From NCBI GenBank assembly GCA_014192425.1, contig BJHK01000023.1, positions 1-63,080 of the forward strand: a stretch of 63,080 nucleotides of DNA. The letters are read 5' to 3'. The notes under the pieces are model-generated. The model was given only the letters and a program-made list of their open reading frames with translations. It ran no database searches and was not told the DNA's origin. The DNA is from Planctomycetia bacterium. GTDB taxonomy: Bacteria; Planctomycetota; Planctomycetia; Pirellulales; UBA1268. The first letter of the stretch is position 1. Every line of letters starts with the position of its first letter. Both the position numbers and the translations under genes were made by a program. Shown one piece after another: positions 1 to 63,080 of the stretch.

Positions 1-49
1 TGCTTCCCGCCATGGAAGAGCGTGCACGGACATGGGATTCGGAGGGCGC

Positions 50-138
50 CCCGAACCAAGCGATGCAGCGGACTCGCGATGAAGCCAAGCGTTGTGGGTG
101 ATCGTGTGGGCGCGAGCCGCTGATCGCCATCGTTATGT
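50..138 (+). repeat. attC site 1
   Basis: R'' CCCGAAC (50-56) and R' GTTATGT (132-138). Left arm GCGATGCAGCGGACTCGCGA pairs with the right arm ending in CCGCTGATCGC, leaving G and A unpaired. It closes the partial cassette at the window edge. The reading frame entering the arm ends in the same DAADSR-stop tail seen in hicA, but too little of that cassette is visible to call a gene. Confidence 0.88.
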
Positions 139-141
139 GGT

Positions 142-393
142 CTACTTCGTCCGCTCAAGCAGGGCGTCTAGCGTGTCAGCGTCCTCTGCCATCCCTTCAA
201 ACGCATCGTTCTGCGAGATGTACCGCGATGCCCTGTAAATCGCCCCGCGATCCGCTGCGGTGAGCGTGAGGCGAGACGTAATCGTATCCAGCGTGTCGGC
301 CGCCAGCCGGATCGCGTCGGCGTCCTGCTCGCTGGCGGTGCGGCCCGCGATCTCTCGCAGAATTTGTTGAAGCGAAACCGTCTCGTATGCCAT
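142..393 (-). CDS. Cassette A hypothetical protein (83 aa), reverse orientation
   Basis: A short, mostly helical, acidic protein beginning MAYETVSLQQIL and ending LDALLERTK. The start at 393 is chosen because GGAGCAAG lies just upstream on the minus strand and the start falls inside the cassette; longer readings would run into attC 2. It lies entirely inside cassette A (133-463) but is transcribed against the cassette polarity, so the integron promoter could not express it. No own promoter was identified. I do not recognise the family. Small reverse cassette genes are sometimes antitoxin-like, but nothing specific supports that here. Confidence 0.6.
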   Translation of the reverse strand: MAYETVSLQQILREIAGRTASEQDADAIRLAADTLDTITSRLTLTAADRGAIYRASRYISQNDAFEGMAEDADTLDALLERTK

Positions 394-418
394 CTTGCTC
401 CTCCGTCTCCATACGCTC

Positions 419-469
419 ACATAACCAAGACGATGCAGCGGACTGCGCCGCTGATCGCAAGCGTTATCA
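419..469 (+). repeat. attC site 2 (short form)
   Basis: R'' ACATAAC (419-425) and R' GTTATCA (463-469). Same outer arms as site 1 (GATGCAGCGG / CCGCTGATCG) but the variable terminal structure is almost absent, giving 51 bp instead of 89. The first bases of cassette A (TTATGTG at 133) are complementary to CACATAA here. Confidence 0.85.
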
Positions 470-664
470 CAGCGTCTCAACCCACTCCGCCGACTCTGCA
501 TCGAAGTGCTTGCGCCAAAACTTCGCCTCGTCCTCCCAGCCGGAGCCCGTGCGCTCCTTGTCTATCGTCATCGCTTTGCATCGCCAATACTGAGCATCGC
601 CGTACAACCACAGCGAGACGAAAGCAAGCAGCAGCGTCATACCTTGCCAGAACATCGCTTCCAC
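467..664 (-). CDS. Cassette B small membrane protein, reverse orientation
   Basis: About 65 residues: one hydrophobic segment near the N-terminus (FWQGMTLLLAFVSLWLYG) followed by a charged cytoplasmic-like tail rich in W, K, E and D. A GTG start at 664 is preferred because AGGAGG sits five bases upstream; an ATG at 655 is the alternative. The stop codon TGA (467-469) is built from the TTATCAC cassette end, so excision and re-insertion preserve it. The gene fills cassette B (464-730) and runs against cassette polarity. Family not recognised. Confidence 0.55.
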   Translation of the reverse strand: MEAMFWQGMTLLLAFVSLWLYGDAQYWRCKAMTIDKERTGSGWEDEAKFWRKHFDAESAEWVETL

Positions 665-687
665 GCCATCCTCCTTTGTTTCCAGTG

Positions 688-736
688 TGATAACCACGCG
701 ATGCAGCGGACGAGCCGCTGATCGCAAGCGTTAGGC
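688..736 (+). repeat. attC site 3 (short form)
   Basis: R'' TGATAAC (688-694) and R' GTTAGGC (730-736). Core arms GCGATGCAGCGG and CCGCTGATCGC with almost no loop between them; 49 bp, the shortest in the array. GTGATAA here is complementary to the cassette B start TTATCAC (464). Confidence 0.85.
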
Positions 737-740
737 CAAG

Positions 741-770
741 GAGAAGCCCAGAGCCAGAGCCGTGTTGGCG
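741..770 (+). repeat. Shared cassette leader, copy in cassette C
   Basis: Just inside the cassette start is GAAGCCCAGAGCCAGAGCCG (743-762) followed by TGTTGG. Nearly the same string follows the start of cassettes F, G, I and partly J, although their genes are unrelated. Confidence 0.7.
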
Positions 771-836
771 TGACGGTGCCGGTTGCTGCATGATGCTGAA
801 CGGCGGTGCCTGGGCTGCCCCACCGTGAACACGAAC

Positions 837-1421
837 ATGAACCTCGCATACAGAATTGCGATCGCTTGCGGAGCGGCGCCGCTTCTCATCGGTGTCACCA
901 TTTTCCTCCTGTGGTGCGTAACGCGATGGGATTGGTTGATGCTGGCAGGCATCGCTACTCTTTACGGCGGAGTTGCTGCGTTCGTTATCGGCGCTCTTGC
1001 GCTTGCTGCCTTCTCCTGGATGGCATGGCGATCTCCAGGAAATCCACAACCGCGATGCGCACTCCGGATATTCGCCTGTAGCCTACTGCTGGTCTCGAAC
1101 TTTCCCGCAGCGGGTGGGATTATCGCGGCAGTCATAGCCATCGAGACTCGCTATGTGGTCATCGTCCAGAACAACTCACAGCAGGTCCTCAGCAGCATTC
1201 GCCTTAGTGGCGGGGGCTGCGAGGTTGAGATCGGAACTCTTAAGCCCAGCAGCGTTGCCCGACGCGTGTTGCGCATTCAGGGCGAGGGCTCGCTTGAGCT
1301 GCGCGCTCTCAAAGGCACTTCTGCTGTCTCGCACACAATAGATCCCTATGTCTGTTGCGGCATGGGCGGCCACAAAACAGTCATTATCGGTAGCGATGAA
1401 TCGATTTCTGTTTCCGACTGA
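837..1421 (+). CDS. Cassette C membrane protein of unknown function
   Basis: About 194 residues. Two or three hydrophobic segments lie in the first ~110 residues, followed by a soluble C-terminal half with beta-strand character and several cysteines (YVCCGMGG near the end). The ATG at 837 follows a possible GTG at 825; neither has a strong ribosome-binding site, so the exact start is uncertain. The stop lies four bases before the R'' box of attC 4, typical tight cassette packing. No known family was recognised; topology suggests a membrane-anchored domain exposed on one side. Confidence 0.65.
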   Translation: MNLAYRIAIACGAAPLLIGVTIFLLWCVTRWDWLMLAGIATLYGGVAAFVIGALALAAFSWMAWRSPGNPQPRCALRIFACSLLLVSNFPAAGGIIAAVIAIETRYVVIVQNNSQQVLSSIRLSGGGCEVEIGTLKPSSVARRVLRIQGEGSLELRALKGTSAVSHTIDPYVCCGMGGHKTVIIGSDESISVSD

Positions 1422-1425
1422 GGAT

Positions 1426-1514
1426 GCCTAACAAAGCCTTGCAGCAGAATCGCGATGACGTCCTGCGGAGTTGAGAATCAATCGGCTGCGATCTGCTGAA
1501 GGCAGCCGTTCTGC
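1426..1514 (+). repeat. attC site 4 (second sequence family)
   Basis: R'' GCCTAAC (1426-1432) and R' GTTCTGC (1508-1514). Arms CCTTGCAGCAGAATCG and CGATCTGCTGAAGG pair with an extra G and an extra A on the left arm. R'' and R' do not match each other, but R'' matches the start of cassette C (TTAGGC at 731). Confidence 0.9.
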
Positions 1515-1523
1515 GAATAAGCG

Positions 1524-1979
1524 ATGCGTACGATTGGACTGATCGCGTTGACGCTGTGCATGGGCGGCTGCTCGCCGCGGGCAGTCCCCGTCGAAACCCC
1601 TATCGCGACAGCCTACTCGGACGGCTTCGAAGTGATCGTCTGTGAACCGGACGCGGCGGCCGGGCGAGCGAAAGTCCGGAGTCTTCCGCTGGAGCAAGCG
1701 GAAGCCGAAATTGCGAAAGGGGCGTCCGGCCTGATCAAAGGCGATCCGAAGCAAGCGGAAAGCGATTTGCGTTCGAACCAAGGCGTTGAAGTGGCGAGCG
1801 TCAATGTGACGTCGCTCGGCGACAACAAGCAACGCGTGCTCTACTCGCTGCATTACGGAAGCCGCACCTTCGCTTACCAATACCTCGTTGATGGGGCCCG
1901 CGTGACCCCTGAGAAAAGCGAGTATCGAGATCTCGCAAAGAGTCGCGCTGTCCTCTATCAAGACAAACGGCAGAACTAA
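1524..1979 (+). CDS. Cassette D lipoprotein
   Basis: 151 residues with a classical lipoprotein signal: MRTIGLIALTLCMGGC, where the lipobox cysteine is residue 16. The mature part is soluble and mixed alpha/beta, with no membrane segment. It should be lipidated and anchored in a membrane. The start follows the cassette boundary (1509) by only 15 bases, leaving little room for a promoter, so transcription probably comes from upstream. The stop TAA (1977-1979) abuts the R'' box GCAGAAC. Family not recognised. Confidence 0.75.
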   Translation: MRTIGLIALTLCMGGCSPRAVPVETPIATAYSDGFEVIVCEPDAAAGRAKVRSLPLEQAEAEIAKGASGLIKGDPKQAESDLRSNQGVEVASVNVTSLGDNKQRVLYSLHYGSRTFAYQYLVDGARVTPEKSEYRDLAKSRAVLYQDKRQN

Positions 1980-2057
1980 GCGATGCAGCGGACTCGCGAT
2001 AAAGTCGGGTGGTGTGGAAAGTCCAAGGTCGCGAGCCGCTGATCGCGGACGTTCTGC
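1970..2057 (+). repeat. attC site 5
   Basis: R'' GCAGAAC (1970-1976) and R' GTTCTGC (2051-2057). First sequence family: GCGATGCAGCGGACTCGCGA against TCGCGAGCCGCTGATCGC, leaving an unpaired G and A. Confidence 0.9.
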
Positions 2058-2117
2058 GGCAGGTACGCCTCGCCGCGGGCGGTAGGTCACAACTGGTCTT
2101 CGGAGCGACCGCCGCGG

Positions 2118-2123
2118 TAGACT
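2118..2123 (+). promoter_or_regulatory. Possible -10 element upstream of hicB-like gene
   Basis: TAGACT about 45 bases before the antitoxin start, inside cassette E. No convincing -35 hexamer was found at 16-18 bases, so this is only a candidate. Confidence 0.25.
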
Positions 2124-2167
2124 TGAGTCGACGGCGATCTCCGTCGCGACGTTTGGAGAGGTGCCCC

Positions 2168-2359
2168 ATGCACTCGGTTAAGTATGTCCATTGGCAGGAA
2201 GGCGACTGGTGGCTCGGCTACCTTGAGGAATATCCGGATTACTGGACGCAAGGTGAGACCCTGCAAGATCTGGTCGAGCACTTGAAGGATCTCTATCTCG
2301 ATCTTTCGGGGGGGCATATTCCTGGTGCTCGCAAGGTTGGTGAGCTCGTCATGCCATGA
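2168..2359 (+). CDS. Cassette E HicB-like antitoxin
   Basis: 63 residues. The N-terminal half fits the short partial RNase H-like fold of HicB antitoxins (YVHWQEGDWWLGYLEEYPDY, then the 'TQGETLQDLVEHLKDLY' helix). The start at 2168 is preceded by GGAGAGG. It overlaps the following toxin gene by four bases (ATGA), the usual translational coupling of such pairs, and the antitoxin comes first as in many hicBA variants. HicB binds and neutralises HicA and usually represses the operon through a C-terminal DNA-binding domain; this protein is too short to carry one. Identification rests on sequence pattern and gene order. Confidence 0.8.
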   Translation: MHSVKYVHWQEGDWWLGYLEEYPDYWTQGETLQDLVEHLKDLYLDLSGGHIPGARKVGELVMP

Positions 2360-2604
2360 AGCGTGTCGATCTGATCAAGGCTATCGAGGCGAGCGGTTGC
2401 GTATTGGTGAGACATGGTGGACGGCATGACTGGTATCGCAACCCAGCCACAGGTGTCTCCCAGCCAGTGCCTCGCCATCGTGAGGTCAAGGAACCTCTTG
2501 CGCGGCGAATAATCGGAATGCTCACAGAGGAATCAAAAGAGCAACAGAGCGACGAAGGCGGTTCAGAAGACGCAGAACCAGGCGATGCAGCGGACTCGCG
2601 ATAA
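2356..2604 (+). CDS. hicA: Cassette E HicA-like mRNA interferase toxin
   Basis: 82 residues with the HicA double-stranded-RNA-binding-like fold: KRVDLIKAIEASGCVLVRHG, GGRHDWYRNP containing the expected active-site histidine, and PVPRHREVKEPLARRIIGML. HicA toxins cut mRNA independently of ribosomes. The last ~10 residues (EPGDAADSR) are encoded by attC 6 itself, because the stop codon lies inside the left arm of the site. The C-terminal tail is therefore site-derived and probably dispensable. Translation is coupled to the hicB-like gene. Confidence 0.85.
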   Translation: MKRVDLIKAIEASGCVLVRHGGRHDWYRNPATGVSQPVPRHREVKEPLARRIIGMLTEESKEQQSDEGGSEDAEPGDAADSR

Positions 2605-2660
2605 AGTCTGGCTGCATGGAAAGGCCCTTGGTCGCGAGCCGCTGATCGCAATCGTTCGGC
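2572..2660 (+). repeat. attC site 6
   Basis: R'' GCAGAAC (2572-2578) and R' GTTCGGC (2654-2660). First sequence family. It overlaps the 3' end of hicA. R'' is complementary over seven bases to the cassette E start TTCTGCG. Confidence 0.9.
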
Positions 2661-2685
2661 AACAGGAAGCCCAGAGCCAGAGCCG
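2661..2685 (+). repeat. Shared cassette leader, copy in cassette F
   Basis: AACAGGAAGCCCAGAGCCAGAGCCG directly after the cassette start; 20 consecutive bases match the copy in cassette C almost exactly. Confidence 0.7.
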
Positions 2686-2738
2686 GAGTAGCGCGACGCA
2701 ACTGGTTGAAGCCAGCGACGACGACGGAGGAATCGCAA

Positions 2739-3134
2739 ATGGCTGACGTGTGTGAGGATGTGAAGGTTGTGAGCAATCCTGGCTCCAACTCACTTGAGGT
2801 GTGGTTCGAGCCGTGGGGCATGTCCCACTCGCTTCTGGCGGGTGAGTCGTTTCGCGTGGTAGGTCGCAGCGATCAGCCCGGTGAGTTGGAGGTTGTCGCC
2901 GCCGATGGAGCGGTAGCAGTTTACGCCTGGCCAGGATCAACAGTGATGGTGTACAAGGGCGACACATTGGTAGACGATTTCAACATCGTTTTCCCGGAAC
3001 TCCCGCCAGGCATGTCCGCACGCGGTTTCGTGGAGTTCATGTTTGGTGGTCCGGGAGGGCCGGGCCATCAATCAACCAACCCAGTCGACTCGTCGCATTC
3101 AGGTCGATCTCGGCCTTGGTGGAAGTTGTGGTAG
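2739..3134 (+). CDS. Cassette F hypothetical protein
   Basis: 131 residues, beta-rich, beginning MADVCEDVKVVSN; the C-terminus is glycine/serine-rich and ends in a tryptophan-rich SRPWWKLW. The start at 2739 has GGAGG about eight bases upstream; an upstream ATG at 2706 lacks one. No signal peptide or membrane helix was seen. About 150 bases of apparently non-coding DNA follow before attC 7. Family not recognised. Confidence 0.65.
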   Translation: MADVCEDVKVVSNPGSNSLEVWFEPWGMSHSLLAGESFRVVGRSDQPGELEVVAADGAVAVYAWPGSTVMVYKGDTLVDDFNIVFPELPPGMSARGFVEFMFGGPGGPGHQSTNPVDSSHSGRSRPWWKLW

Positions 3135-3281
3135 CGTTCGGTGCCGTCAATCCGAAAGTCGATAGATGCAAGCGGCAATTGTGGCGGAATGGTAGCGGGA
3201 TTTAGCGATCAGTGATTATGGCAGCGTCATCCGTGATCCCGGTAAGTTCTCAATGCTCTTTGGCGTTCCAGAATCAGGCAT

Positions 3282-3370
3282 GCCGAACAAAGCCTTGCAG
3301 CAGAATCGCGGTGACGTCCTGCGGAGTTGAGAATCTGTTGGCTGCGATCTGCTGAAGGCAGCCGTTCGGC
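3282..3370 (+). repeat. attC site 7 (second sequence family)
   Basis: R'' GCCGAAC (3282-3288) and R' GTTCGGC (3364-3370). Core nearly identical to sites 4, 10 and 11 (CCTTGCAGCAGAATCG / CGATCTGCTGAAGG). Confidence 0.9.
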
Positions 3371-3396
3371 AACAGGAAATCCAAGAGCCAGAGCCG
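3371..3396 (+). repeat. Shared cassette leader, copy in cassette G
   Basis: AACAGGAAATCCAAGAGCCAGAGCCG after the cassette start, matching the cassette F copy with a few changes. GCGGCAACAGGA recurs at 3433-3444 just before the gene. Confidence 0.6.
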
Positions 3397-3452
3397 AAGG
3401 GCCCAAAGGCCCGCTGGCCGGTAGCGCATAGTGCGGCAACAGGATTGTGGCG

Positions 3453-3854
3453 ATGAAGGAAAATGACGCTCCGTCACCGCAGATCTCGCTTCAGCGCGTG
3501 CGCAATCGCATCATCGAGTACCTTGAGGTAGCGAGTTCGTTTGACAGCCAGCGCGAATATCACGCTAACGCACCTGTCTCCGTGCCAAACGAAATGATTA
3601 ACCAATGGGAGGACTGGGTGGCCGACCCGACCTCTCCTCTGTGGGCCCCTCCGGTGATCAGCCCGGCTGAGCGAGCGGCAATCGCTGACTTTCACGCGGT
3701 GTGGCGGAAGGTCGCTGACTCCACCCCGAATCATTTGCCACCGCTTGAGCAAACCATTGAGCTACCCGCTTGGGAGCGGCTTCGTGCTGCGGCCGAGTGC
3801 TCGCTTCGTGTGTTTCAGCAGAGAGGCCGACTGCCTGAAGACCGTGCTATCTAA
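3453..3854 (+). CDS. Cassette G hypothetical protein
   Basis: About 133 residues, predicted mainly alpha-helical (VRNRIIEYLEVASSFD, PAERAAIADFHAVWRKVAD), soluble, with no signal peptide. An ATG at 3453 has AGGA at a good distance; a GTG at 3447 in the same frame is the alternative. The size and acidic helical character resemble many small cytosolic cassette proteins, but no family was recognised. Confidence 0.65.
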   Translation: MKENDAPSPQISLQRVRNRIIEYLEVASSFDSQREYHANAPVSVPNEMINQWEDWVADPTSPLWAPPVISPAERAAIADFHAVWRKVADSTPNHLPPLEQTIELPAWERLRAAAECSLRVFQQRGRLPEDRAI

Positions 3855-3911
3855 GTCTCTTCAGCATGGCCTGCACGATCGTATTGTCACCGCTCCCAGG
3901 CACCAAGGCAT

Positions 3912-4000
3912 GCCGAACCAACCGATGCAATGGACTCGCGATGATGCCCAGCGGCATGGATAATCTTTTGGTCGCGAGCCATTGATCGGGGCCGTTCTGG
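3912..4000 (+). repeat. attC site 8 (compensated variant)
   Basis: R'' GCCGAAC (3912-3918) and R' GTTCTGG (3994-4000). The left arm reads CCGATGCAATGGACTCGCGA and the right arm TCGCGAGCCATTGATCGG. Compared with sites 1, 5 and 6, both arms changed together so pairing is kept. Confidence 0.9.
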
Positions 4001-4044
4001 CTCTTCCACCCCGCCGCCGCCGTCCGCCGCTGGCTGAGGCTGAA

Positions 4045-4416
4045 ATGCTTGATGCTCAGAAGATCGTCGCGAACATAGTGACCCGTATTGGCTGGGTATA
4101 TGACCGCCCGCTCATGTACGGCGTCACCGCAGCGGAGGTCGAGGTGGTACTCGAGTGCTTGCACTCGATTTGGGCCATGTGCCTTGGCCGAGATGAGCAG
4201 TATCGAACGGCGATGGCGGATCTTCACCGCCAGTTGGACCATCACGCCATGAATTCCTTCACGTGGTACGCACAGCAGCATCCGCATGCTCGCGACGAGG
4301 AGATCGCCGCTTACGTCGTATGGTTTTTCAAGCGGCTCGACGCTTCGCTCGGACTAACAACAACGCTTGATGCTGCAGGCAAGCCAGAACCAACCGATGC
4401 AATGGACTCGCGATGA
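4045..4416 (+). CDS. Cassette H hypothetical protein
   Basis: About 123 residues beginning MLDAQKIVANIV, helical, with a histidine-rich middle (RQLDHHAMNSFTWYAQQHPH). GAGG precedes the ATG at 4045; an in-frame ATG at 3982 would start inside attC 8 and is not favoured. As with hicA, the stop codon lies in the following attC, so the terminal EPTDAMDSR tail is encoded by recombination-site DNA. Family not recognised. Confidence 0.6.
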   Translation: MLDAQKIVANIVTRIGWVYDRPLMYGVTAAEVEVVLECLHSIWAMCLGRDEQYRTAMADLHRQLDHHAMNSFTWYAQQHPHARDEEIAAYVVWFFKRLDASLGLTTTLDAAGKPEPTDAMDSR

Positions 4417-4472
4417 AGCCCTGCGGTGTGGACAATCTTCACGGCGCGAGCCATTGATCGGAATCGTTAGGC
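4384..4472 (+). repeat. attC site 9 (compensated variant)
   Basis: R'' CCAGAAC (4384-4390) and R' GTTAGGC (4466-4472). Same CAATGG/CCATTG pairing as site 8. The cassette H start TTCTGGCT (3995) is complementary over eight bases to AGCCAGAA here. Confidence 0.9.
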
Positions 4473-4508
4473 CACGGATACCAGAGCTAGAGCCAGAGCC
4501 GTGTTGGT
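4473..4508 (+). repeat. Shared cassette leader, copy in cassette I
   Basis: Contains AGCCAGAGCCGTGTTGG (4491-4507), identical over this stretch to the copy in cassette C, preceded by a partly duplicated CCAGAGCTAG. Confidence 0.65.
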
Positions 4509-4533
4509 TTGAAGTTGATCCGAGGTTGCTGAC

Positions 4534-4647
4534 GTGGATTTTTTCATTCACGATACTTACGTTTCAGTGCCGCCTGGTGTGGTTGCGGTGGTCGGCGTGC
4601 TCATCGCCCTGGCGCTCGTGGTGTTCTTGGCTCGCAATCGAGAGTAG
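4534..4647 (+). CDS. Cassette I 37-residue membrane micro-protein
   Basis: A GTG-initiated frame encodes a short polar N-terminus (DFFIHDTYVSVPPG), one clear transmembrane stretch (VVAVVGVLIALALVVFLA) and a basic end (RNRE). The positive-inside pattern fits a single-pass protein with the C-terminus in the cytoplasm. GAGG lies about ten bases upstream. It sits between the cassette leader and the toxin-antitoxin promoter. The IHDTY motif loosely recalls the HDTY segment of haem-copper oxidase subunit I, which may be chance at this length. Small size limits confidence that it is expressed. Confidence 0.5.
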   Translation: MDFFIHDTYVSVPPGVVAVVGVLIALALVVFLARNRE

Positions 4648-4664
4648 TTGGGCTTCCGCTATTG

Positions 4665-4693
4665 ATGACATCGCATTGGCCCCGTGGTAGGAT
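4665..4693 (+). promoter_or_regulatory. Sigma-70-type promoter of the cassette I toxin-antitoxin pair
   Basis: ATGACA (4665-4670), a 17-base spacer, then TAGGAT (4688-4693). The predicted start falls at or beside the antitoxin ATG at 4700, so the transcript may be nearly leaderless. A private promoter fits the common finding that toxin-antitoxin cassettes are expressed independently of the integron promoter. Confidence 0.55.
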
Positions 4694-4699
4694 GCCCTC

Positions 4700-4924
4700 A
4701 TGATCGATATCGACCAGACCCTCACCGAATTGACCGCATTGCCAGTTCTCGACCGATTGCGGGTCGTCGAGTCCCTGTGGGACAGCATCCCAGATGATGC
4801 GCCAGTTGAGATTTCCCCCGACCAGCGAGCCGAGTTGATGCGGCGACTCGACTCCCTTGAGCGATCGCCTGAACAGTTGCTCACTTGGGAAGAAGTGCTG
4901 AATCGGCTTGGTCGCGCGGGATGA
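4700..4924 (+). CDS. Cassette I addiction-module antitoxin (TIGR02574-like)
   Basis: 74 residues. The pattern LPVLDRLRVVESLWDSIPDD, followed by a helix ending LLTWEEVLNRL, matches the small acidic antitoxin-like family annotated as 'putative addiction module component' (TIGR02574). It overlaps the toxin gene by four bases (ATGA), indicating translational coupling with antitoxin first. It should bind and neutralise the ParE/RelE-type toxin. A related pair lies at 40564-41080. Confidence 0.82.
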   Translation: MIDIDQTLTELTALPVLDRLRVVESLWDSIPDDAPVEISPDQRAELMRRLDSLERSPEQLLTWEEVLNRLGRAG

Positions 4925-5217
4925 AGTTCAAGCCTCGGTTTCTTCCCGAGTTTGCCGCCGATCTCGAAGCAGGGCGCTGTTGGTATGAGGCTCGGACGCC
5001 AGGGCTCGGCGCTGACTTTGTTTTGGAGTGCTCACGAGCCCTGGTAGCAATCCAAAAGAATCCGGAGTGGGTGCAAGCAGACCCCGATGGCATCCGTTCG
5101 CGTCGCATTAATCGCTTTCCGTATGTGATTCATTTCGTCCTGAAGCAAGATGTGATTGTGTTTCTTGCCGTCATGTTCGGTGGGCGAGATCCATCAGCGT
5201 GGCGTGGACGGGCCTAA
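4921..5217 (+). CDS. Cassette I ParE/RelE-superfamily toxin
   Basis: 98 residues with the typical plasmid-stabilisation fold order: FLPEFAADLEAGRCWYEART (first helix pair), GADFVLECSRALVAIQKNP, then RSRRINRFPYVIHFVLKQD and a final strand VIVFLAVMFGGRDP. RelE/ParE toxins either cleave mRNA on ribosomes or poison gyrase; sequence alone does not decide which. The stop TAA is part of the R'' box GCCTAAC of attC 10, so the recombination site supplies the stop codon. Confidence 0.82.
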   Translation: MKFKPRFLPEFAADLEAGRCWYEARTPGLGADFVLECSRALVAIQKNPEWVQADPDGIRSRRINRFPYVIHFVLKQDVIVFLAVMFGGRDPSAWRGRA

Positions 5218-5300
5218 CAAAGCCTTGCAGCAGAATCGCGATGACGTCCTGCGGAGTTGAGAATCCATTGGCTGCGATCTGCTGAAGACAGCCGTTAGGC
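5212..5300 (+). repeat. attC site 10 (second sequence family)
   Basis: R'' GCCTAAC (5212-5218) and R' GTTAGGC (5294-5300). Core as in sites 4 and 7. R'' provides the stop codon of the upstream toxin gene. Confidence 0.92.
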
Positions 5301-5326
5301 AACAGGATGCAAGCGCCAGAGCCGAG
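5301..5326 (+). repeat. Shared cassette leader, copy in cassette J
   Basis: AACAGGATGCAAGCGCCAGAGCCGAG: AACAGGA and CCAGAGCCGA are retained from the leader of cassettes F and G, the middle has diverged. Confidence 0.5.
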
Positions 5327-5731
5327 AAGGCTCAAGCCGGATTGGTGCTTCGCCAGGTGATCGTGGCCGCTGTCCTCATCGCGATGGCCGCAAGTGCCCC
5401 TCGAACATCAACTGGTCGTTCAACCAGGTACTTCGAGATCGATTGGTGGGCGTAGGCCCTGCTTCATCGGCCGGTGGTTCCTGCCCGAGGTCGGCTGTCG
5501 CATAGCGTAGTGGGCCGAATCACCGGGCGTCAGTCGTGCAGGGCCTGGTACCGAGGCGATGCGTCATTCCAGTTCGTTGATTCAGTCTGCATAGGTGGGT
5601 GTGGGCCCGTGACGCCGTCTGGTGGTGCGAAGCCGAACCCCTTCATCGCCGATTGGGTAGTACTCGTCTATAATCCGCCTCTGTGGCAGGAGTTCCGGCG
5701 AGCACGTTTTGTTGGAAGCTACGATTCGGGA
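5327..5731 (+). other. Long 5' region of cassette J without a confident gene
   Basis: Over 400 bases between the leader and the conserved part of the cassette J gene. The gene frame stays open from 5474, but that stretch looks unlike a protein domain and contains a consensus -10 hexamer at 5669-5674. It is read here as an untranslated leader region or remains of another cassette; a 191-residue product from 5474 cannot be ruled out. Confidence 0.4.
5669..5674 (+). promoter_or_regulatory. Consensus -10 element inside cassette J
   Basis: Perfect TATAAT about 60 bases before the preferred gene start at 5732. The -35 region is weak (no clear TTGACA at 16-18 bases). If active, it would free the last cassette of the array from upstream transcription. 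Confidence 0.4.
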
Positions 5732-6049
5732 GTGTGGAGTGTGCTGAGCGTGAAAGGGAATGCATCCAAGCCCGAAGTTTCGGCCAGGCTAGCCGACTAC
5801 TTCCATCGCAACGGGTATGTTCGCCGGATTGATGCGGTTCGGCGCGCCGAGGAAGGGCAGTTCTATAAGAAAGGAGCTGAAGTCCGATTGGTCGCGAACT
5901 CCCGAGCTGAGTTGGCCGAGATTCGTCGCCTCCTGCGTCAAGCCGGCCTTGAGCCAGGGCGGCCATTCGCCAAGGGGAGGCAATGGCGGCAGCCGTTGTA
6001 TGGCGTGGCGGCAGTCGCTCGGTTCTTGGCCTTGGTAGAGGATGCCTAA
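5732..6049 (+). CDS. Cassette J conserved hypothetical protein
   Basis: About 105 residues from a GTG at 5732 (GTG codons at 5741 and 5750 are alternatives; GGGAG lies just upstream). Visible pattern: RLADYFHRNGYVRR, EEGQFYKKGAEVRLV, then ELAEIRRLLRQAGL, GRPFAKGRQWRQPLYG and AVARFLALV. This reads as a compact alpha/beta domain that I believe recurs as a hypothetical protein in other bacteria, but I cannot name it. The stop TAA is contributed by the R'' box of attC 11. Confidence 0.6.
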   Translation: MWSVLSVKGNASKPEVSARLADYFHRNGYVRRIDAVRRAEEGQFYKKGAEVRLVANSRAELAEIRRLLRQAGLEPGRPFAKGRQWRQPLYGVAAVARFLALVEDA

Positions 6050-6132
6050 CAAAGCCTTGCAGCAGTATCGCGATGACGTCCTGCGGTATTGAGGATCTAT
6101 TGGCTGCGATCTGCTGAAGGCAGCCGTTCTGC
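6044..6132 (+). repeat. attC site 11, right end of the array
   Basis: R'' GCCTAAC (6044-6050) and R' GTTCTGC (6126-6132). Second sequence family with small changes in the loop. R'' pairs with the cassette J start TTAGGCA. The TTCTGC at the right has no partner downstream within reach, consistent with this being the last site. Confidence 0.9.
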
Positions 6133-6168
6133 CAGGGGTCGGTCACGAGGCGGCGTGAGCGGTTGTCA

Positions 6169-6834
6169 TCATTCCTGCGTTGGCACGTCCCAGTCGCGCA
6201 GCTTCGCATGCAGCTGCGCGACCTTCCCCATGAAATGATCCATCGAGTACCGGCCGGCGGCGAGCACGATGTGCTTCTTGGCCGTCTCCATGTCGCCCGA
6301 CGACTCGGCATGGAGGCCCAGATAGAGATGGGCGTAGCAGAGCTGGTTGCGCCGCGCCCCCTCCGGGCCCGCCTCGGCCGCGGCCAGGACCTGGGCCGCC
6401 GTGCCCTGGCACTCGTAGAGGGCGCGGATCTCGCGCATCGGCACCCGGTCGTCCTCGCCGACCGGCAACAGCGCCTTCCGCGCCGCGGCCGGATCCTCCT
6501 GCCGAGCCACGCAGGCGAAGTGCCAGGTGACGTTCTCCACATCGGCCGGATTGGCGCCGCGATGGACCTCGAACTGCCGACGGCCGTCGGCGAATCGGCC
6601 CGCGTAGTACAGCGCCAGCCCGCGCTGCCAGAGCTGCGGCTCGAGTTCGGGACGGGCCGCGACGAGCGCGTCGAAGTCGCGGGCTGACTCGGCCGGCTGG
6701 CCGGCGAACAACAGCCGGACTCCATCGTCGAAGAGCTGCCGCGGCGTTCGTTCCTCAGCACGGCCGGCCACGGCCAACAGGCCGACGGAGATGAGCATGA
6801 GCCCGAACCACGGTCGCGAAGAAACGCGGTGCAT
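6169..6834 (-). CDS. Secreted TPR-like protein
   Basis: 221 residues with an N-terminal signal peptide (PWFGLMLISVGLLAVAGRA). Helical repeats follow: FDDGVRLLFAGQPAESARDF, LWQRGLALYYAGRFADGRRQ and YAHLYLGLHAESSGDMETAKKH, each with the small-large pattern of tetratricopeptide repeats. Such proteins mediate protein contacts outside the cytoplasm. The start at 6834 is chosen because it begins the signal peptide. It lies 29 bases downstream of the kinase gene on the same strand and may be cotranscribed, though no functional tie is evident. Confidence 0.75.
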   Translation of the reverse strand: MHRVSSRPWFGLMLISVGLLAVAGRAEERTPRQLFDDGVRLLFAGQPAESARDFDALVAARPELEPQLWQRGLALYYAGRFADGRRQFEVHRGANPADVENVTWHFACVARQEDPAAARKALLPVGEDDRVPMREIRALYECQGTAAQVLAAAEAGPEGARRNQLCYAHLYLGLHAESSGDMETAKKHIVLAAGRYSMDHFMGKVAQLHAKLRDWDVPTQE

Positions 6835-6863
6835 CGATCGTTCTCCGGGAAGTCGGCAGCTGA

Positions 6864-8411
6864 TCAGCGGGCCACGACGGCGTCGAGCTGGCCGTGGATC
6901 GCCAGCAGCCGACGGTGCCGGTCGTAAGCCCGGTCGAAGACCCGCGTGGCCGCCGGACGGGGCACGAACCGGCGCGGCGTGCCCGTGCGATGCCGGGCGA
7001 GGAACCCGCCCCAGTCGCCGCCGCGGCCAGCCAGCGTGTCGGCGCGATGCTTCGCCAACAGCGTTGCGCCCCACGCCGTGCCCTCCGTCGCGCCGTCGAG
7101 GATCGACACCGGCGTGTTGAAGGCGTCGGCGAGCAGCTGGCCGAGCGCCGGCGTCTTCGTCAGGCCCCCGGAGAGGACGATCTCCGTTCGCGGGAAGCCC
7201 TGGGCATCGAGCAGGTCGCTGCCCACGCGCAGGTTGAAGATCGTCGCCAGGAGCATCGCCTTGGCGACGTTGCCCGGCGTGGCGTTCGTGCCGTCGAGTC
7301 CGATCACGCAGGCCGTGCCGCCGCGCGACACGCCAAGCCCCGGCTCGTCGTCGAGGAACGGCAGGGCGACGAGGCCGCCGCAGTCATCGGCTGCGGCCAG
7401 CACCTCCGGCATCACCGCCGCGAAGGCGTCGGCGCCGGACTGCAGCCGCCCGAACATCTCCACCACGGTGTTCATCGCCGTCGTGCCGTTCCGCAGAAAG
7501 ACCATGTTGATCGGCTTGCCGTCCGGCGCGCAGAAGTGGTCGATGCCGGTGGCCACGCCCTGGAAGGCCCGGTCGCCGACCGAGTTGGCGACGACGCTCG
7601 TGCCGAAGCTCATCGCCACCATGCCGGCGTCGCCGATCAGCGAGCCCGCCAGCGCCGCCGGCTGGTCCCCCTCGGCGGGCGCCACGGGAATCCCCGCCGG
7701 CAGGCCGAGCAGTGCGGCGCCGTGGGCGTCGAGCGTGCCACCATCCGCGCCGGCCCGACGCACCGCCGGCAGGAGCGCGGCGAGCGGCGGGACGCGGCGG
7801 CCAGGGCAGGTCGCCGCCACGAGCGCGTCGAATTCAGCCAGCAGCCGCTCGTCGTAGTCGAGGGTCGCCTGATCGATCGGAAACATCCCCGAGGCGTCGC
7901 CGATGCCGAGCGTCCAGCCGCCGGTGAGGCGGCGCGCGATCCAGCCGGCGGGCGTCGTCAGGTGTGCGACGCGGGCCGCGGTGTCGGGCCGGTTGCGGAT
8001 CGTCCACAGCCAGCGGGCGGCTGTGATCCGCTTCGGCATCTTGACGCCGAAGCGGGACGTCAGTTCGTGCCCCTCCTCCTCGTTGCGGCCGTCGCACCAG
8101 AGCCGCGTCGCCGCCAGCGGTGCGCCCGCGGCGTCGCAGAGCACCTCGCCATGCATCTGTCCGGAGATGCCGATCGCCAGCACATCGGGCTCCAGGCCGG
8201 ACGCGGCGAGCGCCTTCCGCAGGTCGGCCATCGCCGTGGCCAGCGCGGCCTCCCAATCGGCGGGCTGCTGCTCGTAGCACTCCCGTTCCAGCCCCGGCAC
8301 CATCTCGTAGTCGCCGTGGCCGTGGGCGAGGATTCGCATGTCGTCGTCGGTGAAGATCACCGACAGTCCCTGCGTGCCGGCGTCGATGCCCAGGTAGCCA
8401 GTCCGTTTCAT
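6864..8411 (-). CDS. xylB: FGGY-family carbohydrate kinase, xylulokinase-like
   Basis: 515 residues, the normal length for FGGY kinases. The N-terminal phosphate-binding motif YLGIDAGTQGLSVIF is present, as are GISGQMHGEV and the substrate-side LWCDGRNEEEG. In the C-terminal ATPase lobe, MSFGTSVVAN and EIVLSGGLTKTPALGQLLAD carry the adenine-binding glycines. These enzymes phosphorylate a sugar with ATP, here most likely D-xylulose feeding the pentose phosphate pathway. No isomerase or transporter neighbours it, so the exact sugar is inferred from family resemblance. Confidence 0.82.
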   Translation of the reverse strand: MKRTGYLGIDAGTQGLSVIFTDDDMRILAHGHGDYEMVPGLERECYEQQPADWEAALATAMADLRKALAASGLEPDVLAIGISGQMHGEVLCDAAGAPLAATRLWCDGRNEEEGHELTSRFGVKMPKRITAARWLWTIRNRPDTAARVAHLTTPAGWIARRLTGGWTLGIGDASGMFPIDQATLDYDERLLAEFDALVAATCPGRRVPPLAALLPAVRRAGADGGTLDAHGAALLGLPAGIPVAPAEGDQPAALAGSLIGDAGMVAMSFGTSVVANSVGDRAFQGVATGIDHFCAPDGKPINMVFLRNGTTAMNTVVEMFGRLQSGADAFAAVMPEVLAAADDCGGLVALPFLDDEPGLGVSRGGTACVIGLDGTNATPGNVAKAMLLATIFNLRVGSDLLDAQGFPRTEIVLSGGLTKTPALGQLLADAFNTPVSILDGATEGTAWGATLLAKHRADTLAGRGGDWGGFLARHRTGTPRRFVPRPAATRVFDRAYDRHRRLLAIHGQLDAVVAR

Positions 8412-8588
8412 GCCGCGTGTCCTCGCGTCGGTTGCGTACGAATCATCCCATCGTGGGGCATTCGCGGGGATGTTTCAACGTGCCCCGGTGTCGCCGCCCC
8501 GAGCCGGGCAGCGCGTCCGGGTGTGTTGTCCGCGTATCTCGCCCATGGAGCACGGGATGCATGGGGCTCCGGCTGGTCGTCCGGACTG

Positions 8589-8598
8589 TATATATAGT
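8589..8598 (+). promoter_or_regulatory. AT-rich candidate -10 region upstream of the WD40 gene
   Basis: TATATATAGT stands out in an otherwise GC-rich divergent intergenic region (8412-8666). No clear -35 was found; the direction of use is uncertain. Confidence 0.3.
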
Positions 8599-8666
8599 GG
8601 TCGTCTGCCAGGGCCGGTCATGCGGCGGCCCGGCTGCCGCCTGCCCCGTCGTCGAGGAGTCGAGCC

Positions 8667-10328
8667 ATGAACAGTGTGCGAGGAGTGTCCACGTGCCACC
8701 GGCCCGCGCGGCTGATCGGCCTGGCGGCGGCGGTGTGCTTCGGCGGCAGCCTCGTGTCGGCCAGCGCCGCGCCCGATCCCGCGCCGGCCGCGGGCAGTGC
8801 AGCGGTGAAGCCGGCGGCGCCGGCCGCGAAGGTCACCGAGCATGGCCGCTGGGTGATCGGCGCCGATTACGGGAAGGATGGCGGCCTGCTGCTCACGGTC
8901 GGCGGCGAGAGCCTGCTGTATCGCCCCGGCGACGCGACGCTCTGGAACGGGGACGGGACGCGGATCGGCGATCTCGTCGGCCACCCGACGTCGGTCTGGG
9001 CGGCGCGGATCTCGCAGGACGGCAGCCGGGCGGCGACGGCCGGCTACGACGGGCTGGTGAAGGTCTGGGATGTCGCCACCCGCGCGTCGAAGCACGACCT
9101 CAAAAAGCACAAGGGCTGGTGCCGGACGCTCGACTTCTCCCCCGACGGCACGCTGCTCGCCACGGGGGGCGAGGATGGCAACGTGGTGCTCTGGGATCCG
9201 GCCGCCGGCACGGAGGTGAAGACGATCGCCGCCGGTCCGTCGGGCATCTCGGCCGTGGCGTTCTCGCCGGACGGCGCTCTGCTGGCGACGGGCGGTGGCG
9301 ACACGGTCGTCACACTCTGGGACGTGGCCACGGGCAGTGAGAAGGCGAAGCTCGAGGGGCATGGCGGGCCGGTGTGGTCGATCCGCTTCTCGCCCGACGG
9401 TGCGACGCTGGCCAGCGGCGCGGCTGACCGCACGGTCCGTCTCTGGACGGTCGCCGACGGCAAGCCCGCGGCCACGCTCGAGGGGCATGCCGACTGGGTG
9501 ACGAGCCTCGATTTCTCAGCCGACGGCAGCCGGCTCGTGAGCGGCGGCATCGACGGCAGCGTGAAGCTCTGGGACGTGAAGGCCAAGGGGGAGCAGGAGG
9601 GGCCGGAGAAGGCGAAGTCGAGCGTCTGGGCGGTGCGGTTCGCACCCGGCGGCAAGTCGATCCTCATCGGGACCCACGCCGGTGCGGTCGTGACCGCGAC
9701 GCCGGCACCGAAGCTGCTGCCGCCGCCTCCGCCCAAGCCGACGCCCCCGCCTCCACCTCCCTCGCCGCCGGCGCCCCCGCAGGCCGCGGCAGCGGAAGGA
9801 CTGGCCCTCAAGCCGACGGAGTTCAAGAGCGCGGCCGGGGCGACCGCCACGATCGCCGACGACGCGAGCGTCCTCGTGGGCGGCCCGCTCGCCAAGGACA
9901 CCTACACGGTCAAGACGGTGCTGCCGGCCGACGGCGCCGTGAAGGCGTTCGTGCTCGAGGCGCTGCCCGATGGAAGCCTGCCGAAGCAGGGACCGGGCCG
10001 GGCGGAGAATGGCAACTTCGTGATCAGCACGTTCGGTGCCACGTTTACCGAGCCGGCCAAGGAGGGCCCGGGCACGGCGATCCGCTTCACGGGCGCGCTG
10101 GCCGACTTCGCGCAGGATAAATACAACGCCGAGGGGATGCTCGATGCCGACGTGAACACGGGCTGGGCCATCGATCCCGAGGTCGGGAAGCCGCACGTGG
10201 TGCGGTTCACGCTCGCCCCCGACGTCAAGCTGCCCGCCGGGGCCACGGTCACGTTCACGATGGACCAACAGTACTCGGACGGCCGGCATACCGTGGGCAA
10301 GTTTCGTCTGCGGGCCGTCAAGCAGTGA
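8667..10328 (+). CDS. Secreted WD40 beta-propeller protein with proline-rich linker
   Basis: 553 residues. A signal peptide (to about residue 35) is followed by seven WD40-like blades; clear ones include TLDFSPDGTLLATGGEDGNV, AFSPDGALLATGGGD and IRFSPDGATLASGAAD, each closing with VxLWD-type strands. A proline linker (PPPPPKPTPPPPPPSPP, about residues 350-366) leads to a C-terminal beta domain with KQGPGRAENGNF and DVNTGWAIDPEVGKPH. That domain resembles one found in planctomycete DUF1553/cytochrome proteins. Likely a periplasmic or extracellular binding scaffold; the ligand is unknown. Confidence 0.8.
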   Translation: MNSVRGVSTCHRPARLIGLAAAVCFGGSLVSASAAPDPAPAAGSAAVKPAAPAAKVTEHGRWVIGADYGKDGGLLLTVGGESLLYRPGDATLWNGDGTRIGDLVGHPTSVWAARISQDGSRAATAGYDGLVKVWDVATRASKHDLKKHKGWCRTLDFSPDGTLLATGGEDGNVVLWDPAAGTEVKTIAAGPSGISAVAFSPDGALLATGGGDTVVTLWDVATGSEKAKLEGHGGPVWSIRFSPDGATLASGAADRTVRLWTVADGKPAATLEGHADWVTSLDFSADGSRLVSGGIDGSVKLWDVKAKGEQEGPEKAKSSVWAVRFAPGGKSILIGTHAGAVVTATPAPKLLPPPPPKPTPPPPPPSPPAPPQAAAAEGLALKPTEFKSAAGATATIADDASVLVGGPLAKDTYTVKTVLPADGAVKAFVLEALPDGSLPKQGPGRAENGNFVISTFGATFTEPAKEGPGTAIRFTGALADFAQDKYNAEGMLDADVNTGWAIDPEVGKPHVVRFTLAPDVKLPAGATVTFTMDQQYSDGRHTVGKFRLRAVKQ

Positions 10329-10430
10329 CTCCTGCGGGGTGCCGGCGGCAGGCATCCGCACCGGGCGTCTGGTATGCTGCGAATGTCGGCCAGCGGGTGT
10401 TGGCCGTCCTCCTTCTGGGCAGGCGACTCC

Positions 10431-10955
10431 ATGAACCGTTCCACGTTGTGCGCGACCATCGCCGCGGGAGTCCTCCTCGGAGCCTGCGTGGCGGGCGGCG
10501 TTGCGGCCCTGGTGCCCGGCGTCTGGCGGCCGCAGCCCGTGCTGGCTGTCTCCTCGTTGTCCGACGATTCGTTCGCCGTCTGCACTGTGCCGCTCGACAA
10601 CGGCGTCGAGGGATTCTTCCTGCTCGATTTTCAGACCGGTGACATCACGGGGGGTGTGCTCAACCCGGCGACTCAGAAGTTCGGCGTCGGCTACCGGCAC
10701 AACGTTCTCAAGGACCTGAACTTCAAGGCCGGCAAGGCGAAGAGCGCACGGTTCCTGCTCGTCTCCGGTGCGCTCGTGTTCGCGGGGCAGACCGGCAACA
10801 CCCTGGCGCCCTCGGTGCTGTATGTCACCGATGCATCGACCGGGATGACGGTCGCCTACGGGATTCCCTGGGGGCCGGGGGCAGGAGGGCTGCGGAATCC
10901 GCTCGTCGCCCTCGACGGCATCAACGCCCGTGGTGGCGGCGAGAAGGTGCCGTGA
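10431..10955 (+). CDS. Membrane-anchored hypothetical protein
   Basis: 174 residues. An N-terminal hydrophobic segment (TLCATIAAGVLLGACVAGGVAAL) anchors a small beta-rich domain (VCTVPLDNGVEGFFLLDF, GYRHNVLKDLNF, VLYVTDASTGMTVAYGIPW) that looks like part of a beta-propeller or a single sensor domain. The start at 10431 matches the hydrophobic segment; an upstream ATG at 10374 is unlikely. It overlaps the thiS start by four bases, so it may be cotranscribed with thiS, but the family was not recognised. Confidence 0.65.
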   Translation: MNRSTLCATIAAGVLLGACVAGGVAALVPGVWRPQPVLAVSSLSDDSFAVCTVPLDNGVEGFFLLDFQTGDITGGVLNPATQKFGVGYRHNVLKDLNFKAGKAKSARFLLVSGALVFAGQTGNTLAPSVLYVTDASTGMTVAYGIPWGPGAGGLRNPLVALDGINARGGGEKVP

Positions 10956-11221
10956 CCACGGGTCGAGGATCGATGGGCGAGACACGGGCAGCGGATGCAT
11001 GTCGGGCGCAGCCGGGCGCGGTGCTGATCACGGTCAACGGTCAGTCGCGGACGATGGTCGCCGGCGCGACGCTCCGCGACGTCGTCGCGGAACTCGGCTG
11101 GGAGGGACGCCCCCTGGCGGTCGAGCTCAACGAGCAGGTCGTGCCGCGGGCCGAACTCGGCAACCGGCCGGTCGGCCACGGCGACCGGCTGGAGATCGTC
11201 ACGCTCGTGGGTGGTGGCTGA
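10952..11221 (+). CDS. thiS: Sulfur carrier protein ThiS
   Basis: Ubiquitin-like sulfur carrier of thiamine thiazole synthesis. The C-terminal ~70 residues fit ThiS ([33 protein letters not shown]) and end in the essential Gly-Gly (VTLVGGG) that is adenylated and thiocarboxylated. About 20 extra N-terminal residues are present with the GTG start at 10952; an ATG at 10973 shortens this. thiG follows 19 bases later. Confidence 0.9.
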
Positions 11222-11240
11222 GAGCCGCCGGGAGTGTGCA

Positions 11241-12089
11241 ATGACTGACACCCAGCCTGGTATCCAAGCGCCGGCCGACGCGCTCCTGAAGGTCGGCGGC
11301 TTCGCCTTCACGAGCCGGCTGATCGTCGGCACGGGCAAGTATTCGAGCTATGCGGCCATGGCCGCCTGTCTCGAGGCGGCCGGCGCCGAGTGCGTGACCG
11401 TGGCCGTCCGGCGCGAGCGGCTCCTCAACGAGGCCGGCGAGAACATCCTCGCCCACCTTGATCCGGCCCGCTACACGCTCCTCCCCAACACGGCCGGATG
11501 CTTTTCCGCCGCCGATGCCATCCGCGTCGCCCGGCTCGGCCGCGAACTCCTGCGCGACCTCGGCAATCCGGGCGCCGACTGGGTCAAGCTCGAGGTCCTC
11601 GGCGACCGCAAGACGCTCCTTCCCGATCCGATCGGCACGCTGGAGGCGACGGAGAAACTGGCGGCCGAGGGCTTCGCCGTGCTCGTGTACACCAGCGACG
11701 ATCCCGTGCTCGCCCGCCGGCTCAAGGAGGCGGGCGCGACGAGCGTGATGCCGGCCGGCAGCCCGATCGGCTCGGGACAGGGCATCCTCAACGCCAACAA
11801 CCTGCGGATCTGCCTGGAGTATCTCAAGGGGGACGATCCGGACTATCCCGTCATCGTCGATGCCGGCGTGGGCACGGCCAGCGACGTCGCGGCGGCGATG
11901 GAGCTGGGCGTCGACGGCGTCCTGCTCAACACGGCGATCGCCCACGCCGCCGACCCGCTGCGGATGGCGCATGCCATGCGGGCCGCCTGCGTCGCAGGCC
12001 GGCAGGCGTTCCTTGCCGGCCGGATCCCGCGCCGGCTGTATGCCAGCGCCTCGAGCCCCGAGGAGGGAGCGATCGGCGGACCTTCCTGA
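11241..12089 (+). CDS. thiG: Thiazole synthase ThiG
   Basis: 282 residues forming a TIM barrel. It condenses 1-deoxy-D-xylulose 5-phosphate, dehydroglycine and ThiS thiocarboxylate into the thiazole phosphate of thiamine. Visible family motifs: [30 protein letters not shown] (with the Schiff-base lysine), [13 protein letters not shown] and [12 protein letters not shown]. The start at 11241 has GGGAG upstream. It directly follows thiS and is probably translated from the same message; hisF follows 28 bases later. Confidence 0.95.
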
Positions 12090-12117
12090 GAACGGCCCGC
12101 CCTCCGTCGTCGTCACC

Positions 12118-12894
12118 ATGCTCGCCAAGCGCATCATTCCCTGCCTCGACGTCGAGAAGGGCCGGGTCGTCAAGGGGACGCGGTTTCTCGACCTCGTCGA
12201 TGCCGGCGATCCAGTCGAGGTGGCGGCGCGGTACGAGGCCGAGGGGGCGGACGAGCTCGTGTTCCTCGACATCACGGCCAGCCACGAGGGGCGGGCGATC
12301 ATGCTCGACGTCGTCCGGCGCGTGGCCGAGACGATCTTCATGCCGTTCACCGTGGGGGGCGGAATCGCCACGCTCGACGATGCGGCCCGGCTCGTGCAGG
12401 CCGGTGCCGAGAAGGTGAGCATCAATTCGGCCGCTGTCCGGACGCCGGACCTCGTGACCGCGGTCGCCGACCGGCTGGGAAGCTGTGCCACGGTGGTCAA
12501 CATCGATCCCAAGCGGGTGCGGCGCGACGGCCGCGAGGTCTGGGAGGTGTTCATCAACGGCGGCCGCGTGCCCACCGGGCTGGAGGCCGTCGCCTGGGCG
12601 CGGCGGGTGGAGCAACTGGGGGCGGGCGAGATCGTGCTCACCTGCATGGACAGGGACGGCACGCGGGACGGCTACGACCTGGAGATCACGGCCGCCGTCG
12701 CCGGCGCGGTGCGGATCCCCGTCGTGGCCAGCGGCGGGGCTGGCAGGCCGGAGCACCTTGCGGCCGCGGTCACATCTGGGGGTGCGGACGCCGCACTCGC
12801 CGCTGGCATCTTCCACTTCGGAGAGTGTACGATCCGCGAGGTGAAGGAATTGTTCCGCCGCGAGGGAATCCCCGTCCGTCTGCCCCCGCTCTGA
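12118..12894 (+). CDS. hisF: Imidazole glycerol phosphate synthase subunit HisF
   Basis: 258 residues, the normal length. Cyclase half of the HisFH complex, converting PRFAR plus ammonia to imidazole glycerol phosphate and AICAR in histidine synthesis. Catalytic Asp11 ([10 protein letters not shown]) and the second aspartate in LTCMDRDGT are present, with phosphate-binding loops [12 protein letters not shown] and VVASGGAG. No hisH or other his gene is adjacent; hisF here travels with thiamine genes. Confidence 0.95.
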
Positions 12895-12924
12895 CCAGCC
12901 GTCCGCGCCCACCACGTTCTCCCC

Positions 12925-14073
12925 ATGGCCACCATCGACCCGTCCGTCAGCCCTGCGGCCTCCCCACCGGCGGCGCCAGCGGCCGTCAAGCGGCTGGAGA
13001 TCGACCGCTTCTTCGAGGCCCTGGTCAAGCTGGAGGGAAGCGACCTGCACATGAAGGTCGGGCAGCCGCCGTTCATTCGCGTCAAGGGTTCGTTGCAGCC
13101 ACTGAAGACCCCGCGGATCGACGACGAGCACATGCGCCGGCTCTGCCTGCCGATGCTCGACGACCGACGCCGGCGCATCCTCGATGCCGACGGGGGCTGC
13201 GACTTCGCCTACGTCGCCGACGTGGACGGGGTCCGCTGGCGGTTTCGCGTCAACCTCCTCCACCAGCAGGGTTCCCTCGGCCTCGTCGCCCGGCGGGTCA
13301 ACAACAAGATCCCCGACTTCAAGGGGCTGTTCCTGCCCCCGGGCATCGAGCAGCTCTGCCAGTACGACCAGGGGCTGATCCTCCTCGCCGGCGTCACCGG
13401 CTCGGGCAAGAGCACGACGATCGCCTCGATGCTCAACTTCATCAACCAAACCCACCGCAAGCACATCCTCACGCTCGAGGACCCGATCGAGTTCGTGTTC
13501 ACGGAGGACAAGTGCCTGATCAACCAGCGTGAGATCGGGCAGGACGTCAAGGACTTCGCGATCGGCATGAAGCACGCCGTCCGCGAGGATCCAGACATCA
13601 TCCTCGTCGGCGAAATGCGTGACGAGGAGACCTTCATGACGGCGATCCATGCCGCCGAGACCGGGCACCTCGTGTTCGGGACGATCCACGCCTCCAGCGC
13701 GGCGACGACGATCACCCGGATCCTTGACCTGTTTCCAGAGGAGATGCACCAGGCCCTGCGCAGCGCCATCGCCTTCAACATGAAGGGCATCGTGGCCCAG
13801 AAGCTGATCCGCTCGATCAAGCCGGGCGTCAGCCGGGTGCCGGTGGTGGAAATGATGCTCTTCGACGTCATGGTGCGCAAGCACGTCCTCGAGGGCGAGG
13901 ACCACATGCTTCCCGACCACGTCCGCAAGTCGCACCGCGACGGCATGCAGGACTTCACGATGAGCCTGAAGAGCCTGCTCGACCAGGGGCTGATCGACCG
14001 CCACGACGCCCTCGAGATCGCGCCCAACCGCGAGGCGCTGATGATGGCGATCAAGGGCATCGGGGTGTCCTGA
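12925..14073 (+). CDS. pilT: Type IV pilus retraction ATPase PilT
   Basis: 382 residues. Secretion-superfamily hexameric ATPase: an N-terminal domain starts LEGSDLHMKVGQPPFIRVKG, followed by Walker A GVTGSGKSTT, the Asp box LTLEDPIEF, Walker B ILVGEMRDEET and the His box TGHLVFGTIHA. PilT hydrolyses ATP to depolymerise type IV pili in twitching motility. A ~20-residue Ala/Pro-rich N-terminal extension precedes the domain. Its stop overlaps the start of the next ATPase-like gene by one base. Confidence 0.92.
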   Translation: MATIDPSVSPAASPPAAPAAVKRLEIDRFFEALVKLEGSDLHMKVGQPPFIRVKGSLQPLKTPRIDDEHMRRLCLPMLDDRRRRILDADGGCDFAYVADVDGVRWRFRVNLLHQQGSLGLVARRVNNKIPDFKGLFLPPGIEQLCQYDQGLILLAGVTGSGKSTTIASMLNFINQTHRKHILTLEDPIEFVFTEDKCLINQREIGQDVKDFAIGMKHAVREDPDIILVGEMRDEETFMTAIHAAETGHLVFGTIHASSAATTITRILDLFPEEMHQALRSAIAFNMKGIVAQKLIRSIKPGVSRVPVVEMMLFDVMVRKHVLEGEDHMLPDHVRKSHRDGMQDFTMSLKSLLDQGLIDRHDALEIAPNREALMMAIKGIGVS

Positions 14074-15884
14074 TGTCGCTCCTTCGCACACCGTCGCCTG
14101 TCCGGGGCCTGCTCTGGATCGTGCTGTCGGCCACGCTGCCGGCGCGGGCCTGGGGGGAGGGCTGGCCGGAGACCAGCCCCGACGGCTGGACAGGCCGTGG
14201 CGCCGGTGGCGGCATCGGCTTGGTCGGCCTCGCCCTGTGGTGGCTGTGCGTGCTCGGCTGGACGGCCACGGTCGATTGGCTCGGCCGCGACAGCCGCAAG
14301 CGCGCCTTCCGGCCGGCGTTCTGGGCGACGGTGGCCACGCTGCCGTTCCTGGGCACGGCCCTGCTCGCCTGGTGGATCCCCTCGCTGCTCGCCGGCCTGT
14401 TCCTCATGCTCCTGGCCTGGATGGCGCCGGTGATCGCGTACGCGATCATCGGCAACAAGGGGCGGCCGGAGTCGGAGCAGGTGCTGACCGGGGGTCACTT
14501 CCGGCGGCTGCTCGCCGGACTGCTGGCACCGCTCGGCTTCCGGATCGCCGTGGCGGAGCTGGCCGCGCCGCTGCCCACGGTCCAGCTCGAGGCGAGCGGC
14601 GGGCGCGACGATGCCGAGAACACCGCCCGCAAGAAGCGGGCGGCCGAGATGCCCGGGTTCGAGCGCACCCGCAAGCTCATCCTCGATGCCGTCGTGGCCC
14701 GGGCCACCACGGTGGCGGTCGGGCCCGATCCGCAGGGCATGGCCGTCCGGCACGAGGTGGACGGGGTCTGGGAGAAGCCGCGGATCTGCCAGCCGGCGAA
14801 GAAGCGGAGCGAGAAGGAGCGCTGGGGCGACGCCCCGCAGCCGACGGCGGACGAGGCCCGGGCCGTGATCGACACACTGGCGGCCCTCGCCGGTCTCGAC
14901 CCGGCGGCGCGCACGGCGAAGCCGGGGATGTTTTCGGTCATGGTCGACGGCAAGCCGCGGGCCTGCCGGCTGCTGATGCGCCGGTCGGAGACGGGCCCGC
15001 AGGCCGTCGTGCAGATCGAGAAGCCCGGCGAACTGTTCAAGCAGTTGTCCGACCTCGGCATGCCGGCCGACGTGGCCGGCCGGCTGACGGAGCTCCTCGC
15101 CGTGGAGAAGGGGATGATCATCATCTCGTCCCCGTCCGGGGGCGGCCTGACGACGACATTCGACGTCGTCCTGCAGACGGCGGACCGCCTGCTGCGGGAC
15201 TTCATCTCGATCGAGGATGCGGCCAATCCGGCCCGCGAGATCCAGAACGTGAAGCCGGTGCGGTTCGACACCCGCACCGGCGTGACGCCGGTCGATGCCG
15301 TCGCCACGGCGCTGCGCGAGTATCCCCGGGTGCTCGTGACCCGTGACCTGACCGACAAACCGCTGGCCGCGGAAATCGCCAGGCTGGCCGACGACAACCA
15401 GCTCGTGATCGTGAGCATGAAGGCCGACGACGCCCTCGACGCGGTCGCCCGACTGCTCGCCCTGGGCGTGCCGCGGGACGTGCTCGCCCGGACCCTGGTC
15501 GGCTCGCTGTCGCAGCAGCTCGTGCGCCGGCTCTGCCCGCGCTGCCGTGAGCAGTTTCCAACGCCCGGCGAGATCCTGGCGCGGAACAAGAAGACGCCGG
15601 AACAGGTGCCGCACCTCAACAGGCCCTCCCCGGAGGGCTGCCGCGTCTGCAACGGGACCAGTTACCTGGGACGGACCGCGCTCTTCGAGCTCGCCTCGGG
15701 CACGCACCTCCGGCAGGCGATCGCGGCCCGCGCGGACCAGCAGATCATGCGGCAGGCCGCCGCCAAGGACGGCATGCAGCGGATGCGCGAGGCCGGCATG
15801 GCCCTCGTGCTCGAGGGAGTGACGTCGATGGAGGAGATGCAGCGGGTGTTCGCCGCGGCGCGCGGCCGCAGCCTCCGGGAGTAA
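14073..15884 (+). CDS. GspE/PilB-like protein with degenerate ATPase motifs
   Basis: 603 residues. Unusually for this family it begins with a signal-like sequence and two or three membrane helices (within residues 1-135). The C-terminal half follows the GspE/PilB fold, but the Walker A region reads SPSGGGLTTT, with leucine where the lysine should be. The Walker B/His region reads VLVTRDLTDK and DNQLVIVSMKADDA instead of GEIRD and TGHLV-THT. The four zinc-binding cysteines remain (CPRCREQF and CRVCNGTSY). It is probably unable to hydrolyse ATP and may act as a membrane adaptor or regulator of the PilT/PilB machinery. It is translationally coupled to pilT. Confidence 0.8.
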   Translation: MSLLRTPSPVRGLLWIVLSATLPARAWGEGWPETSPDGWTGRGAGGGIGLVGLALWWLCVLGWTATVDWLGRDSRKRAFRPAFWATVATLPFLGTALLAWWIPSLLAGLFLMLLAWMAPVIAYAIIGNKGRPESEQVLTGGHFRRLLAGLLAPLGFRIAVAELAAPLPTVQLEASGGRDDAENTARKKRAAEMPGFERTRKLILDAVVARATTVAVGPDPQGMAVRHEVDGVWEKPRICQPAKKRSEKERWGDAPQPTADEARAVIDTLAALAGLDPAARTAKPGMFSVMVDGKPRACRLLMRRSETGPQAVVQIEKPGELFKQLSDLGMPADVAGRLTELLAVEKGMIIISSPSGGGLTTTFDVVLQTADRLLRDFISIEDAANPAREIQNVKPVRFDTRTGVTPVDAVATALREYPRVLVTRDLTDKPLAAEIARLADDNQLVIVSMKADDALDAVARLLALGVPRDVLARTLVGSLSQQLVRRLCPRCREQFPTPGEILARNKKTPEQVPHLNRPSPEGCRVCNGTSYLGRTALFELASGTHLRQAIAARADQQIMRQAAAKDGMQRMREAGMALVLEGVTSMEEMQRVFAAARGRSLRE

Positions 15885-15891
15885 AGCGGCC

Positions 15892-16503
15892 ATGATCGTC
15901 AACCTAATCCTTCTCGCCGTGTTCATGGTCGTAGCGTTTGCGCTCTGGCGGCAGGGGGCGTGGGCCACGATGCTCATGCTGCTCAATATCCTCGCAGCGG
16001 CGACGCTGGCGACGGCGTGGTTCGAAACGCTCGTGGCGATGCTCGAGCCGGTCTTCCCGTCCTACACGTACCTGCTCGACTTCATCTGCATCTGGGCCGC
16101 GTTCAGTCTGACGCTCCTGGTGCTGCGGGAAGTCATCGAGAAGGTGACTCCAGAGCGGGTCAAGCTGCGCAAGCCCGTGGAGCTGTTCGGCACGCCGCTG
16201 CTGGCCGTAATCGCGGCCTGGATCATGGTCGCGTTCACCGCGACGACGCTGCATGTCGCACCACTGCCGGCGGGGATGGTGCAGCCGACGCCCGATTCGC
16301 GGATGTTCCTCGGCCTCGCCCCCGATCGGAAGTGGCTGCAGTGGGTGCGCAACTCGTCCCGCTTCGGCCCCTTCGGCCGGCCGGACCACGCCTTCGACGA
16401 GGGAGTGGTCGCGGAGGGAGCAGGGGGCGACTTCATCATCCGCTACCACGAGCGCCGCAAGCGGCTCGCGGCCGAGGAAGCCTTGCGGATCTACGTGCCG
16501 TGA
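15892..16503 (+). CDS. CvpA-like inner-membrane protein
   Basis: 203 residues, four hydrophobic segments in the first ~120 residues (LILLAVFMVVAFALW, MLMLLNILAAATLATAWF, YLLDFICIWAAFSLTLLVL, LFGTPLLAVIAAWIMVAF), then a soluble basic tail. Topology and length resemble the CvpA (colicin V production) family, whose role concerns envelope integrity. It begins seven bases after the degenerate ATPase gene, suggesting one operon. Confidence 0.65.
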   Translation: MIVNLILLAVFMVVAFALWRQGAWATMLMLLNILAAATLATAWFETLVAMLEPVFPSYTYLLDFICIWAAFSLTLLVLREVIEKVTPERVKLRKPVELFGTPLLAVIAAWIMVAFTATTLHVAPLPAGMVQPTPDSRMFLGLAPDRKWLQWVRNSSRFGPFGRPDHAFDEGVVAEGAGGDFIIRYHERRKRLAAEEALRIYVP

Positions 16504-16515
16504 TCCGGGGCAGTG

Positions 16516-17142
16516 ATGATGGGTGCCTCTCCCATGTCGATCGGCGCCGACACTCATGACTACCGGCCGGTGAGCCGACTGGCGGTGACGGCCCTCGGCC
16601 TCGGCATCTGCTCGGCCGCCGCCCTCCTCCATCCGCTCTGCTGGGCCCTGCCGCTTGCGGCCGGCGCCGTCTCGGTGGCGGCGCTTGCCGATGTTCGGCG
16701 CAACGGCCGGGCCGGCGGGCTGGCCGCCCTCGCCGGACTGGCACTGGCCGCCGGGTTCGGCGGTCAGGCGGTCGGTCATGCGGGCGTGCGGCGGCTGCTC
16801 GCCGAACGGCGCGCCTGCGCCGCAACGAGTGTCTGGCTCGATGCGGTGCGCGAGGAGCGGCGGGCCGATGCCGCGGCGATGATGGGGGGCAATGCCGGCG
16901 CCGATGCCGCCGCCACCGGCGCCGTCCTCGAGGCGATCCGGGGCTGTGGCCCGACGGCCGCCGTGGTCGCCATGCAGGGCAGTCCGGACGGCGCGGATTC
17001 CGACGCCTGGGTCGTCACGCTGCGGCTCCGGCCCTGCGGTGACGCGGGCGAGCGCGAGGTGGAGGTGCGGCTCGGCGTCGAAACGCTACCGGCCCGTGGC
17101 GCTGAGCGCTGGCGGGTCACCGACGTGGCGGTCGTGCGCTGA
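16516..17142 (+). CDS. Membrane protein of unknown function
   Basis: About 208 residues. Two hydrophobic regions (ALGLGICSAAALLHPLCWAL and LAALAGLALAAGFGGQ) precede an Ala-rich helical domain and a small beta domain ending WRVTDVAVVR. The N-terminal half resembles DUF4190-type double-helix membrane domains common in planctomycetes and actinobacteria. The stop codon lies inside a 14-base palindrome shared with the convergent epmA gene. Confidence 0.6.
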   Translation: MMGASPMSIGADTHDYRPVSRLAVTALGLGICSAAALLHPLCWALPLAAGAVSVAALADVRRNGRAGGLAALAGLALAAGFGGQAVGHAGVRRLLAERRACAATSVWLDAVREERRADAAAMMGGNAGADAAATGAVLEAIRGCGPTAAVVAMQGSPDGADSDAWVVTLRLRPCGDAGEREVEVRLGVETLPARGAERWRVTDVAVVR

Positions 17143-17152
17143 CGGCCGTCAG
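17139..17152. other. Perfect palindrome spanning two convergent stop codons
   Basis: CTGACGGCCGTCAG is fully self-complementary and contains both the TGA of the + gene (17140-17142) and the TGA of epmA on the - strand (17149-17151). It is too short and lacks a T-tract for a classical terminator. Confidence 0.6.
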
Positions 17153-18096
17153 GCGTCGGCGGAGCGGAAGCAGCGCACGGCGTCGATCGAATCGGCCGCC
17201 GCCGCGAGCATCACGAGGCGATCGAAGCCGAGCGCCGCGCCGACACCCTCGGGCATGCCCGGCCCATGGGCGGCGATGAGCCGGGCGGGCGGCGGCAACG
17301 CCCGCCTGCCGTCGGCGGCCCGGACCCGGTTGGTGGCCGCGATGCGGTCGGCGAGCAGGTCGCGGCTAGTCTCCTCCTCCCAGCCGTTGGCGAGCTCGAC
17401 GCCGCCGACGAAGAGTTCGAAGCGCCGGGCGGCGGGGGGCTCGGAGGCGACGCGGGCGAAGGCCGCCTGCGATGGCGGCCAGACCTCGAGCATCGTCGGC
17501 CGGCCGTGCCCCAGCCGCGGCTGCACCACGTCGGTGAGCAGCATCTCGAAGGCCCGGTCCCAGCGGTCCGCGGTTCCTGCCCGCGGGTCGGGCGCCGGCC
17601 CGCGGATGCCGGCCCGCTCCACCGCCTCCTCCATCTCCGCCAGCGACGCACGGAGCGGATCGACGCCCGCCGCCGCGCCGAAGGCGGCGGAGCAGGTCGT
17701 GCGCTCGAGCCCCGTGGTGCCGAGCGCGACGCTGCACAGCCGCTCGAGGAGCGTGGCCGTGTCGGCGAGCGTGGCCTGCGGCGCGTACCATTCGAGGAGC
17801 ACGAATTCCAGGTCGTGCTGCCGCCCCTGCTCGCCGGCGCGGAACGAGCGGGCGAACTGGTAGATCGGGCCCGAGCCGGCCGCCAGGAGCCGCTTCATCA
17901 GCGCCTCGGGGCTGGCCTGCAGCCAGCGGTCGGCGCCGCCGGGGATCGGCACGGCGAGCGGGTCGATGTAGGGCTCCGGCAGCACCTCCGTCGAGAGCAC
18001 GGGGGTGTCGACTTCGAGGAACCCGAGGCCGTCGAACAGGTCGCGCAGGCGGGCGCGGACACGGGCCCGCAGTTCGAGGATCGGCCGCGCCGTCAT
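17149..18096 (-). CDS. epmA: Elongation factor P lysylation protein EpmA (GenX/PoxA)
   Basis: 315 residues, matching the short lysyl-tRNA synthetase paralogue that lacks the anticodon domain. Class II motifs: motif 1 FDGLGFLEVDTPVLS, motif 2 FARSFRAGEQGRQHDLEFVL, motif 3 GVGAALGFDRLVMLA, plus ELANGWEEETS. EpmA attaches beta-lysine to EF-P, helping ribosomes pass polyproline stretches; this suits a genome with proline-rich linkers such as in the WD40 protein. The partner aminomutase EpmB is not in the window. Its start overlaps the end of the upstream uspA-like gene by four bases. Confidence 0.88.
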   Translation of the reverse strand: MTARPILELRARVRARLRDLFDGLGFLEVDTPVLSTEVLPEPYIDPLAVPIPGGADRWLQASPEALMKRLLAAGSGPIYQFARSFRAGEQGRQHDLEFVLLEWYAPQATLADTATLLERLCSVALGTTGLERTTCSAAFGAAAGVDPLRASLAEMEEAVERAGIRGPAPDPRAGTADRWDRAFEMLLTDVVQPRLGHGRPTMLEVWPPSQAAFARVASEPPAARRFELFVGGVELANGWEEETSRDLLADRIAATNRVRAADGRRALPPPARLIAAHGPGMPEGVGAALGFDRLVMLAAAADSIDAVRCFRSADA

Positions 18097-18557
18097 GCCC
18101 GGGCAGGTTCCGGCTTTCGGGCGGCGAGCCGCTCGGCCGTCTCGCGATAGACGAGGACGGGGCAGGGGGCGCGGCGGACGATCGCCTCGGCCACGCTTCC
18201 CATCAGAAGCCGCGTGATGCCGGTGCGGCCGTGCGTGCCGAGCACGATCATCTCCGCGTTCTCGTCGCCGGCGATGCGGACGATCTCGGCGGCCGGGTCA
18301 CCCATTGTGAGCCGGTGCGCGAACGGCACGGCCGGGTCGGCGGGCCTGACGTCCTCGAGCATCTTCAGGATCCGTTCGGAACTCGGCTCCGGCAGGCCGT
18401 AATACAGCTCCCCCCCGCCGTAGGCGAGCGGCGGCTCCTCGACGTGCACGATCAACAGGCGGCCACCCGACTGCCGGGCCAGCGCCGCGGCATGGACGAG
18501 GGCGGCATCGCTCGCGGTGGAGAAGTCGGTCGGGAAGACGATCGTGTTCTCGGGCAT
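18093..18557 (-). CDS. Universal stress protein, UspA family
   Basis: 154 residues. N-terminal NTIVFPTDFSTASDAAL and the C-terminal ATP-binding signature GTHGRTGITRLLMGSVAE, followed by RRAPCPVLVYR, identify the nucleotide-binding subfamily of UspA. These cytosolic proteins act in stress survival. It is transcribed ahead of epmA and overlaps it by four bases. Confidence 0.88.
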   Translation of the reverse strand: MPENTIVFPTDFSTASDAALVHAAALARQSGGRLLIVHVEEPPLAYGGGELYYGLPEPSSERILKMLEDVRPADPAVPFAHRLTMGDPAAEIVRIAGDENAEMIVLGTHGRTGITRLLMGSVAEAIVRRAPCPVLVYRETAERLAARKPEPARA

Positions 18558-18616
18558 GGCGGGGGCTCCTCTGGGCCTGTCTGGATGCACCCATTCTACT
18601 GTCTCGCCGCAGGGGC

Positions 18617-20728
18617 TCAGTGGAGCCGCATGCCGGGCACGGCGCCGGAGTCGGGGGACAGCAGGTAGACACCTGGGCCGCCGGCCCCGCTGGCGGCCAC
18701 GACCATCCCCTCGCTGAGGCCGAACTTCATCTGCCGGGGGGCGAGGTTGGCGACGATCACCACCAGCCTGCCGACCAAGGCCGCTGGCTCGTGGAATCCC
18801 TTGATACCGGCGAACACCGTCCGCCGGTTCTCGCCGCCGAGGCTGACCGTGAGCCTGAGGAGCTTCTTGGCCTCCGGCACCTCCTCGGCGGCGACGATCC
18901 GCGCCACCCGGAGGTCGATCTTCGCGAAGTCGTCGATCGTGCACTGGGCCGCGAGCGGCTCGGCGACGAGGGCCGCGTCGCTGTTGGTCATGCCGCCGGT
19001 CGAGGCCGCGGGGGTGGGCTGTTCCATCTGTGCTGCTCCTTGGTGTGCGGTTCGTTCATCCGCCTGCTGCCGTTCCGCGGCCAGCAGCGCCGAGATCTGG
19101 GCGGGCTCGACCCGCCGCATGAGAGGCTGGAAGGACGCCACCGGGGCGGCCGTGAGCGGCGCCTGCGACTCGTCCCAGGAGCGGATCGGACCGCCGACGA
19201 GAGTTCCGACCTGCTCGGCGAAGGCCGGCAGCACCGGCGCCAGGTAGACGGCGATCTGCCGGAACAGGTTGAGGGCCACGCTGGCCACGTCGCGCAGCCT
19301 GCCCGCGGCGTCGGGCCCGGCCTTGGCGAGCTTCCAGGGCTGCTCCGTATCGACGTACGCGTTGGCCCGGTCGGCTGCCGCCATCACCAGCCGCATCGCC
19401 CGGGCCGTGTCGCAGGCCTCGTAGGCGGCGGCGATCGCCGCGCCGTCGGCCGCGGCGAGGGCGAACAGGCCGCCGTCGTCCGGATAGCGGTCGGCGAGGC
19501 CGGTCCCCTCCAGCCAGCGGGCCGTGCGGCTGGCGAGGTTCACCACCTTGCCGACGAGGTCGCCGTTCACCTTGGCGGCGAAGTCGTCGAGATCGAGGTC
19601 GATGTCGTCGATGCCGCCGGAGAGCTTGGCCGCGTAGTAGTACCGCAGCATGCCCGGGTCGAGGTGGTCGAGGTAGGTGCGAGCGCGGAGGAACGTGCCC
19701 CGGCTCTTCGACATCTTGGCGCCGTTGACCGTCAGGAAGCCATGCACGCGGACCCGGGTCGGCAGTGCCAGGCCCGCAGCCTCGAGAACCGCGGGCCAGA
19801 ACAGCGTGTGGAAGTAGACGATGTCCTTGCCGATGAAGTGGTGGATCTCGGCCGGGGGTTCGTTCGCAGCGCCGCGGGCCCACCAGGCGTCGAACGACTC
19901 GCCGCGGGTTGCACACCACTCGGCCGTGGCCGCAAGGTAGCCGATCGGGGCGTCGAACCAGACGTACCAGTAGTGGCCCGGCGCGTCGGGGATCTCGAAG
20001 CCGAAGTACGGGGCGGGCCGCGACACGTCCCAGTCGCGGAGCGGCTCGCCGAGGAAGTGGCCGGCGAGGTAGTTGGCGACGGGCGGGTCGAGGGCGGCCG
20101 AGTGCCGCGTCCAGTGGTCGAGAAAGCCGTGCATCCGCTCGAGCGTCACGAACAGGTGCTCGGCCGACCGAATCTCGGGCCGGGTGCCGGAGAGCGTGCT
20201 CCGCGGATCGACGAGGTCGGCCGGCGTGTAGGTGGCGTTGCACTGCTCGCAGGCGTCGCCGTACTGGTCGGCCGCCCCGCACTTCGGGCAGGCGCCCTTC
20301 ACGAACCGGTCGGCGAGAAACACGCCGGCCTCGGCGTCGTAGAGCTGGCTGACGGACCGCGAGACGACGAGGCCGCGGTCGCGGAGCCGCCGCCAGATCT
20401 CGGCGCACAGCCGGCGGTTGGCGTCGCTGTCGGTCGAGCCGTAGTGGTCGAAGGCGATCTGGAATCCGGCGAAGTCGGCCTCGTGGGCCGCCCGCATGGC
20501 GGCGATCAGGTCCTGCTCGCTGCGTCCCTCGGCGCGGGCCCGGATCATGATCGCCGTGCCGTGCGTGTCGTCGGCGCAGAGATAGACAGCCCGCTGGCCG
20601 CGAAGCTTCTGGAAGCGCACGAAGATGTCGGTCTGGATGTACTCGACGAGGTGCCCGAGATGAATGTGGCCGTTGGCGTAGGGGAGCGCCGACGTGACGA
20701 GGATGCGGCGGGAGGATGTGGCAGGCAT
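18617..20728 (-). CDS. metG: Methionyl-tRNA synthetase
   Basis: 703 residues. Class I synthetase charging tRNA-Met. The HIGH-type motif is in [10 protein letters not shown], a zinc knuckle in [17 protein letters not shown], and KMSKS appears as [11 protein letters not shown]. After the anticodon-binding helices and a variable Gln/Ala-rich linker (about residues 540-590) comes an OB-fold tRNA-binding domain ([34 protein letters not shown]), as in E. coli MetG. The start at 20728 places the catalytic domain directly at the N-terminus. Confidence 0.95.
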
Positions 20729-20916
20729 GCGGCGTCGTGACGGCGTGCGGGACGACTGGGAGAGCCGGGATTGTAGAAGCGGACCGAGGGGTGGGAAACA
20801 GCATCCGCCTGGCGGTTTGGGCAAACGTCGGCGAGCCCAACTGGCCTTGTGGCGTCGGCGGACGCCGGGCAGTATTCCGCCCCCGCATGCGTACCAGACG
20901 TTCGGAGCCACGGAAG

Positions 20917-22596
20917 ATGCCCTCAGTCAGACTCTGCACCGGCCTCGTGATCCTCCTTCTCGCCGCGTGGGCCGGTCCTGCCGCGGCCAGCCCTGCCGCC
21001 GGCAATCCGGCCGCTCAGGCCGCAGCCGGCGAGGCCCTGCTCCTCGACTTCACCGCCCCGTGGTGCACCCATTGCCGGCAGATGGAGCCGCTGCTTCGCG
21101 ACGTGGCGGCGGCCGGCTGGCCGGTGCGCCGCGTCGACTGCGACCGTGAGCTCGACCTCGTCCGCCGCTTCGGCGTCTCGGCCGTCCCCTGCTACGTGCT
21201 CGTCGTCAAGGGGCACGAGGTGGGCCGGATCGACGGGGCCACGACCCAGGGGGAACTCGAAAAACTGCTGGCCCGCGCCGCGGCCCCCCTCGGTGGCGTC
21301 GCCGTCGCTCCCGCCACGCGCACGCCGGGGCTGATGCCCGGCATGCCAGTGCCCACGGCGGCCTCATCGGCGCCACTGTCAATCGAGCCGCCGGCGCGGG
21401 CGAATACGCCGGCCGCAGCCCTGGCCACCGCCCCGGCGCCGGCTGTCGCGGACGCCGGTCCGCAGCGGACGCTGGCGGTTCCGGTCAGTCAGCGGCAGGG
21501 TGCGGCCCCGACCGCCGTGCCGACCCCGACCGCCGCGACCGCCGCCGCGACCGCCGCCGCGACGCTACCCGCCGGCTCGCACGGCGCGATGGACCGCCGG
21601 TTGCTGGCCGCAACCGCCCGGCTGCGGGTTGACGACGGCAAGGGAATCTCCCGCGGCACGGGGACGGTGATCGACTGCCGCCAGGGGGAAGCCCTGATCC
21701 TGACCTGCGGCCACATCTTCCGCGACTCGCAGGGCAAGGGACGGATCGAAGTCGACCTGTTCGCGCCCGGTGGCCAGCGGGGCGTGAAGGGGGAGCTCAT
21801 CTCCTGGGATCTGCAACGCGACCTGGCGCTGGTCAGCGTGTTCACCGATCGGCCGATCGATGCGGTGCGGGTCGGCGGCGGTGATCAGCGGCCGGCGCCG
21901 GGCGATGCCGTGATCTCCGTCGGCTGTGACGGCGGCGCCGATCCGACCGTCCAGCACAGCCGCGTGAACGCGATCGATCGGTATCTCGGCCCGGCGAACG
22001 TCGAGGTGGCGGGGCAGCCCGTCCAGGGCCGTAGCGGCGGCGGCCTGTTCGCCGCAGACGGCACGCTGATCGGCGTCTGCAGCGCGGCGGACAAAGAATA
22101 CGACGAGGGCATCTTCACGGCCTTGACCGCCGTGCACGAGCAGCTCGACGCCGCCGGCCTGGCCGACGTCTACCGGCACGTCTATCCCGGCGCCGACGCC
22201 CCCGCCGTGGCCCTGCCGACCATGCCCGCGGAGATGCAGACAGCGTCGTTCGAACGCCGGCCGCGCGACGAGGCCGTGCCTACTGCAGCGACCGGTCCGG
22301 CGTCCCGGCCCGAGCCCCCGGTCGGCGCGGAGCTCTCCCCCGGCGAGCGTGCGCTCGTCGACCAGGTCCGTCGCCATCAGGGCCGGGCCGAGGTGATCTG
22401 TATCATCCGCCCCCAGGGCGGCGGACAGACCGACAGCGAGGTCTATGTGCTCAAGGACACGGGCCCCGGATTCGTCGAGCGGCTGTCGGAGGCGCACCGG
22501 ATGCCGGCCCGGCAAGATACCGCTGCGGGCCGACAGGTCGGCGAGTCGTCCCGGCCCGACCTGGCCCGGCTCCCCGCCGCCACCACGCTGCGGTAG
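20917..22596 (+). CDS. Secreted thioredoxin-domain / trypsin-like protease fusion
   Basis: About 559 residues. The signal peptide ([20 protein letters not shown]) is followed by a thioredoxin fold with a redox CTHC motif ([16 protein letters not shown]). An Ala/Pro-rich linker (about residues 130-220) leads to a chymotrypsin-fold domain. Its triad is visible as TCGH (His), [11 protein letters not shown] (Asp) and GRSGGGLF (Ser). A C-terminal tail follows. The two activities would act outside the cytoplasm, for instance in quality control of secreted disulfide proteins; that role is inference. An ATG at 20887 is an alternative start. Confidence 0.8.
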
Positions 22597-22609
22597 AGTC
22601 TCCGGGACG

Positions 22610-23269
22610 ATGCTCCAGTATCTCGTCCGTCACGGCCGCAGCGTGTCCAACCAGGAAGGCCGGGTCCAGGGCCGCGCCGACGTTCCGCTCAGTCCAGCCG
22701 GACGGCGGCAGGCCGCGGCGATGGCCGACTGGGCCCGCGGCCTGCCGAGGGTGGACGAGGTCTGGTCGAGTCCGCTCCTCCGCGCCCGCGACACGGCCTG
22801 CCAGATCGCCGCCGCGCTCGGCCTCGCGGTGCGGATCGCCGACGACCTCGCCGAACTGGATGCGGGAATCTTCCAGGGGCACCTGTGGTCGGAACTCGAG
22901 GCCCGCTTCCCCGACGCGGTGGCCCGCTGGCGGTCCGGCGACGCCGAGTTCGCGATTCCTGGAGGCGAATCGCGGGCCCAACTCGCGGCCCGCGGCCGGT
23001 CGGCGATCGAGTCGCTGGCGGGTCGCGCGGCCGGCGTGATCGTCGTCGTGGCGCACGGCGGCATCCTCACCGCGGCGCTCGGCAGCCTGCTCGGCCGCAC
23101 GCATCCGCTGCTCGCCGCCGCGGCCGAGCGGCCGTTCACCCAGCTCCCGGCGCTGGCCAACTGCTCGGTGTCGACGCTCCGCTGGCCGGGGCCGGACCTG
23201 CTGTCGTTCAACGATACCGATCACCTGTCCGGCATGGACGACGACGCCGAGAGCGGCCCAGCGCTGTAG
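22610..23269 (+). CDS. Histidine phosphatase (phosphoglycerate mutase-like)
   Basis: 219 residues. The catalytic RHG motif lies at the N-terminus (YLVRHGRSVSNQEGRVQG), followed by the expected WSSPLLRARDTA arginine box, an acidic LDAGIFQG motif and the second catalytic histidine in VVVAHGGIL. Members are phosphomonoesterases of varied substrate (e.g. alpha-ribazole phosphate, sugar phosphates); this one is not further assignable. It starts 13 bases after the fusion protease gene. Confidence 0.85.
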   Translation: MLQYLVRHGRSVSNQEGRVQGRADVPLSPAGRRQAAAMADWARGLPRVDEVWSSPLLRARDTACQIAAALGLAVRIADDLAELDAGIFQGHLWSELEARFPDAVARWRSGDAEFAIPGGESRAQLAARGRSAIESLAGRAAGVIVVVAHGGILTAALGSLLGRTHPLLAAAAERPFTQLPALANCSVSTLRWPGPDLLSFNDTDHLSGMDDDAESGPAL

Positions 23270-23395
23270 GTGTTTGGTCGCTCGCGTTCGGCCAAAGCCC
23301 CGAGGAAACCCGCAGGAAGAACCCCACAGGACAGGCCTGGCTCGGTGACGGCCCGCGCACAAGGGCAGCGGGTGACGGGGCCGCACCGGTCGCGA

Positions 23396-25198
23396 TCAGT
23401 CGCCAATCCGCACCGTGACCGGCTCGGCGTTGACGGCCTCTGCCGGGCTTGGGCCCGATCGGCCCAGCGCGCGGATCGTCACCGTGCCCCGGCCGAGCAG
23501 TTCCGCCGGCACCTCGATCGTCGCCTCGGCGGCGGTCGTGCGGCCGAGGACACGGCCGGCGGCATGGATCAGGACGCTGCCGATGCCCGTGCCCGAGACG
23601 CTCACCCGCAGCGTGCCGCGCGGCTGCACGCGGCGCGGTTCCACCGCGATCGCCAGGGCACTCGCCCGGTTCGCGAACCGGACCGGAACGATCCGCCGGC
23701 CCTGGGTCTCGATCGGCCCGGCGTCGATCGCCACCACCCGCAGGTCGTGGTGGCCGTCGGCGAACAGGGAGGTGTCGAGCACGAGCCGTTGCCCCGCGCC
23801 GCACTGCCCCACGCGGGCGCCGTCGAGGTACAGCTCGAAGCGGTCCGCCCGGCCGTCGTCGGCGACGGTCGCCCGCGGCTCGAACTCGACGCTGCCGGAC
23901 AGGGACACACCCGCCGCGAGCGGCTCGCCGGTCGCGGTGTCGAGGATGTCGACCCGCGGGATCCGCGCCCACGGCTGGCAGAGCGGGTCGCCGACGACCA
24001 GCAGCTGGTAGGGGGAGTGGACCGACTGGTAGAAGGCCTCGGCGAGACTGGCGCCGCGGGCATAGTGCAGCAGGACCGCGGGATGGGGAAACTTGGCCTG
24101 GTGGGCCCGCGGCTGCATGGCGGCATTGCCGGTCGGAATCATCACGAACGGCTCCGCCACTGTGCCGCAGGCGCCAGCGGCACCGGCGCGGATGAAGTGC
24201 GAGAGCGGCGTCTGCCCAGCGCCCGGCGTGAACACGCCGCCGAAGCTCGTCAGGTTGTCACAGATCGCTCCGGGCAGGAGCCGGCTGCCGCTGCCGGGCC
24301 AGTCGAAATCGGGCGTGCCGGTCATCAGCCCGGCGACATCCCGCCGGCCGGACGGGAGGATGCCGGCGACGATCTCGGCCTTCACGCCCGCCGCCTCGAC
24401 CGCCCCGACCGTGCCCTTCACCGGATTGAAACGGGCCTTCGTGCGCACGTCGGCATTGCTCATGAAGTACAGCGTGCCCGGGGGACGCGAGCCGTCGGCG
24501 CCGGCGGCCGACCGCAGGGCCGCGACGATTTCGGGGACGGTGTTGCCGCGGCCGGCGGTCACGCCGAGCATGGTCGACAGCAGGTAGCGGTTGCCCCCGG
24601 CCTCGAGCAGGTCGCCGCGGTCGCTCCAGCCGTACCAACTGCGGAAGCCAACGGTCGTCGTCGGGGCGCCGTCCGCCCCCAGCGGCCGGAAGTAGTCGTT
24701 GCTCTCCGTGTCGAGCCAGGCCGGCTGTCCGCTCTGGACCGTGTTGAAGAGCATCGTCATGCCGGTGAGCGAGCCGGAGGGAAACTTCAGTGCCGGGGCC
24801 TTGGCCAGCTCGGCGGAAAGTTCCTTCCCGAAGTCGATCCGCCAGGGAAACCCGCTGGAGTAGACGACCTGGTCGATCTGGGCAGCCAGGCCGCGGGACT
24901 CGATCGTCCGCAGCACGGGAACGAGAATCTCGGCGCGAAACCGCTCGATGGTCGTGGCCTCGTCCCCGTCCTTCCAGGGCAGCAGCAGCACGTTGAGCGG
25001 CTGGATGGCCCGCAGCTCGATGTAGGCGTTGGCGACGGCGAGGCTGTCGGCGCTGGCGGGATTGACGACGAGGAGCACGTTCTCCGGGCCGCCGCCCGCG
25101 CGGGCGACGGCGGCGGACAGCGCAGCGGCGGCGAGCAGCAGCCCGGCATACCGGCGGCGCATCCGGCCGCCGCTGTGCGTCGTCGTCATTCGCGTCAT
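23396..25198 (-). CDS. TIGR03790-family secreted protein
   Basis: 600 residues. The signal peptide (RRYAGLLLAAAALSAAVARA) is followed by PENVLLVVNPASADSLAVANAY, RFRAEILVPVLRTIE, QVVYSSGFPWRID and a later EAFYQSVHSPYQLLVVGDPL. These features define the TIGR03790 family, which is frequent in planctomycetes and of unknown function. The last ~200 residues are beta-sandwich-like (RADRFELYLDGARVGQ). ATG codons at 25189 and 25162 are alternative starts. Confidence 0.8.
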   Translation of the reverse strand: MTRMTTTHSGGRMRRRYAGLLLAAAALSAAVARAGGGPENVLLVVNPASADSLAVANAYIELRAIQPLNVLLLPWKDGDEATTIERFRAEILVPVLRTIESRGLAAQIDQVVYSSGFPWRIDFGKELSAELAKAPALKFPSGSLTGMTMLFNTVQSGQPAWLDTESNDYFRPLGADGAPTTTVGFRSWYGWSDRGDLLEAGGNRYLLSTMLGVTAGRGNTVPEIVAALRSAAGADGSRPPGTLYFMSNADVRTKARFNPVKGTVGAVEAAGVKAEIVAGILPSGRRDVAGLMTGTPDFDWPGSGSRLLPGAICDNLTSFGGVFTPGAGQTPLSHFIRAGAAGACGTVAEPFVMIPTGNAAMQPRAHQAKFPHPAVLLHYARGASLAEAFYQSVHSPYQLLVVGDPLCQPWARIPRVDILDTATGEPLAAGVSLSGSVEFEPRATVADDGRADRFELYLDGARVGQCGAGQRLVLDTSLFADGHHDLRVVAIDAGPIETQGRRIVPVRFANRASALAIAVEPRRVQPRGTLRVSVSGTGIGSVLIHAAGRVLGRTTAAEATIEVPAELLGRGTVTIRALGRSGPSPAEAVNAEPVTVRIGD

Positions 25199-25373
25199 CA
25201 ATTCGACCCCTCGTTGCCGCCTGCCCGCTGTCGGCCTGCCCGCTGGAGCCCTGCCGGAACGAATGAGTCTACCGGTGCTGCGCGGCATGCTCCATCGAAG
25301 GCTGCACAGCCGGGCGGGAACGGGACCGATCGACCTGTCGGCCGGTGCCGGGGCCGCTGTACACTGCGGGAGC

Positions 25374-26354
25374 ATGGATGTTGGCAGGGAGACCGGCCGC
25401 CCGCGGCCGGGTTCGTCGATGGCGCTGCAGAGCAGGTCGATGGTCGCGGCATGCCTCGGCGGGCTGCTCGTGGCCGTGATCGGGGCGGCCGCCGAGCCGC
25501 CGGCGTTTTCCGGACAGCGGGCCTTCGCCCACCTGCAGACGATCTGCGATCTCGGCCCGCGGCCTACCGGCTCCGTTGCCATGACCCGGCAGCGGGCCCT
25601 GCTCGTCGAGCACTTCCGCGCGGCCGGGGCGAAGGTCGCCGGGCAGGCGTTCAACATCCGCGATCCACGGACCGGCAGGCCGGTGCACATGGAGAACCTG
25701 ATCGTGGAGTGGCATCCGGACCGCAAGGAACGGATTCTCGTCGGCGCGCACTTCGACACCCGGCCGTTCCCGGACCGTGATCCGCGCAATCCGCGCGGCG
25801 CGTTCATCGGCGCCAACGACGGCGCCAGCGGCGTCGCCCTGCTGATGGAGCTCGGCGCGGCCATGCCCGGGCTGGCCGGCCCGGTCGGCGTCGACTTCGT
25901 CCTCTTCGACGCCGAGGAATATGTGTTCCAGGACACGGACCGCTACTTTCTCGGCTCGACCGCCTTCGCCAGGCAGTACGCCGCCGACAGGGCGGCCGGC
26001 CGGCTCGGCCATCGCTACCGCTGTGGCGCGATCGTCGACATGGTCGCCGACCGTGACCTGCAGATCTGGCAGGAGGTCAACAGCGTCGAGTGGCCCGACA
26101 CCCGGCCCGTGGTCGAGTCGATCTGGGCCGTGGCCCGGCGGCTGGGGGTGAAGCAGTTCGTGCCGCAGCCGAAACACGAGGTCAAGGACGACCACCTTCC
26201 GCTGCGCACGATCGGCCGGATCCCGACCTGCGACATCATCGACTTCGACTACCCGGCCTGGCACACGATGGACGACGTGCCGGCGAACTGCTCGGCGGAG
26301 TCGCTGGAGGCGGTGGGCCGGGTCGTGCTCGAGTGGCTGCGCGAGCAGCGCTAG
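25374..26354 (+). CDS. M28-family zinc peptidase / glutaminyl cyclase-like
   Basis: About 326 residues with an N-terminal hydrophobic signal or anchor (MVAACLGGLLVAVIGAAA). Zinc-site motifs in order: VGAHFDTRPFPD (His, Asp), GANDGASGVALLMELG (Asp), LFDAEEYVF (Glu-Glu), and the late IIDFDYPAWHTMDD (His). The short M28 layout with these spacings fits secreted glutaminyl-peptide cyclotransferase-like enzymes as well as aminopeptidases; the sequence does not separate them. GGGAG precedes the ATG at 25374; an in-frame ATG at 25419 is possible. Confidence 0.82.
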   Translation: MDVGRETGRPRPGSSMALQSRSMVAACLGGLLVAVIGAAAEPPAFSGQRAFAHLQTICDLGPRPTGSVAMTRQRALLVEHFRAAGAKVAGQAFNIRDPRTGRPVHMENLIVEWHPDRKERILVGAHFDTRPFPDRDPRNPRGAFIGANDGASGVALLMELGAAMPGLAGPVGVDFVLFDAEEYVFQDTDRYFLGSTAFARQYAADRAAGRLGHRYRCGAIVDMVADRDLQIWQEVNSVEWPDTRPVVESIWAVARRLGVKQFVPQPKHEVKDDHLPLRTIGRIPTCDIIDFDYPAWHTMDDVPANCSAESLEAVGRVVLEWLREQR

Positions 26355-26376
26355 CGGGAGGAGACGGGAGCGCCGG

Positions 26377-26673
26377 ATGAGCCAGCCGCACGACGTGCAG
26401 ACTGGGGAGCAACACCCCGCGCCGCCGGTCCGTCGCGCCCGGCTCGTCGTCCCCGACCTGGGCCTCGGCAGCGCGTCGCTGGCGATCTCCCTGTGGCTCG
26501 TGGGCGAAGGGGAGCGGGTCGCCGCCGGGGACCGGGTCGTGGAGATCGTCGCCGGCGCCGCGACGATCGATCTCGAGGCGCCGCTCGACGGCCGGCTGAT
26601 CGCCATCCTGCGCGACGAAGACGATCCCGTCGCGCCCGGGGAGGTGCTGGCCGAGTTCGAGGGGGCGTCGTGA
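26377..26673 (+). CDS. Lipoyl/biotinyl-like domain protein without the modified lysine
   Basis: 98 residues forming one lipoyl-type beta-barrel: VVPDLGLGSASLAISLWLV, GERVAAGDRVVEIVAG, ATIDLEAPLDGRLIAIL and VAPGEVLAEFEG. In true lipoyl domains the hairpin reads ETDKA; here it is VAGAA, with alanine at residue 61 in place of the lysine. It therefore cannot carry lipoate or biotin in the normal way. Its stop overlaps the GTG start of lnt (GTGA), indicating translational coupling. It may have become a purely structural hammerhead-like domain. Confidence 0.75.
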   Translation: MSQPHDVQTGEQHPAPPVRRARLVVPDLGLGSASLAISLWLVGEGERVAAGDRVVEIVAGAATIDLEAPLDGRLIAILRDEDDPVAPGEVLAEFEGAS

Positions 26674-28370
26674 GCCCCGCGGCCCGGTTCCGCTGGCTCG
26701 CCTTCGGCGGCGGGCTGGCGATGTTTCTCGTCCAGCCGCCGGCCGACCTGTGGTGGGCGGCCTGGCTGGCTCCGCTGCCGTGGCTCATGATCGTGCGCGG
26801 CGGGCCGCTGCCGGTGCGGCGGCCGTGGCTCACGCTGTGGTGCGCGGGCTTCGTGCACTGGCTGCTCGCCATCCATTGGTTGCGGCTCCCCCATCCGGCC
26901 ACCGCCGTCGGCTGGGTCGCGCTGTCCGCCTACCTCGCCCTCTACGTGCCGCTCTTCATCTGGCTGGCCCGCCGGCTCGGGGAGCGGTTTCGCTGGCCGC
27001 TCGTGCCCGCCGCGGCCGTCGCCTGGATGGCCTGCGAGCAGGCGCGCGGCTGGGTGCTCGGCGGATTCACCTTCGCCGGTCTCGGCCACACGCAGTGGCG
27101 CTGGACCACGCTCCTCCAGGCCGCCGACGCGGTCGGTGCGGTCGGCGTGAGCGGGCTGGTGATGGCCGGCGCGGCGGCGATCGCCGTGCTGCTTCCCGGC
27201 CCGTCCGGCGCGGCGCGGCGCCGGCCGTTCCGCGAACCGGCCTTCGGCGCCGCGGTCCTGCTGACGGCCGTCGGCTACGGGCAGTGGCGGCTGGCCACGG
27301 CCCCGGCTCCCGCCGGGCCGGCCTTCGACGCGCTCCTCGTGCAGGGCTCGATCGACACCGAGCTCAAGCACGACCCGGATGCGGCCGCCGACGTCGTCCG
27401 GCACTACGACGAGATCACCATGACGGGCCTGAAGCTGTGGCCGACGGGGGCGCGGCCCGACCTCGTCGTCTGGCCGGAGACGATGTGGCGCTGGAGCCTG
27501 CTGGAGATCGACCCCGCCAGGGAGATCGACGACGCGGTGGTGACGCAGTGGCTCGGCCCGGCGCCCGCCGACGCGGCGCCGGCGGTCCGCGCGGAACGGC
27601 AGGCCCGGACCCGGGAGGCGATCGAGAAGCAGCCGCGCCAGGCGCTGGCCGCCTACGCCCGGCGCTACGGGACGACCTGGCTGGTCGGCATCGACAAGCA
27701 GCAGGTCACGCCGCGGGCGGCCGCGGGGCAGTTCCATTTCAACTGCGGGCTGTTTCTCGATGCTGCGGGAACGGACCGCGGCTGCTACGCCAAGATGCAC
27801 CCGGTGATGTTCGGAGAATACGTCCCGCTCGCCGACCGCTTCCCGTGGCTCTACCGGCTGACGCCACTGCCGGCCGGGCTGACGGCCGGCCGGGAGCCGG
27901 TCGCGGTCGAAATCGCAGGGCGGTCGGTGGCCGTGAACATCTGCTACGAAACCGCGCTCCCCGAGGGGGTGCGGTCCGCGGTGCGCCGGCTGGCCGCCGG
28001 CGGCCGGCGGCCAGCCGTGCTCGTCAACCTCACCAACGACGGCTGGTTCTGGGGTTCGAGCGAGCTCGACATGCACCTCGCCGCCGCGATTTTCCGGGCG
28101 GTCGAGATCCGCACGCCCATCCTCGTCGCGGCCAACACCGGGTTTTCCGCCGTCATCGACGGCTCCGGCCGGCTCCTGGAGCGGGGGCCGCGCCGGGCGA
28201 CGGCCGCCCTGCGGGCCCGCGTCTGGCCGGACGGCCGCCCCAGCCCGTGGCTCGGCCTGGGGAGTCTGCCGACTGGGGCGTGCGTGGCGGTCGCACTGGC
28301 GGTGATGGTGGAAAGTGGGCTCTGGCGCCGGCCGACCGGCGGTCTGGAACGGCGGGACAAGCCCGAGTGA
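26670..28370 (+). CDS. lnt: Apolipoprotein N-acyltransferase
   Basis: 566 residues. Several N-terminal membrane helices are followed by a nitrilase-fold domain. The catalytic triad is visible: Glu in VVWPETMWRWS, Lys in GCYAKMHPVMFGEYVP, and Cys in NICYETALPEG. Lnt adds the third acyl chain to the N-terminal cysteine of lipoproteins in the inner membrane. GTG at 26670 overlaps the preceding stop. The insertion between Glu and Lys (about residues 285-335) is longer than in E. coli, as is usual for planctomycete sequences I would expect in this family. Confidence 0.9.
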   Translation: MSPAARFRWLAFGGGLAMFLVQPPADLWWAAWLAPLPWLMIVRGGPLPVRRPWLTLWCAGFVHWLLAIHWLRLPHPATAVGWVALSAYLALYVPLFIWLARRLGERFRWPLVPAAAVAWMACEQARGWVLGGFTFAGLGHTQWRWTTLLQAADAVGAVGVSGLVMAGAAAIAVLLPGPSGAARRRPFREPAFGAAVLLTAVGYGQWRLATAPAPAGPAFDALLVQGSIDTELKHDPDAAADVVRHYDEITMTGLKLWPTGARPDLVVWPETMWRWSLLEIDPAREIDDAVVTQWLGPAPADAAPAVRAERQARTREAIEKQPRQALAAYARRYGTTWLVGIDKQQVTPRAAAGQFHFNCGLFLDAAGTDRGCYAKMHPVMFGEYVPLADRFPWLYRLTPLPAGLTAGREPVAVEIAGRSVAVNICYETALPEGVRSAVRRLAAGGRRPAVLVNLTNDGWFWGSSELDMHLAAAIFRAVEIRTPILVAANTGFSAVIDGSGRLLERGPRRATAALRARVWPDGRPSPWLGLGSLPTGACVAVALAVMVESGLWRRPTGGLERRDKPE

Positions 28371-28524
28371 AACGCCGTGGCCGGAACGGCCGATCTGACG
28401 ACCGGAAGTCGGGGTCCGCCCCCGGCATGGGGTCGGCCGGCGGCCGCGCTTGCCCGGGCCCGTGCCGCGAAGAAACAATTGGGTTCGGCGGCAGGGTGCC
28501 GAGGGAGCGGTTGCGGAGGATCGC

Positions 28525-29382
28525 ATGAACGTCATCGGCAAGATCTTCGTGTTCGCGGTCTTCGTCATGAGCCTCGTGTTCATGAGTTTTGCGGTCGCCA
28601 TCTACTCCTCCCACATCAACTGGGAGCAGGAGGTCAACCGCAAGCCCGAGGACGTCCGCGGTGCGCAGCAGCCCGGGCTCAAGTACCAGAAGGAACAGTG
28701 GGAAAAGGAGCGCTCGAAACTGGAGAAGGAGATCGAGGTCCTGGCCCGCAAGGTGGCGGAGTCGGAGTCGTCCCGCGACCAGATGATCGCCAAGCTCACG
28801 TCGGCGATCGAGCTCAAGAGCGGAGAGCTCGTCGACTTGAGGAAGTCGAAGGAGGAGCGCGAGAAGACGCAGCGCGAAGTGATCGAGAAGCTGGAGGACG
28901 CCCAGGTCAATCTCAAGAAGGCGGCGGAGGAGGTCGACGTCCTGCGGAAGCAGGTCCAGGCGCAGCAGGTGGCGGTCGACGGCAAGGTCGACGACACGGC
29001 GAAGCTGGCGGGCGACCTCAACGCCGCCCTCGCCCAACTCGCCATCGCCACCGAGCGGAAGGCCGAATTGGAGGGGCAACTGGCCAAGGCCCGCGAACTG
29101 CTCCGCCAGAGCGGCCTCAACCCGCAGAGCGATCCCGCCGGGACGGCGGTCACCGACGGCAAGGTGGTTGCAGTGGCTGGCAACTCGATCGAGGTCGACA
29201 TCGGCAGCGACCAGGGGGTCCGCATGGGTGCCGAACTCGACCTGTTCCGGGGCGCCGAGTACATCGGCAAGGCACAGGTGGCCAAGGTCAACCGCAACAG
29301 CGCGCTGGCGACGCTGAGGCCGGAGTTCAGCCGCGGCATCGTGCAGCCGGCCGACCGGGCGACCACGCGGCTGCGGAAGTGA
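28525..29382 (+). CDS. Membrane-anchored coiled-coil protein
   Basis: 285 residues. One N-terminal transmembrane helix (IFVFAVFVMSLVFMSFAVAIY), then a long heptad-rich coiled coil (about residues 45-200, e.g. KEQWEKERSKLEKEIEVLAR), then a small beta domain (GKVVAVAGNSIEVDIGSD and GAELDLFRGAEYIGKAQV). Planctomycete genomes often carry such proteins beside lnt-like or envelope genes; function is unknown. The ATG at 28525 follows GCGGAGGAT. The next gene is a tiny membrane protein 19 bases on. Confidence 0.72.
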   Translation: MNVIGKIFVFAVFVMSLVFMSFAVAIYSSHINWEQEVNRKPEDVRGAQQPGLKYQKEQWEKERSKLEKEIEVLARKVAESESSRDQMIAKLTSAIELKSGELVDLRKSKEEREKTQREVIEKLEDAQVNLKKAAEEVDVLRKQVQAQQVAVDGKVDDTAKLAGDLNAALAQLAIATERKAELEGQLAKARELLRQSGLNPQSDPAGTAVTDGKVVAVAGNSIEVDIGSDQGVRMGAELDLFRGAEYIGKAQVAKVNRNSALATLRPEFSRGIVQPADRATTRLRK

Positions 29383-29401
29383 CACAGCGGAGCGACGACC
29401 G

Positions 29402-29548
29402 ATGGCAAAATCCGACTCGCAGCCGACGCAGCGTCCGCCGATGAACGTCTACACGGCGATGCTGCTGTTGTCGTTCGTGGCGATCTCGGTGGGCTGCCTG
29501 CTGTTGTCGCTCGACCTGTTCTCCCGGCGGCTGCCGCTGCGGCCTTGA
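29402..29548 (+). CDS. 48-residue single-pass membrane protein
   Basis: Encodes a polar, Gln/Pro-containing N-terminus (MAKSDSQPTQRPPMNVY), one transmembrane helix (TAMLLLSFVAISVGCLLLSL) and a short basic end (FSRRLPLRP). It follows the coiled-coil membrane protein gene by 19 bases on the same strand, so the pair likely forms one transcript and perhaps one complex. Family not recognised. Confidence 0.65.
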   Translation: MAKSDSQPTQRPPMNVYTAMLLLSFVAISVGCLLLSLDLFSRRLPLRP

Positions 29549-29675
29549 CACGGAGTCTGTCGCACCGCCGACCCGGCGTCGGCTCCGGATTCCGGTCGCC
29601 GGGCAGGGCCCGGCGACGCTGCCGTGCCGTTCCGCGTAACGCATCGCCGTGCCGTATGATGACCGGCAGAATGCC

Positions 29676-30461
29676 ATGGTCTTTTCCTGGTTTTGGCGCC
29701 GTCGCGAACTGAGCCCCCCGGTGTTCCTCCCGGAGTGGGAGCCGATCCTCGCCCGGACGGTGCTCCAGGTCCGCTGGCTCGACGCCGCGACCGAGGAGAA
29801 GTTGCGCCACTTCGTCGCCCTGTTCCTCGCCGAGAAGCGGTTCGAGGGCTGCGCCGGGCTTGCCATCAGCGATGAGATGCGGCTGGCGATCGCCGGGCAG
29901 GCGGGGCTCGTCACGCTCGGCTTCGCGGAAGCGTGCTTCACGCGGCTGCGGTCGGTGCTCGTCTATCCGGGTGATTACCTCGGGCCGCGAACGACGCCGC
30001 TCGACGGGGGCGGGGAACTGGAATGGAAGGAGGCCCGGGCCGGCGAGACCTGGGCCGGGGGGAGCATGGTGCTCTCCTGGCCGGGCGTGCGGGCCGGCGG
30101 CCGGCTGCGCGACGGCCCGCGGAGCGTCGTGATCCACGAGTGCGCGCACCTCGTCGATCTCGAGGATGGCGACATCGATGGCGTGCCGCCGCTCCCCTCG
30201 GCGCGGGCCCGCCGGCAGTGGGTCGCGGCGTTCGACGGCTGCCGGTGCCGGTTCGACGAGGCGCTCGACGAGGGGCGGTCGACGGCCTTCGACGACTACG
30301 CGGCGGAGAGCCCGGCAGAGTTTTTCGCCGTCGCCAGCGAGTGCTTCTTCCAGGACCCGCACCGACTGCATCGCCACGATCCGCTGCTCTACGGGCTGCT
30401 CGTCGAGGCCTGGCGGCAGGACCCGAAGAGCCGCGTGCCGCTCCACCCCGGCCGCGGCTGA
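29676..30461 (+). CDS. MtfA-like zinc-dependent peptidase
   Basis: 261 residues. The N-terminus VFSWFWRRREL matches the start of MtfA proteins, and the metal motif is VIHECAHLVDLEDG (HExxH), with a downstream third-ligand region YAAESPAEFFAVASECFF. In E. coli MtfA binds the Mlc repressor and has aminopeptidase activity, linking glucose uptake control. Whether Mlc exists here is unknown, so only the peptidase assignment is made. The protein is cytosolic with no signal peptide. Confidence 0.85.
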   Translation: MVFSWFWRRRELSPPVFLPEWEPILARTVLQVRWLDAATEEKLRHFVALFLAEKRFEGCAGLAISDEMRLAIAGQAGLVTLGFAEACFTRLRSVLVYPGDYLGPRTTPLDGGGELEWKEARAGETWAGGSMVLSWPGVRAGGRLRDGPRSVVIHECAHLVDLEDGDIDGVPPLPSARARRQWVAAFDGCRCRFDEALDEGRSTAFDDYAAESPAEFFAVASECFFQDPHRLHRHDPLLYGLLVEAWRQDPKSRVPLHPGRG

Positions 30462-30474
30462 CTGTTCGAAGGGA

Positions 30475-30518
30475 CCGGAAACTATACTGGGGTGGCATTC
30501 CGAATCGTAAGTTTCCGG
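30475..30518 (+). promoter_or_regulatory. Inverted repeat upstream of the cytochrome dehydrogenase gene
   Basis: CCGGAAACT (30475-30483) and AGTTTCCGG (30510-30518) are perfectly complementary nine-base arms separated by 26 bases. They surround a TATACT hexamer (30483-30488) that could be a -10 element. The site starts 13 bases after the mtfA-like stop and ends 40 bases before the next start, so it may be an operator/promoter or an untranslated hairpin. Confidence 0.45.
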
Positions 30519-30558
30519 GACAAGGCGCCCGGGATTCCTCGTTTTGCGAGCATCCACC

Positions 30559-33285
30559 ATGACACGCCCAAAGTTGCCCCGCATGGCCCCGAACGTCGCG
30601 TGGGCGCTGCTGCTGGCCGCCTGCCTGGGCCAGCCGGCCGCCTGGCCCGCATCCTGGCACCAGACCGTGGAGAAGATGCCGGTCGAAACCAACGCCAAAG
30701 GGCACGGGGTGGCCTTCAACGTTCCCGCCGGGTTCGCCGTGGAGCGGCTGTTCGTCGTGCCCAAGGACGAGCTCGGCTCGTGGGTCTGCCTGACGAGCGA
30801 TCCCCAGGGTCGGATCTACGCCGCCGCCGAGGGAAGCGCGGGCCTGGCGCGGATCACGCCCGCGCCGCTCGACGGCAGCGGACCGACGGTCGTGGAGAAG
30901 GTGCCCGTGCCACTCGGCGGGGCCCAGGGTCTGCTGTGGGCGTTCGACGCGCTGTACGTCGTCTGCAACGGCAAGGACAACGGCCTGCATCGCCTGAGCG
31001 ATTCCGACGGCGACGGCATGCCCGACGCGGTCACGACGCTGCGCCGCTTCAAGGGCTCCGGCGAGCACGGCCCGCACAACGTGCTCCTGTCCCCCGACGG
31101 AACCCGGTTGCTGATCGTCTGCGGCAATCACACGAAGCTGCCGTTCAACGCCCGTGACGTCACCGAGCCGCAGACGATGGGAGGCATTCGCACCAGCCAG
31201 CGGCGCGTGGAACTGGCCGCCGACGGGGCCAGCCGGCTGCCGGCCAACTGGGACGAGGATCAGATCATCCGTCGGATGTGGGATGCCAACGGACACGCCG
31301 TCGGCGTCCTCGCGCCCGGAGGGTTCGTGGTCAGCACCGACCCCGAGGGGCGGTCGTGGGAGGTGTGGACGGGCGGCTACCGCAATGCCTACGACATGGC
31401 CTTCAACGCCGACGGCGAACTGTTCGTCTACGACTCCGACATGGAATGGGACTTGGGCACGCCGTGGTACAAGCCGACCCGCGTCAATCATGCCACCAGC
31501 GGCAGTGAACTGGGCTGGCGTTCCGGCTCCGGCAACTGGGCACCCGGGCTGCCCGACTGCCTGCCGGCGCTGGTCGACATCGGCCCCGGCTCGCCGGTGG
31601 GCGTGGCCTTCGGTTACGGCACGCGGTTTCCCCCCCGCTACCAGCGGGCGCTGTTCGTCTGCGACTGGACGTTCGGCACGATGTACGCGATCCATGTCCA
31701 GCCGGACGGCTCGACCTACAAAGGGGAAAAGGAGGAATTCCTGTCGCGGACGCCGCTGCCGCTCACCGATCTCACCGTGGGCAAGGATGGCGCGCTGTAC
31801 TTCGCCGTCGGCGGCCGCGGCGGGCAGAGCGAGCTCTACCGGGTCGTCTACACCGGCAGCGACCCGACGGCGCCGGTCGAGTACCGGCAGTCCGACGAGG
31901 GCGGCCTGCGGGCGACCCGTCGAAGCCTGGAGGCCTTCCATCGCCGGGCCGAGGATTTGGCCGCCGCGGTGGCGGCGGCGCTGCCGCAGCTTTCCAGCCC
32001 CGACAGGTTCACCCGCTACGCGGCCCGCGTCGCACTCGAGCACCAGCCCGTCGCTGCCTGGCAGGAGAAGGCGCTGGCGGTCGCGGATGCACGCGGCCTG
32101 ATCGAGGCGGCGATCGCCGTTGCCCACCAGGCCGAGCAGACGGCGAGCCCGGCCGTGCTGGCCGCGCTCGAGCGGATCGACCCGGCAGGGCTCGACGCTG
32201 CGGGAAAGCTCGACCTCGTCCGCGCGTATGAGCTCGCGCTGATCCGCCTCGGCAACCCGCCGGCCGACGCCCGGGCCCGGATCGTGTCGCGCATCGCCCC
32301 GCTCTTCCCATCGGGCGAATACGAGCTCGATCGGGCACTGTCGGGCCTGCTCGTCGCCCTGCGGGCGCCCGGCATCGTTTCCCGGCTCATTGCGCTGCTC
32401 GCGGCCCCGACCGCCTCCGCGAGTGCCACGAACGTCGCCCCCTCCGAGGCGGATCTGCAGCGGCTCATCGAGCGCAATGGAGGCTATGGCAAGGCCGTTC
32501 GCGACACGCTCGCCAAACGAGCCGATCTGCTCCAGGTCCATTACGCCTACGTGCTGCGCACGATCGACGATCGCGCTGCCTGGACGATCGCCGACCGCAA
32601 TCGCTACCACGACTGGTTCGGCCGGGCCCGCGAGTGGGGCGGTGGCCACAGCTTCCAGAAGTTTCTCGATGCCGTCGAGAAGGAGAGCATGCAGGGCCTG
32701 CCCGAGGCTGACAGGCTGGTCATCGAGGGCCTGCGCCGGCGGTATGTGCCGCCGCCGCTGCCGACGCCCGAGGGCCCCGGCCGGCAGTGGACGACGGACG
32801 CCGTGCTCCAGGCCGCCGTGACCGGTCTCGCCGCGGGCACCCGCGACTTTGACCGCGGCGCCCGGATGTTCGCCGCCGCCCGCTGCGTGGTCTGCCACCG
32901 ATTCGGCAACGACGGCGGCTCCACCGGACCCGATCTCACGCAGGCCGGTGGCCGGTTCCAGGTCCGCGACATGGTGGAGGCGATCTGCGAGCCGAGCAAG
33001 GTGATCTCCGACCAGTACAAGGGGAGCATCGTGCAGACGGCCGACGGCCGGGTGCTCACCGGGCGGATCGTCGCCGAGTCGCCGACGGCGGTCACGATCT
33101 TCACCAACCCCGAGGACGCAACCGCGTTCATCGAACTCGAGCGGGCCGCCATCGAGGAGATCCTCCCGGCCCGCGAATCGCTGATGCCGCGGGGGCTGCT
33201 CGACCAGCTCAACGAGTCGGAGGTGCTCGACCTGATCGCCTACACGCTGTCCCGCGGGGACCGCAAGGATCCGCGGTTCAAGTGA
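30559..33285 (+). CDS. Secreted beta-propeller/HEAT/cytochrome c protein (planctomycete membrane-bound dehydrogenase type)
   Basis: About 908 residues. A signal peptide (NVAWALLLAACLGQPAAWPA) precedes an NHL/PQQ-GDH-like propeller (GFAVERLFVVPKDELGSW; GYRNAYDMAFNADGELFVYD; HATSGSELGWRSGSGNW). A helical HEAT-like middle (about 450-740) follows, then a C-terminal cytochrome c domain with haem motif CVVCH near residue 775 (ARCVVCHRFGNDGGSTGPDL). This is the domain order of large dehydrogenases abundant in Planctomycetes and Verrucomicrobia, presumed to oxidise a sugar or alcohol in the periplasm. The haem domain (about the last 150 residues) is complete. Confidence 0.88.
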   Translation: MTRPKLPRMAPNVAWALLLAACLGQPAAWPASWHQTVEKMPVETNAKGHGVAFNVPAGFAVERLFVVPKDELGSWVCLTSDPQGRIYAAAEGSAGLARITPAPLDGSGPTVVEKVPVPLGGAQGLLWAFDALYVVCNGKDNGLHRLSDSDGDGMPDAVTTLRRFKGSGEHGPHNVLLSPDGTRLLIVCGNHTKLPFNARDVTEPQTMGGIRTSQRRVELAADGASRLPANWDEDQIIRRMWDANGHAVGVLAPGGFVVSTDPEGRSWEVWTGGYRNAYDMAFNADGELFVYDSDMEWDLGTPWYKPTRVNHATSGSELGWRSGSGNWAPGLPDCLPALVDIGPGSPVGVAFGYGTRFPPRYQRALFVCDWTFGTMYAIHVQPDGSTYKGEKEEFLSRTPLPLTDLTVGKDGALYFAVGGRGGQSELYRVVYTGSDPTAPVEYRQSDEGGLRATRRSLEAFHRRAEDLAAAVAAALPQLSSPDRFTRYAARVALEHQPVAAWQEKALAVADARGLIEAAIAVAHQAEQTASPAVLAALERIDPAGLDAAGKLDLVRAYELALIRLGNPPADARARIVSRIAPLFPSGEYELDRALSGLLVALRAPGIVSRLIALLAAPTASASATNVAPSEADLQRLIERNGGYGKAVRDTLAKRADLLQVHYAYVLRTIDDRAAWTIADRNRYHDWFGRAREWGGGHSFQKFLDAVEKESMQGLPEADRLVIEGLRRRYVPPPLPTPEGPGRQWTTDAVLQAAVTGLAAGTRDFDRGARMFAAARCVVCHRFGNDGGSTGPDLTQAGGRFQVRDMVEAICEPSKVISDQYKGSIVQTADGRVLTGRIVAESPTAVTIFTNPEDATAFIELERAAIEEILPARESLMPRGLLDQLNESEVLDLIAYTLSRGDRKDPRFK

Positions 33286-33297
33286 CGGCCGCCGTCA
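33283..33297. other. Palindrome spanning two convergent stop codons
   Basis: TGACGGC (33283-33289), one base, GCCGTCA (33291-33297): each arm begins with a stop codon of one of the two convergent genes. Same motif as at 17139-17152. Confidence 0.6.
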
Positions 33298-34830
33298 GCG
33301 GTCGTCGGCGTCCTCGGCGGGGGGCTCCGCTGCGGGCGCCTCTCCGGCCGGGGCATCGGCGTCTTCCGAGGCCGGTGCCGGAGCGGGCCGCGGTTTCGGC
33401 TTCTTCACCGGAGTCGGCACGGGAAACGCGTCCGGGACCGGACGCTTCGGCGCCAGGCAGACGAGCAGCCCGTCGGCGGAGGCGAGAAACAGTCGATCGT
33501 TCACCACGTTCACGATCGGCATCGTCAGGCAGCCGAGGCAGAACCGCGCCCGCCGCTCGCCGGTCGCCATGTCGATCGCGGACAGCCGTCCCACGTGGTC
33601 GATGAGCCAGACCCGATCGCCCCCCACGGCCAGCACCTTGCCGGCCACCCGGCAGCGCCAGACCGGGCTGCCCGTGTCGGCGGTGAAGGCGGCGAGGCCG
33701 TCGTCGCCGAGTGAGACGACGATCGTGTTGCCCCCCAGAAACGGCCCCGCATCGGGCGTGCCGTCGAGCACCACGTGCCAGCCTGTCCGCAGGCCACGCG
33801 GTCCGCCGGTCGAGAAGTCGACCCGGGCCAGGTCGCCGGCGACGGTGGCCGCGAAGATCGACGTGCCGCGCACGATCGGGGTGTCGGTCGGCTGCGCGAG
33901 CAGGTCGAACTCATATCGGTCCCAGCCGGCGTTGGTCCGTTCGAGGGCGATGAGCAGGCCGTTCGTCGTCGTCCAAGCGATGCCGTCACCGAAGGGCATG
34001 ACGGGCCGATCGACCCGGCCGCCGGCATCCACGGAAACGGGCAACTGCCTGTCGGTCACGAGCCGGGCCTGTGCGGCTGCGGCCTTGCGGCCGGGACGCG
34101 GCCGTCGCGCCCCCGCGCCATCGTCGCCGCGGCCTGCCTGGGCGGGTGCGGCCGCCGGCTGCTTCGTGGCTGCGTCGCGCAACGGATTGGCGACGCTCCG
34201 GTGGAGGCGGCCTCCGGAGAGCGGGACGTAGATCGATTCACCGATCGGCGCGGCCGTCGCGGTCGGAGTGCCGACGCGTTCCCGCCAGCGGATGCCGCCG
34301 CCGTCGGCCTCGAGGGCGACGAGGCCGAGGTCGCCGCCGACGGCGACCGTCTTGCCGCCGATGCCGGCCGGCAGCAGCGCGCCGCCGACGCCGCCGACTT
34401 TCGTGGACCACAGCACGCTGCCCGGGGCAGGGGGGTGGGGCAGCGGCGGAGCCGCCGCGGCATCCCCCTCTCCGTCGCGTCCGGCAGCCGGGGTATCGCC
34501 GGGGGCCGCCTGGGCCGTCGGGCTCCCCGCGGCGCCGGCCGGTCCGCGGCCGGTCGCGATCGCATGCATGGTTCCATCCTCGGCGCTGGCGACCACGATG
34601 CCGTCGCCGATCGTGACGTGCCGCAATTGTCCCCGCGTCGACTCGAAGGGCAGGCGCACGATCCACTCGCGGATCAGCCCCGCCCGGTCAGCGATGAATT
34701 CGTCGGCGGGGGTGCCGGCATGGCAGCCACGATCACCACAATCGTCACAGTCGGCCCGCGTCGGCACCGCCAGGATGGCCGGGGCGACGATCGCGGCTGC
34801 GAGCAGAAGTCGGTGGACGGGAGTGGACAT
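33295..34830 (-). CDS. Secreted PQQ-like beta-propeller protein
   Basis: 511 residues. The signal peptide (LLLAAAIVAPAILAVPTRA) is followed by a cysteine cluster (CDDCGDRGC) and repeated PQQ-enzyme-like blades (GGKTVAVGGDLGLVALEADG, PIVRGTSIFAATVAGDLARV, PVWRCRVAGKVLAVGGD). Two low-complexity Ala/Pro inserts interrupt the propeller, and the C-terminus is Pro/Glu/Ala-rich. No dehydrogenase active-site residues are evident, so a binding or assembly role (BamB-like) is as likely as catalysis. It runs divergently from the 1340-residue gene. Confidence 0.75.
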   Translation of the reverse strand: MSTPVHRLLLAAAIVAPAILAVPTRADCDDCGDRGCHAGTPADEFIADRAGLIREWIVRLPFESTRGQLRHVTIGDGIVVASAEDGTMHAIATGRGPAGAAGSPTAQAAPGDTPAAGRDGEGDAAAAPPLPHPPAPGSVLWSTKVGGVGGALLPAGIGGKTVAVGGDLGLVALEADGGGIRWRERVGTPTATAAPIGESIYVPLSGGRLHRSVANPLRDAATKQPAAAPAQAGRGDDGAGARRPRPGRKAAAAQARLVTDRQLPVSVDAGGRVDRPVMPFGDGIAWTTTNGLLIALERTNAGWDRYEFDLLAQPTDTPIVRGTSIFAATVAGDLARVDFSTGGPRGLRTGWHVVLDGTPDAGPFLGGNTIVVSLGDDGLAAFTADTGSPVWRCRVAGKVLAVGGDRVWLIDHVGRLSAIDMATGERRARFCLGCLTMPIVNVVNDRLFLASADGLLVCLAPKRPVPDAFPVPTPVKKPKPRPAPAPASEDADAPAGEAPAAEPPAEDADDR

Positions 34831-35017
34831 TGGAGGGATTTGTCCTGCGGACGAGGATGGGAACGAATGCCATACCAACCTTAGTTCCAAGAACGATGGG
34901 GGGCAAAAACGCCCGCCGAGCGGGACATGCCCCGGTCGTGCTCGTGGTCGGCAGGCGCCGCCTCGTGTTCCACCGTCTGTTAGGATCGCCCGGTCACGCC
35001 CCCGGTTCACGCCCGCC

Positions 35018-38000
35018 ATGCCCCCATCCGCCGTGAGTCCCGCCCCGAGAAGTCCGGCCGCGATCGTCCTCGGGTACTTCAACTTCTCGTCCGGTGCGTT
35101 CGATCCTCACGCCTGGCAGGCGCTGAGCGAGCTGTATGCGGATCTCGAGCCTCCGTCGCCGGCGGGGGCCGTCAGCGAATCCCCGCACGCCGCGGCTGCC
35201 GCGGCCGCGCTGCTCGTCGACCGGTTGCGGGACCTGGAGCCGATCGATCCGGCGTTTCGCGACGCGGGCCAGGCGCGGGCGGTGCTCGACATCGTCTTCA
35301 ACCGGCTGCTCCCCGCCTACCGCGGGTTTCACGGCGACCTTCTCGAGCATCAGCCGCCGGGGGCGATCGAGCGGCCCTTCTTCCTGATGAGCGCCGCTCA
35401 GGCCGTGCTTGCGGTGGGCGGTCCGTGGGACGATCCGCAACCCATCGTGGACCAGGCGATCGAGCGGCTCAACGACTACGTCGGCTGGCGGCCGGTGGCG
35501 GTGCTGGAGAACGGCCGGCTGTCGGAGCCGTATCGGCACGAGCGCGTCCGGCCGGTGCCCGTGTGGATGGCCGGCGCCGGCGCCGCCCACGGCCGCTACG
35601 GCCGGCTCGTGGCCACCGCGATCGACATCCTGCGCGAGGCGCCGGCGGAGCTCGTCCGCCAGGCCGACTTCGACCTGGAGATGCTCGAGGAGTTGGCGTT
35701 CGACCCGCGCGCCTTCGACTTTCTCCATCCGGCCGCGAGCCGGCCCAACTATCTGTTCGGCCTCTGGGACCCCGCCCGGATCGACGCCCGGGGCAACTAT
35801 CGGCGCATGGTCGTCCAGCAGGCGACCCTCGATGGCATCCTCTCCTGGCCCGAGACACAGGCGATGGCGGCCGGAAAATCGGCGACGGACGACGAACTGC
35901 GCTGGGAATCGGCGGCCGTGCTCGCCGGCGTCATGCTCATGGCCTCCGGCCTCTCCGGCCGGGGGCCGGGGGCCGTGCAGGCGGCCCTGCCGCTGGCCGA
36001 CCTGCTGCCGCGGATCGCGGGATACCGCGACGAGTTCTACCGCTGGCTGCTTTCCCGGCTGCCCGCCGGGCATCGGGGGCGGCTGGAAGAGGAGGCGGCC
36101 CGCCTCCGGCAGCCCTTCGGGGGCGTGCGCCGGCACATCAATGCCGTGCTCGCCGGCAGGCGGGCCTGCCAGGTGGAGAGCGTGGCTCTGGCCGCCGTGC
36201 TCGCTCGCATCGGCCGAGCCGAGGGGGCGGAACGGATGGCGGGTGCCGTGCCCGCGGCGTCGGCCCGATTGTTGTCCCGGATCACCAGCAGCGTCGTCGC
36301 CGCGCAGCAGGCGCTGGTCCACGGCCGCGGTGATCCCGCTTTGGCGCTCGAGCACCTCGACGCCGCCGCCGACATTCTGTTTCGCGCCGTCGGCTGCGGG
36401 GCCGCCGTCGATCCCTGGAACATCCTCGGCCTGTCCGGGCAGTTTCCCCTCCACGAGCCGGGGGGCGAGAGCCTGCCCGATCCGCGTGTGGACGACCTCG
36501 TGCTCGCGACCGGGTCGATCCTCGACGGCTACGCGGCCGCATGGCGGCAGGCCGGGCTTGACGGTCCGCAGGCGACGGCCGCGCGGGCCGCGGCGGCGCT
36601 TGAGCGACTCGCCGGCTGGTGGGACAAGTTTGCGACCACGACCGTGTCGGGCGTGCCGCACCTCTCCGGTCGTGAGGCCTTCGACTCGGCGCGGGAGGTG
36701 ATCGAGGCGCTCACCCGGCGCCGCGCGTTCGCCCCGGCCTCGCCTCCCCCGGGGTTCTGGCGGCGTGAGGTGGCCGGCTTCTCGTCGCCACGGACACATG
36801 CCCAGGCGGCCGCCGCCCTGCTGCACGAGGGAGACCTCGACGGTGCGGTCGGCCTGCTCGTCCACTGGGCGTCGCTGCTGGAGGGCCCGGCCATCGAGCG
36901 CACCGGGCCGATCTGGCTCGGCGCCGCGAACCGCTGGCTCGGCCAGGCGTTCGCCGACCGCACGCCCGCCGGCCGGGGGCGGGTGCGCCGGTTCCTGGAA
37001 CTCATCGAGGCCAACACCAGCGGCGTCCTCGATGTCATCGAGGCGGCTGCGGCCGGCGATCGTGCCGGCGAGCGTCGGCCGCCGGACGACGACGAGCAGG
37101 CCGATGCGGACGAGAGCGTCGCCTCCGCTTACGAGACGATGGTCTGGCACGACTCGGCCGACGACGGCGTGGATGGCGGCATGGTGGACGTCGATCTTCC
37201 CGGCGGGGATGCGGTCAACGGCCTTGCGGCCGTGGAGCACGCGGCCGCATTCCTCGTCGGCAGCACGAAGCTCCTGCGCCGGACCGTCACCAGATGGTGC
37301 AGCGAAGCCGGCGGCGGCGCGGCCGAGGCGGCGCCGGGCCGCGAGGAGCTCGATGCCGTGATCGGGTGGGGGCATTCGCTGGGCCGGCAGCGGCGGCTGC
37401 TGCTCCGCGCTGCACTGGCCGTGGCCGGCCGCGAGACCGGGCCGGCGCCGGGCGTCTCGCCGGCCGAATACGACCGGCTTCGCTGGCAGCGGGACGCCGT
37501 CGTCGAGAAGCTCATCGATGCGGTGGTGCAGGTTTCCGAGACGCTCTGGATCCTGTCGGCCCGCCTGCGGATGCGCCGGCGTCGGGCCGCCACGCGGTCC
37601 CCTCGCGGCCGGTCGCGGCGGGCGATCGGCAACCTGTTCGCCGCCTGCTTCTCCGGCGACGTGGCCGAGGCCCGGCGGCACCTGGCGGCTGTCCGGAGGC
37701 TCCTCGAAGGCAAGCCGGTGCTCTACGTGCCGCTGTCGCGCGGCGGCCGGCCCGACAGGATCGCGCGGGCCCGGATCCGCGCCCGGCTCCTCGAGCGGCT
37801 GGCGGCCTGCCTGCCCCGGCTGGGCCTCGTCGCCGAGACGTCGGCCATCGTCCAGCTGGCCAAGCAGCTCGAGGTGGCCCGGCCGCCGGGGGCGGCGAGC
37901 GTCAGCGAGTTCGACCGCGTCTTCGAGGCGGGCACGGCGGCGCTCGTTGAGCGGATCGTCGTCAGCGCGGCGACGCCGGCGGCGGACGAGGCCGCGCCTG

Positions 38001-39040
38001 ACCATACGCTCGTGACCGAGCGGATCCTCGCCGGCCTCGCGGCGCTCGTGCCACGGCTGCTCGAGACCTGGCTGCAGCATGCCCGGCAGCTGCGGCTGTC
38101 GGTCCTGGAGCGGATTCGCGACGACAAGGCGTTCGCCGCCGTCCGCGAGTTCATCGAGCGCTATGGCAGCGGCCTGTTCACACAGCAACTGCTCGCCCCG
38201 CCGTCGCTGCGCGGCATCCTCCGCGCCGGCGTCCGGGCCCACCTCGAGCGGCTCCTCGAGGACATGGAACCCGACATCGGCGCCGAGCCGGAGCCGGGGG
38301 TCGTCGAGCGGCCCGCGCCGCGCCGCCCGGTGCGGCTCCTCGAGGATCTTGCCAGCGGCGTCCTGCCGCTGCGGCAGGCGGCGGGACGGCTCCGGCTCGT
38401 GCTCGAGAGCGTGGCGGAGAACCATGCCGAGTACCGCGACTGGAACTCGACCACCACCCAGTCGGACCGGGGGGAATGCCTGCACATCCTCCTCGCCTTC
38501 CTGCGCCTGAAGGCGGAATACGACCGCATCGCCTGGACCTTGCGACCGGTGAGCATCGCCCACCGCGTGCTCGCCAGGCATGGCGCGACGGAGGCCGCGG
38601 AGGCATGGCGCGGCCGGATGCGCGACGAGACCGACGCCACGGCCGGCGCGCTCCGCGACCGGCTTGTGGAACTGGAGGCGAAGTCGGGCGTCCGGCTGGC
38701 GAGCGTGTCCGACCGGGTGCGCCGGCCGTTCACGGCGGCCCTCGAGCAGGACGAACTCGAGGCCCTCGTGGCGCCGGCCGTCGCGGAGGTGCATACGGGC
38801 ACTCCGCCCGGGGCCGCCGCCCGGCTGGAGGCCAAGGCGCTGACCTTCCTCGGCGTGGCGAGCGGTTCGGGGGTCGAGGTGCCGGAGTGGCTGGAGCGGT
38901 TGCGCAGCGGCGTCGAGCGCAGCCTGGAGCGGGCCGAGGCGGGTGGCCTGGAGGAGTCGAAGACGATCCTCTCGGCGCTGGCGGAGGCAGTGCCGCTGGC
39001 CCGGATGCCGTGGGTCGCCCTGCGGGCGGAACTCCCCTGA
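35018..39040 (+). CDS. Very large protein of unknown function (1340 aa)
   Basis: A cytosolic, overwhelmingly alpha-helical protein without signal peptide, membrane helix or recognised catalytic motif. The start at 35018 gives MPPSAVSPAPRSPAAIVLGY. Near residue 690 is an acidic stretch (PPDDDEQADADE) and near 850 a strongly basic one (RMRRRRAATRSPRGRSRR). Blocks such as RLLEDLASGVLPLRQAAGRL and YGSGLFTQQLLAPPSLRGIL look like conserved helical modules. Codon usage is strongly GC3-biased throughout, supporting a real gene; a similarly long open frame on the other strand is its shadow. I recognise no family. Confidence 0.8.
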   Translation: MPPSAVSPAPRSPAAIVLGYFNFSSGAFDPHAWQALSELYADLEPPSPAGAVSESPHAAAAAAALLVDRLRDLEPIDPAFRDAGQARAVLDIVFNRLLPAYRGFHGDLLEHQPPGAIERPFFLMSAAQAVLAVGGPWDDPQPIVDQAIERLNDYVGWRPVAVLENGRLSEPYRHERVRPVPVWMAGAGAAHGRYGRLVATAIDILREAPAELVRQADFDLEMLEELAFDPRAFDFLHPAASRPNYLFGLWDPARIDARGNYRRMVVQQATLDGILSWPETQAMAAGKSATDDELRWESAAVLAGVMLMASGLSGRGPGAVQAALPLADLLPRIAGYRDEFYRWLLSRLPAGHRGRLEEEAARLRQPFGGVRRHINAVLAGRRACQVESVALAAVLARIGRAEGAERMAGAVPAASARLLSRITSSVVAAQQALVHGRGDPALALEHLDAAADILFRAVGCGAAVDPWNILGLSGQFPLHEPGGESLPDPRVDDLVLATGSILDGYAAAWRQAGLDGPQATAARAAAALERLAGWWDKFATTTVSGVPHLSGREAFDSAREVIEALTRRRAFAPASPPPGFWRREVAGFSSPRTHAQAAAALLHEGDLDGAVGLLVHWASLLEGPAIERTGPIWLGAANRWLGQAFADRTPAGRGRVRRFLELIEANTSGVLDVIEAAAAGDRAGERRPPDDDEQADADESVASAYETMVWHDSADDGVDGGMVDVDLPGGDAVNGLAAVEHAAAFLVGSTKLLRRTVTRWCSEAGGGAAEAAPGREELDAVIGWGHSLGRQRRLLLRAALAVAGRETGPAPGVSPAEYDRLRWQRDAVVEKLIDAVVQVSETLWILSARLRMRRRRAATRSPRGRSRRAIGNLFAACFSGDVAEARRHLAAVRRLLEGKPVLYVPLSRGGRPDRIARARIRARLLERLAACLPRLGLVAETSAIVQLAKQLEVARPPGAASVSEFDRVFEAGTAALVERIVVSAATPAADEAAPDHTLVTERILAGLAALVPRLLETWLQHARQLRLSVLERIRDDKAFAAVREFIERYGSGLFTQQLLAPPSLRGILRAGVRAHLERLLEDMEPDIGAEPEPGVVERPAPRRPVRLLEDLASGVLPLRQAAGRLRLVLESVAENHAEYRDWNSTTTQSDRGECLHILLAFLRLKAEYDRIAWTLRPVSIAHRVLARHGATEAAEAWRGRMRDETDATAGALRDRLVELEAKSGVRLASVSDRVRRPFTAALEQDELEALVAPAVAEVHTGTPPGAAARLEAKALTFLGVASGSGVEVPEWLERLRSGVERSLERAEAGGLEESKTILSALAEAVPLARMPWVALRAELP

Positions 39041-39197
39041 GGCATGCCGAGGGAACGGCTTGTCGTCCTCGCAGGTGCGAAAGCCCCGTTCCCGAGGGAC
39101 GCTCTTCTGGCTGCCGCCACGCGGTTGTATTCTCGAAAGGTCTCGCGTTCCGCCGCCTCGCGCGGCCCCCGACCGGCGTTTCGCCCCCGACCTTGCC

Positions 39198-40436
39198 ATG
39201 ACCATTCCCGTCCTCCGCGCCTCCGAACACCTCCACGACGTGCGCTACGAGATCCGCGGGGCGCTGGCCCGCCGCGCCGACCAGCTGGAGCGCGAGGGTC
39301 ACGAGATCGTCAAGCTCAACATCGGCAACCCCGGGGCCTTCGGCTTCCGCATGCCCGGCTCGATGCGGGTGGCGATCGTCGAGAACCTCCACCAGGCCGA
39401 TCCCTACTCGCACCAGAAGGGGATCTTTCCGGCCCGCGAGGCGGTGGTCATGCAGCAGCAGACCCGGGGCGTGATGGATGTCTCGGCCGACGACGTGTTC
39501 ATCGGCAACGGCGTCTCGGAATTGATCATGATCGCCATGCGGGCGCTGCTCAATCCGGGCGACGAGGTGCTCGTCCCCAGCCCCGACTACCCGCTGTGGA
39601 CGGCGTCGGTCGTGATCCACGGCGCCAACGCGGTGCACTATCCCTGCCCGCCTGAACGCGGCTTCGTCCCCGACCCGGCCGCCATCGAGCGGCTCGTCAC
39701 CGAGCGGACGCGGGCCCTCGTCCTCATCAATCCGAACAATCCGACCGGTGCGGTCTACCCGCGCGAGGTGCTCGAGGCGCTCGTGGCAATCGCCGAGCGG
39801 CGGAACCTCGTGCTCTGTGCCGACGAGATCTACGACGAGATGCTCTACGACAACGCCGAGTTCGTACCGGCGGCGACACTCGCGAAGCAATGCCTGTGCC
39901 TGACGTTCGCCGGCCTGAGCAAGGTCTACCGGGCCTGCGGGCTGCGGGTCGGCTGGCTCGTGTTCTCCGGCGAGCGCGAGCATGCCCGCGACTACATCCA
40001 GGCGGTGGAGCTGTTGGCGTCGCTGCGGCTCTGCTCGAACGTGCCCGGCCAATACGCCGTGCAGACGGCGCTCGGCGGCTACCAGTCGATCTTCGACCTG
40101 ACGCGGCCCGGCGGCCGGCTCCATGCCACCCGCGCCGCGCTCTTGGGTGCCCTGTCGCGGAGCCGCTGGCTCTCGGTCGTGCCGCCGCAGGGGGCGATGT
40201 ATGCCTTCATCCGCGTCCATGCCGAGCGGCTGCCGGGGGGCGTGGCCGGGTTCGACGACCAGCGGTTCGCCCTCGACCTCTTGGAGCGGAAGCACGTGCT
40301 CGTGGCGCCGGGGTCGAGCTTCAACGTCCCCTACCGCGACCACTTCCGGGTCACGCTCCTGCCCGACGCCGACTTGATGGCCGACCTCCTCGGCCGGATC
40401 GAGTCGCTGCTCGACGAGTACGCGGCGGCGGGCTGA
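39198..40436 (+). CDS. alaA: PLP-dependent aminotransferase, AlaA type
   Basis: 412 residues, fold type I class I/II aminotransferase. Family marks: LNIGNPGAFGF, FIGNGVSELIMIAMRALLNP, LINPNNPTGAVYP, ADEIYDEMLYD, the PLP lysine in AGLSKVYRACGLRVGW, and the substrate arginine in RDHFRVTLLPD. The N-terminal region and NGVSELI pattern fit glutamate-pyruvate transaminase AlaA, which makes alanine from pyruvate and glutamate. Stand-alone gene preceded by 157 bases. Confidence 0.88.
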   Translation: MTIPVLRASEHLHDVRYEIRGALARRADQLEREGHEIVKLNIGNPGAFGFRMPGSMRVAIVENLHQADPYSHQKGIFPAREAVVMQQQTRGVMDVSADDVFIGNGVSELIMIAMRALLNPGDEVLVPSPDYPLWTASVVIHGANAVHYPCPPERGFVPDPAAIERLVTERTRALVLINPNNPTGAVYPREVLEALVAIAERRNLVLCADEIYDEMLYDNAEFVPAATLAKQCLCLTFAGLSKVYRACGLRVGWLVFSGEREHARDYIQAVELLASLRLCSNVPGQYAVQTALGGYQSIFDLTRPGGRLHATRAALLGALSRSRWLSVVPPQGAMYAFIRVHAERLPGGVAGFDDQRFALDLLERKHVLVAPGSSFNVPYRDHFRVTLLPDADLMADLLGRIESLLDEYAAAG

Positions 40437-40483
40437 TCGCGGCAACGGATCGCGGGATCGCGGTCGGTCGATCGATGAGCCGA

Positions 40484-40513
40484 TTGACGGCCGAGTGATC
40501 AGGCGTATACACT
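40484..40513 (+). promoter_or_regulatory. Sigma-70-type promoter of the chromosomal toxin-antitoxin pair
   Basis: TTGACG (40484-40489) followed by TATACA at 40506 (16-base spacer) or TACACT at 40508 (18-base spacer). It lies about 50 bases upstream of the antitoxin start. Confidence 0.55.
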
Positions 40514-40563
40514 CGAAGTGGCGACCGACGGCCCGCAAGCCTTGGGTGTTTCGAGGAAAACAG

Positions 40564-40788
40564 ATGGATCTCTTCACCAAATCGATTCAAGGACTGCCGG
40601 CGACGGAGAAGCTGCGGCTCGTCGAGCAAATCTGGGACGACTTGGCGACGCAGGAAGCCCCGATCCCGCTTCCAGAATGGGCTGTCCGCGAAGCCACGAG
40701 GCGGCGCGACGAGATGATTGCCGACCCGCGATTGGGAATGACGCACGCCGACGTGTGGGCCCGCATCGCCTCTTCCCGCCATGCCTAG
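40564..40788 (+). CDS. Addiction-module antitoxin (TIGR02574-like)
   Basis: 74 residues. LPATEKLRLVEQIWDDLATQ followed by a helix-turn PEWAVREATRRRDEMIADP and a C-terminal GMTHADVWARI matches the same small family as the antitoxin in integron cassette I. It overlaps the toxin start by eight bases. Confidence 0.82.
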   Translation: MDLFTKSIQGLPATEKLRLVEQIWDDLATQEAPIPLPEWAVREATRRRDEMIADPRLGMTHADVWARIASSRHA

Positions 40789-41080
40789 GGTGATCCGCTA
40801 TCACCCGCTGTTCGAAGCGGACGTCGTCGGTGCAGCGGGCTGGTATGACGCCCGGAACCCTGAACTTGGATCCGCGTTCATCGCGCAGATTGCTCTGGCA
40901 GTTGATCAGTTGCTGCGCGATCCTGGACGGCGAACCCGTGGCGACTTCGGCGTTCGGTACTGGCCTGTATCCCGCTTTCCGTTCGTGATCTTCTACGACA
41001 TCAACGGGCAGGAAGTCCTTGTTCTCGGTGCGATGCACACGGCCCGGGAATCGCAAAAATGGCTGGCGGATCGTCGCTGA
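40781..41080 (+). CDS. ParE/RelE-superfamily toxin
   Basis: 99 residues. YHPLFEADVVGAAGWYDARN, GSAFIAQIALAVDQLLRDP, and RYWPVSRFPFVIFYDINGQE give the helix-helix-sheet order of the family. It is a homologue in pattern of the cassette I toxin (both have WYDAR/WYEAR and RFPFVI/RFPYVI). Its 3' end overlaps the convergent frameshifted gene at 40993-41909 by 88 bases. Confidence 0.82.
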   Translation: MPRVIRYHPLFEADVVGAAGWYDARNPELGSAFIAQIALAVDQLLRDPGRRTRGDFGVRYWPVSRFPFVIFYDINGQEVLVLGAMHTARESQKWLADRR

Positions 41081-41909
41081 ACGAAGTCCACGGCAAGGAG
41101 GAGTAGGCCGGTCAACGGCACCGACACAGCGATTGACCAACGCTCCTGCCCGCCGCCGACCTGATAGCCGACGTCCTCGGCCGGGCTGCCGTCCGGCTCC
41201 GGAATCAGTTGCAGGCTCTCGATGCGCGGAATCGAGATGTCTTCGCGTTCGAGCAGCGCCGACAGGGTCCGGGAGGAAATCCGTTTGAGATGAGGGAGCG
41301 CGAGCGGCGCCTTGGACGTGGCCAGGATTCGCGCGATCTCGACCGCGTCCGGCATTTCGAAGCTGGTCACGCCGCGGAGTGCGATACCGGCGGCGGTGAA
41401 GATGCGACGATCGTTCACTTCCCCATCTCCAGGCTTGCCGGGTTCCCGTGCCAGGTGCCTTTCCAGGACCGAGACCGCGCTCACCAGCCGTGCCGACGCT
41501 TGCGACAGTGGCACTGGACCGCCGATCGAGGCAAGCGTTGCCTCCACCTGCCCCATGAAGAGTTGACGACCACTGAATTTCGCCAGTGCCTCGGCTGCCG
41601 CGGAGTCGATGCTGGTCAGCCCATCGAGCACCAGCATGTCGGCCCGGGACTGTGCAAGCACCGTCGGCGCTTCGGCATCGAGCCGGGTCAGGCCTTCCAG
41701 GTACAGCCGGTCACCGAGGCCGCCGAACGTGGGGCGCCCAGCACCCGTGCCGCATCCGGGTCGAGTGATCGGATCGTCGTCGAGTCGGCAGGGGAATCGT
41801 CGGCCCCGGCCGACGGGTGGCCGAGCGGCAGCGCCGGCACGAGGAGGCCGATGAGCAGAACGCGGTAAAGGCCGCGACCGCGATAGGCCGAGCAGGTGGG
41901 TGAGAGCAT
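40993..41909 (-). pseudogene. Frameshifted secreted repeat protein
   Basis: A signal-peptide N-terminus (GLYRVLLIGLLVPALPLG) continues to RSLDPDAARVLGAP, then the frame breaks. Adding one base to the four-C run (GGGG at 41731-41734 on the + strand) restores TFGGLGDRLYLEGLTRLD, LVLDGLTSIDSAAAEALAKF and a further ~200 residues. The LxLxGLTxLxxxAAxALA pattern is a leucine-rich-like repeat found in planctomycete proteins. The 3' end runs into the toxin gene. Either a sequencing error or a genuine homopolymer frameshift explains the break; with the base restored the product is about 300 residues. Confidence 0.65.
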
Positions 41910-42168
41910 GGCGGGCTGTGGTCGTGGGTCCGGGGTCGCGTCACGGGTCGGAGTGGAGCGGTTCGACATGGTCTTCCGAGAGTGTGACCCCGGAGCCCGG
42001 GGGGTCCGAGGCCGACACGCTTTGGATGCCCGACGCGATGGTTTTGTTCCCGCTGGGGCCCGGCCGGAACAATGTTCGGATAACGCGGTATGACGATCGC
42101 CGATGGCTGCGGGGGGGCGGTCAACTGCCGCGCCGCGACTGACGCTGACAAATGGTACAACCGATGCC

Positions 42169-42987
42169 ATGTTCGCACCCCCCGATCCGCCCCCGACGCC
42201 CGTTCCGACCGGCCGTGGCCGCACCGCCGCCGAGCGGCCGGCGCGGCCCCTGTCGGTCTGGCTGGCCGGGCCGATCGGCATCGACGCCTACGCCGAGATG
42301 GCCGAGCGGCTCGCCACCGACGTCGCCGAGCCGGGAGGCCGCCCGCCGACGCTCGTGGTCTGCGAACTCGAACCGGTGATCACGGTCGGCCGGCAGGGAT
42401 CGCGGGTGGACGTGCGGCTCGCCGACGACGAACTGGTGGCCCGCCGGCTGGCGGTCCGGTTCATGGGCCGCGGCGGTGGTGCGATTCCGCATGGGCCCGG
42501 ACAGGTGTGCGCGGCGATCTTCGCCCGGCTCGACGACCTCGGCCTCTCCCCCTGCGACGTCGGCGGCTACCTCGGCCGGTTCGAGGCCGGGCTCGAGGCG
42601 GCGCTGCGGCGGCTGCGGTGCGGCACCACGCGCCGGCCGTTGATGCACGGCATCTTTGGCCGCACCGGGCTGCTTGCCGCTCTCGGCGTCGCGATCCGCG
42701 GCGGGGTCGCCCGGCATGGCGGGTTCGTGAACGTAGCCGCCGACCTCGGCCTGTGCAACCGGATCAGGAGCGTGCCCGGGGGCACTGGCCGGTCCGGTGG
42801 CGCGGGGCTGCCGACCATGGGCTCCGTCGAGGCCGACCTGCAGCGCCGCGTGCGGCTCCAGGAGGCGCGGTCGGCGGTCGTCGAGGGGATCACCGAGGCG
42901 TTCGCGTTTTCCCGGTCACATGTGCAGTCGGGCTTTCCGCCGGCGGGCGGAGTCGGGCCCGGGAGGAGGATCTGTCGTGCCAGTTGA
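42169..42987 (+). CDS. LipB-like protein lacking the catalytic Lys and Cys
   Basis: 272 residues with the octanoyltransferase fold: PTLVVCELEPVITVGRQGSR, FMGRGGGAIPHGPGQVCAAI, FGRTGLLAALGVAIR and ARHGGFVNVAADLGL. In LipB the catalytic lysine sits in K-I-(C/A)-S/A-L-G; here the segment is LLAALG, with leucine at that place. The catalytic cysteine of PCG is replaced by glycine (SVPGG, Gly204). The retained RGG and HGPGQ octanoyl-binding elements suggest ligand binding without transfer. It overlaps lipA by 11 bases. Alternatives: a cysteine shift (LGLCNRI) or a partner-dependent transferase. Confidence 0.75.
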   Translation: MFAPPDPPPTPVPTGRGRTAAERPARPLSVWLAGPIGIDAYAEMAERLATDVAEPGGRPPTLVVCELEPVITVGRQGSRVDVRLADDELVARRLAVRFMGRGGGAIPHGPGQVCAAIFARLDDLGLSPCDVGGYLGRFEAGLEAALRRLRCGTTRRPLMHGIFGRTGLLAALGVAIRGGVARHGGFVNVAADLGLCNRIRSVPGGTGRSGGAGLPTMGSVEADLQRRVRLQEARSAVVEGITEAFAFSRSHVQSGFPPAGGVGPGRRICRAS

Positions 42988-43963
42988 TGCGTCCCGCGAG
43001 TCGCTCGCGCTGCCGATTCTCGCCGCGCCTCCGGCGGCGCCGGCCTGCGGTCCGGTCGCGCCGCCGGCATCCCGACGGCTGCCCCCCTGGCTGCGGCAGA
43101 ACCTCGGACCCGGAGGCGGCCACGCTGAGACGGCGCACCTCATCGCCGAACTCGGCCTCGAGACGGTCTGCTCGTCCGCCAAGTGCCCCAACCGGCTGGA
43201 ATGCTGGTCGGCGCGGACGGCCACGTTCATGATTCTCGGCAACGTCTGCACGCGGCCCTGCGGGTTCTGCTCGGTGCCCAAGGGCAAGACGGAGGACCTG
43301 GAACAGGACGAGCCGGAGCGGGTCGCCGAGGCGGCCCGCAGGCTCGACCTCAAGCACGTGGTGATCACGAGCGTGACCCGCGACGACCTGCCCGACGGCG
43401 GCGCCGAGCACTTTCGGCGGACCGTGGCCGCGGTCCGGCAGGCGACCGGGGCGGCGATCGAGGTGCTGGTGCCGGACTTCATCGGCAAGCCGGGGGCGCT
43501 GGAGCAGCTCATGGAGGCCCGGCCCGACGTCTTCAACCACAACACCGAGACCGTGCCCCGGCTCTACCGGCGGGTCCGCGGCCGGAAGAGCGTCTACGCC
43601 TGGACGCTCGAGCTGCTTGCCGACGCCAAGCGGCTCATGCCCGAGGTGAAGACGAAGAGCGGCCTGATGCTCGGCCTCGGGGAGACGCGGGACGAACTCC
43701 TCGACGTGTTCGCCGACCTCCTCGACCACGGCGTCGATTTTCTCACGCTCGGGCAGTACCTGCAGCCCACGGCCGATTCGCTGCCGGTGGACCGCTACGT
43801 GCCCCCCGAGGAGTTCGCCGCGCTCGGCGAGCAGGCCCGGCGCATGGGATTCAAGAAGGTGGCCAGCGGCCCGCTCGTGCGCTCGAGCTACCATGCCCGC
43901 GACATGGCCGAGGACGAAGCCGGCGTCATGGTCCACGCCCCGGCCGCATCCTCCGGCCGCTGA
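42977..43963 (+). CDS. lipA: Lipoyl synthase
   Basis: 328 residues. Radical SAM enzyme inserting two sulfurs into octanoyl groups on lipoyl domains. Both clusters are intact: the auxiliary-cluster motif CSSAKCPNRLEC and the radical SAM motif CTRPCGFC, plus HVVITSVTRDDLPDGGAEHF and the final RSSYHA serine motif (VRSSYHARDMAEDE). The GTG start at 42977 follows GGGAGGAGG and lies inside the LipB-like gene, implying coupling. Confidence 0.94.
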   Translation: MPVDASRESLALPILAAPPAAPACGPVAPPASRRLPPWLRQNLGPGGGHAETAHLIAELGLETVCSSAKCPNRLECWSARTATFMILGNVCTRPCGFCSVPKGKTEDLEQDEPERVAEAARRLDLKHVVITSVTRDDLPDGGAEHFRRTVAAVRQATGAAIEVLVPDFIGKPGALEQLMEARPDVFNHNTETVPRLYRRVRGRKSVYAWTLELLADAKRLMPEVKTKSGLMLGLGETRDELLDVFADLLDHGVDFLTLGQYLQPTADSLPVDRYVPPEEFAALGEQARRMGFKKVASGPLVRSSYHARDMAEDEAGVMVHAPAASSGR

Positions 43964-44013
43964 CGGGCCGGCGGTAGTCGTCAGGGCAGCAGCGGTGCCG
44001 CCGTCGAGTCGGA

Positions 44014-46128
44014 TCAGTCGAGTTCGAGTTGCTGGAGGAAGTCGTCGAGCTCGCGGCGGGCCGCCTGCTCCTTCTGGATGAGCGCCGTGATCTCCTTCCG
44101 CAGCACGTCCACCCGGTCCTCCTGCTCCGTCATCTTGCGGACGTACTTGAGATACAGGTCGTTGGTCCGGTCCAGGTTCGCCATGTTCTGCCGGAGCCGG
44201 TTCTGCTCCTGCTCCACCACCTGGATCTCCCGCTCCTTCTCCTGCTTCGTCCGCACGATCTCCTCGATCGCACGCTTCTTCGCCAGCACCTGTCCGAGCG
44301 CGTCCTTGATCCGCTGGCTCGGCACCTTGCTCTGCACGAAGATTCCGATCTGCCCGGCGTCGATGTTGGAAAGCGCGATCCGCTGCTCACCCGGCTGCTC
44401 CTCCACCACCTCCAAGGTCGCCGGCTTCCCCGGCTCCGCCAGCACCGCGAACCGGTAGCGATCGCGGGTCGTCTCCGCCGTCTTCTCCGGCGCCACGAGC
44501 TTCCAGTTGCCCCCGTCACGCGGATGCTCCACCAGCATCTTCACCGGCTTCGATCCCGAGTTCTTGATCTCGAACACCTTCTTGCGGGTCGCCTTCCTGG
44601 TGACGACCAGCGTCCCCTTGACGATCTTCACCGCCAGCATCTCGTCGGCCTGCGACTGGTTCCGCGGGTTCACCTCCACGTCGAGGTCGATCGCGTAACT
44701 CAAGAGCCGCTCGCTGCCGGGCGCCATGTCCTCGATCCGCGCGTCGCCCGCGTAGCCCCCTGCCTCGAACACCGTCAGCGGGCCCTGCATCAGGTTCAGC
44801 TTCGTCGAGTTCACCAGCCGCAGCCCGGCCAGCGGGTGCTTTGCCAGCACCCGCTCGTCGTAGATCGCCACCTTCTCCACCTCTACCGTTTCCGCCACGA
44901 TCGGCAGCATCGCCGACCGCTGCCGGTCGATCGTCACCGGCTGCTCGATCTCGTAGCGGAACAGTTCGCCGAGGTTCTCGCCGGCCGCAAGGCTGCGGAT
45001 CCCCTGCGCGGCGGTGAACATCTGCTTCGCCGCCTCCTGCAAAGATTCTGCCTCGCCCGCGGCCGCCCGCGGGGTAGCGATTGCAGCGGCCGTAGCGTCC
45101 TTGGCCCGTTCGAGACGCTTTGCATTGGGGAGGACACCGTCCCCGTCGCCTTCTCCCCGGGCCCGTCTGAATTTCTCTTCCGCGGCCGCCAGATCCTGCC
45201 CGTAGACCTGCGGCAGGAGCGACGCATACAGCTCCGGCACGACCTGCGGCCGCGGCACGTACAGCGGCTGGTAGAGGTCCATCGTGAACGAGATCGGCCG
45301 GCCGCTCACCAGCGACATCCGCACGTCCTTCCAGTCCCTGTCCGTCGTGTTCTCCACGATCGCCCAGCCCTGGAGCCGGGCCTTTGTCCGCTGCTCACCA
45401 GCCGCCGGCTCGTCGAGCACCAGCCGGTAGCTCGTCTTCCAGAGCGGCGACTCCTGCACGTAGCCCACCCGCACGTTCCGCTCTCCCTTCCCCGTGAATT
45501 GCAGCACCACCGACTTCTTGTCGTTGTCGTGCCCCAGCGCCAGCACCGCAAGCGCCTTTTCGAGCTCCCCCTGCAGACGCTTGTCCACGAGCCGGATCTC
45601 GGTGATCGCGTCGAGGGCAAGCGTCCGCAGACCGCCGGCCGTGAGCAGAATCAAAAACTCCTTCTCGACCGTCTGCTTCTCGCCCGCGGGGATCGTGCGC
45701 CGCTCCACCCCCACGATCGTCCCTGCCACCCGGTTGGCGGCGTCGAGTTCCACCTTCTCCCCGCGCAGCCGGCCGATGATCTGTCCGAGGGACGGATTGT
45801 CGGTGAGGTTGACGGCGAACGTCCCCAGCGTCTTCGTGATCGGATCGCGGGAGGCGTAGCTCACCGTCGAGACGCTCCCGCCGTCGAGATCCTCCAGCAC
45901 CATGCTCTTGAGCAGGTCGTTGACGTCGGCCGCGGGAAACTTCATCTCCACCGTCGCGTCGTCGGTCAACTTCCCCGTGTGCTGGAAGAAGCCGACGCCC
46001 GACGTGAACAGCACCACCCGGTCCAGCGGCAGCCGGTCGGCACCCGGCTGCGGATCGGCGGCCAGGCTGAGGCTGCACGCCAGCGCCAGGCTGACGGCGA
46101 GGATGCAGAACGAAGCGGACGACATCAT
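44014..46128 (-). CDS. DUF4139-domain secreted protein
   Basis: 704 residues. Signal peptide (SFCILAVSLALACSLSLAA), then RVVLFTSGVGFFQHTGKLTD, SPLWKTSYRLVLDEPAAG and LQGWAIVENTTDRDWKDVRM, the recognisable start of DUF4139. A central insert and a beta-rich part follow, and the last ~120 residues form a coiled coil (RTKQEKEREIQVVEQEQNRL). The family includes mucoidy-inhibitor A-like proteins; the biochemical role is unknown. Two adjacent ATGs (46128, 46125) are possible starts. Confidence 0.8.
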   Translation of the reverse strand: MMSSASFCILAVSLALACSLSLAADPQPGADRLPLDRVVLFTSGVGFFQHTGKLTDDATVEMKFPAADVNDLLKSMVLEDLDGGSVSTVSYASRDPITKTLGTFAVNLTDNPSLGQIIGRLRGEKVELDAANRVAGTIVGVERRTIPAGEKQTVEKEFLILLTAGGLRTLALDAITEIRLVDKRLQGELEKALAVLALGHDNDKKSVVLQFTGKGERNVRVGYVQESPLWKTSYRLVLDEPAAGEQRTKARLQGWAIVENTTDRDWKDVRMSLVSGRPISFTMDLYQPLYVPRPQVVPELYASLLPQVYGQDLAAAEEKFRRARGEGDGDGVLPNAKRLERAKDATAAAIATPRAAAGEAESLQEAAKQMFTAAQGIRSLAAGENLGELFRYEIEQPVTIDRQRSAMLPIVAETVEVEKVAIYDERVLAKHPLAGLRLVNSTKLNLMQGPLTVFEAGGYAGDARIEDMAPGSERLLSYAIDLDVEVNPRNQSQADEMLAVKIVKGTLVVTRKATRKKVFEIKNSGSKPVKMLVEHPRDGGNWKLVAPEKTAETTRDRYRFAVLAEPGKPATLEVVEEQPGEQRIALSNIDAGQIGIFVQSKVPSQRIKDALGQVLAKKRAIEEIVRTKQEKEREIQVVEQEQNRLRQNMANLDRTNDLYLKYVRKMTEQEDRVDVLRKEITALIQKEQAARRELDDFLQQLELD

Positions 46129-46622
46129 GAAACTCCTCGGAAGGGGACGGGCAGGCAATGCGACCCTCGGTCGGTTAGACGACCGGGGCCGGAAAAAGGT
46201 TCCCGGGGCGGGACGGGCGGGTTTTTGCCGCACGAATCGCGGGGCACGGGAACTGTCCCGGGGCGACCTTGGCCGCAGGCCACGGCCGCCCGGCTGCGAC
46301 CGGCTGTGGCGGAAGCGGCAGCACGAACAATCGACTGCCGGTCGGTCCTGCCCCACACGGCGCCGTCGCGGTCGCCGGCCGAGTTGCGGTAGTGGCCGGT
46401 GCCCCCGGCGACGCGGAGTGCGTCGTGGACGCGGACCGCCATCGTTCCCTCCTTCGTCGCGCCGAAGATCAGCGGCCCGTTGCTGGCCGTGAACGTGATC
46501 GTGTGGTCGACGACCCGGTCCTCTTTTCGCTCCAGCGATACCCGCCGATCATGGCCGCAGGCTGGACTGCAGGGTGATGCGACGACGAGGAGCATGCAGA
46601 GCATCACATGTCCGAACCGCAT
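46125..46622 (-). pseudogene. Remnant of a DUF6807 (PmoA-like) gene
   Basis: A signal-peptide start (MRFGHVMLCMLLVVASPC) is joined to TFTASNGPLIFGATKEGTMA and VRVHDALRVAGGTGHYRNSA, GDRDGAVWGR, which match the middle of DUF6807 proteins (FG-DTKEG--A-RV-DS-RV ... GHY-NS-G ... WG). The first ~100 residues normally between these parts are missing, and after WGRTDRQSIV the sequence becomes basic, unrelated and runs to the DUF4139 start. It is read as a decayed internal-deletion remnant. Confidence 0.55.
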
Positions 46623-46633
46623 GCCAAGTCCTT

Positions 46634-47281
46634 TCAGGGGGCGAGACGCTCGACCCTCCACGGGCCGGCACCCTCGCGGCTGAACCGAATCCGGTCGTGA
46701 AGCCGGCTCGGCCGGCCCTGCCAGAACTCGATCCGCTCTGGCGTCAGCCGGTAGCCGCCCCAGTGGTCGGGCCGAGGGATCGCCGTGTCGTCGGGGTGCG
46801 CCGCACGGAACCGTTCGTAGAGCTCCTCGAGTGCGGCCCGGTCGTGGATCACGGCGCTCTGCGGCGAGCTCCAGGCGCCGATTCGCGAGCCGCTCGGCCG
46901 GCTCTGGAAATAGGCGTCGGACTCGGACGGGGTCGTCCGCTCCACCCGTCCCTCGATCCGCACCTGGCGCTCGAGCGCGGTCCAGTGGAAGACGACCGCG
47001 GCATGGGGGTTGGCCTCGAGTTCCGCGCCCTTGCGGCTGGTGTAGTTGGTGAAGAAGGAGAAGCCGCGGTCGTCGAAGCCGCGCAGGAGCACGATCCGGG
47101 CCGAAGGCCGTCCGTCGGGAGTGGCCGTGGCGAGCGTCATCGCCTCGGGCTCGGACAGGCCCGCCGCCACGGCGTCGTCGTACCAGGCGGCGAACTGTGC
47201 GATCGGGTCGCGGGCGACCGTCGCCTCGTCGAGCGCGGCCTGCTCGTATTCCTTGCGGGCGTGCGTGGTTCTCGTGTCCAT
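46634..47281 (-). CDS. pdxH: Pyridoxamine 5'-phosphate oxidase
   Basis: 215 residues. FMN enzyme oxidising pyridoxine/pyridoxamine phosphate to PLP. Motifs: [64 protein letters not shown], and the C-terminal [11 protein letters not shown] and [11 protein letters not shown]. Stand-alone; the DUF6807 remnant follows on the same strand 11 bases later. Confidence 0.92.
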
Positions 47282-47437
47282 GAAACTCCTGTCGAAGCGG
47301 CGGGCGCACTGCAACTGTTCCGCGGCCCGTGGAGCGTCGGGACTGCCCGTGCCCCGGCGCCGGAGGAGCGCTCCGGCCAACGATGGGCCGGCGCACGGGG
47401 CCGTATCGCCCGGCGGGGCCGAGGCGCAGCCGACAGC

Positions 47438-47944
47438 CTACCGTTTCCCAGCGCTCTTCGTGGCGGAGCCGGTGGTGCGGCCACTGGAGTCGCGGAACGT
47501 GGTCCGCGGACCCGACTCGCGGACGCTGCCCGTCGTCCGGCCGCTCGGGTCGCGGAGCTGCGTCCCGGAGCCGGCCGGCGCGGCGGACGCGGTCGTCCGG
47601 CCGCTGGAATCGCGGAACGTCGTCCGGTTGCCCTGGTTCACGGCCGAGCCGGTCGTCCGGCCCGACGAGTCGCGAAACGTCGTCCGGTTGCCGTTTTGGG
47701 CCGCCGTGCCGACGACGCGGCCGCCGGAGTCACGAAACGTCGTCCGGCCCCCCTGGGTGGTGGCGGAGCCTGTCATCCGGCCACTGGGGTCGCGGATCGT
47801 CGCCCGCTCCCCGTCGCGGGCCTCCGTGCCGAGCACCTGCATCGACTGCGACGGCCGGCGCGGCTCGTCGGCCGAGGTCCACGCTGCGGCAGCGATCGCT
47901 TCGAGAGCGATGGCAATCACGAGGCCGCGTCGGATGCGGATCAT
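47438..47944 (-). CDS. Secreted 20-residue tandem-repeat protein
   Basis: 168 residues. Signal peptide (RGLVIAIALEAIAAAAWTSA), then about six tandem 20-residue units of the form DSSGRTTGSA-xxxGxRTTFR, ending SAGKR. Repeats are 60 bases at the DNA level and diverged from one another, so unequal crossing-over could change copy number. The repeat resembles short beta-hairpin repeats such as RHS/YD-like or cell-surface stalks only loosely; function unknown. Confidence 0.7.
   Translation of the reverse strand: MIRIRRGLVIAIALEAIAAAAWTSADEPRRPSQSMQVLGTEARDGERATIRDPSGRMTGSATTQGGRTTFRDSGGRVVGTAAQNGNRTTFRDSSGRTTGSAVNQGNRTTFRDSSGRTTASAAPAGSGTQLRDPSGRTTGSVRESGPRTTFRDSSGRTTGSATKSAGKR
47440..47800 (-). 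repeat. Imperfect 60-bp tandem repeat within a coding region
   Basis: Six units, most clearly seen as repeated GAATCGCGGAACGTCGT / GAGTCGCGAAACGTCGT blocks on the + strand with GGTCGTCCGG between them. Encodes the 20-residue protein repeat. Confidence 0.65.
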
Positions 47945-48065
47945 GTTCGTTGCTCCGGGAACAGTCAGGGGGATCGGAACCGCCTCCTGCACCCCCAATG
48001 ATACGGGGCCGACCCCGCCCGCATCCAGACCCGGTTTTCCGGGGAGTAACCCGGACCGGGCCACG

Positions 48066-48893
48066 TCAGCCGCCGCGCAGTGCCATCCGGCCGAGGATGC
48101 CGCGGACCACCACCCGGAGCAGCGAGTCCGACGTGTAGTCGGCCGCCGCCACGTAATCGACCCGGTCCTCGGCGATGAGGCGTTCGAGACGGCCCTGCGA
48201 CTTCCGCTGCTCGAACAGCTCCGGGTCGAACACGGCGACCGCCTGACCTCCCTTTTGGCGCACCATCTTCATCGAGGGGATGTCGGTGTCGCCATCGCCG
48301 AGGAACACCATGCGCTCGAAGGGGATCGGTCGCTGTCGCTGTGGCTGCCAGGCGTTGATCGCCGAGTTGTCCCAGACGTTGTCGATCCCCTTGTTGATGC
48401 GGAACAGGAACTGCGTCTTGTTGGTGTAGTTGATGGCGCTCGACGGCCACTTGGCCTGGCCGGCGGCGTCGTAGGCGTAGGCCGAGGCGAAGACCTTGCG
48501 AAACCGCGGGTAGACCCGGCAGCCCTCGATGAACTCGAGGATCCCGGAGGAGATCACGTAGTGCTCGACGGCGAGGTTCTTGTCGCGACCGTAGGCGTCG
48601 ATCTCGGCGAACCAGTCCTCGACGCCGGCGAACAGGGGCACGCTCCGGCCGTGCTCCTGGAGCAGACTCCGGGTCACCGGCACGCCGCGGGCCCGGGCGA
48701 CCTCCAGCATGCGGTGCATGTAGGCGAGGATCTCGCAGCCGTCCTGGGCCTTCGCCTCTTCCTTGACCGCCTGCCAGAAGCCGTCGGGATCGTCGATGCC
48801 GAGGGCCGGGAGGAACGTGTGCTCGGGGAGGTTGCGCGGCGCCAGCGTGCCGTCGAAGTCGTAGACGATCGCGGTGCGGAGCGGCGCGGGCAT
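48066..48893 (-). CDS. HAD-superfamily phosphatase
   Basis: 275 residues. Motif I IVYDFDGTLAPRNLPEH (DxDGT nucleophile), motif II YVISSGILEFI, and motif IV MVFLGDGDTDIPSMKMVRQ (GDGxxD) identify a HAD phosphatase with a C1 cap. Substrate is not evident; SerB-like enzymes are the closest in motif layout. Stand-alone on its strand. Confidence 0.85.
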   Translation of the reverse strand: MPAPLRTAIVYDFDGTLAPRNLPEHTFLPALGIDDPDGFWQAVKEEAKAQDGCEILAYMHRMLEVARARGVPVTRSLLQEHGRSVPLFAGVEDWFAEIDAYGRDKNLAVEHYVISSGILEFIEGCRVYPRFRKVFASAYAYDAAGQAKWPSSAINYTNKTQFLFRINKGIDNVWDNSAINAWQPQRQRPIPFERMVFLGDGDTDIPSMKMVRQKGGQAVAVFDPELFEQRKSQGRLERLIAEDRVDYVAAADYTSDSLLRVVVRGILGRMALRGG

Positions 48894-49029
48894 GGGAGGG
48901 GATCGCGGGCGTACGACGGGCGTTGGCGGTTCGAGTATCGCCGTGGGCCGGGGGGACGAAAAGACCGGCCGAGGGAGTCCGCCACTCCCCCGGCCGGCTT
49001 CGATCGCGTCAGGCTCCGGGCCGCGCCGC

Positions 49030-49317
49030 TCAGGCCGTCGCGGGCTTCTTCAGGAAGCTGACGATCAGGGGGAGGAGGGCCCCGACGATCGCCGACAGGG
49101 CACCGGTGCCGAACGTGCTGTCGGCGCCGCCGACGAACTGGGCGACCGCTGGGACGAGCATCGGCAGCACCTTGCCGCCGAGCCCGCCGCCGACGAGGCC
49201 GAGGACGGTGTTGAGCATCGGGCCGAGGTTCCGGTTCTTGAACAGCACGCCGAACAGGTTGCCGCCGATGCTGCCGGCGATGAGGCTCACGATCCAACTG
49301 ATGATCTGGGTGTCCAT
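49030..49317 (-). CDS. Small glycine-rich membrane protein
   Basis: 95 residues with three hydrophobic glycine-rich stretches (ISWIVSLIAGSIGGNLFGVL, NTVLGLVGGGLGGKVLPMLV, ALSAIVGALLPLIVSFL) and a short KKPATA tail. The GxxxG-rich helices resemble small membrane-protein families without known function. Start ATG at 49317. Confidence 0.65.
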   Translation of the reverse strand: MDTQIISWIVSLIAGSIGGNLFGVLFKNRNLGPMLNTVLGLVGGGLGGKVLPMLVPAVAQFVGGADSTFGTGALSAIVGALLPLIVSFLKKPATA

Positions 49318-49589
49318 TGTGTTTCTGGCTTTCTCGTTTGAAGAACGTCACGTCTGTCACCGGGGCCTCCGCCGGACCCGGCTGTCGAAGAGTGAGTTGC
49401 CGCCGGGGCGGCCCGTGTCACACCGGGCAGAGAAATTTTTTCGCCGCACCGCCGGCGCCGTTCCGGTCGTGACGATGGCAGCGGTGGTGCGGGGGAGACG
49501 ACCTGCCGCCGGTTGGAGGCAGGCGGGTCGCCCTGGAGGACCTGCCCCATCCGGTCGTTCTGCTCGGCTCGCGGCCGCAGGCGTCCGCC
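49318..49589. other. Intergenic region without recognised features
   Basis: No convincing gene, RNA or repeat was seen. Open frames here have no domain pattern. A run of T (AATTTTTTCG at about 49435) stands out in GC-rich context. Confidence 0.4.
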
Positions 49590-50493
49590 TCACCAGGCGT
49601 CCGTCCGGAACGACAGCGCCGGCAGGCCGTCCTTGTTGAACAGGTTTGCCCACGCGGGGAAGCCCGACCACGCATACCGCACGGCAACCGGCTCTGACAC
49701 CCCGGGGCTCGAAACCACGACCGTGTCGCCGTCAATCGTGGCATCGGCCCATTGGAACTGCTTGTCGTCCCCGGCCAGCGCGAAGCCCGTCAACGTGTCG
49801 CTATGCCGGACCGCCAGCCCCTCGCCAACGTGGGTGAACTGCAGGCGCACCTTGTTCCCTTCAATGGCGTGCGACTTGTAGACGGGGCCCATCCACGGTG
49901 CCCGCGGCCGCAAGCCGATGGGCATGTCCAGTTCCCTTGAGTTCCCTTGCCAGCGTGACCCCAAACGACAGCAGCAACGCCGAGCAGTTCTTGTTGTGCT
50001 CCGGAGTCGTGGCGACCACCCATCGCCCACCATGACCGAAGCGGACCAAAGGATGCTCGGTGTTGACGATTTCCATGAGCACCACGTCCTTGTAGCCGCT
50101 CTCCTGAGCCTGTTGTTCGTAGGACCAGTGGGCGTTGGAGCGGCCATCTCCGATCCACACCTCGCCCACGACGATGTCCTCGATCGATACAGGATCGCCC
50201 GAGGCGCCTTTCACCACCATCGTCCGCGGTTCCTTGGAGGCCGCCAAGGGATCGAGCGTGACCTGCCATTTCCCCTTGTCGTCCGCCTTGGTGGTCTTCT
50301 TCTGGCCGGCGAATTCCACCGTCACGTCCTCGCCGCGGGCGGCCACGCCGGAAATCGGCGCCGGCTTGTCGCGCTGCAGCACCGCATGGGTGGAGACATT
50401 GTGCGCCCGCGGCGCAGCGTCCGCCTGTGCGGCGCCCTACACGGACAGCACAGCGGCCACGACTGTCAGGACAACGCGTTGGATTCGGTTCAT
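49590..50493 (-). pseudogene. Remnant of a sialate O-acetylesterase gene
   Basis: From an ATG at 50493 the frame reads MNRIQRVVLTVVAAVLSV, then an in-frame TAG (50437-50439, codon 19). It continues as VSTHAVLQRDKPAPISGVAA and IVVGEVWIGDGRSNAHWSYE, the expected N-terminal part with the GQSN-type serine motif altered to GRSN. After SFGVTLARELKGT the frame shifts (around 49930), and the central catalytic part is deleted: PIGL is joined directly to GPVYKSHAIEGNKVRLQF and the C-terminal FNKDGLPALSFRTD. Nonsense, frameshift and deletion together mark it as dead. Confidence 0.8.
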
Positions 50494-50660
50494 GACATCG
50501 TGATCTCCTGAGAGTGTCCAAAGCATATTCCGGTCAATGGCACGTCCGCAACACTGTCCATCGAGCTTCACCATCGCAGGCGCGATACGATGATGCGGCC
50601 ATTCCTTGCTCGACAGGCCCGCGTCTGCTCCTCCGGCTCACGCCCGGGGCCGGGGGGTGA

Positions 50661-51227
50661 TCAGTGAACCCGGCGGACAAGTTGCCTGAAGGCGGGTCGC
50701 ACGGCCTTGTGCAGATGCCGCGCGAAAGTGCCGTCGAGACCATGCACGGCGACGAGTTCGACCACGTCGGCGAAGTCGCGGTGCATGCGCCGGGGGTCCC
50801 CCTCGCCGCAGGCGAGCTTTGACTCGATGAGGGCCGACAGCGACAGCACGGGCAGGCCTTCGATCATCACGGCCACGTGATCATCGGCCGGGCTGGGCAG
50901 CAGCACCTCGCTCCCCTTTCCGGCGCGTTCCCCCGCTGCCACGAATTGCACTGGGACGCCGACGGGATCACGAAATTCACGGACTTTGTCATCCCACGAA
51001 AATCCAGCTTTCGTGAGCGCGGCGCAGATCGCCGGCATGTCTTCGGTTCGCACCAAGAGGTCGATATCGACCGTGTTGCGTCGATAGCCGTGCAGACATA
51101 CAGCCACGCCGCCGATGACGGCATGGGGCGTGCCCGCCTCGGCCAGCGCCTCATGGCAGGCGCTCGCCGCGTGCCAGATCGGCTCGCTGCCGAGCATCGA
51201 GTAGGCTTCCCGGGCTGTGGTAGTCAT
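50661..51227 (-). CDS. Nucleotidyltransferase-like protein
   Basis: 188 residues. HAVIGGVAVCLHGYRRNTVD followed by IDLLV gives the GG...TxDIDLLV signature of minimal/AbiEii-type nucleotidyltransferases; RDFADVVELVAVHGL and a C-terminal basic helix follow. Related proteins act as toxins (AbiEii, MenT) or DNA-modification partners, but no antitoxin gene is adjacent. Start at 51227. Confidence 0.7.
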   Translation of the reverse strand: MTTTAREAYSMLGSEPIWHAASACHEALAEAGTPHAVIGGVAVCLHGYRRNTVDIDLLVRTEDMPAICAALTKAGFSWDDKVREFRDPVGVPVQFVAAGERAGKGSEVLLPSPADDHVAVMIEGLPVLSLSALIESKLACGEGDPRRMHRDFADVVELVAVHGLDGTFARHLHKAVRPAFRQLVRRVH

Positions 51228-51516
51228 CGTTTATCGTTGCGAGGACCGGCAAGAACCAAGTGTACGCCCGTTTATACACATGTCAACGCTGGCCCTGGGT
51301 TGGCTGCCGATCCGTTCTTTGCAGGACTGACACATTTCTTACAACTCCCTCGCAGGGGGCGCGCAACCCGGCGGGCCGGTGTGGGCTATTCATGCTCGTG
51401 GCCCGGCGGGGCCGGCCCGAATGTCGAGCCGAGCCGCCGGGAAAGCCGACACCCGGAAAGCCGACAGGGGATGACCGCTGCCGCAGGCCGGATGATACCG
51501 AGGGAGAAAGTGCATC
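51228..51516. promoter_or_regulatory. Divergent intergenic region with a small inverted repeat
   Basis: 289 bases between the nucleotidyltransferase-like gene and the + strand secreted protein. GTGTA (51260-51264) and TACAC (51275-51279) form an AT-rich inverted repeat containing TTTATA, which could be an operator or overlapping -10 region. Nothing else was recognised. Confidence 0.3.
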
Positions 51517-53316
51517 ATGACCATCATGACGACGAGGCGATCGATTGACGGCGGCATGAACCGGCTCGCCGCAGGCGTGCTTGTGGCGGCCCTGCTTGGC
51601 AGCGCGGCCTGCGTGCCGGCCACGGCCGTCGCGCAGGGGCAGGCCCCTGCCATGAAAACGCCCGCCGCGTTCGCGCCTGTCGCCGCACCGGCAGCCTCGC
51701 CCGCGGTCCAGCCGGATCCTGCGATCCTCCTCGAACGGGCCCGGAAGAAGATCAAGGTCGATCACGACGTGGCCGGCGCCGTGGCGGCGTATCGGGAGGT
51801 GATCGAGAAGCACCGGGCCGATCTCGCCCACGCCCGGCCGGCGCTGCGCGAGCTGCTCGATCTCTGGGTGGAGGTGCAGGGGAACGAGGCGGCCGCGGCG
51901 GCGATCCGCCCGGCGGCGGAAAAATATCTCGACATGCAGCGGCCGATCGACCCCAAGGCCGCCGCGGCGCGGACCGACGACGACCTGGCCCGCGACCTGC
52001 TCCTCAAGCCCTGGCTGGTGACGCTGAAGTTCGACAAGGCCCCGCTCAAGGAGGTGCTCGCGGAGATCACCCGGCAGTCCGGCGTGGCGATCGAGTTGGG
52101 GACTGTGGCCTTGCCGTTCGATGCGGCGAAGTACCGGGCGTTCATGAAAAAACTGCCGCGATACGCGGAGCTGCCCGATGAGGAACGCAAGGCCATGCAA
52201 GCGGAGGCGCTGGTGATGGATCCGAAGGTGGCAGACGCAGGCGACATGGACCAATTTCTGCGACAGGCTGCAGCCCACATGCATGAAATCACGGCAGGAA
52301 TTTTGGAAATGATGTTGGAGCAAAAATCGATGCTGCATATCGAGCAGCAAGAGGCCAATGCACAACTCTCGCGGAGCGAGGTGACGCTCGACGTCAAGGA
52401 CGTGACGGCCTTCAACGCACTCGACATCGTCGGTGCTGCGTCACAACCCCCGATCGGCTGGAGTGTGGCACCTGATCGGGATCAAGCCGCTTGGGCCTCC
52501 GATTCTCGTGTGCTGGCAATGCCGGTCGTTCCGCCGGTCGGGCGTGTCGTCTCGCCTTCCGGCGGCGATACCGTTTTGGTTCCGAAACGAACGTATCAAG
52601 GGCGGTCATCGATACAACTCACCAGCCAGCGCACGGGGTTCCTCGATGCAAAAGAGGCGCGTGTTTCCCGGCTGCAGATAGACGTTTCCTTCACCCGTGA
52701 ACCTGGCCCGGCATTGCAGGAGATGCATCTGCGGGCTGCCGTCGGCACGGACGGTCGCGGACGAAAGTTTGACATGGAGGAGCGAACGTCCCTTATGTTC
52801 GCTCCTCAGTTCCAAATGTTCTTCAAGGACGTGCCTGCTGAAGTCCAAGAGTTTGCCACGCTTACCGTTGAGCTCTCAGGGATCGTGGTTGCCGAGAGCA
52901 AGGAACAGCGATTGCCGCTGGCCAAAGGAAACTGCTTTGAAACACCACGGTACACACTGATGGTGCGGTCAATTGACAAGGCAGGAGGTGAAACCGGCGT
53001 GACGCTTAACAAGAAACTGAAAGACATGGGCACAACAAACGCGCAAGCCCCTGCGCGTGTGGATCTCATCGGGCTGTATCGGGGTGATGATGGGCCGTTC
53101 GGCGCGTTTCAGCTTGAGTTGGCAAATGGGGAGCGTATCCGTGCACAGGGTATGTCAGGCCAGGGTATGTCGGGCGGCGGAGACGGGGGAGGATCTCAGT
53201 GGCGACTCGATTTCGCTACCGGATCAGCGGAGCCGACGGCGCTCATCTGGGCCGTGCCCACGAAGGAGATAGCCGTCACGATTCCCTTCGAGTTCAAGAA
53301 CGTGAAACTGCCGTGA
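51517..53316 (+). CDS. Secreted secretin-N-like protein
   Basis: 599 residues. An N-terminal signal (LAAGVLVAALLGSAACVPATA) is followed by a helical region and VTLKFDKAPLKEVLAEITRQ, SGVAIEL, the pattern of secretin N-domains in planctomycete proteins. The second half (from about residue 370) is beta-rich and ends AVTIPFEFKNVKLP. A Gly/Met-rich stretch (GMSGQGMSGGGDGGG) precedes the end. The last third is noticeably less GC-rich than the first. Function unknown. Confidence 0.65.
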   Translation: MTIMTTRRSIDGGMNRLAAGVLVAALLGSAACVPATAVAQGQAPAMKTPAAFAPVAAPAASPAVQPDPAILLERARKKIKVDHDVAGAVAAYREVIEKHRADLAHARPALRELLDLWVEVQGNEAAAAAIRPAAEKYLDMQRPIDPKAAAARTDDDLARDLLLKPWLVTLKFDKAPLKEVLAEITRQSGVAIELGTVALPFDAAKYRAFMKKLPRYAELPDEERKAMQAEALVMDPKVADAGDMDQFLRQAAAHMHEITAGILEMMLEQKSMLHIEQQEANAQLSRSEVTLDVKDVTAFNALDIVGAASQPPIGWSVAPDRDQAAWASDSRVLAMPVVPPVGRVVSPSGGDTVLVPKRTYQGRSSIQLTSQRTGFLDAKEARVSRLQIDVSFTREPGPALQEMHLRAAVGTDGRGRKFDMEERTSLMFAPQFQMFFKDVPAEVQEFATLTVELSGIVVAESKEQRLPLAKGNCFETPRYTLMVRSIDKAGGETGVTLNKKLKDMGTTNAQAPARVDLIGLYRGDDGPFGAFQLELANGERIRAQGMSGQGMSGGGDGGGSQWRLDFATGSAEPTALIWAVPTKEIAVTIPFEFKNVKLP

Positions 53317-53392
53317 ACGGGGAATCACCTTCCATGGACACGGCCGCGTTCATCAGTGTTCCGACTCCCATGGCAACAGCACCGGTGCCTCG

Positions 53393-55474
53393 ATGATGCG
53401 CTCTCGACGGTCGCTCGACCGCTGGCCGTACCTGCTCGTTGCCGGATCGGCCGCGGTGCTCGCGGTGCTGGCGTCGCTCTGGGTCGGCGCGGAGATCGGC
53501 CGCGAGCGGGTGCGCCGCCGAGGCGAAGACCGGGAACGGGTCGAGCAGGCCGCGACGGTCGTGCGGACGGAACTCGCGCGGCTCGAAGGCGACCTGCTCC
53601 GGGCCGCGACCGCGTCGCCCGCGCAGGTGCAGGCGCTGCTCGTGAGCCGGCGCGAGACCGCAAGCCCGCTGGCCGACACGATGCTGCTCGTGGATGGAGA
53701 CCGCGTGGTCTACCCGGCCTGGTGCGAAGCGGAGTCGAAGCCCGGCGACGCTGCCGTTGCCGGCCCGGACGAGGCGGCGCTCGGGGCCGTGCGGACCCGG
53801 GCGCTCGCCGGTGCGCCGGCCGCGGAGGTCGAGGCCGGATACCAACGTCTGATCGCCGACGCAGAACCACCGACGGCCGATGCGGCCCGGCTGGCGCTGG
53901 CTGGGTTTCTTGCTCGTCAGGGACGTGCCGCCGAGGCGGCGCGGCAGGCGCGGTTGTTGGCCGCCGACGAGGCGGCGCGGATCGAAGACCGGCTGCTTGC
54001 GGCCGGGCTGCGGGCCCGGATCGCGGCGGATGCCGAACGCAAGGTTGCACAGGCCGCCGCGCTCGACCTTGTGCGGCTCGCCGACGGCCGCGCAGCGCCG
54101 CTGGCCCGCCGGCTCGTCATCGACGACCTGCGGAACGCCGCCGCCACCGATGCGGAGGCGACTGGCGCGGCCGACGCAGCGTGGCTGGAGACGCTCGCCG
54201 CGGAGGAAGCGGCGATCACGATGCGGGAGCGGCACTGCCGCGACCTGCTTGCTCGGCGGCCGAGCCTTGCCATCTCCCCCGATCTCCCTTCGGGGCAGGT
54301 GACGTACACCGAAGGCGAGCGGTTGTGCGGTGCGACCCGCACCGCCGCCGGTCAGACGATGTTCTTTGCGGGGAGTCGCCGCCGGCTCATCGACCACCTG
54401 CAAGCGCTCCTGCCCGGCGGGTCGGTGGTGGTGAAGATCAGTGAGGGCGAGTCGGCGACCAGCGCGAACGTCACACTGCCGCTGCCGCCTCCGTTGAGTG
54501 AGCGGTCACTCGTGCTCGTCGCGGCCACGCCCGGCGCCGGCGGGCTCGGCCCGCTGCCGGTCGCCCTGATCGCGCTCATGACGGCGGCGCTCGGCGGGCT
54601 CGGGCTCGGCCTGCGGTCGGTGTGGCGGGCGGAGGCACGGGCCCGGGAACTGGCCGAGGCCCGCCGCGACCTGATCGCGGGCGTGTCGCACGAGCTCCGC
54701 ACGCCGCTGGCCGTGCTCCGCATGTATTCGGATCTCCTTGGCGGCGACGTCGAACCCGACAGCCCCGCTGCCGGCCGCGTGCGCACGCTCCATGCCGAGA
54801 CCGTGCGGATGTGCGGCCTCGTCGAGAACCTCCTGGCCCTCGGCCATCTCGACCGCAGGCGGGTGGAGCCGGCGCTGCTGCCGCTCGACGTGACCGCGAT
54901 TGCCCGCGAGGCGATCGATCTCGCCCGGCCGCTCGCCGAACGGGCGGGCTGCCTGATCGACGCCCCGCCGGACGACACAGGCACGCGGATCGTGGGCGTG
55001 GCCGACCGTGGCCTCGTCATGCAGATCCTGATGAACCTCATCGACAACGCGCTCAAGTACGGCCGGCCGGCCGAGGAGCGGCCCGCAGGCCCGCCGGGCG
55101 CCGAAGATTGCATCGAGGTCCGCTGCGGCCGCCGCGGCGACCGGGTCGAGATCGCCGTCGCCGATCGTGGACCGGGCGTGCCCGAGGCGGAGCGGGAGCG
55201 GATCTTCGAGCGGTTCGGCCGGGGCGCGGCGGCAGCCAAGACGCGAGCTCCGGGCCTCGGCCTGGGCCTGGCCCTCAGCCGTGAAACGGCCCGGCTCATG
55301 GGGGGCGACATCGGCGTCGCCCCGCGACCCGGCGGCGGCAGTGTCTTTACACTGGAATTGCCCGCAGCACCGAGCGCAGCGATCACAGCGACATCGGCGG
55401 GCAATGTGGCCGGTATGGCCGAGGTGGCCAACGTGGCAGAGGAGAGACGACGTGCCCTTCGTGCTCGTGGTTGA
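53393..55474 (+). CDS. Membrane sensor histidine kinase
   Basis: 693 residues. TM helix 1 (PYLLVAGSAAVLAVLASLWV), a ~360-residue periplasmic helical sensor region, TM helix 2 (LPVALIALMTAALGGLGLGL), then HisKA with H-box AGVSHELRTPLAVLRMYSDL (His about residue 436). The ATPase domain has N box QILMNLIDNALKYG, G1 VADRGPGVP and G2 GLGLGLALSRETA. It autophosphorylates and passes phosphate to the adjacent regulator. The C-terminal ~30 residues are Ala-rich. Its end overlaps the regulator gene by 23 bases. Confidence 0.9.
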   Translation: MMRSRRSLDRWPYLLVAGSAAVLAVLASLWVGAEIGRERVRRRGEDRERVEQAATVVRTELARLEGDLLRAATASPAQVQALLVSRRETASPLADTMLLVDGDRVVYPAWCEAESKPGDAAVAGPDEAALGAVRTRALAGAPAAEVEAGYQRLIADAEPPTADAARLALAGFLARQGRAAEAARQARLLAADEAARIEDRLLAAGLRARIAADAERKVAQAAALDLVRLADGRAAPLARRLVIDDLRNAAATDAEATGAADAAWLETLAAEEAAITMRERHCRDLLARRPSLAISPDLPSGQVTYTEGERLCGATRTAAGQTMFFAGSRRRLIDHLQALLPGGSVVVKISEGESATSANVTLPLPPPLSERSLVLVAATPGAGGLGPLPVALIALMTAALGGLGLGLRSVWRAEARARELAEARRDLIAGVSHELRTPLAVLRMYSDLLGGDVEPDSPAAGRVRTLHAETVRMCGLVENLLALGHLDRRRVEPALLPLDVTAIAREAIDLARPLAERAGCLIDAPPDDTGTRIVGVADRGLVMQILMNLIDNALKYGRPAEERPAGPPGAEDCIEVRCGRRGDRVEIAVADRGPGVPEAERERIFERFGRGAAAAKTRAPGLGLGLALSRETARLMGGDIGVAPRPGGGSVFTLELPAAPSAAITATSAGNVAGMAEVANVAEERRRALRARG

Positions 55475-56138
55475 AGACGACCCGGCCCTCGGAGCCGGCC
55501 TCGAGGAATGCTTCCGTCGGGAGCATTTCGACGTCCACCTGGAGCGGGACGGCGCAGAGGGGCTGGCCGCCGCGCGGGATCGCGCGCCCGACTGCATCGT
55601 CCTCGACGTCATGCTCCCGGGCATGAACGGCTTCGACGTCGTCCGCACGTTCCGGGCCGGGGGCGGCGCGGCGCCGGTGCTGTTTCTCACCGCCCGGGCC
55701 GAGGAGGCCGATCGCATCCTCGGGCTGGAGATGGGGGGCGACGACTACCTCGTCAAGCCGTTCTCCAATCGCGAGCTGATCGCCCGCGTCCGGGCACTCC
55801 TGCGCCGGGCCCGGCGGCCGGAGGAGCCGGCCGGGCAGATCGCGTGCGCGGGCTTCGTGCTCGAGCCCGAGGCGGGCGTGCTCACGCTGCCCTGCGGGCG
55901 GGTGGTGGAACTGGCCCGCTACGAGACGGAGATCCTTCGGCGGTTGTTCGCCACGCCCGGCAAGGTCGTGCCCCGCAGCCGGCTGCTCGACGAGATCTGG
56001 GGCTGGGGAGGCGAGACGACGACGCGGGTCGTCGATTTCCACGTCGGCAACCTGCGCCGCAAGGTCGAATCCGACCCGGCCCGGCCGACGCACATCCTCA
56101 CGGCCCACGGCCGCGGCTACCGCTGGGCCGGCGGCTGA
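55452..56138 (+). CDS. OmpR/PhoB-type response regulator
   Basis: 228 residues. Receiver: FVLVVEDDPALGAG, phospho-acceptor Asp52 in CIVLDVMLPGMNGFD, TAR switch threonine and YLVKPF lysine. A winged-helix DNA-binding domain follows, with YETEILRRLFATPGKVVPRS and RVVDFHVGNLRRKVESDP. The GTG start at 55452 follows GGAGAG. Partner of the overlapping kinase; target genes unknown. Confidence 0.92.
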   Translation: MPFVLVVEDDPALGAGLEECFRREHFDVHLERDGAEGLAAARDRAPDCIVLDVMLPGMNGFDVVRTFRAGGGAAPVLFLTARAEEADRILGLEMGGDDYLVKPFSNRELIARVRALLRRARRPEEPAGQIACAGFVLEPEAGVLTLPCGRVVELARYETEILRRLFATPGKVVPRSRLLDEIWGWGGETTTRVVDFHVGNLRRKVESDPARPTHILTAHGRGYRWAGG

Positions 56139-56248
56139 CGCGGCGGTCGCCCGTCCGGGCTTTCGGCTGCGCCCGTTCGTGGCGGTAGGCTACCGCACGG
56201 AGGCGTCCCCCGTGCGATGCCTTCCCTTTCTCCTGCAGGAACTGCGAC

Positions 56249-56482
56249 GTGGCAACGGCAGAAACAAATCCTCGGCCCGTGTTGAGTTACGCCGTCGAGG
56301 CCGGTGCGGGTGGCCGCGTGGAGTTTACCGGTCCCTTTCAGCAGGGCCAGCGACTGACGGTCGTGGTGATAGCGGAACCGCAAGCCGAGTTTGCCGACCT
56401 CGCCGCCGCATCCGGTTCCAGCCTGGCATTCTGGGATAATTCGCTCGATGACGAGGATTGGAATGCAGCCGCGGCAGGGTGA
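56249..56482 (+). CDS. MazE-like antitoxin candidate
   Basis: 77 residues. PRPVLSYAVEAGAGGRVEFT resembles a short DNA-binding N-domain, and the acidic C-terminus SLAFWDNSLDDEDWN is typical of the toxin-binding tail of antitoxins (WDNxxDDEDW). It overlaps the MazF-like frame. Identification relies mainly on this tail and gene order. Confidence 0.6.
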   Translation: MATAETNPRPVLSYAVEAGAGGRVEFTGPFQQGQRLTVVVIAEPQAEFADLAAASGSSLAFWDNSLDDEDWNAAAAG

Positions 56483-56755
56483 CATCGTCCTCGTGCCGGT
56501 GCCGTTCACGGACCTTTCGAGTCGCAAGCGCCGGCCCGTCATCGTCGTGTCGTCGGATGGCTACAACGCCGCCGGCCTCGACATGCTCGTTGTCGCCATG
56601 ACGTCGAATCCGATGCAAACGAAGTGGTCGTTTGTCATCTCGTCACAGGACCTGATCGATGGGCGATTGAACCGTCCCGGCACGTTGACGCAGGGTGGTC
56701 GGTGGCTCGTCCACCGTGTATCCCCGGCCGGTGGGCAGACTTTTTCTGCCGGCGC
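56463..56755 (+). pseudogene. Truncated MazF-like toxin
   Basis: The first ~75 residues fit MazF/PemK (RQGDIVLVPVPFTDLSSRKR, RPVIVVSSDGYNAAGLDMLV, VAMTSNP, SSQDLIDGRLNRPGT). After about 56690 similarity stops and the frame runs on as antisense to the sigma-54 activator gene. The final beta strand and helix (about 40 residues) are missing, so it is probably inactive. Confidence 0.6.
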
Positions 56756-57791
<1,036 letters not shown>

Positions 57792-57820
<29 letters not shown>

Positions 57821-60185
57821 CGGCGGGGATCGGTTCGAGGGGCCGGCGCGGCGGTTCCAACACGTCGAGGACCGCCGCTGCCGCCGCACGGGCCTCCTCG
57901 TCCACGGCCTGATTGTACCGTGCCTGGACCGCGCGCATCTCCCGCGAATCGAGGAGCACGCCGAAGCGTGCGACGCTGGCCTTGAACGCGGCCTGGGCCA
58001 CGCTCCGCTGGGCGGCCGGGAGCTCGATGCGCTCAGCCTCGCGCTGGAGCGCGGCCTGGGCCTCGGCGCGGCCGATCGTCGCCAGCAGCGAGGCCGCCGC
58101 CGTCCCGAGCGGCGGCTCGAGCAGGCCGCGACGGGCGATCGGCACGGCGGCCGACACGTCCCAGCCGCGCCGACCGAGACGGCCGAGCACGGAGAGCGCC
58201 TCGCGGGCCCGGGCGAGGCGTGCCGCGGCGCGGCCGGCCCGCAGCGCGGGATCGACAGCCGGCGGGCCGGCGACGGCGGCGAGCGTTGCCGGAAACCGGG
58301 CGGGCGCCGTCTCCCGGCCCGTCTGCGGATCGATCGTGGCCGTGAAGAAGCTGTCGAGCCGGTCGACGAGCGTCATTCCGGCGATCCCGCGATACGTGGC
58401 CACGAGATCGCGGACGAAGCAGCGGCGGTCGTCGTCGTCGAGGACGTCGATCGCGACGAGCACGGGCGGCGGCGAGACCGCGCCGGTCCGCAGGAACTGC
58501 ACCGTCTCCAGCGCCGAGGGCCGGGCGGTGCGGGCGGCGAGGATCACGAGCACGACGTCGGCCGACTCACGAACTGCCAGCACGGCGTCACGGCCGGAGG
58601 AGACGATCACCGGCTCGTAGTCGAAGCGGGACACGGCGGCAGCGAGTTCCTGGGCCTCGGCAAGGATCGGATGCGCCACCACGACCCGGTCCGGCCCGCG
58701 GGCGGTCGCCGCGCGGAGCAGGGTCTCCAGCACCCGGCTCGACCCGCGGTAGGCCGGCGGGCCGGCCCGCAGCGCGAGCGTGCGGGCAGCGGCGAACTGC
58801 AGGGCGTCGTCGGGAACCTCCAGGCTGCGGACGAGCGCGTCACGGACGGCGGGGCTCAGCGGGGCGTCGGCTTTTCCTGCGGCCGGCGGCTGGGCAAGCG
58901 CGGTCGCGGCGGCCGCCGCGGCCTCGTGCATGCCCCGGTCGCGGGCGAGGTCGACGAGATCGGCGACGGCTTCCTCCGCGTAGTTCTCCGGCCCGCTGAC
59001 CGCCTCGCGCAGCCTGCCGGGCTCGATGCGGTCGAGTGCCTTGGCCGGGTCGCCCGCGAGCACGAGCGTCTCCTCCAGCCGGGCGAGCATAGCGAGCCTG
59101 ATCGCCTTCTGGTCGCGCGTGCCCAGCGCCATCATGTCGCGGGCGAGGTGCATCGCCTCCAGCGCACGGGCCGCGCGGAGCGGCATGCGGATGCGGGCCA
59201 GGCGACCCGCCTGGCCGTCCCAGATGTGGCGGTCGACGAAGCCCGCGACCGGGCCACCGAACGCCGCCTCGGCGGTGCGCGAATCGGTGATCGGCTGGAG
59301 CGCGAGCGTGTCTGCGGGAGGCAGCCCCGCGGGGCTGAGCGTCCGGTCGAGCCGGCGGGCGAGCAGGGCGGCCGCCGCCGCCGCGGTCGGCAGCGGAACG
59401 GCGCTGGCCGCGTCGCCACGGCTGCGGTCGCCGAGCAGCCGCTCCGCGGCCGCCCGGATCGGGGCGGGCGTGTCGGCCACGAGTGCCGGCGCCAGCAGGA
59501 AGGTGTCGATGTCGTCCGCCCCGCTTGCCCCCAGAGCCTCGATGATCCCGCGCCAGTGTGCCAGGTCCCCCGTGCCGAGCCAGGCGAGGAGCGGCTGGCG
59601 GGCGTCGGCGCCGAGGTCGCGGACGAGGCCCCGGGCCAGATCGCGGGCCCGTGCCTGCCGCGGGTCGTCCGACTGCAGAACGTCCACGAGCGCGGGAATC
59701 GCGTCCTGCCGGGCCGCCGCGAGGCGGGCGGCAGCCGCCATCCGCTCGGCGGCCGAGTCGGCCGCCAGGTCCGCGGCCGCCTGGGCGAGCCGGGCCGGAT
59801 CGCGGCGGCGCGCGGCCGCGGCGTCGCGCATCGCCGCCAGCACCTGCGTCACAGCCGGGTCGCGGCTGTGCAGCGTCCGATCCAGCGCGGCGAGGTCGCC
59901 GGCCGGAAACGCGTCGCCGAGGTCGGCGAGCAGTTCGCCCCGCGCATCACCGGCATCGCCGATCGATTTCAGGAGCTGGCGGAAGTACCGCAAGGCCACG
60001 TCGGGAGCCTCGATGGCGGCGGCCCGGATCGCGGCCTCGAGCAGCAGCGGCGGCGTGTCGCGGCGCGACGAGGCGAGTGAATCGACGACCGCCTGCTGCA
60101 TGTCGTCGAGCACGGGCTGCGCCTGGACGACCGTGGTCGCGCAGGCGACGAGCAGGCCGGCGAGCGTGGCACGGGGACGGTGCAT
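57792..60185 (-). CDS. Secreted HEAT-like protein with possible pseudo-receiver domain
   Basis: 797 residues. A signal-like N-terminus ([19 protein letters not shown]) is followed by Ala-rich helical repeats resembling HEAT ([40 protein letters not shown]). At about residues 495-600 lies a segment with receiver-like order ([52 protein letters not shown]), but without a phospho-acceptor aspartate at the expected position. It immediately precedes and overlaps the receiver-less sigma-54 activator. Domain calls beyond the repeats are inference. Confidence 0.6.
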
Positions 60186-60244
60186 CCCCAGCCCGCGATC
60201 CACTCCTGCACCCATGCCTCTCCCCCGCGGTCGAGCCCCGAGGC

Positions 60245-61666
60245 TCAGCGTTCGTCGCGGGCCGCCAGCCGGCCCTGCCACCGGGAAATCTGGTCGGCAA
60301 CCGAGGCCGGGGCCGTGGAGCCGAAACTCGCCATCCGCTCAACTGCCCGGGATGCCCCCAGGGCGCCGCGCAGGCCGGCATTCCAACCGGCATATTCGTT
60401 GGAAAACTCCTCGTCGGAAAGCTCCGCCAGAGGGACGCCGCGGGTCAGCGCCCGGCGGACCAGCCGGCCGACGATCTCGTGCCCGGTCCGCTGCGGCACG
60501 CCGGCTGCGATCAGTGCCTCCATGAGGCTGGTGGCGTCGAGGTGACCCCGTTCGAGGTCGGCGCCGATCCGCTCACGGTCGAACCGGGTGGCGGCCACGA
60601 GGGGGGCGGCGACGCCGAGCGCGGCCTCGAGCGTGTCGACGGAGTCGAAGATCGCCTCCTTGTCCTCCTGGAGGTCGCGGTTGTAGGCGGTGGGCAGCCC
60701 CTTGAGGAGCACGAGCAGCGACTGGACGTTGCCGATCGTCCGCGCCGACTTGCCGCGGACCAGTTCCAGCACGTCCGGGTTGATCTTCTGCGGCATGATC
60801 GAGCTGCCGGTGCAGAACCCCTCCGGCAGCCGCAGGAACCCGAACTCCACCGTGCTGTAGAGAATCCACTCCTCCGCCCACTGCGAGAGGTGAACCATCG
60901 CCAGGGCAATCACGAACGCCAGCTCGCAGACGAAGTCGCGGTCGCTGGCGCCGTCGAGGCTGTTGGCGGCCACGGCATCGAAGCCGAGCGCCGCGCGGAC
61001 GTGCTCGCGGTCGATCGGCAGGCTCGTGCCGGCGATCGCGCCCGAGCCGAGGGGAAGGACGTTCGTCCTGCGCCGGCAGTCGACGAGCCGGTCGCGGTCG
61101 CGGGCGAACTTCTCCACCCAGGCGAGGAGCTGGTGGGCGGCGAGCACGGGCTGGGCCCGGCGCATGTGGGTGTAGCCGGGGATCACGAGATCCCGTTCGC
61201 TGTCGGCGAGGCCGAGGTACGCCCGCTGCAGATCGGCGAGGCCGTTGTCGAGCCGGTCGATCGCCCGCCGGCAGTGGAGCCGGAGGTCGGTGGCCACCTG
61301 ATCGTTGCGGCTCCGGGCGGTGTGCAGCTTGCGGCCGGCGTCACCGAGCCGGGCCGTGAGCGCGGCCTCGACATGGAGGTGGATGTCTTCCTTGGCGGCG
61401 CTGAACTCGAACCGCCCGGCCGCGATCTCGGCCCGGATCTCCTCGAGCACGTGGGCGATCGAGTCGGCCTCCTGGACCGTCATCAGGCCGCAGGAAGCGA
61501 GCATCCGGGCGTGGGCGATCGAGCCGTCGATGTCGTCGTCGGCGAGCCGGCGGTCGAAGGAAACGCTCTCGGAGAACGCCTCGACCCGCCGGTCGGTCGG
61601 CTCGGCGAACACGCCCCCCCAGGCCTTGGCGGGTGGGGTGGAGTGCGCTGGTCTGGGATCGGTCAC
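60245..61666 (-). CDS. argH: Argininosuccinate lyase
   Basis: 473 residues, normal length. Fumarase/aspartase superfamily enzyme splitting argininosuccinate to arginine and fumarate. Motifs: KEDIHLHVEAALTARLG, LHTARSRNDQVATDLRL, PGYTHMRRAQPVL and the catalytic loop GSSIMPQKINPDV. GTG start at 61666. No other arginine gene is adjacent; the HEAT-like gene follows 59 bases later on the same strand. Confidence 0.94.
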   Translation of the reverse strand: MTDPRPAHSTPPAKAWGGVFAEPTDRRVEAFSESVSFDRRLADDDIDGSIAHARMLASCGLMTVQEADSIAHVLEEIRAEIAAGRFEFSAAKEDIHLHVEAALTARLGDAGRKLHTARSRNDQVATDLRLHCRRAIDRLDNGLADLQRAYLGLADSERDLVIPGYTHMRRAQPVLAAHQLLAWVEKFARDRDRLVDCRRRTNVLPLGSGAIAGTSLPIDREHVRAALGFDAVAANSLDGASDRDFVCELAFVIALAMVHLSQWAEEWILYSTVEFGFLRLPEGFCTGSSIMPQKINPDVLELVRGKSARTIGNVQSLLVLLKGLPTAYNRDLQEDKEAIFDSVDTLEAALGVAAPLVAATRFDRERIGADLERGHLDATSLMEALIAAGVPQRTGHEIVGRLVRRALTRGVPLAELSDEEFSNEYAGWNAGLRGALGASRAVERMASFGSTAPASVADQISRWQGRLAARDER

Positions 61667-61760
61667 GGGTCGGTGCCTGGATGGTGCGGAGCGGGCGACG
61701 CGAAGCACAAGACTACCTTGGGGCGGGGGCGCGGAAAGTCCTCCCGCTACACTGTCGTTC

Positions 61761-63080
61761 ATGACGACTCCCGCAGACCTACTGGCCCCCGGCGGACGGC
61801 TCGCGGCCCGGCTGGCGGGCTGGGAGTCGCGGCCGCAGCAGATCGAGATGGCGAACCTGGTCGCAGAGGCGATCCGGGAGCGGCGGCACGCGATCATCGA
61901 GGCGGGCACCGGCGTAGGGAAGAGCCTCGCGTATCTCGTGCCGGCCGTGCTCGCGGCCACCGCCGACCAGGTCGAGCCGGCTGTCGTCGGCTCCGGCCGC
62001 CCCGCGGACGACGACAGCGAAGCCGATGACGCGTCGACTGGATCCGGTCCGCGGCCGCGCCGGGTCGTGATCGCCACCCACACGATCGCGCTCCAGGAGC
62101 AGCTGCTCACCAAGGACATTCCCCTCGTCGCCGCGGTCATGCCACGGGAATTCTCCGCGGTTCTCGTCAAGGGACGGGGGAACTACGTCAGCCTGCGCCG
62201 GCTCGAGCTGGCGGTCGAGCGGTCGGGCAGCCTGTTTCCCGACGACGCGGAGCGGGCCGAGCTCCTCGACCTCGTCGCCTGGTCGCGTCGCACCGGCGAT
62301 GGCTCGCTCGCCGACCTGCCGGTCCTGCCACGCGATTCGATCTGGGACGAGGTCGCCAGCGACTCTGGCAACTGCATGGGCCGGGCCTGCCCCAGCCACC
62401 AGCGCTGCTTCTACTATGCGGCCCGCCGGCGGATGGCCCACGCCCAGGTGCTCGTCGTCAATCACGCCCTGTTCTTCGCCGACCTTGCCCTGCGCCGCAG
62501 CGGCGCCAGCCTGCTGCCCGCCCACGACATCGTGATCTTCGACGAGGCGCACATGGCCGAGTCGGCCGCCAGCGACCACCTCGGGCTCACCGTCTCCAGC
62601 GGCGGCATCGAGCGGGTGCTCGCCAAGCTCCACAGCGAGCGCACCAACCGCGGCCTGCTCGACCACTACCGGCTCGCCGCCCTGCTCCCCCTGGTCCGCA
62701 CCTGCCGGAACGCGGCCGAGGAGTTCTTCATGAGCGTGCTGGAGACGGTCGCGATCCGCGGCGAGCCGCCCTGGCGGGTGAGCGCGCCGCGGCTCGTGCC
62801 CGACACGCTCGGCAAGCCGCTCGGGGAACTTTCGCGCCGGCTGCGGGTGGCTGCCGAGGGGCTCGCCACCGACGCCGAGCGGCACGACCTGACGGCGATC
62901 GCCGACCGCCTTGTGGGGCACGCGGCCGCGGTCGACACCTGGCTGCGGCAGGGGGAGGCGGGGAACGTCTGGTGGGTCGAGGCGCACCGCTCGCGGCGCG
63001 GCCGCGAGCGGGTCACGCTGGCCAGCGCCCCGATCGACGTCGGCCAGACGCTGCGCCGTGAACTCTTCGACCGCGTCGGC
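61761..63080 (+). CDS. dinG: DinG-family helicase (5' part, runs off the window)
   Basis: The first 440 residues are visible. Superfamily 2 helicase of the XPD/DinG group: Walker A EAGTGVGKSLAYLVP, IATHTIALQEQLL, Walker B DEAH box (IVIFDEAHMAES), and the insert with three cysteines NCMGRACPSHQRC. The first of the four iron-sulfur cysteines expected in VKGRGNYLC is replaced (VKGRGNYVSLRRLE). DinG unwinds DNA and R-loops in repair. The ATG at 61761 follows a TACACT hexamer at about 61749, a possible -10. Confidence 0.88.
   Translation, partial: MTTPADLLAPGGRLAARLAGWESRPQQIEMANLVAEAIRERRHAIIEAGTGVGKSLAYLVPAVLAATADQVEPAVVGSGRPADDDSEADDASTGSGPRPRRVVIATHTIALQEQLLTKDIPLVAAVMPREFSAVLVKGRGNYVSLRRLELAVERSGSLFPDDAERAELLDLVAWSRRTGDGSLADLPVLPRDSIWDEVASDSGNCMGRACPSHQRCFYYAARRRMAHAQVLVVNHALFFADLALRRSGASLLPAHDIVIFDEAHMAESAASDHLGLTVSSGGIERVLAKLHSERTNRGLLDHYRLAALLPLVRTCRNAAEEFFMSVLETVAIRGEPPWRVSAPRLVPDTLGKPLGELSRRLRVAAEGLATDAERHDLTAIADRLVGHAAAVDTWLRQGEAGNVWWVEAHRSRRGRERVTLASAPIDVGQTLRRELFDRVG

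Follow-up and report, generated by a model that had tools for sequence, protein, structure and literature searches.

The N1 domain of PilB and GspE ties the motor to PilM or GspL. How a PilT-type motor engages the pilus platform, and whether both members of a motor pair need ATP, are open questions. One relevant precedent comes from PilU, which works only through PilT, even when that PilT is catalytically dead (PMC6762196). Thus, loss of catalysis in one member of this family need not stop it from serving an active one. Here we describe a planctomycete relative of PilB and GspE that is encoded directly behind pilT and that is, on a well supported reading of its sequence, a pseudo-ATPase. Searches of open-licence papers on planctomycete PilT, PilB and GspE, on pilus-motor pseudo-ATPases and on Pirellulales pili turned up no description of such a protein.

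The window, by which we mean the whole 63,080-nucleotide stretch of Pirellulales DNA that was analysed, presents the gene in the following arrangement:

12113 to 12894, forward strand: hisF, the upstream neighbour, part of the open reading frame 11860-12894, with an approximate start (PF00977, E 2.2e-78)
12925 to 14073, forward strand: pilT, an intact PilT-family, retraction-type ATPase of 382 residues (TIGR01420, 382.6 bits, cut-off 319.1)
14073 to 15884, forward strand: membrane-anchored PilB/GspE-like pseudo-ATPase of 603 residues, assigned from its PF00437 match, its motif losses and a structure model
15892 to 16503, forward strand: cvpA-like gene for a membrane protein, the downstream neighbour (PF02674, E 1.6e-5, under the curated cut-off)

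At the junction ...GTGTCCTGATGTCG..., the TGA stop codon of pilT (14071-14073) and the ATG start codon of the pseudo-ATPase gene (14073) share one base, as the original prediction had reported. The end of a thiG frame (11211-12089) lies within the long hisF frame. Elsewhere, the window encodes a WD40 beta-propeller protein that has a proline-rich linker and is extended at its C-terminus (8667-10328), a protein in which a thioredoxin domain precedes a trypsin-like peptidase domain (20716-22596) and, on the reverse strand, a short class II lysyl-tRNA-synthetase-like protein of 315 residues (17149-18096, PF00152), which we take to be possibly an EpmA-type enzyme.

A Pfam search matches residues 256-591 of the window protein to PF00437 (T2SSE; E 5.4e-41), the scores against the GspE and PilB models of NCBIfam fall far under the curated cut-offs, and the PilT/PilU family model TIGR01420, with its cut-off of 319.1, gives only 35.7 bits. 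A structure predicted with 53 relatives as input has a mean pLDDT of 91, and its residues 193-594 superpose onto crystal structures of PilB, PilF and GspE in VIA and Foldseek searches. VIA matches 5zfr with Z 37.6 (2.4 Å across 376 residues), and 5tsh gives a TM score of 0.88 by target length. In this model, the motor fold is intact.

The motifs of this fold read as follows:

15117 to 15158, forward strand: dead Walker A motif, IIISSPSGGGLTTT, with Leu359 at the position of the lysine, which is missing in 109 of 110 clade members
15201 to 15233, forward strand: altered Asp box, FISIEDAANPA, two residues longer than the active EDPxE in alignments
15333 to 15359, forward strand: altered Walker B motif, LVTRDLTDK, compared with GEIRD in active relatives (Gly to Arg424, Glu to Asp425)
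15405 to 15434, forward strand, ends approximate: altered His box, VIVSMKADDA, compared with TLHAND in active relatives (His to Lys450)
15534 to 15650, forward strand: tetracysteine zinc site, CPRC...CRVC (C488, C491, C523, C526), invariant in 110 of 110 clade members

Thus the protein reads SPSGGGLTTT, EDAANPARE, TRDLTD and SMKADD where active relatives read GPTGSGKTT, EDPxE, GEIRD and TLHAND. Its residues were mapped onto Geobacter metallireducens PilB by motif spacing and alignment, with residue roles taken from PMC5424180. By this mapping it lacks the Walker A lysine, the Walker B glutamate, the His-box histidine and a complete pair of ATP-contacting arginines, all expected of a functional motor: the equivalent of PilB R271 is retained as Arg299, whereas that of R286, the second ATP-contacting arginine, is Gln314. 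The first glutamate of the Asp box is kept as Glu381, and the equivalent of E357, the Mg-binding Asp-box glutamate, has an uncertain placement owing to the two-residue insertion there. The original prediction had named the losses in the Walker A motif and the His box and the survival of the zinc site, all of which the alignments bear out. It had also listed the Walker B glutamate as lost; the residue is indeed replaced, but conservatively, by aspartate, next to the exchange of glycine for Arg424. From this pattern we infer that the window protein does not turn over ATP.

One intersubunit residue has survived. PilB R455, which contacts the adjacent subunit across the nucleotide-free interface (PMC5424180), corresponds to Arg485 of the window protein, and its retention would fit a ring held in one state.

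This constellation is not peculiar to one genome. A first search of 60 genomes (the window's own and others of the same genus, family and order) gave PF00437-type matches in all 60, full-length in most. The clade set examined for conservation comprises 110 members, drawn from genomes of the same order and from named records that include Bythopirellula, Rhodopirellula, Rubripirellula, Mariniblastus and Laterigemmans and that were assigned to the clade from how closely their adjacent PilT matches. The Walker A position is leucine in 92 of these members, and the only lysine belongs to the second member of a tandem pair, the soluble one (L121). The His-box histidine is gone from most of the clade, the R286 equivalent is lost in 93 members and is arginine in 17, and the R271 equivalent is retained in only 32. 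Arg485 is present in every member, as are two further arginines, R372 and R375, the latter not invariant in intact relatives. The original prediction had proposed to check whether the losses are conserved; within the order, the loss is near-universal.

Could the motor simply be a dispensable one undergoing neutral decay? Partial loss of motifs in several lineages (L112, L114, L118-L120, L135, L139) is what such decay might look like. However, omega lies between 0.04 and 0.36 in most close pairs, with a few higher values at large distance (0.47 for the window protein and L002). Close pairs are under purifying selection, and the gene encodes a selected protein. Together with retention throughout the order and the invariance of the zinc cysteines and Arg485, this already contradicts neutral decay, which we regard as scarcely credible, and local decay is rejected on the same evidence. 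Chance is excluded as the origin of the pattern by the order-wide matches, the invariant zinc site and dN/dS values well below 1.

A second alternative is that the motifs have drifted and that the protein still binds nucleotide, or hydrolyses it slowly, by means of other residues. Glu381 is retained in 98 of the 110 members, the Walker B position is mostly acidic (Asp in 69, Glu in 24), the Walker A Thr/Ser residues often remain, and Arg424 is newly placed beside the pocket. Some residual nucleotide binding may persist, given the aspartate of the window protein and the glutamate of those 24 members. Weak catalysis is nevertheless distinctly improbable, because the residue that replaces lysine is mainly hydrophobic, the histidine is lost and the R286 equivalent is rarely kept. 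The invariant R372 and R375 were considered as a relocated lysine; both would sit on the P-loop helix but at its far end, and on position only this substitution appears unlikely.

The region in front of the motor fold contains the following:

14073 to 14150, forward strand: signal-peptide-like first hydrophobic segment, residues 1-26, with its end predicted at residue 26 by a crude scan
14220 to 14456, forward strand: three-helix membrane anchor, residues 50-128, placed from the model helices, with conserved W63, W69, D73, W84 and N128

The model has three to four N-terminal helices (residues 9-20, 50-76, 81-101 and 105-128), and the crude scan finds a signal-peptide-like start in 70 of the 110 clade members. 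Membrane helices occupy the place of the N1 domain, for which no Pfam match was found; PF00437 is the only Pfam match up to E 0.01. The loop that joins membrane helices one and two, and the stretch that follows helix three, are strongly basic, which suggests that the motor part is cytoplasmic. The original prediction had described these helices as gained by a protein that had lost its catalytic residues. The helices are indeed present in the model, but acquisition together with the catalytic loss is rejected, since an anchor of the same kind is found in intact orthologues, which share its tryptophan and aspartate residues, and in a paralogue with intact motifs from the window's own genome.

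Some dead members lack the anchor. In Rhodopirellula, Rubripirellula and their relatives the dead protein is reduced to about 445 residues (L122-L126, L161-L166, L204, L211), which indicates that anchoring is not always required. Mariniblastus and others carry tandem dead copies, one anchored and one soluble (L121, L175, L178, L182). Some genomes of family f22 encode an extra soluble pseudo-ATPase with the sequence GPPGSGVTTT, unlinked to pilT and with its zinc cysteines kept (L127:3989-5410, L128, L129, L133).

The homologue comparison, which was centred on the phylum Planctomycetota, indicates what the pseudo-ATPase most likely once was. In other orders of the class, among them Gemmatales, Planctomycetales and Isosphaerales (the last assumed from family codes), the gene in the same operon has fully intact ATPase motifs (GPTGxGK, GEIRD, HAND) and the same anchor. 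Intact loci comprise most of L099-L117 together with L131, L134, L136-L138, L140, L189, L195, L200, L202 and L210; some families have it in front of cvpA but away from hisF and pilT (L104-L106, L134, L138). These intact relatives make it most likely that the ancestor was a membrane-anchored motor and that the dead form is derived. The original prediction had equated intact close homologues with a local decay. Intact syntenic orthologues do exist in sister orders, but the loss spans essentially all of the window's order and is maintained under purifying selection.

Dead forms that look separate occur in Phycisphaerae, where 27 of 28 lie directly behind pilT. Their replacements of the lysine vary (Leu, Val, Arg, Ala, Met and others), and they have no insertion in the Asp box. 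In a quick tree built without the motif columns, intact forms make up a grade within which dead forms are nested. The same tree unites the dead forms of Pirellulales and Phycisphaerae; long branches are present, and the union of all dead forms may reflect long-branch attraction. A constraint that unites the operon proteins of Planctomycetia is not rejected by the AU test (p 0.09), and neither is grouping family f21, which holds both intact and half-decayed forms (p 0.09). The Asp-box insertion is limited to the dead forms of Pirellulales, which speaks for separate losses. Loss of catalysis on at least two separate occasions is likely. Among the half-decayed forms, L118, L119 and L120 keep a Walker A lysine or arginine, have lost the Walker B glutamate and the histidine, and sit on long branches, and the operon orthologue at L114:3845-5698 (genome G065) is without the zinc cysteines and most motifs.

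The linkage to pilT is likewise conserved. The order hisF-pilT-pseudo-ATPase-cvpA is found throughout Pirellulales, pilT is immediately upstream of the pseudo-ATPase gene in 95 of the 110 members, and 51 of the 110 have the exact one-base overlap. For intact orthologues, the median gap to pilT is 84 bases. The motifs of the operon PilT (GVTGSGKST, LEDPIE, LVGEMRD, TIHAS) are intact throughout the clade. One genome (G043) has its matching pilT elsewhere, and a close relative of the operon pilT was not found in another (G057, 92% complete), which does have the pseudo-ATPase. A candidate co-variation at PilT residue 221, glutamate with dead and glutamine with intact partners, failed in half-decayed lineages. 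The hisF gene upstream is also conserved beyond the order, and the hisF-pilT pair recurs in much of the phylum, although no functional reason for it is apparent. Since hisF and cvpA are co-transcribed as well, membership of the operon, taken alone, is weak evidence for a complex.

We hypothesize that the pseudo-ATPase, tethered to the membrane and working independently of nucleotide, forms a ring or subunit of PilB-like shape by which the adjacent PilT is docked or coupled to the pilus platform, a proposal to which we give about an even chance. It draws on the synteny, the overlap of stop and start codons, the pattern of retained and lost residues and the PilT/PilU precedent. Behind a signal-like start, three membrane helices would replace the N1 domain and tether the motor-shaped part to the cytoplasmic face of the inner membrane. 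This part would keep the PilB fold and the zinc domain and would be unable to grip or hydrolyse ATP in the normal way. Produced alongside the intact PilT encoded next to it, and presumably assembling with it, the protein could sit as a static ring or subunit beside the platform while PilT supplies the ATP cycle. Many members have lost the equivalents of both ATP-contacting arginines, which speaks against mixed rings in which the protein would complete active sites of PilT; stacking would still be compatible. The filament served is probably a type IV pilus-like fibre.

The main rival to this docking or coupling role is a competitive inhibitor, in which the dead PilB-shaped ring displaces the active extension motor on the platform protein, so that pili are held off or retraction is favoured. 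The shape of the protein would suit such a brake, and targets for competition exist in its own genome, where a pilus cluster on contig C5 (G000:C5) encodes two PilB-like proteins, PilC and another PilT. Motor inhibitors are known in other bacteria (PMC8213720). However, the intact syntenic orthologues share their operon with PilT, which points to an ancestral role as a motor partner, and expression coupled to that of PilT fits a partner better. We therefore lean towards a dock or coupler and consider a brake unlikely.

The genome that holds the window also bears on which fibre is served. The PilT of the C5 cluster is 37% identical to the operon PilT, which is the second PilT of the genome, and PilM and many SBP_bac_10 (DUF1559) pilin-like genes are present as well. 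This family is described as expanded in planctomycetes (PMC8567305; PMC10632474), in which pili-like fibres arise from crateriform structures (PMC5394234). With a PilT beyond that of the C5 cluster at hand, the pseudo-ATPase might instead be a structural component of some secretion or fibre system that is specific to planctomycetes and distinct from a retractile pilus, and in which PilT has been re-used. No direct link was found between the operon and planctomycete fibres, and we judge this alternative improbable.

A broader proposal, tentative enough that we would sooner expect it to fail than to hold, is that in at least two lineages of Planctomycetota an anchored, PilT-linked motor turned into a catalytically dead but selected scaffold, leaving PilT as the only engine of a two-ring machine. 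The family of type IV pilus motors would then include a naturally dead subunit. Because the protein appears to be dead in one order and intact in sister orders within the same operon, the locus offers a clean comparison of motor shape without fuel. In addition, planctomycete annotations as 'GspE' or 'PilB' can label proteins that are unable to be motors.

Compared with PilB and GspE (PF00437), the pseudo-ATPase shares the N2 and ATPase core fold, the tetracysteine zinc domain and the inter-subunit arginine, but it is without the catalytic lysine and histidine and one ATP-contacting arginine, and has membrane helices where an N1 domain, of which none was found, would stand. A close counterpart is the anchored GspE-like motor of Gemmatales, Planctomycetales and Isosphaerales (for example L100, L105 and L210), which shares its position beside hisF, pilT and/or cvpA, its anchor with the tryptophan and aspartate motif and its approximate length, and which differs in that every ATPase motif is intact. 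A second anchored GspE-like protein in the same genome (L051:2164-3909, on G000:C29) likewise combines an anchor with a PilB core, yet has intact motifs, is unlinked to pilT and occupies a separate branch of the tree; it has relatives in members of the same family (L057, L058, L060-L063), and SBP_bac_10 genes lie on its contig. Finally, the gammaproteobacterial PilT and PilU pair resembles the planctomycete one in that two family proteins are encoded side by side and one can work via a dead partner (PMC6762196). PilU, however, is an active PilT-type protein without an anchor, whereas the planctomycete partner is PilB-like, naturally dead and membrane-bound.
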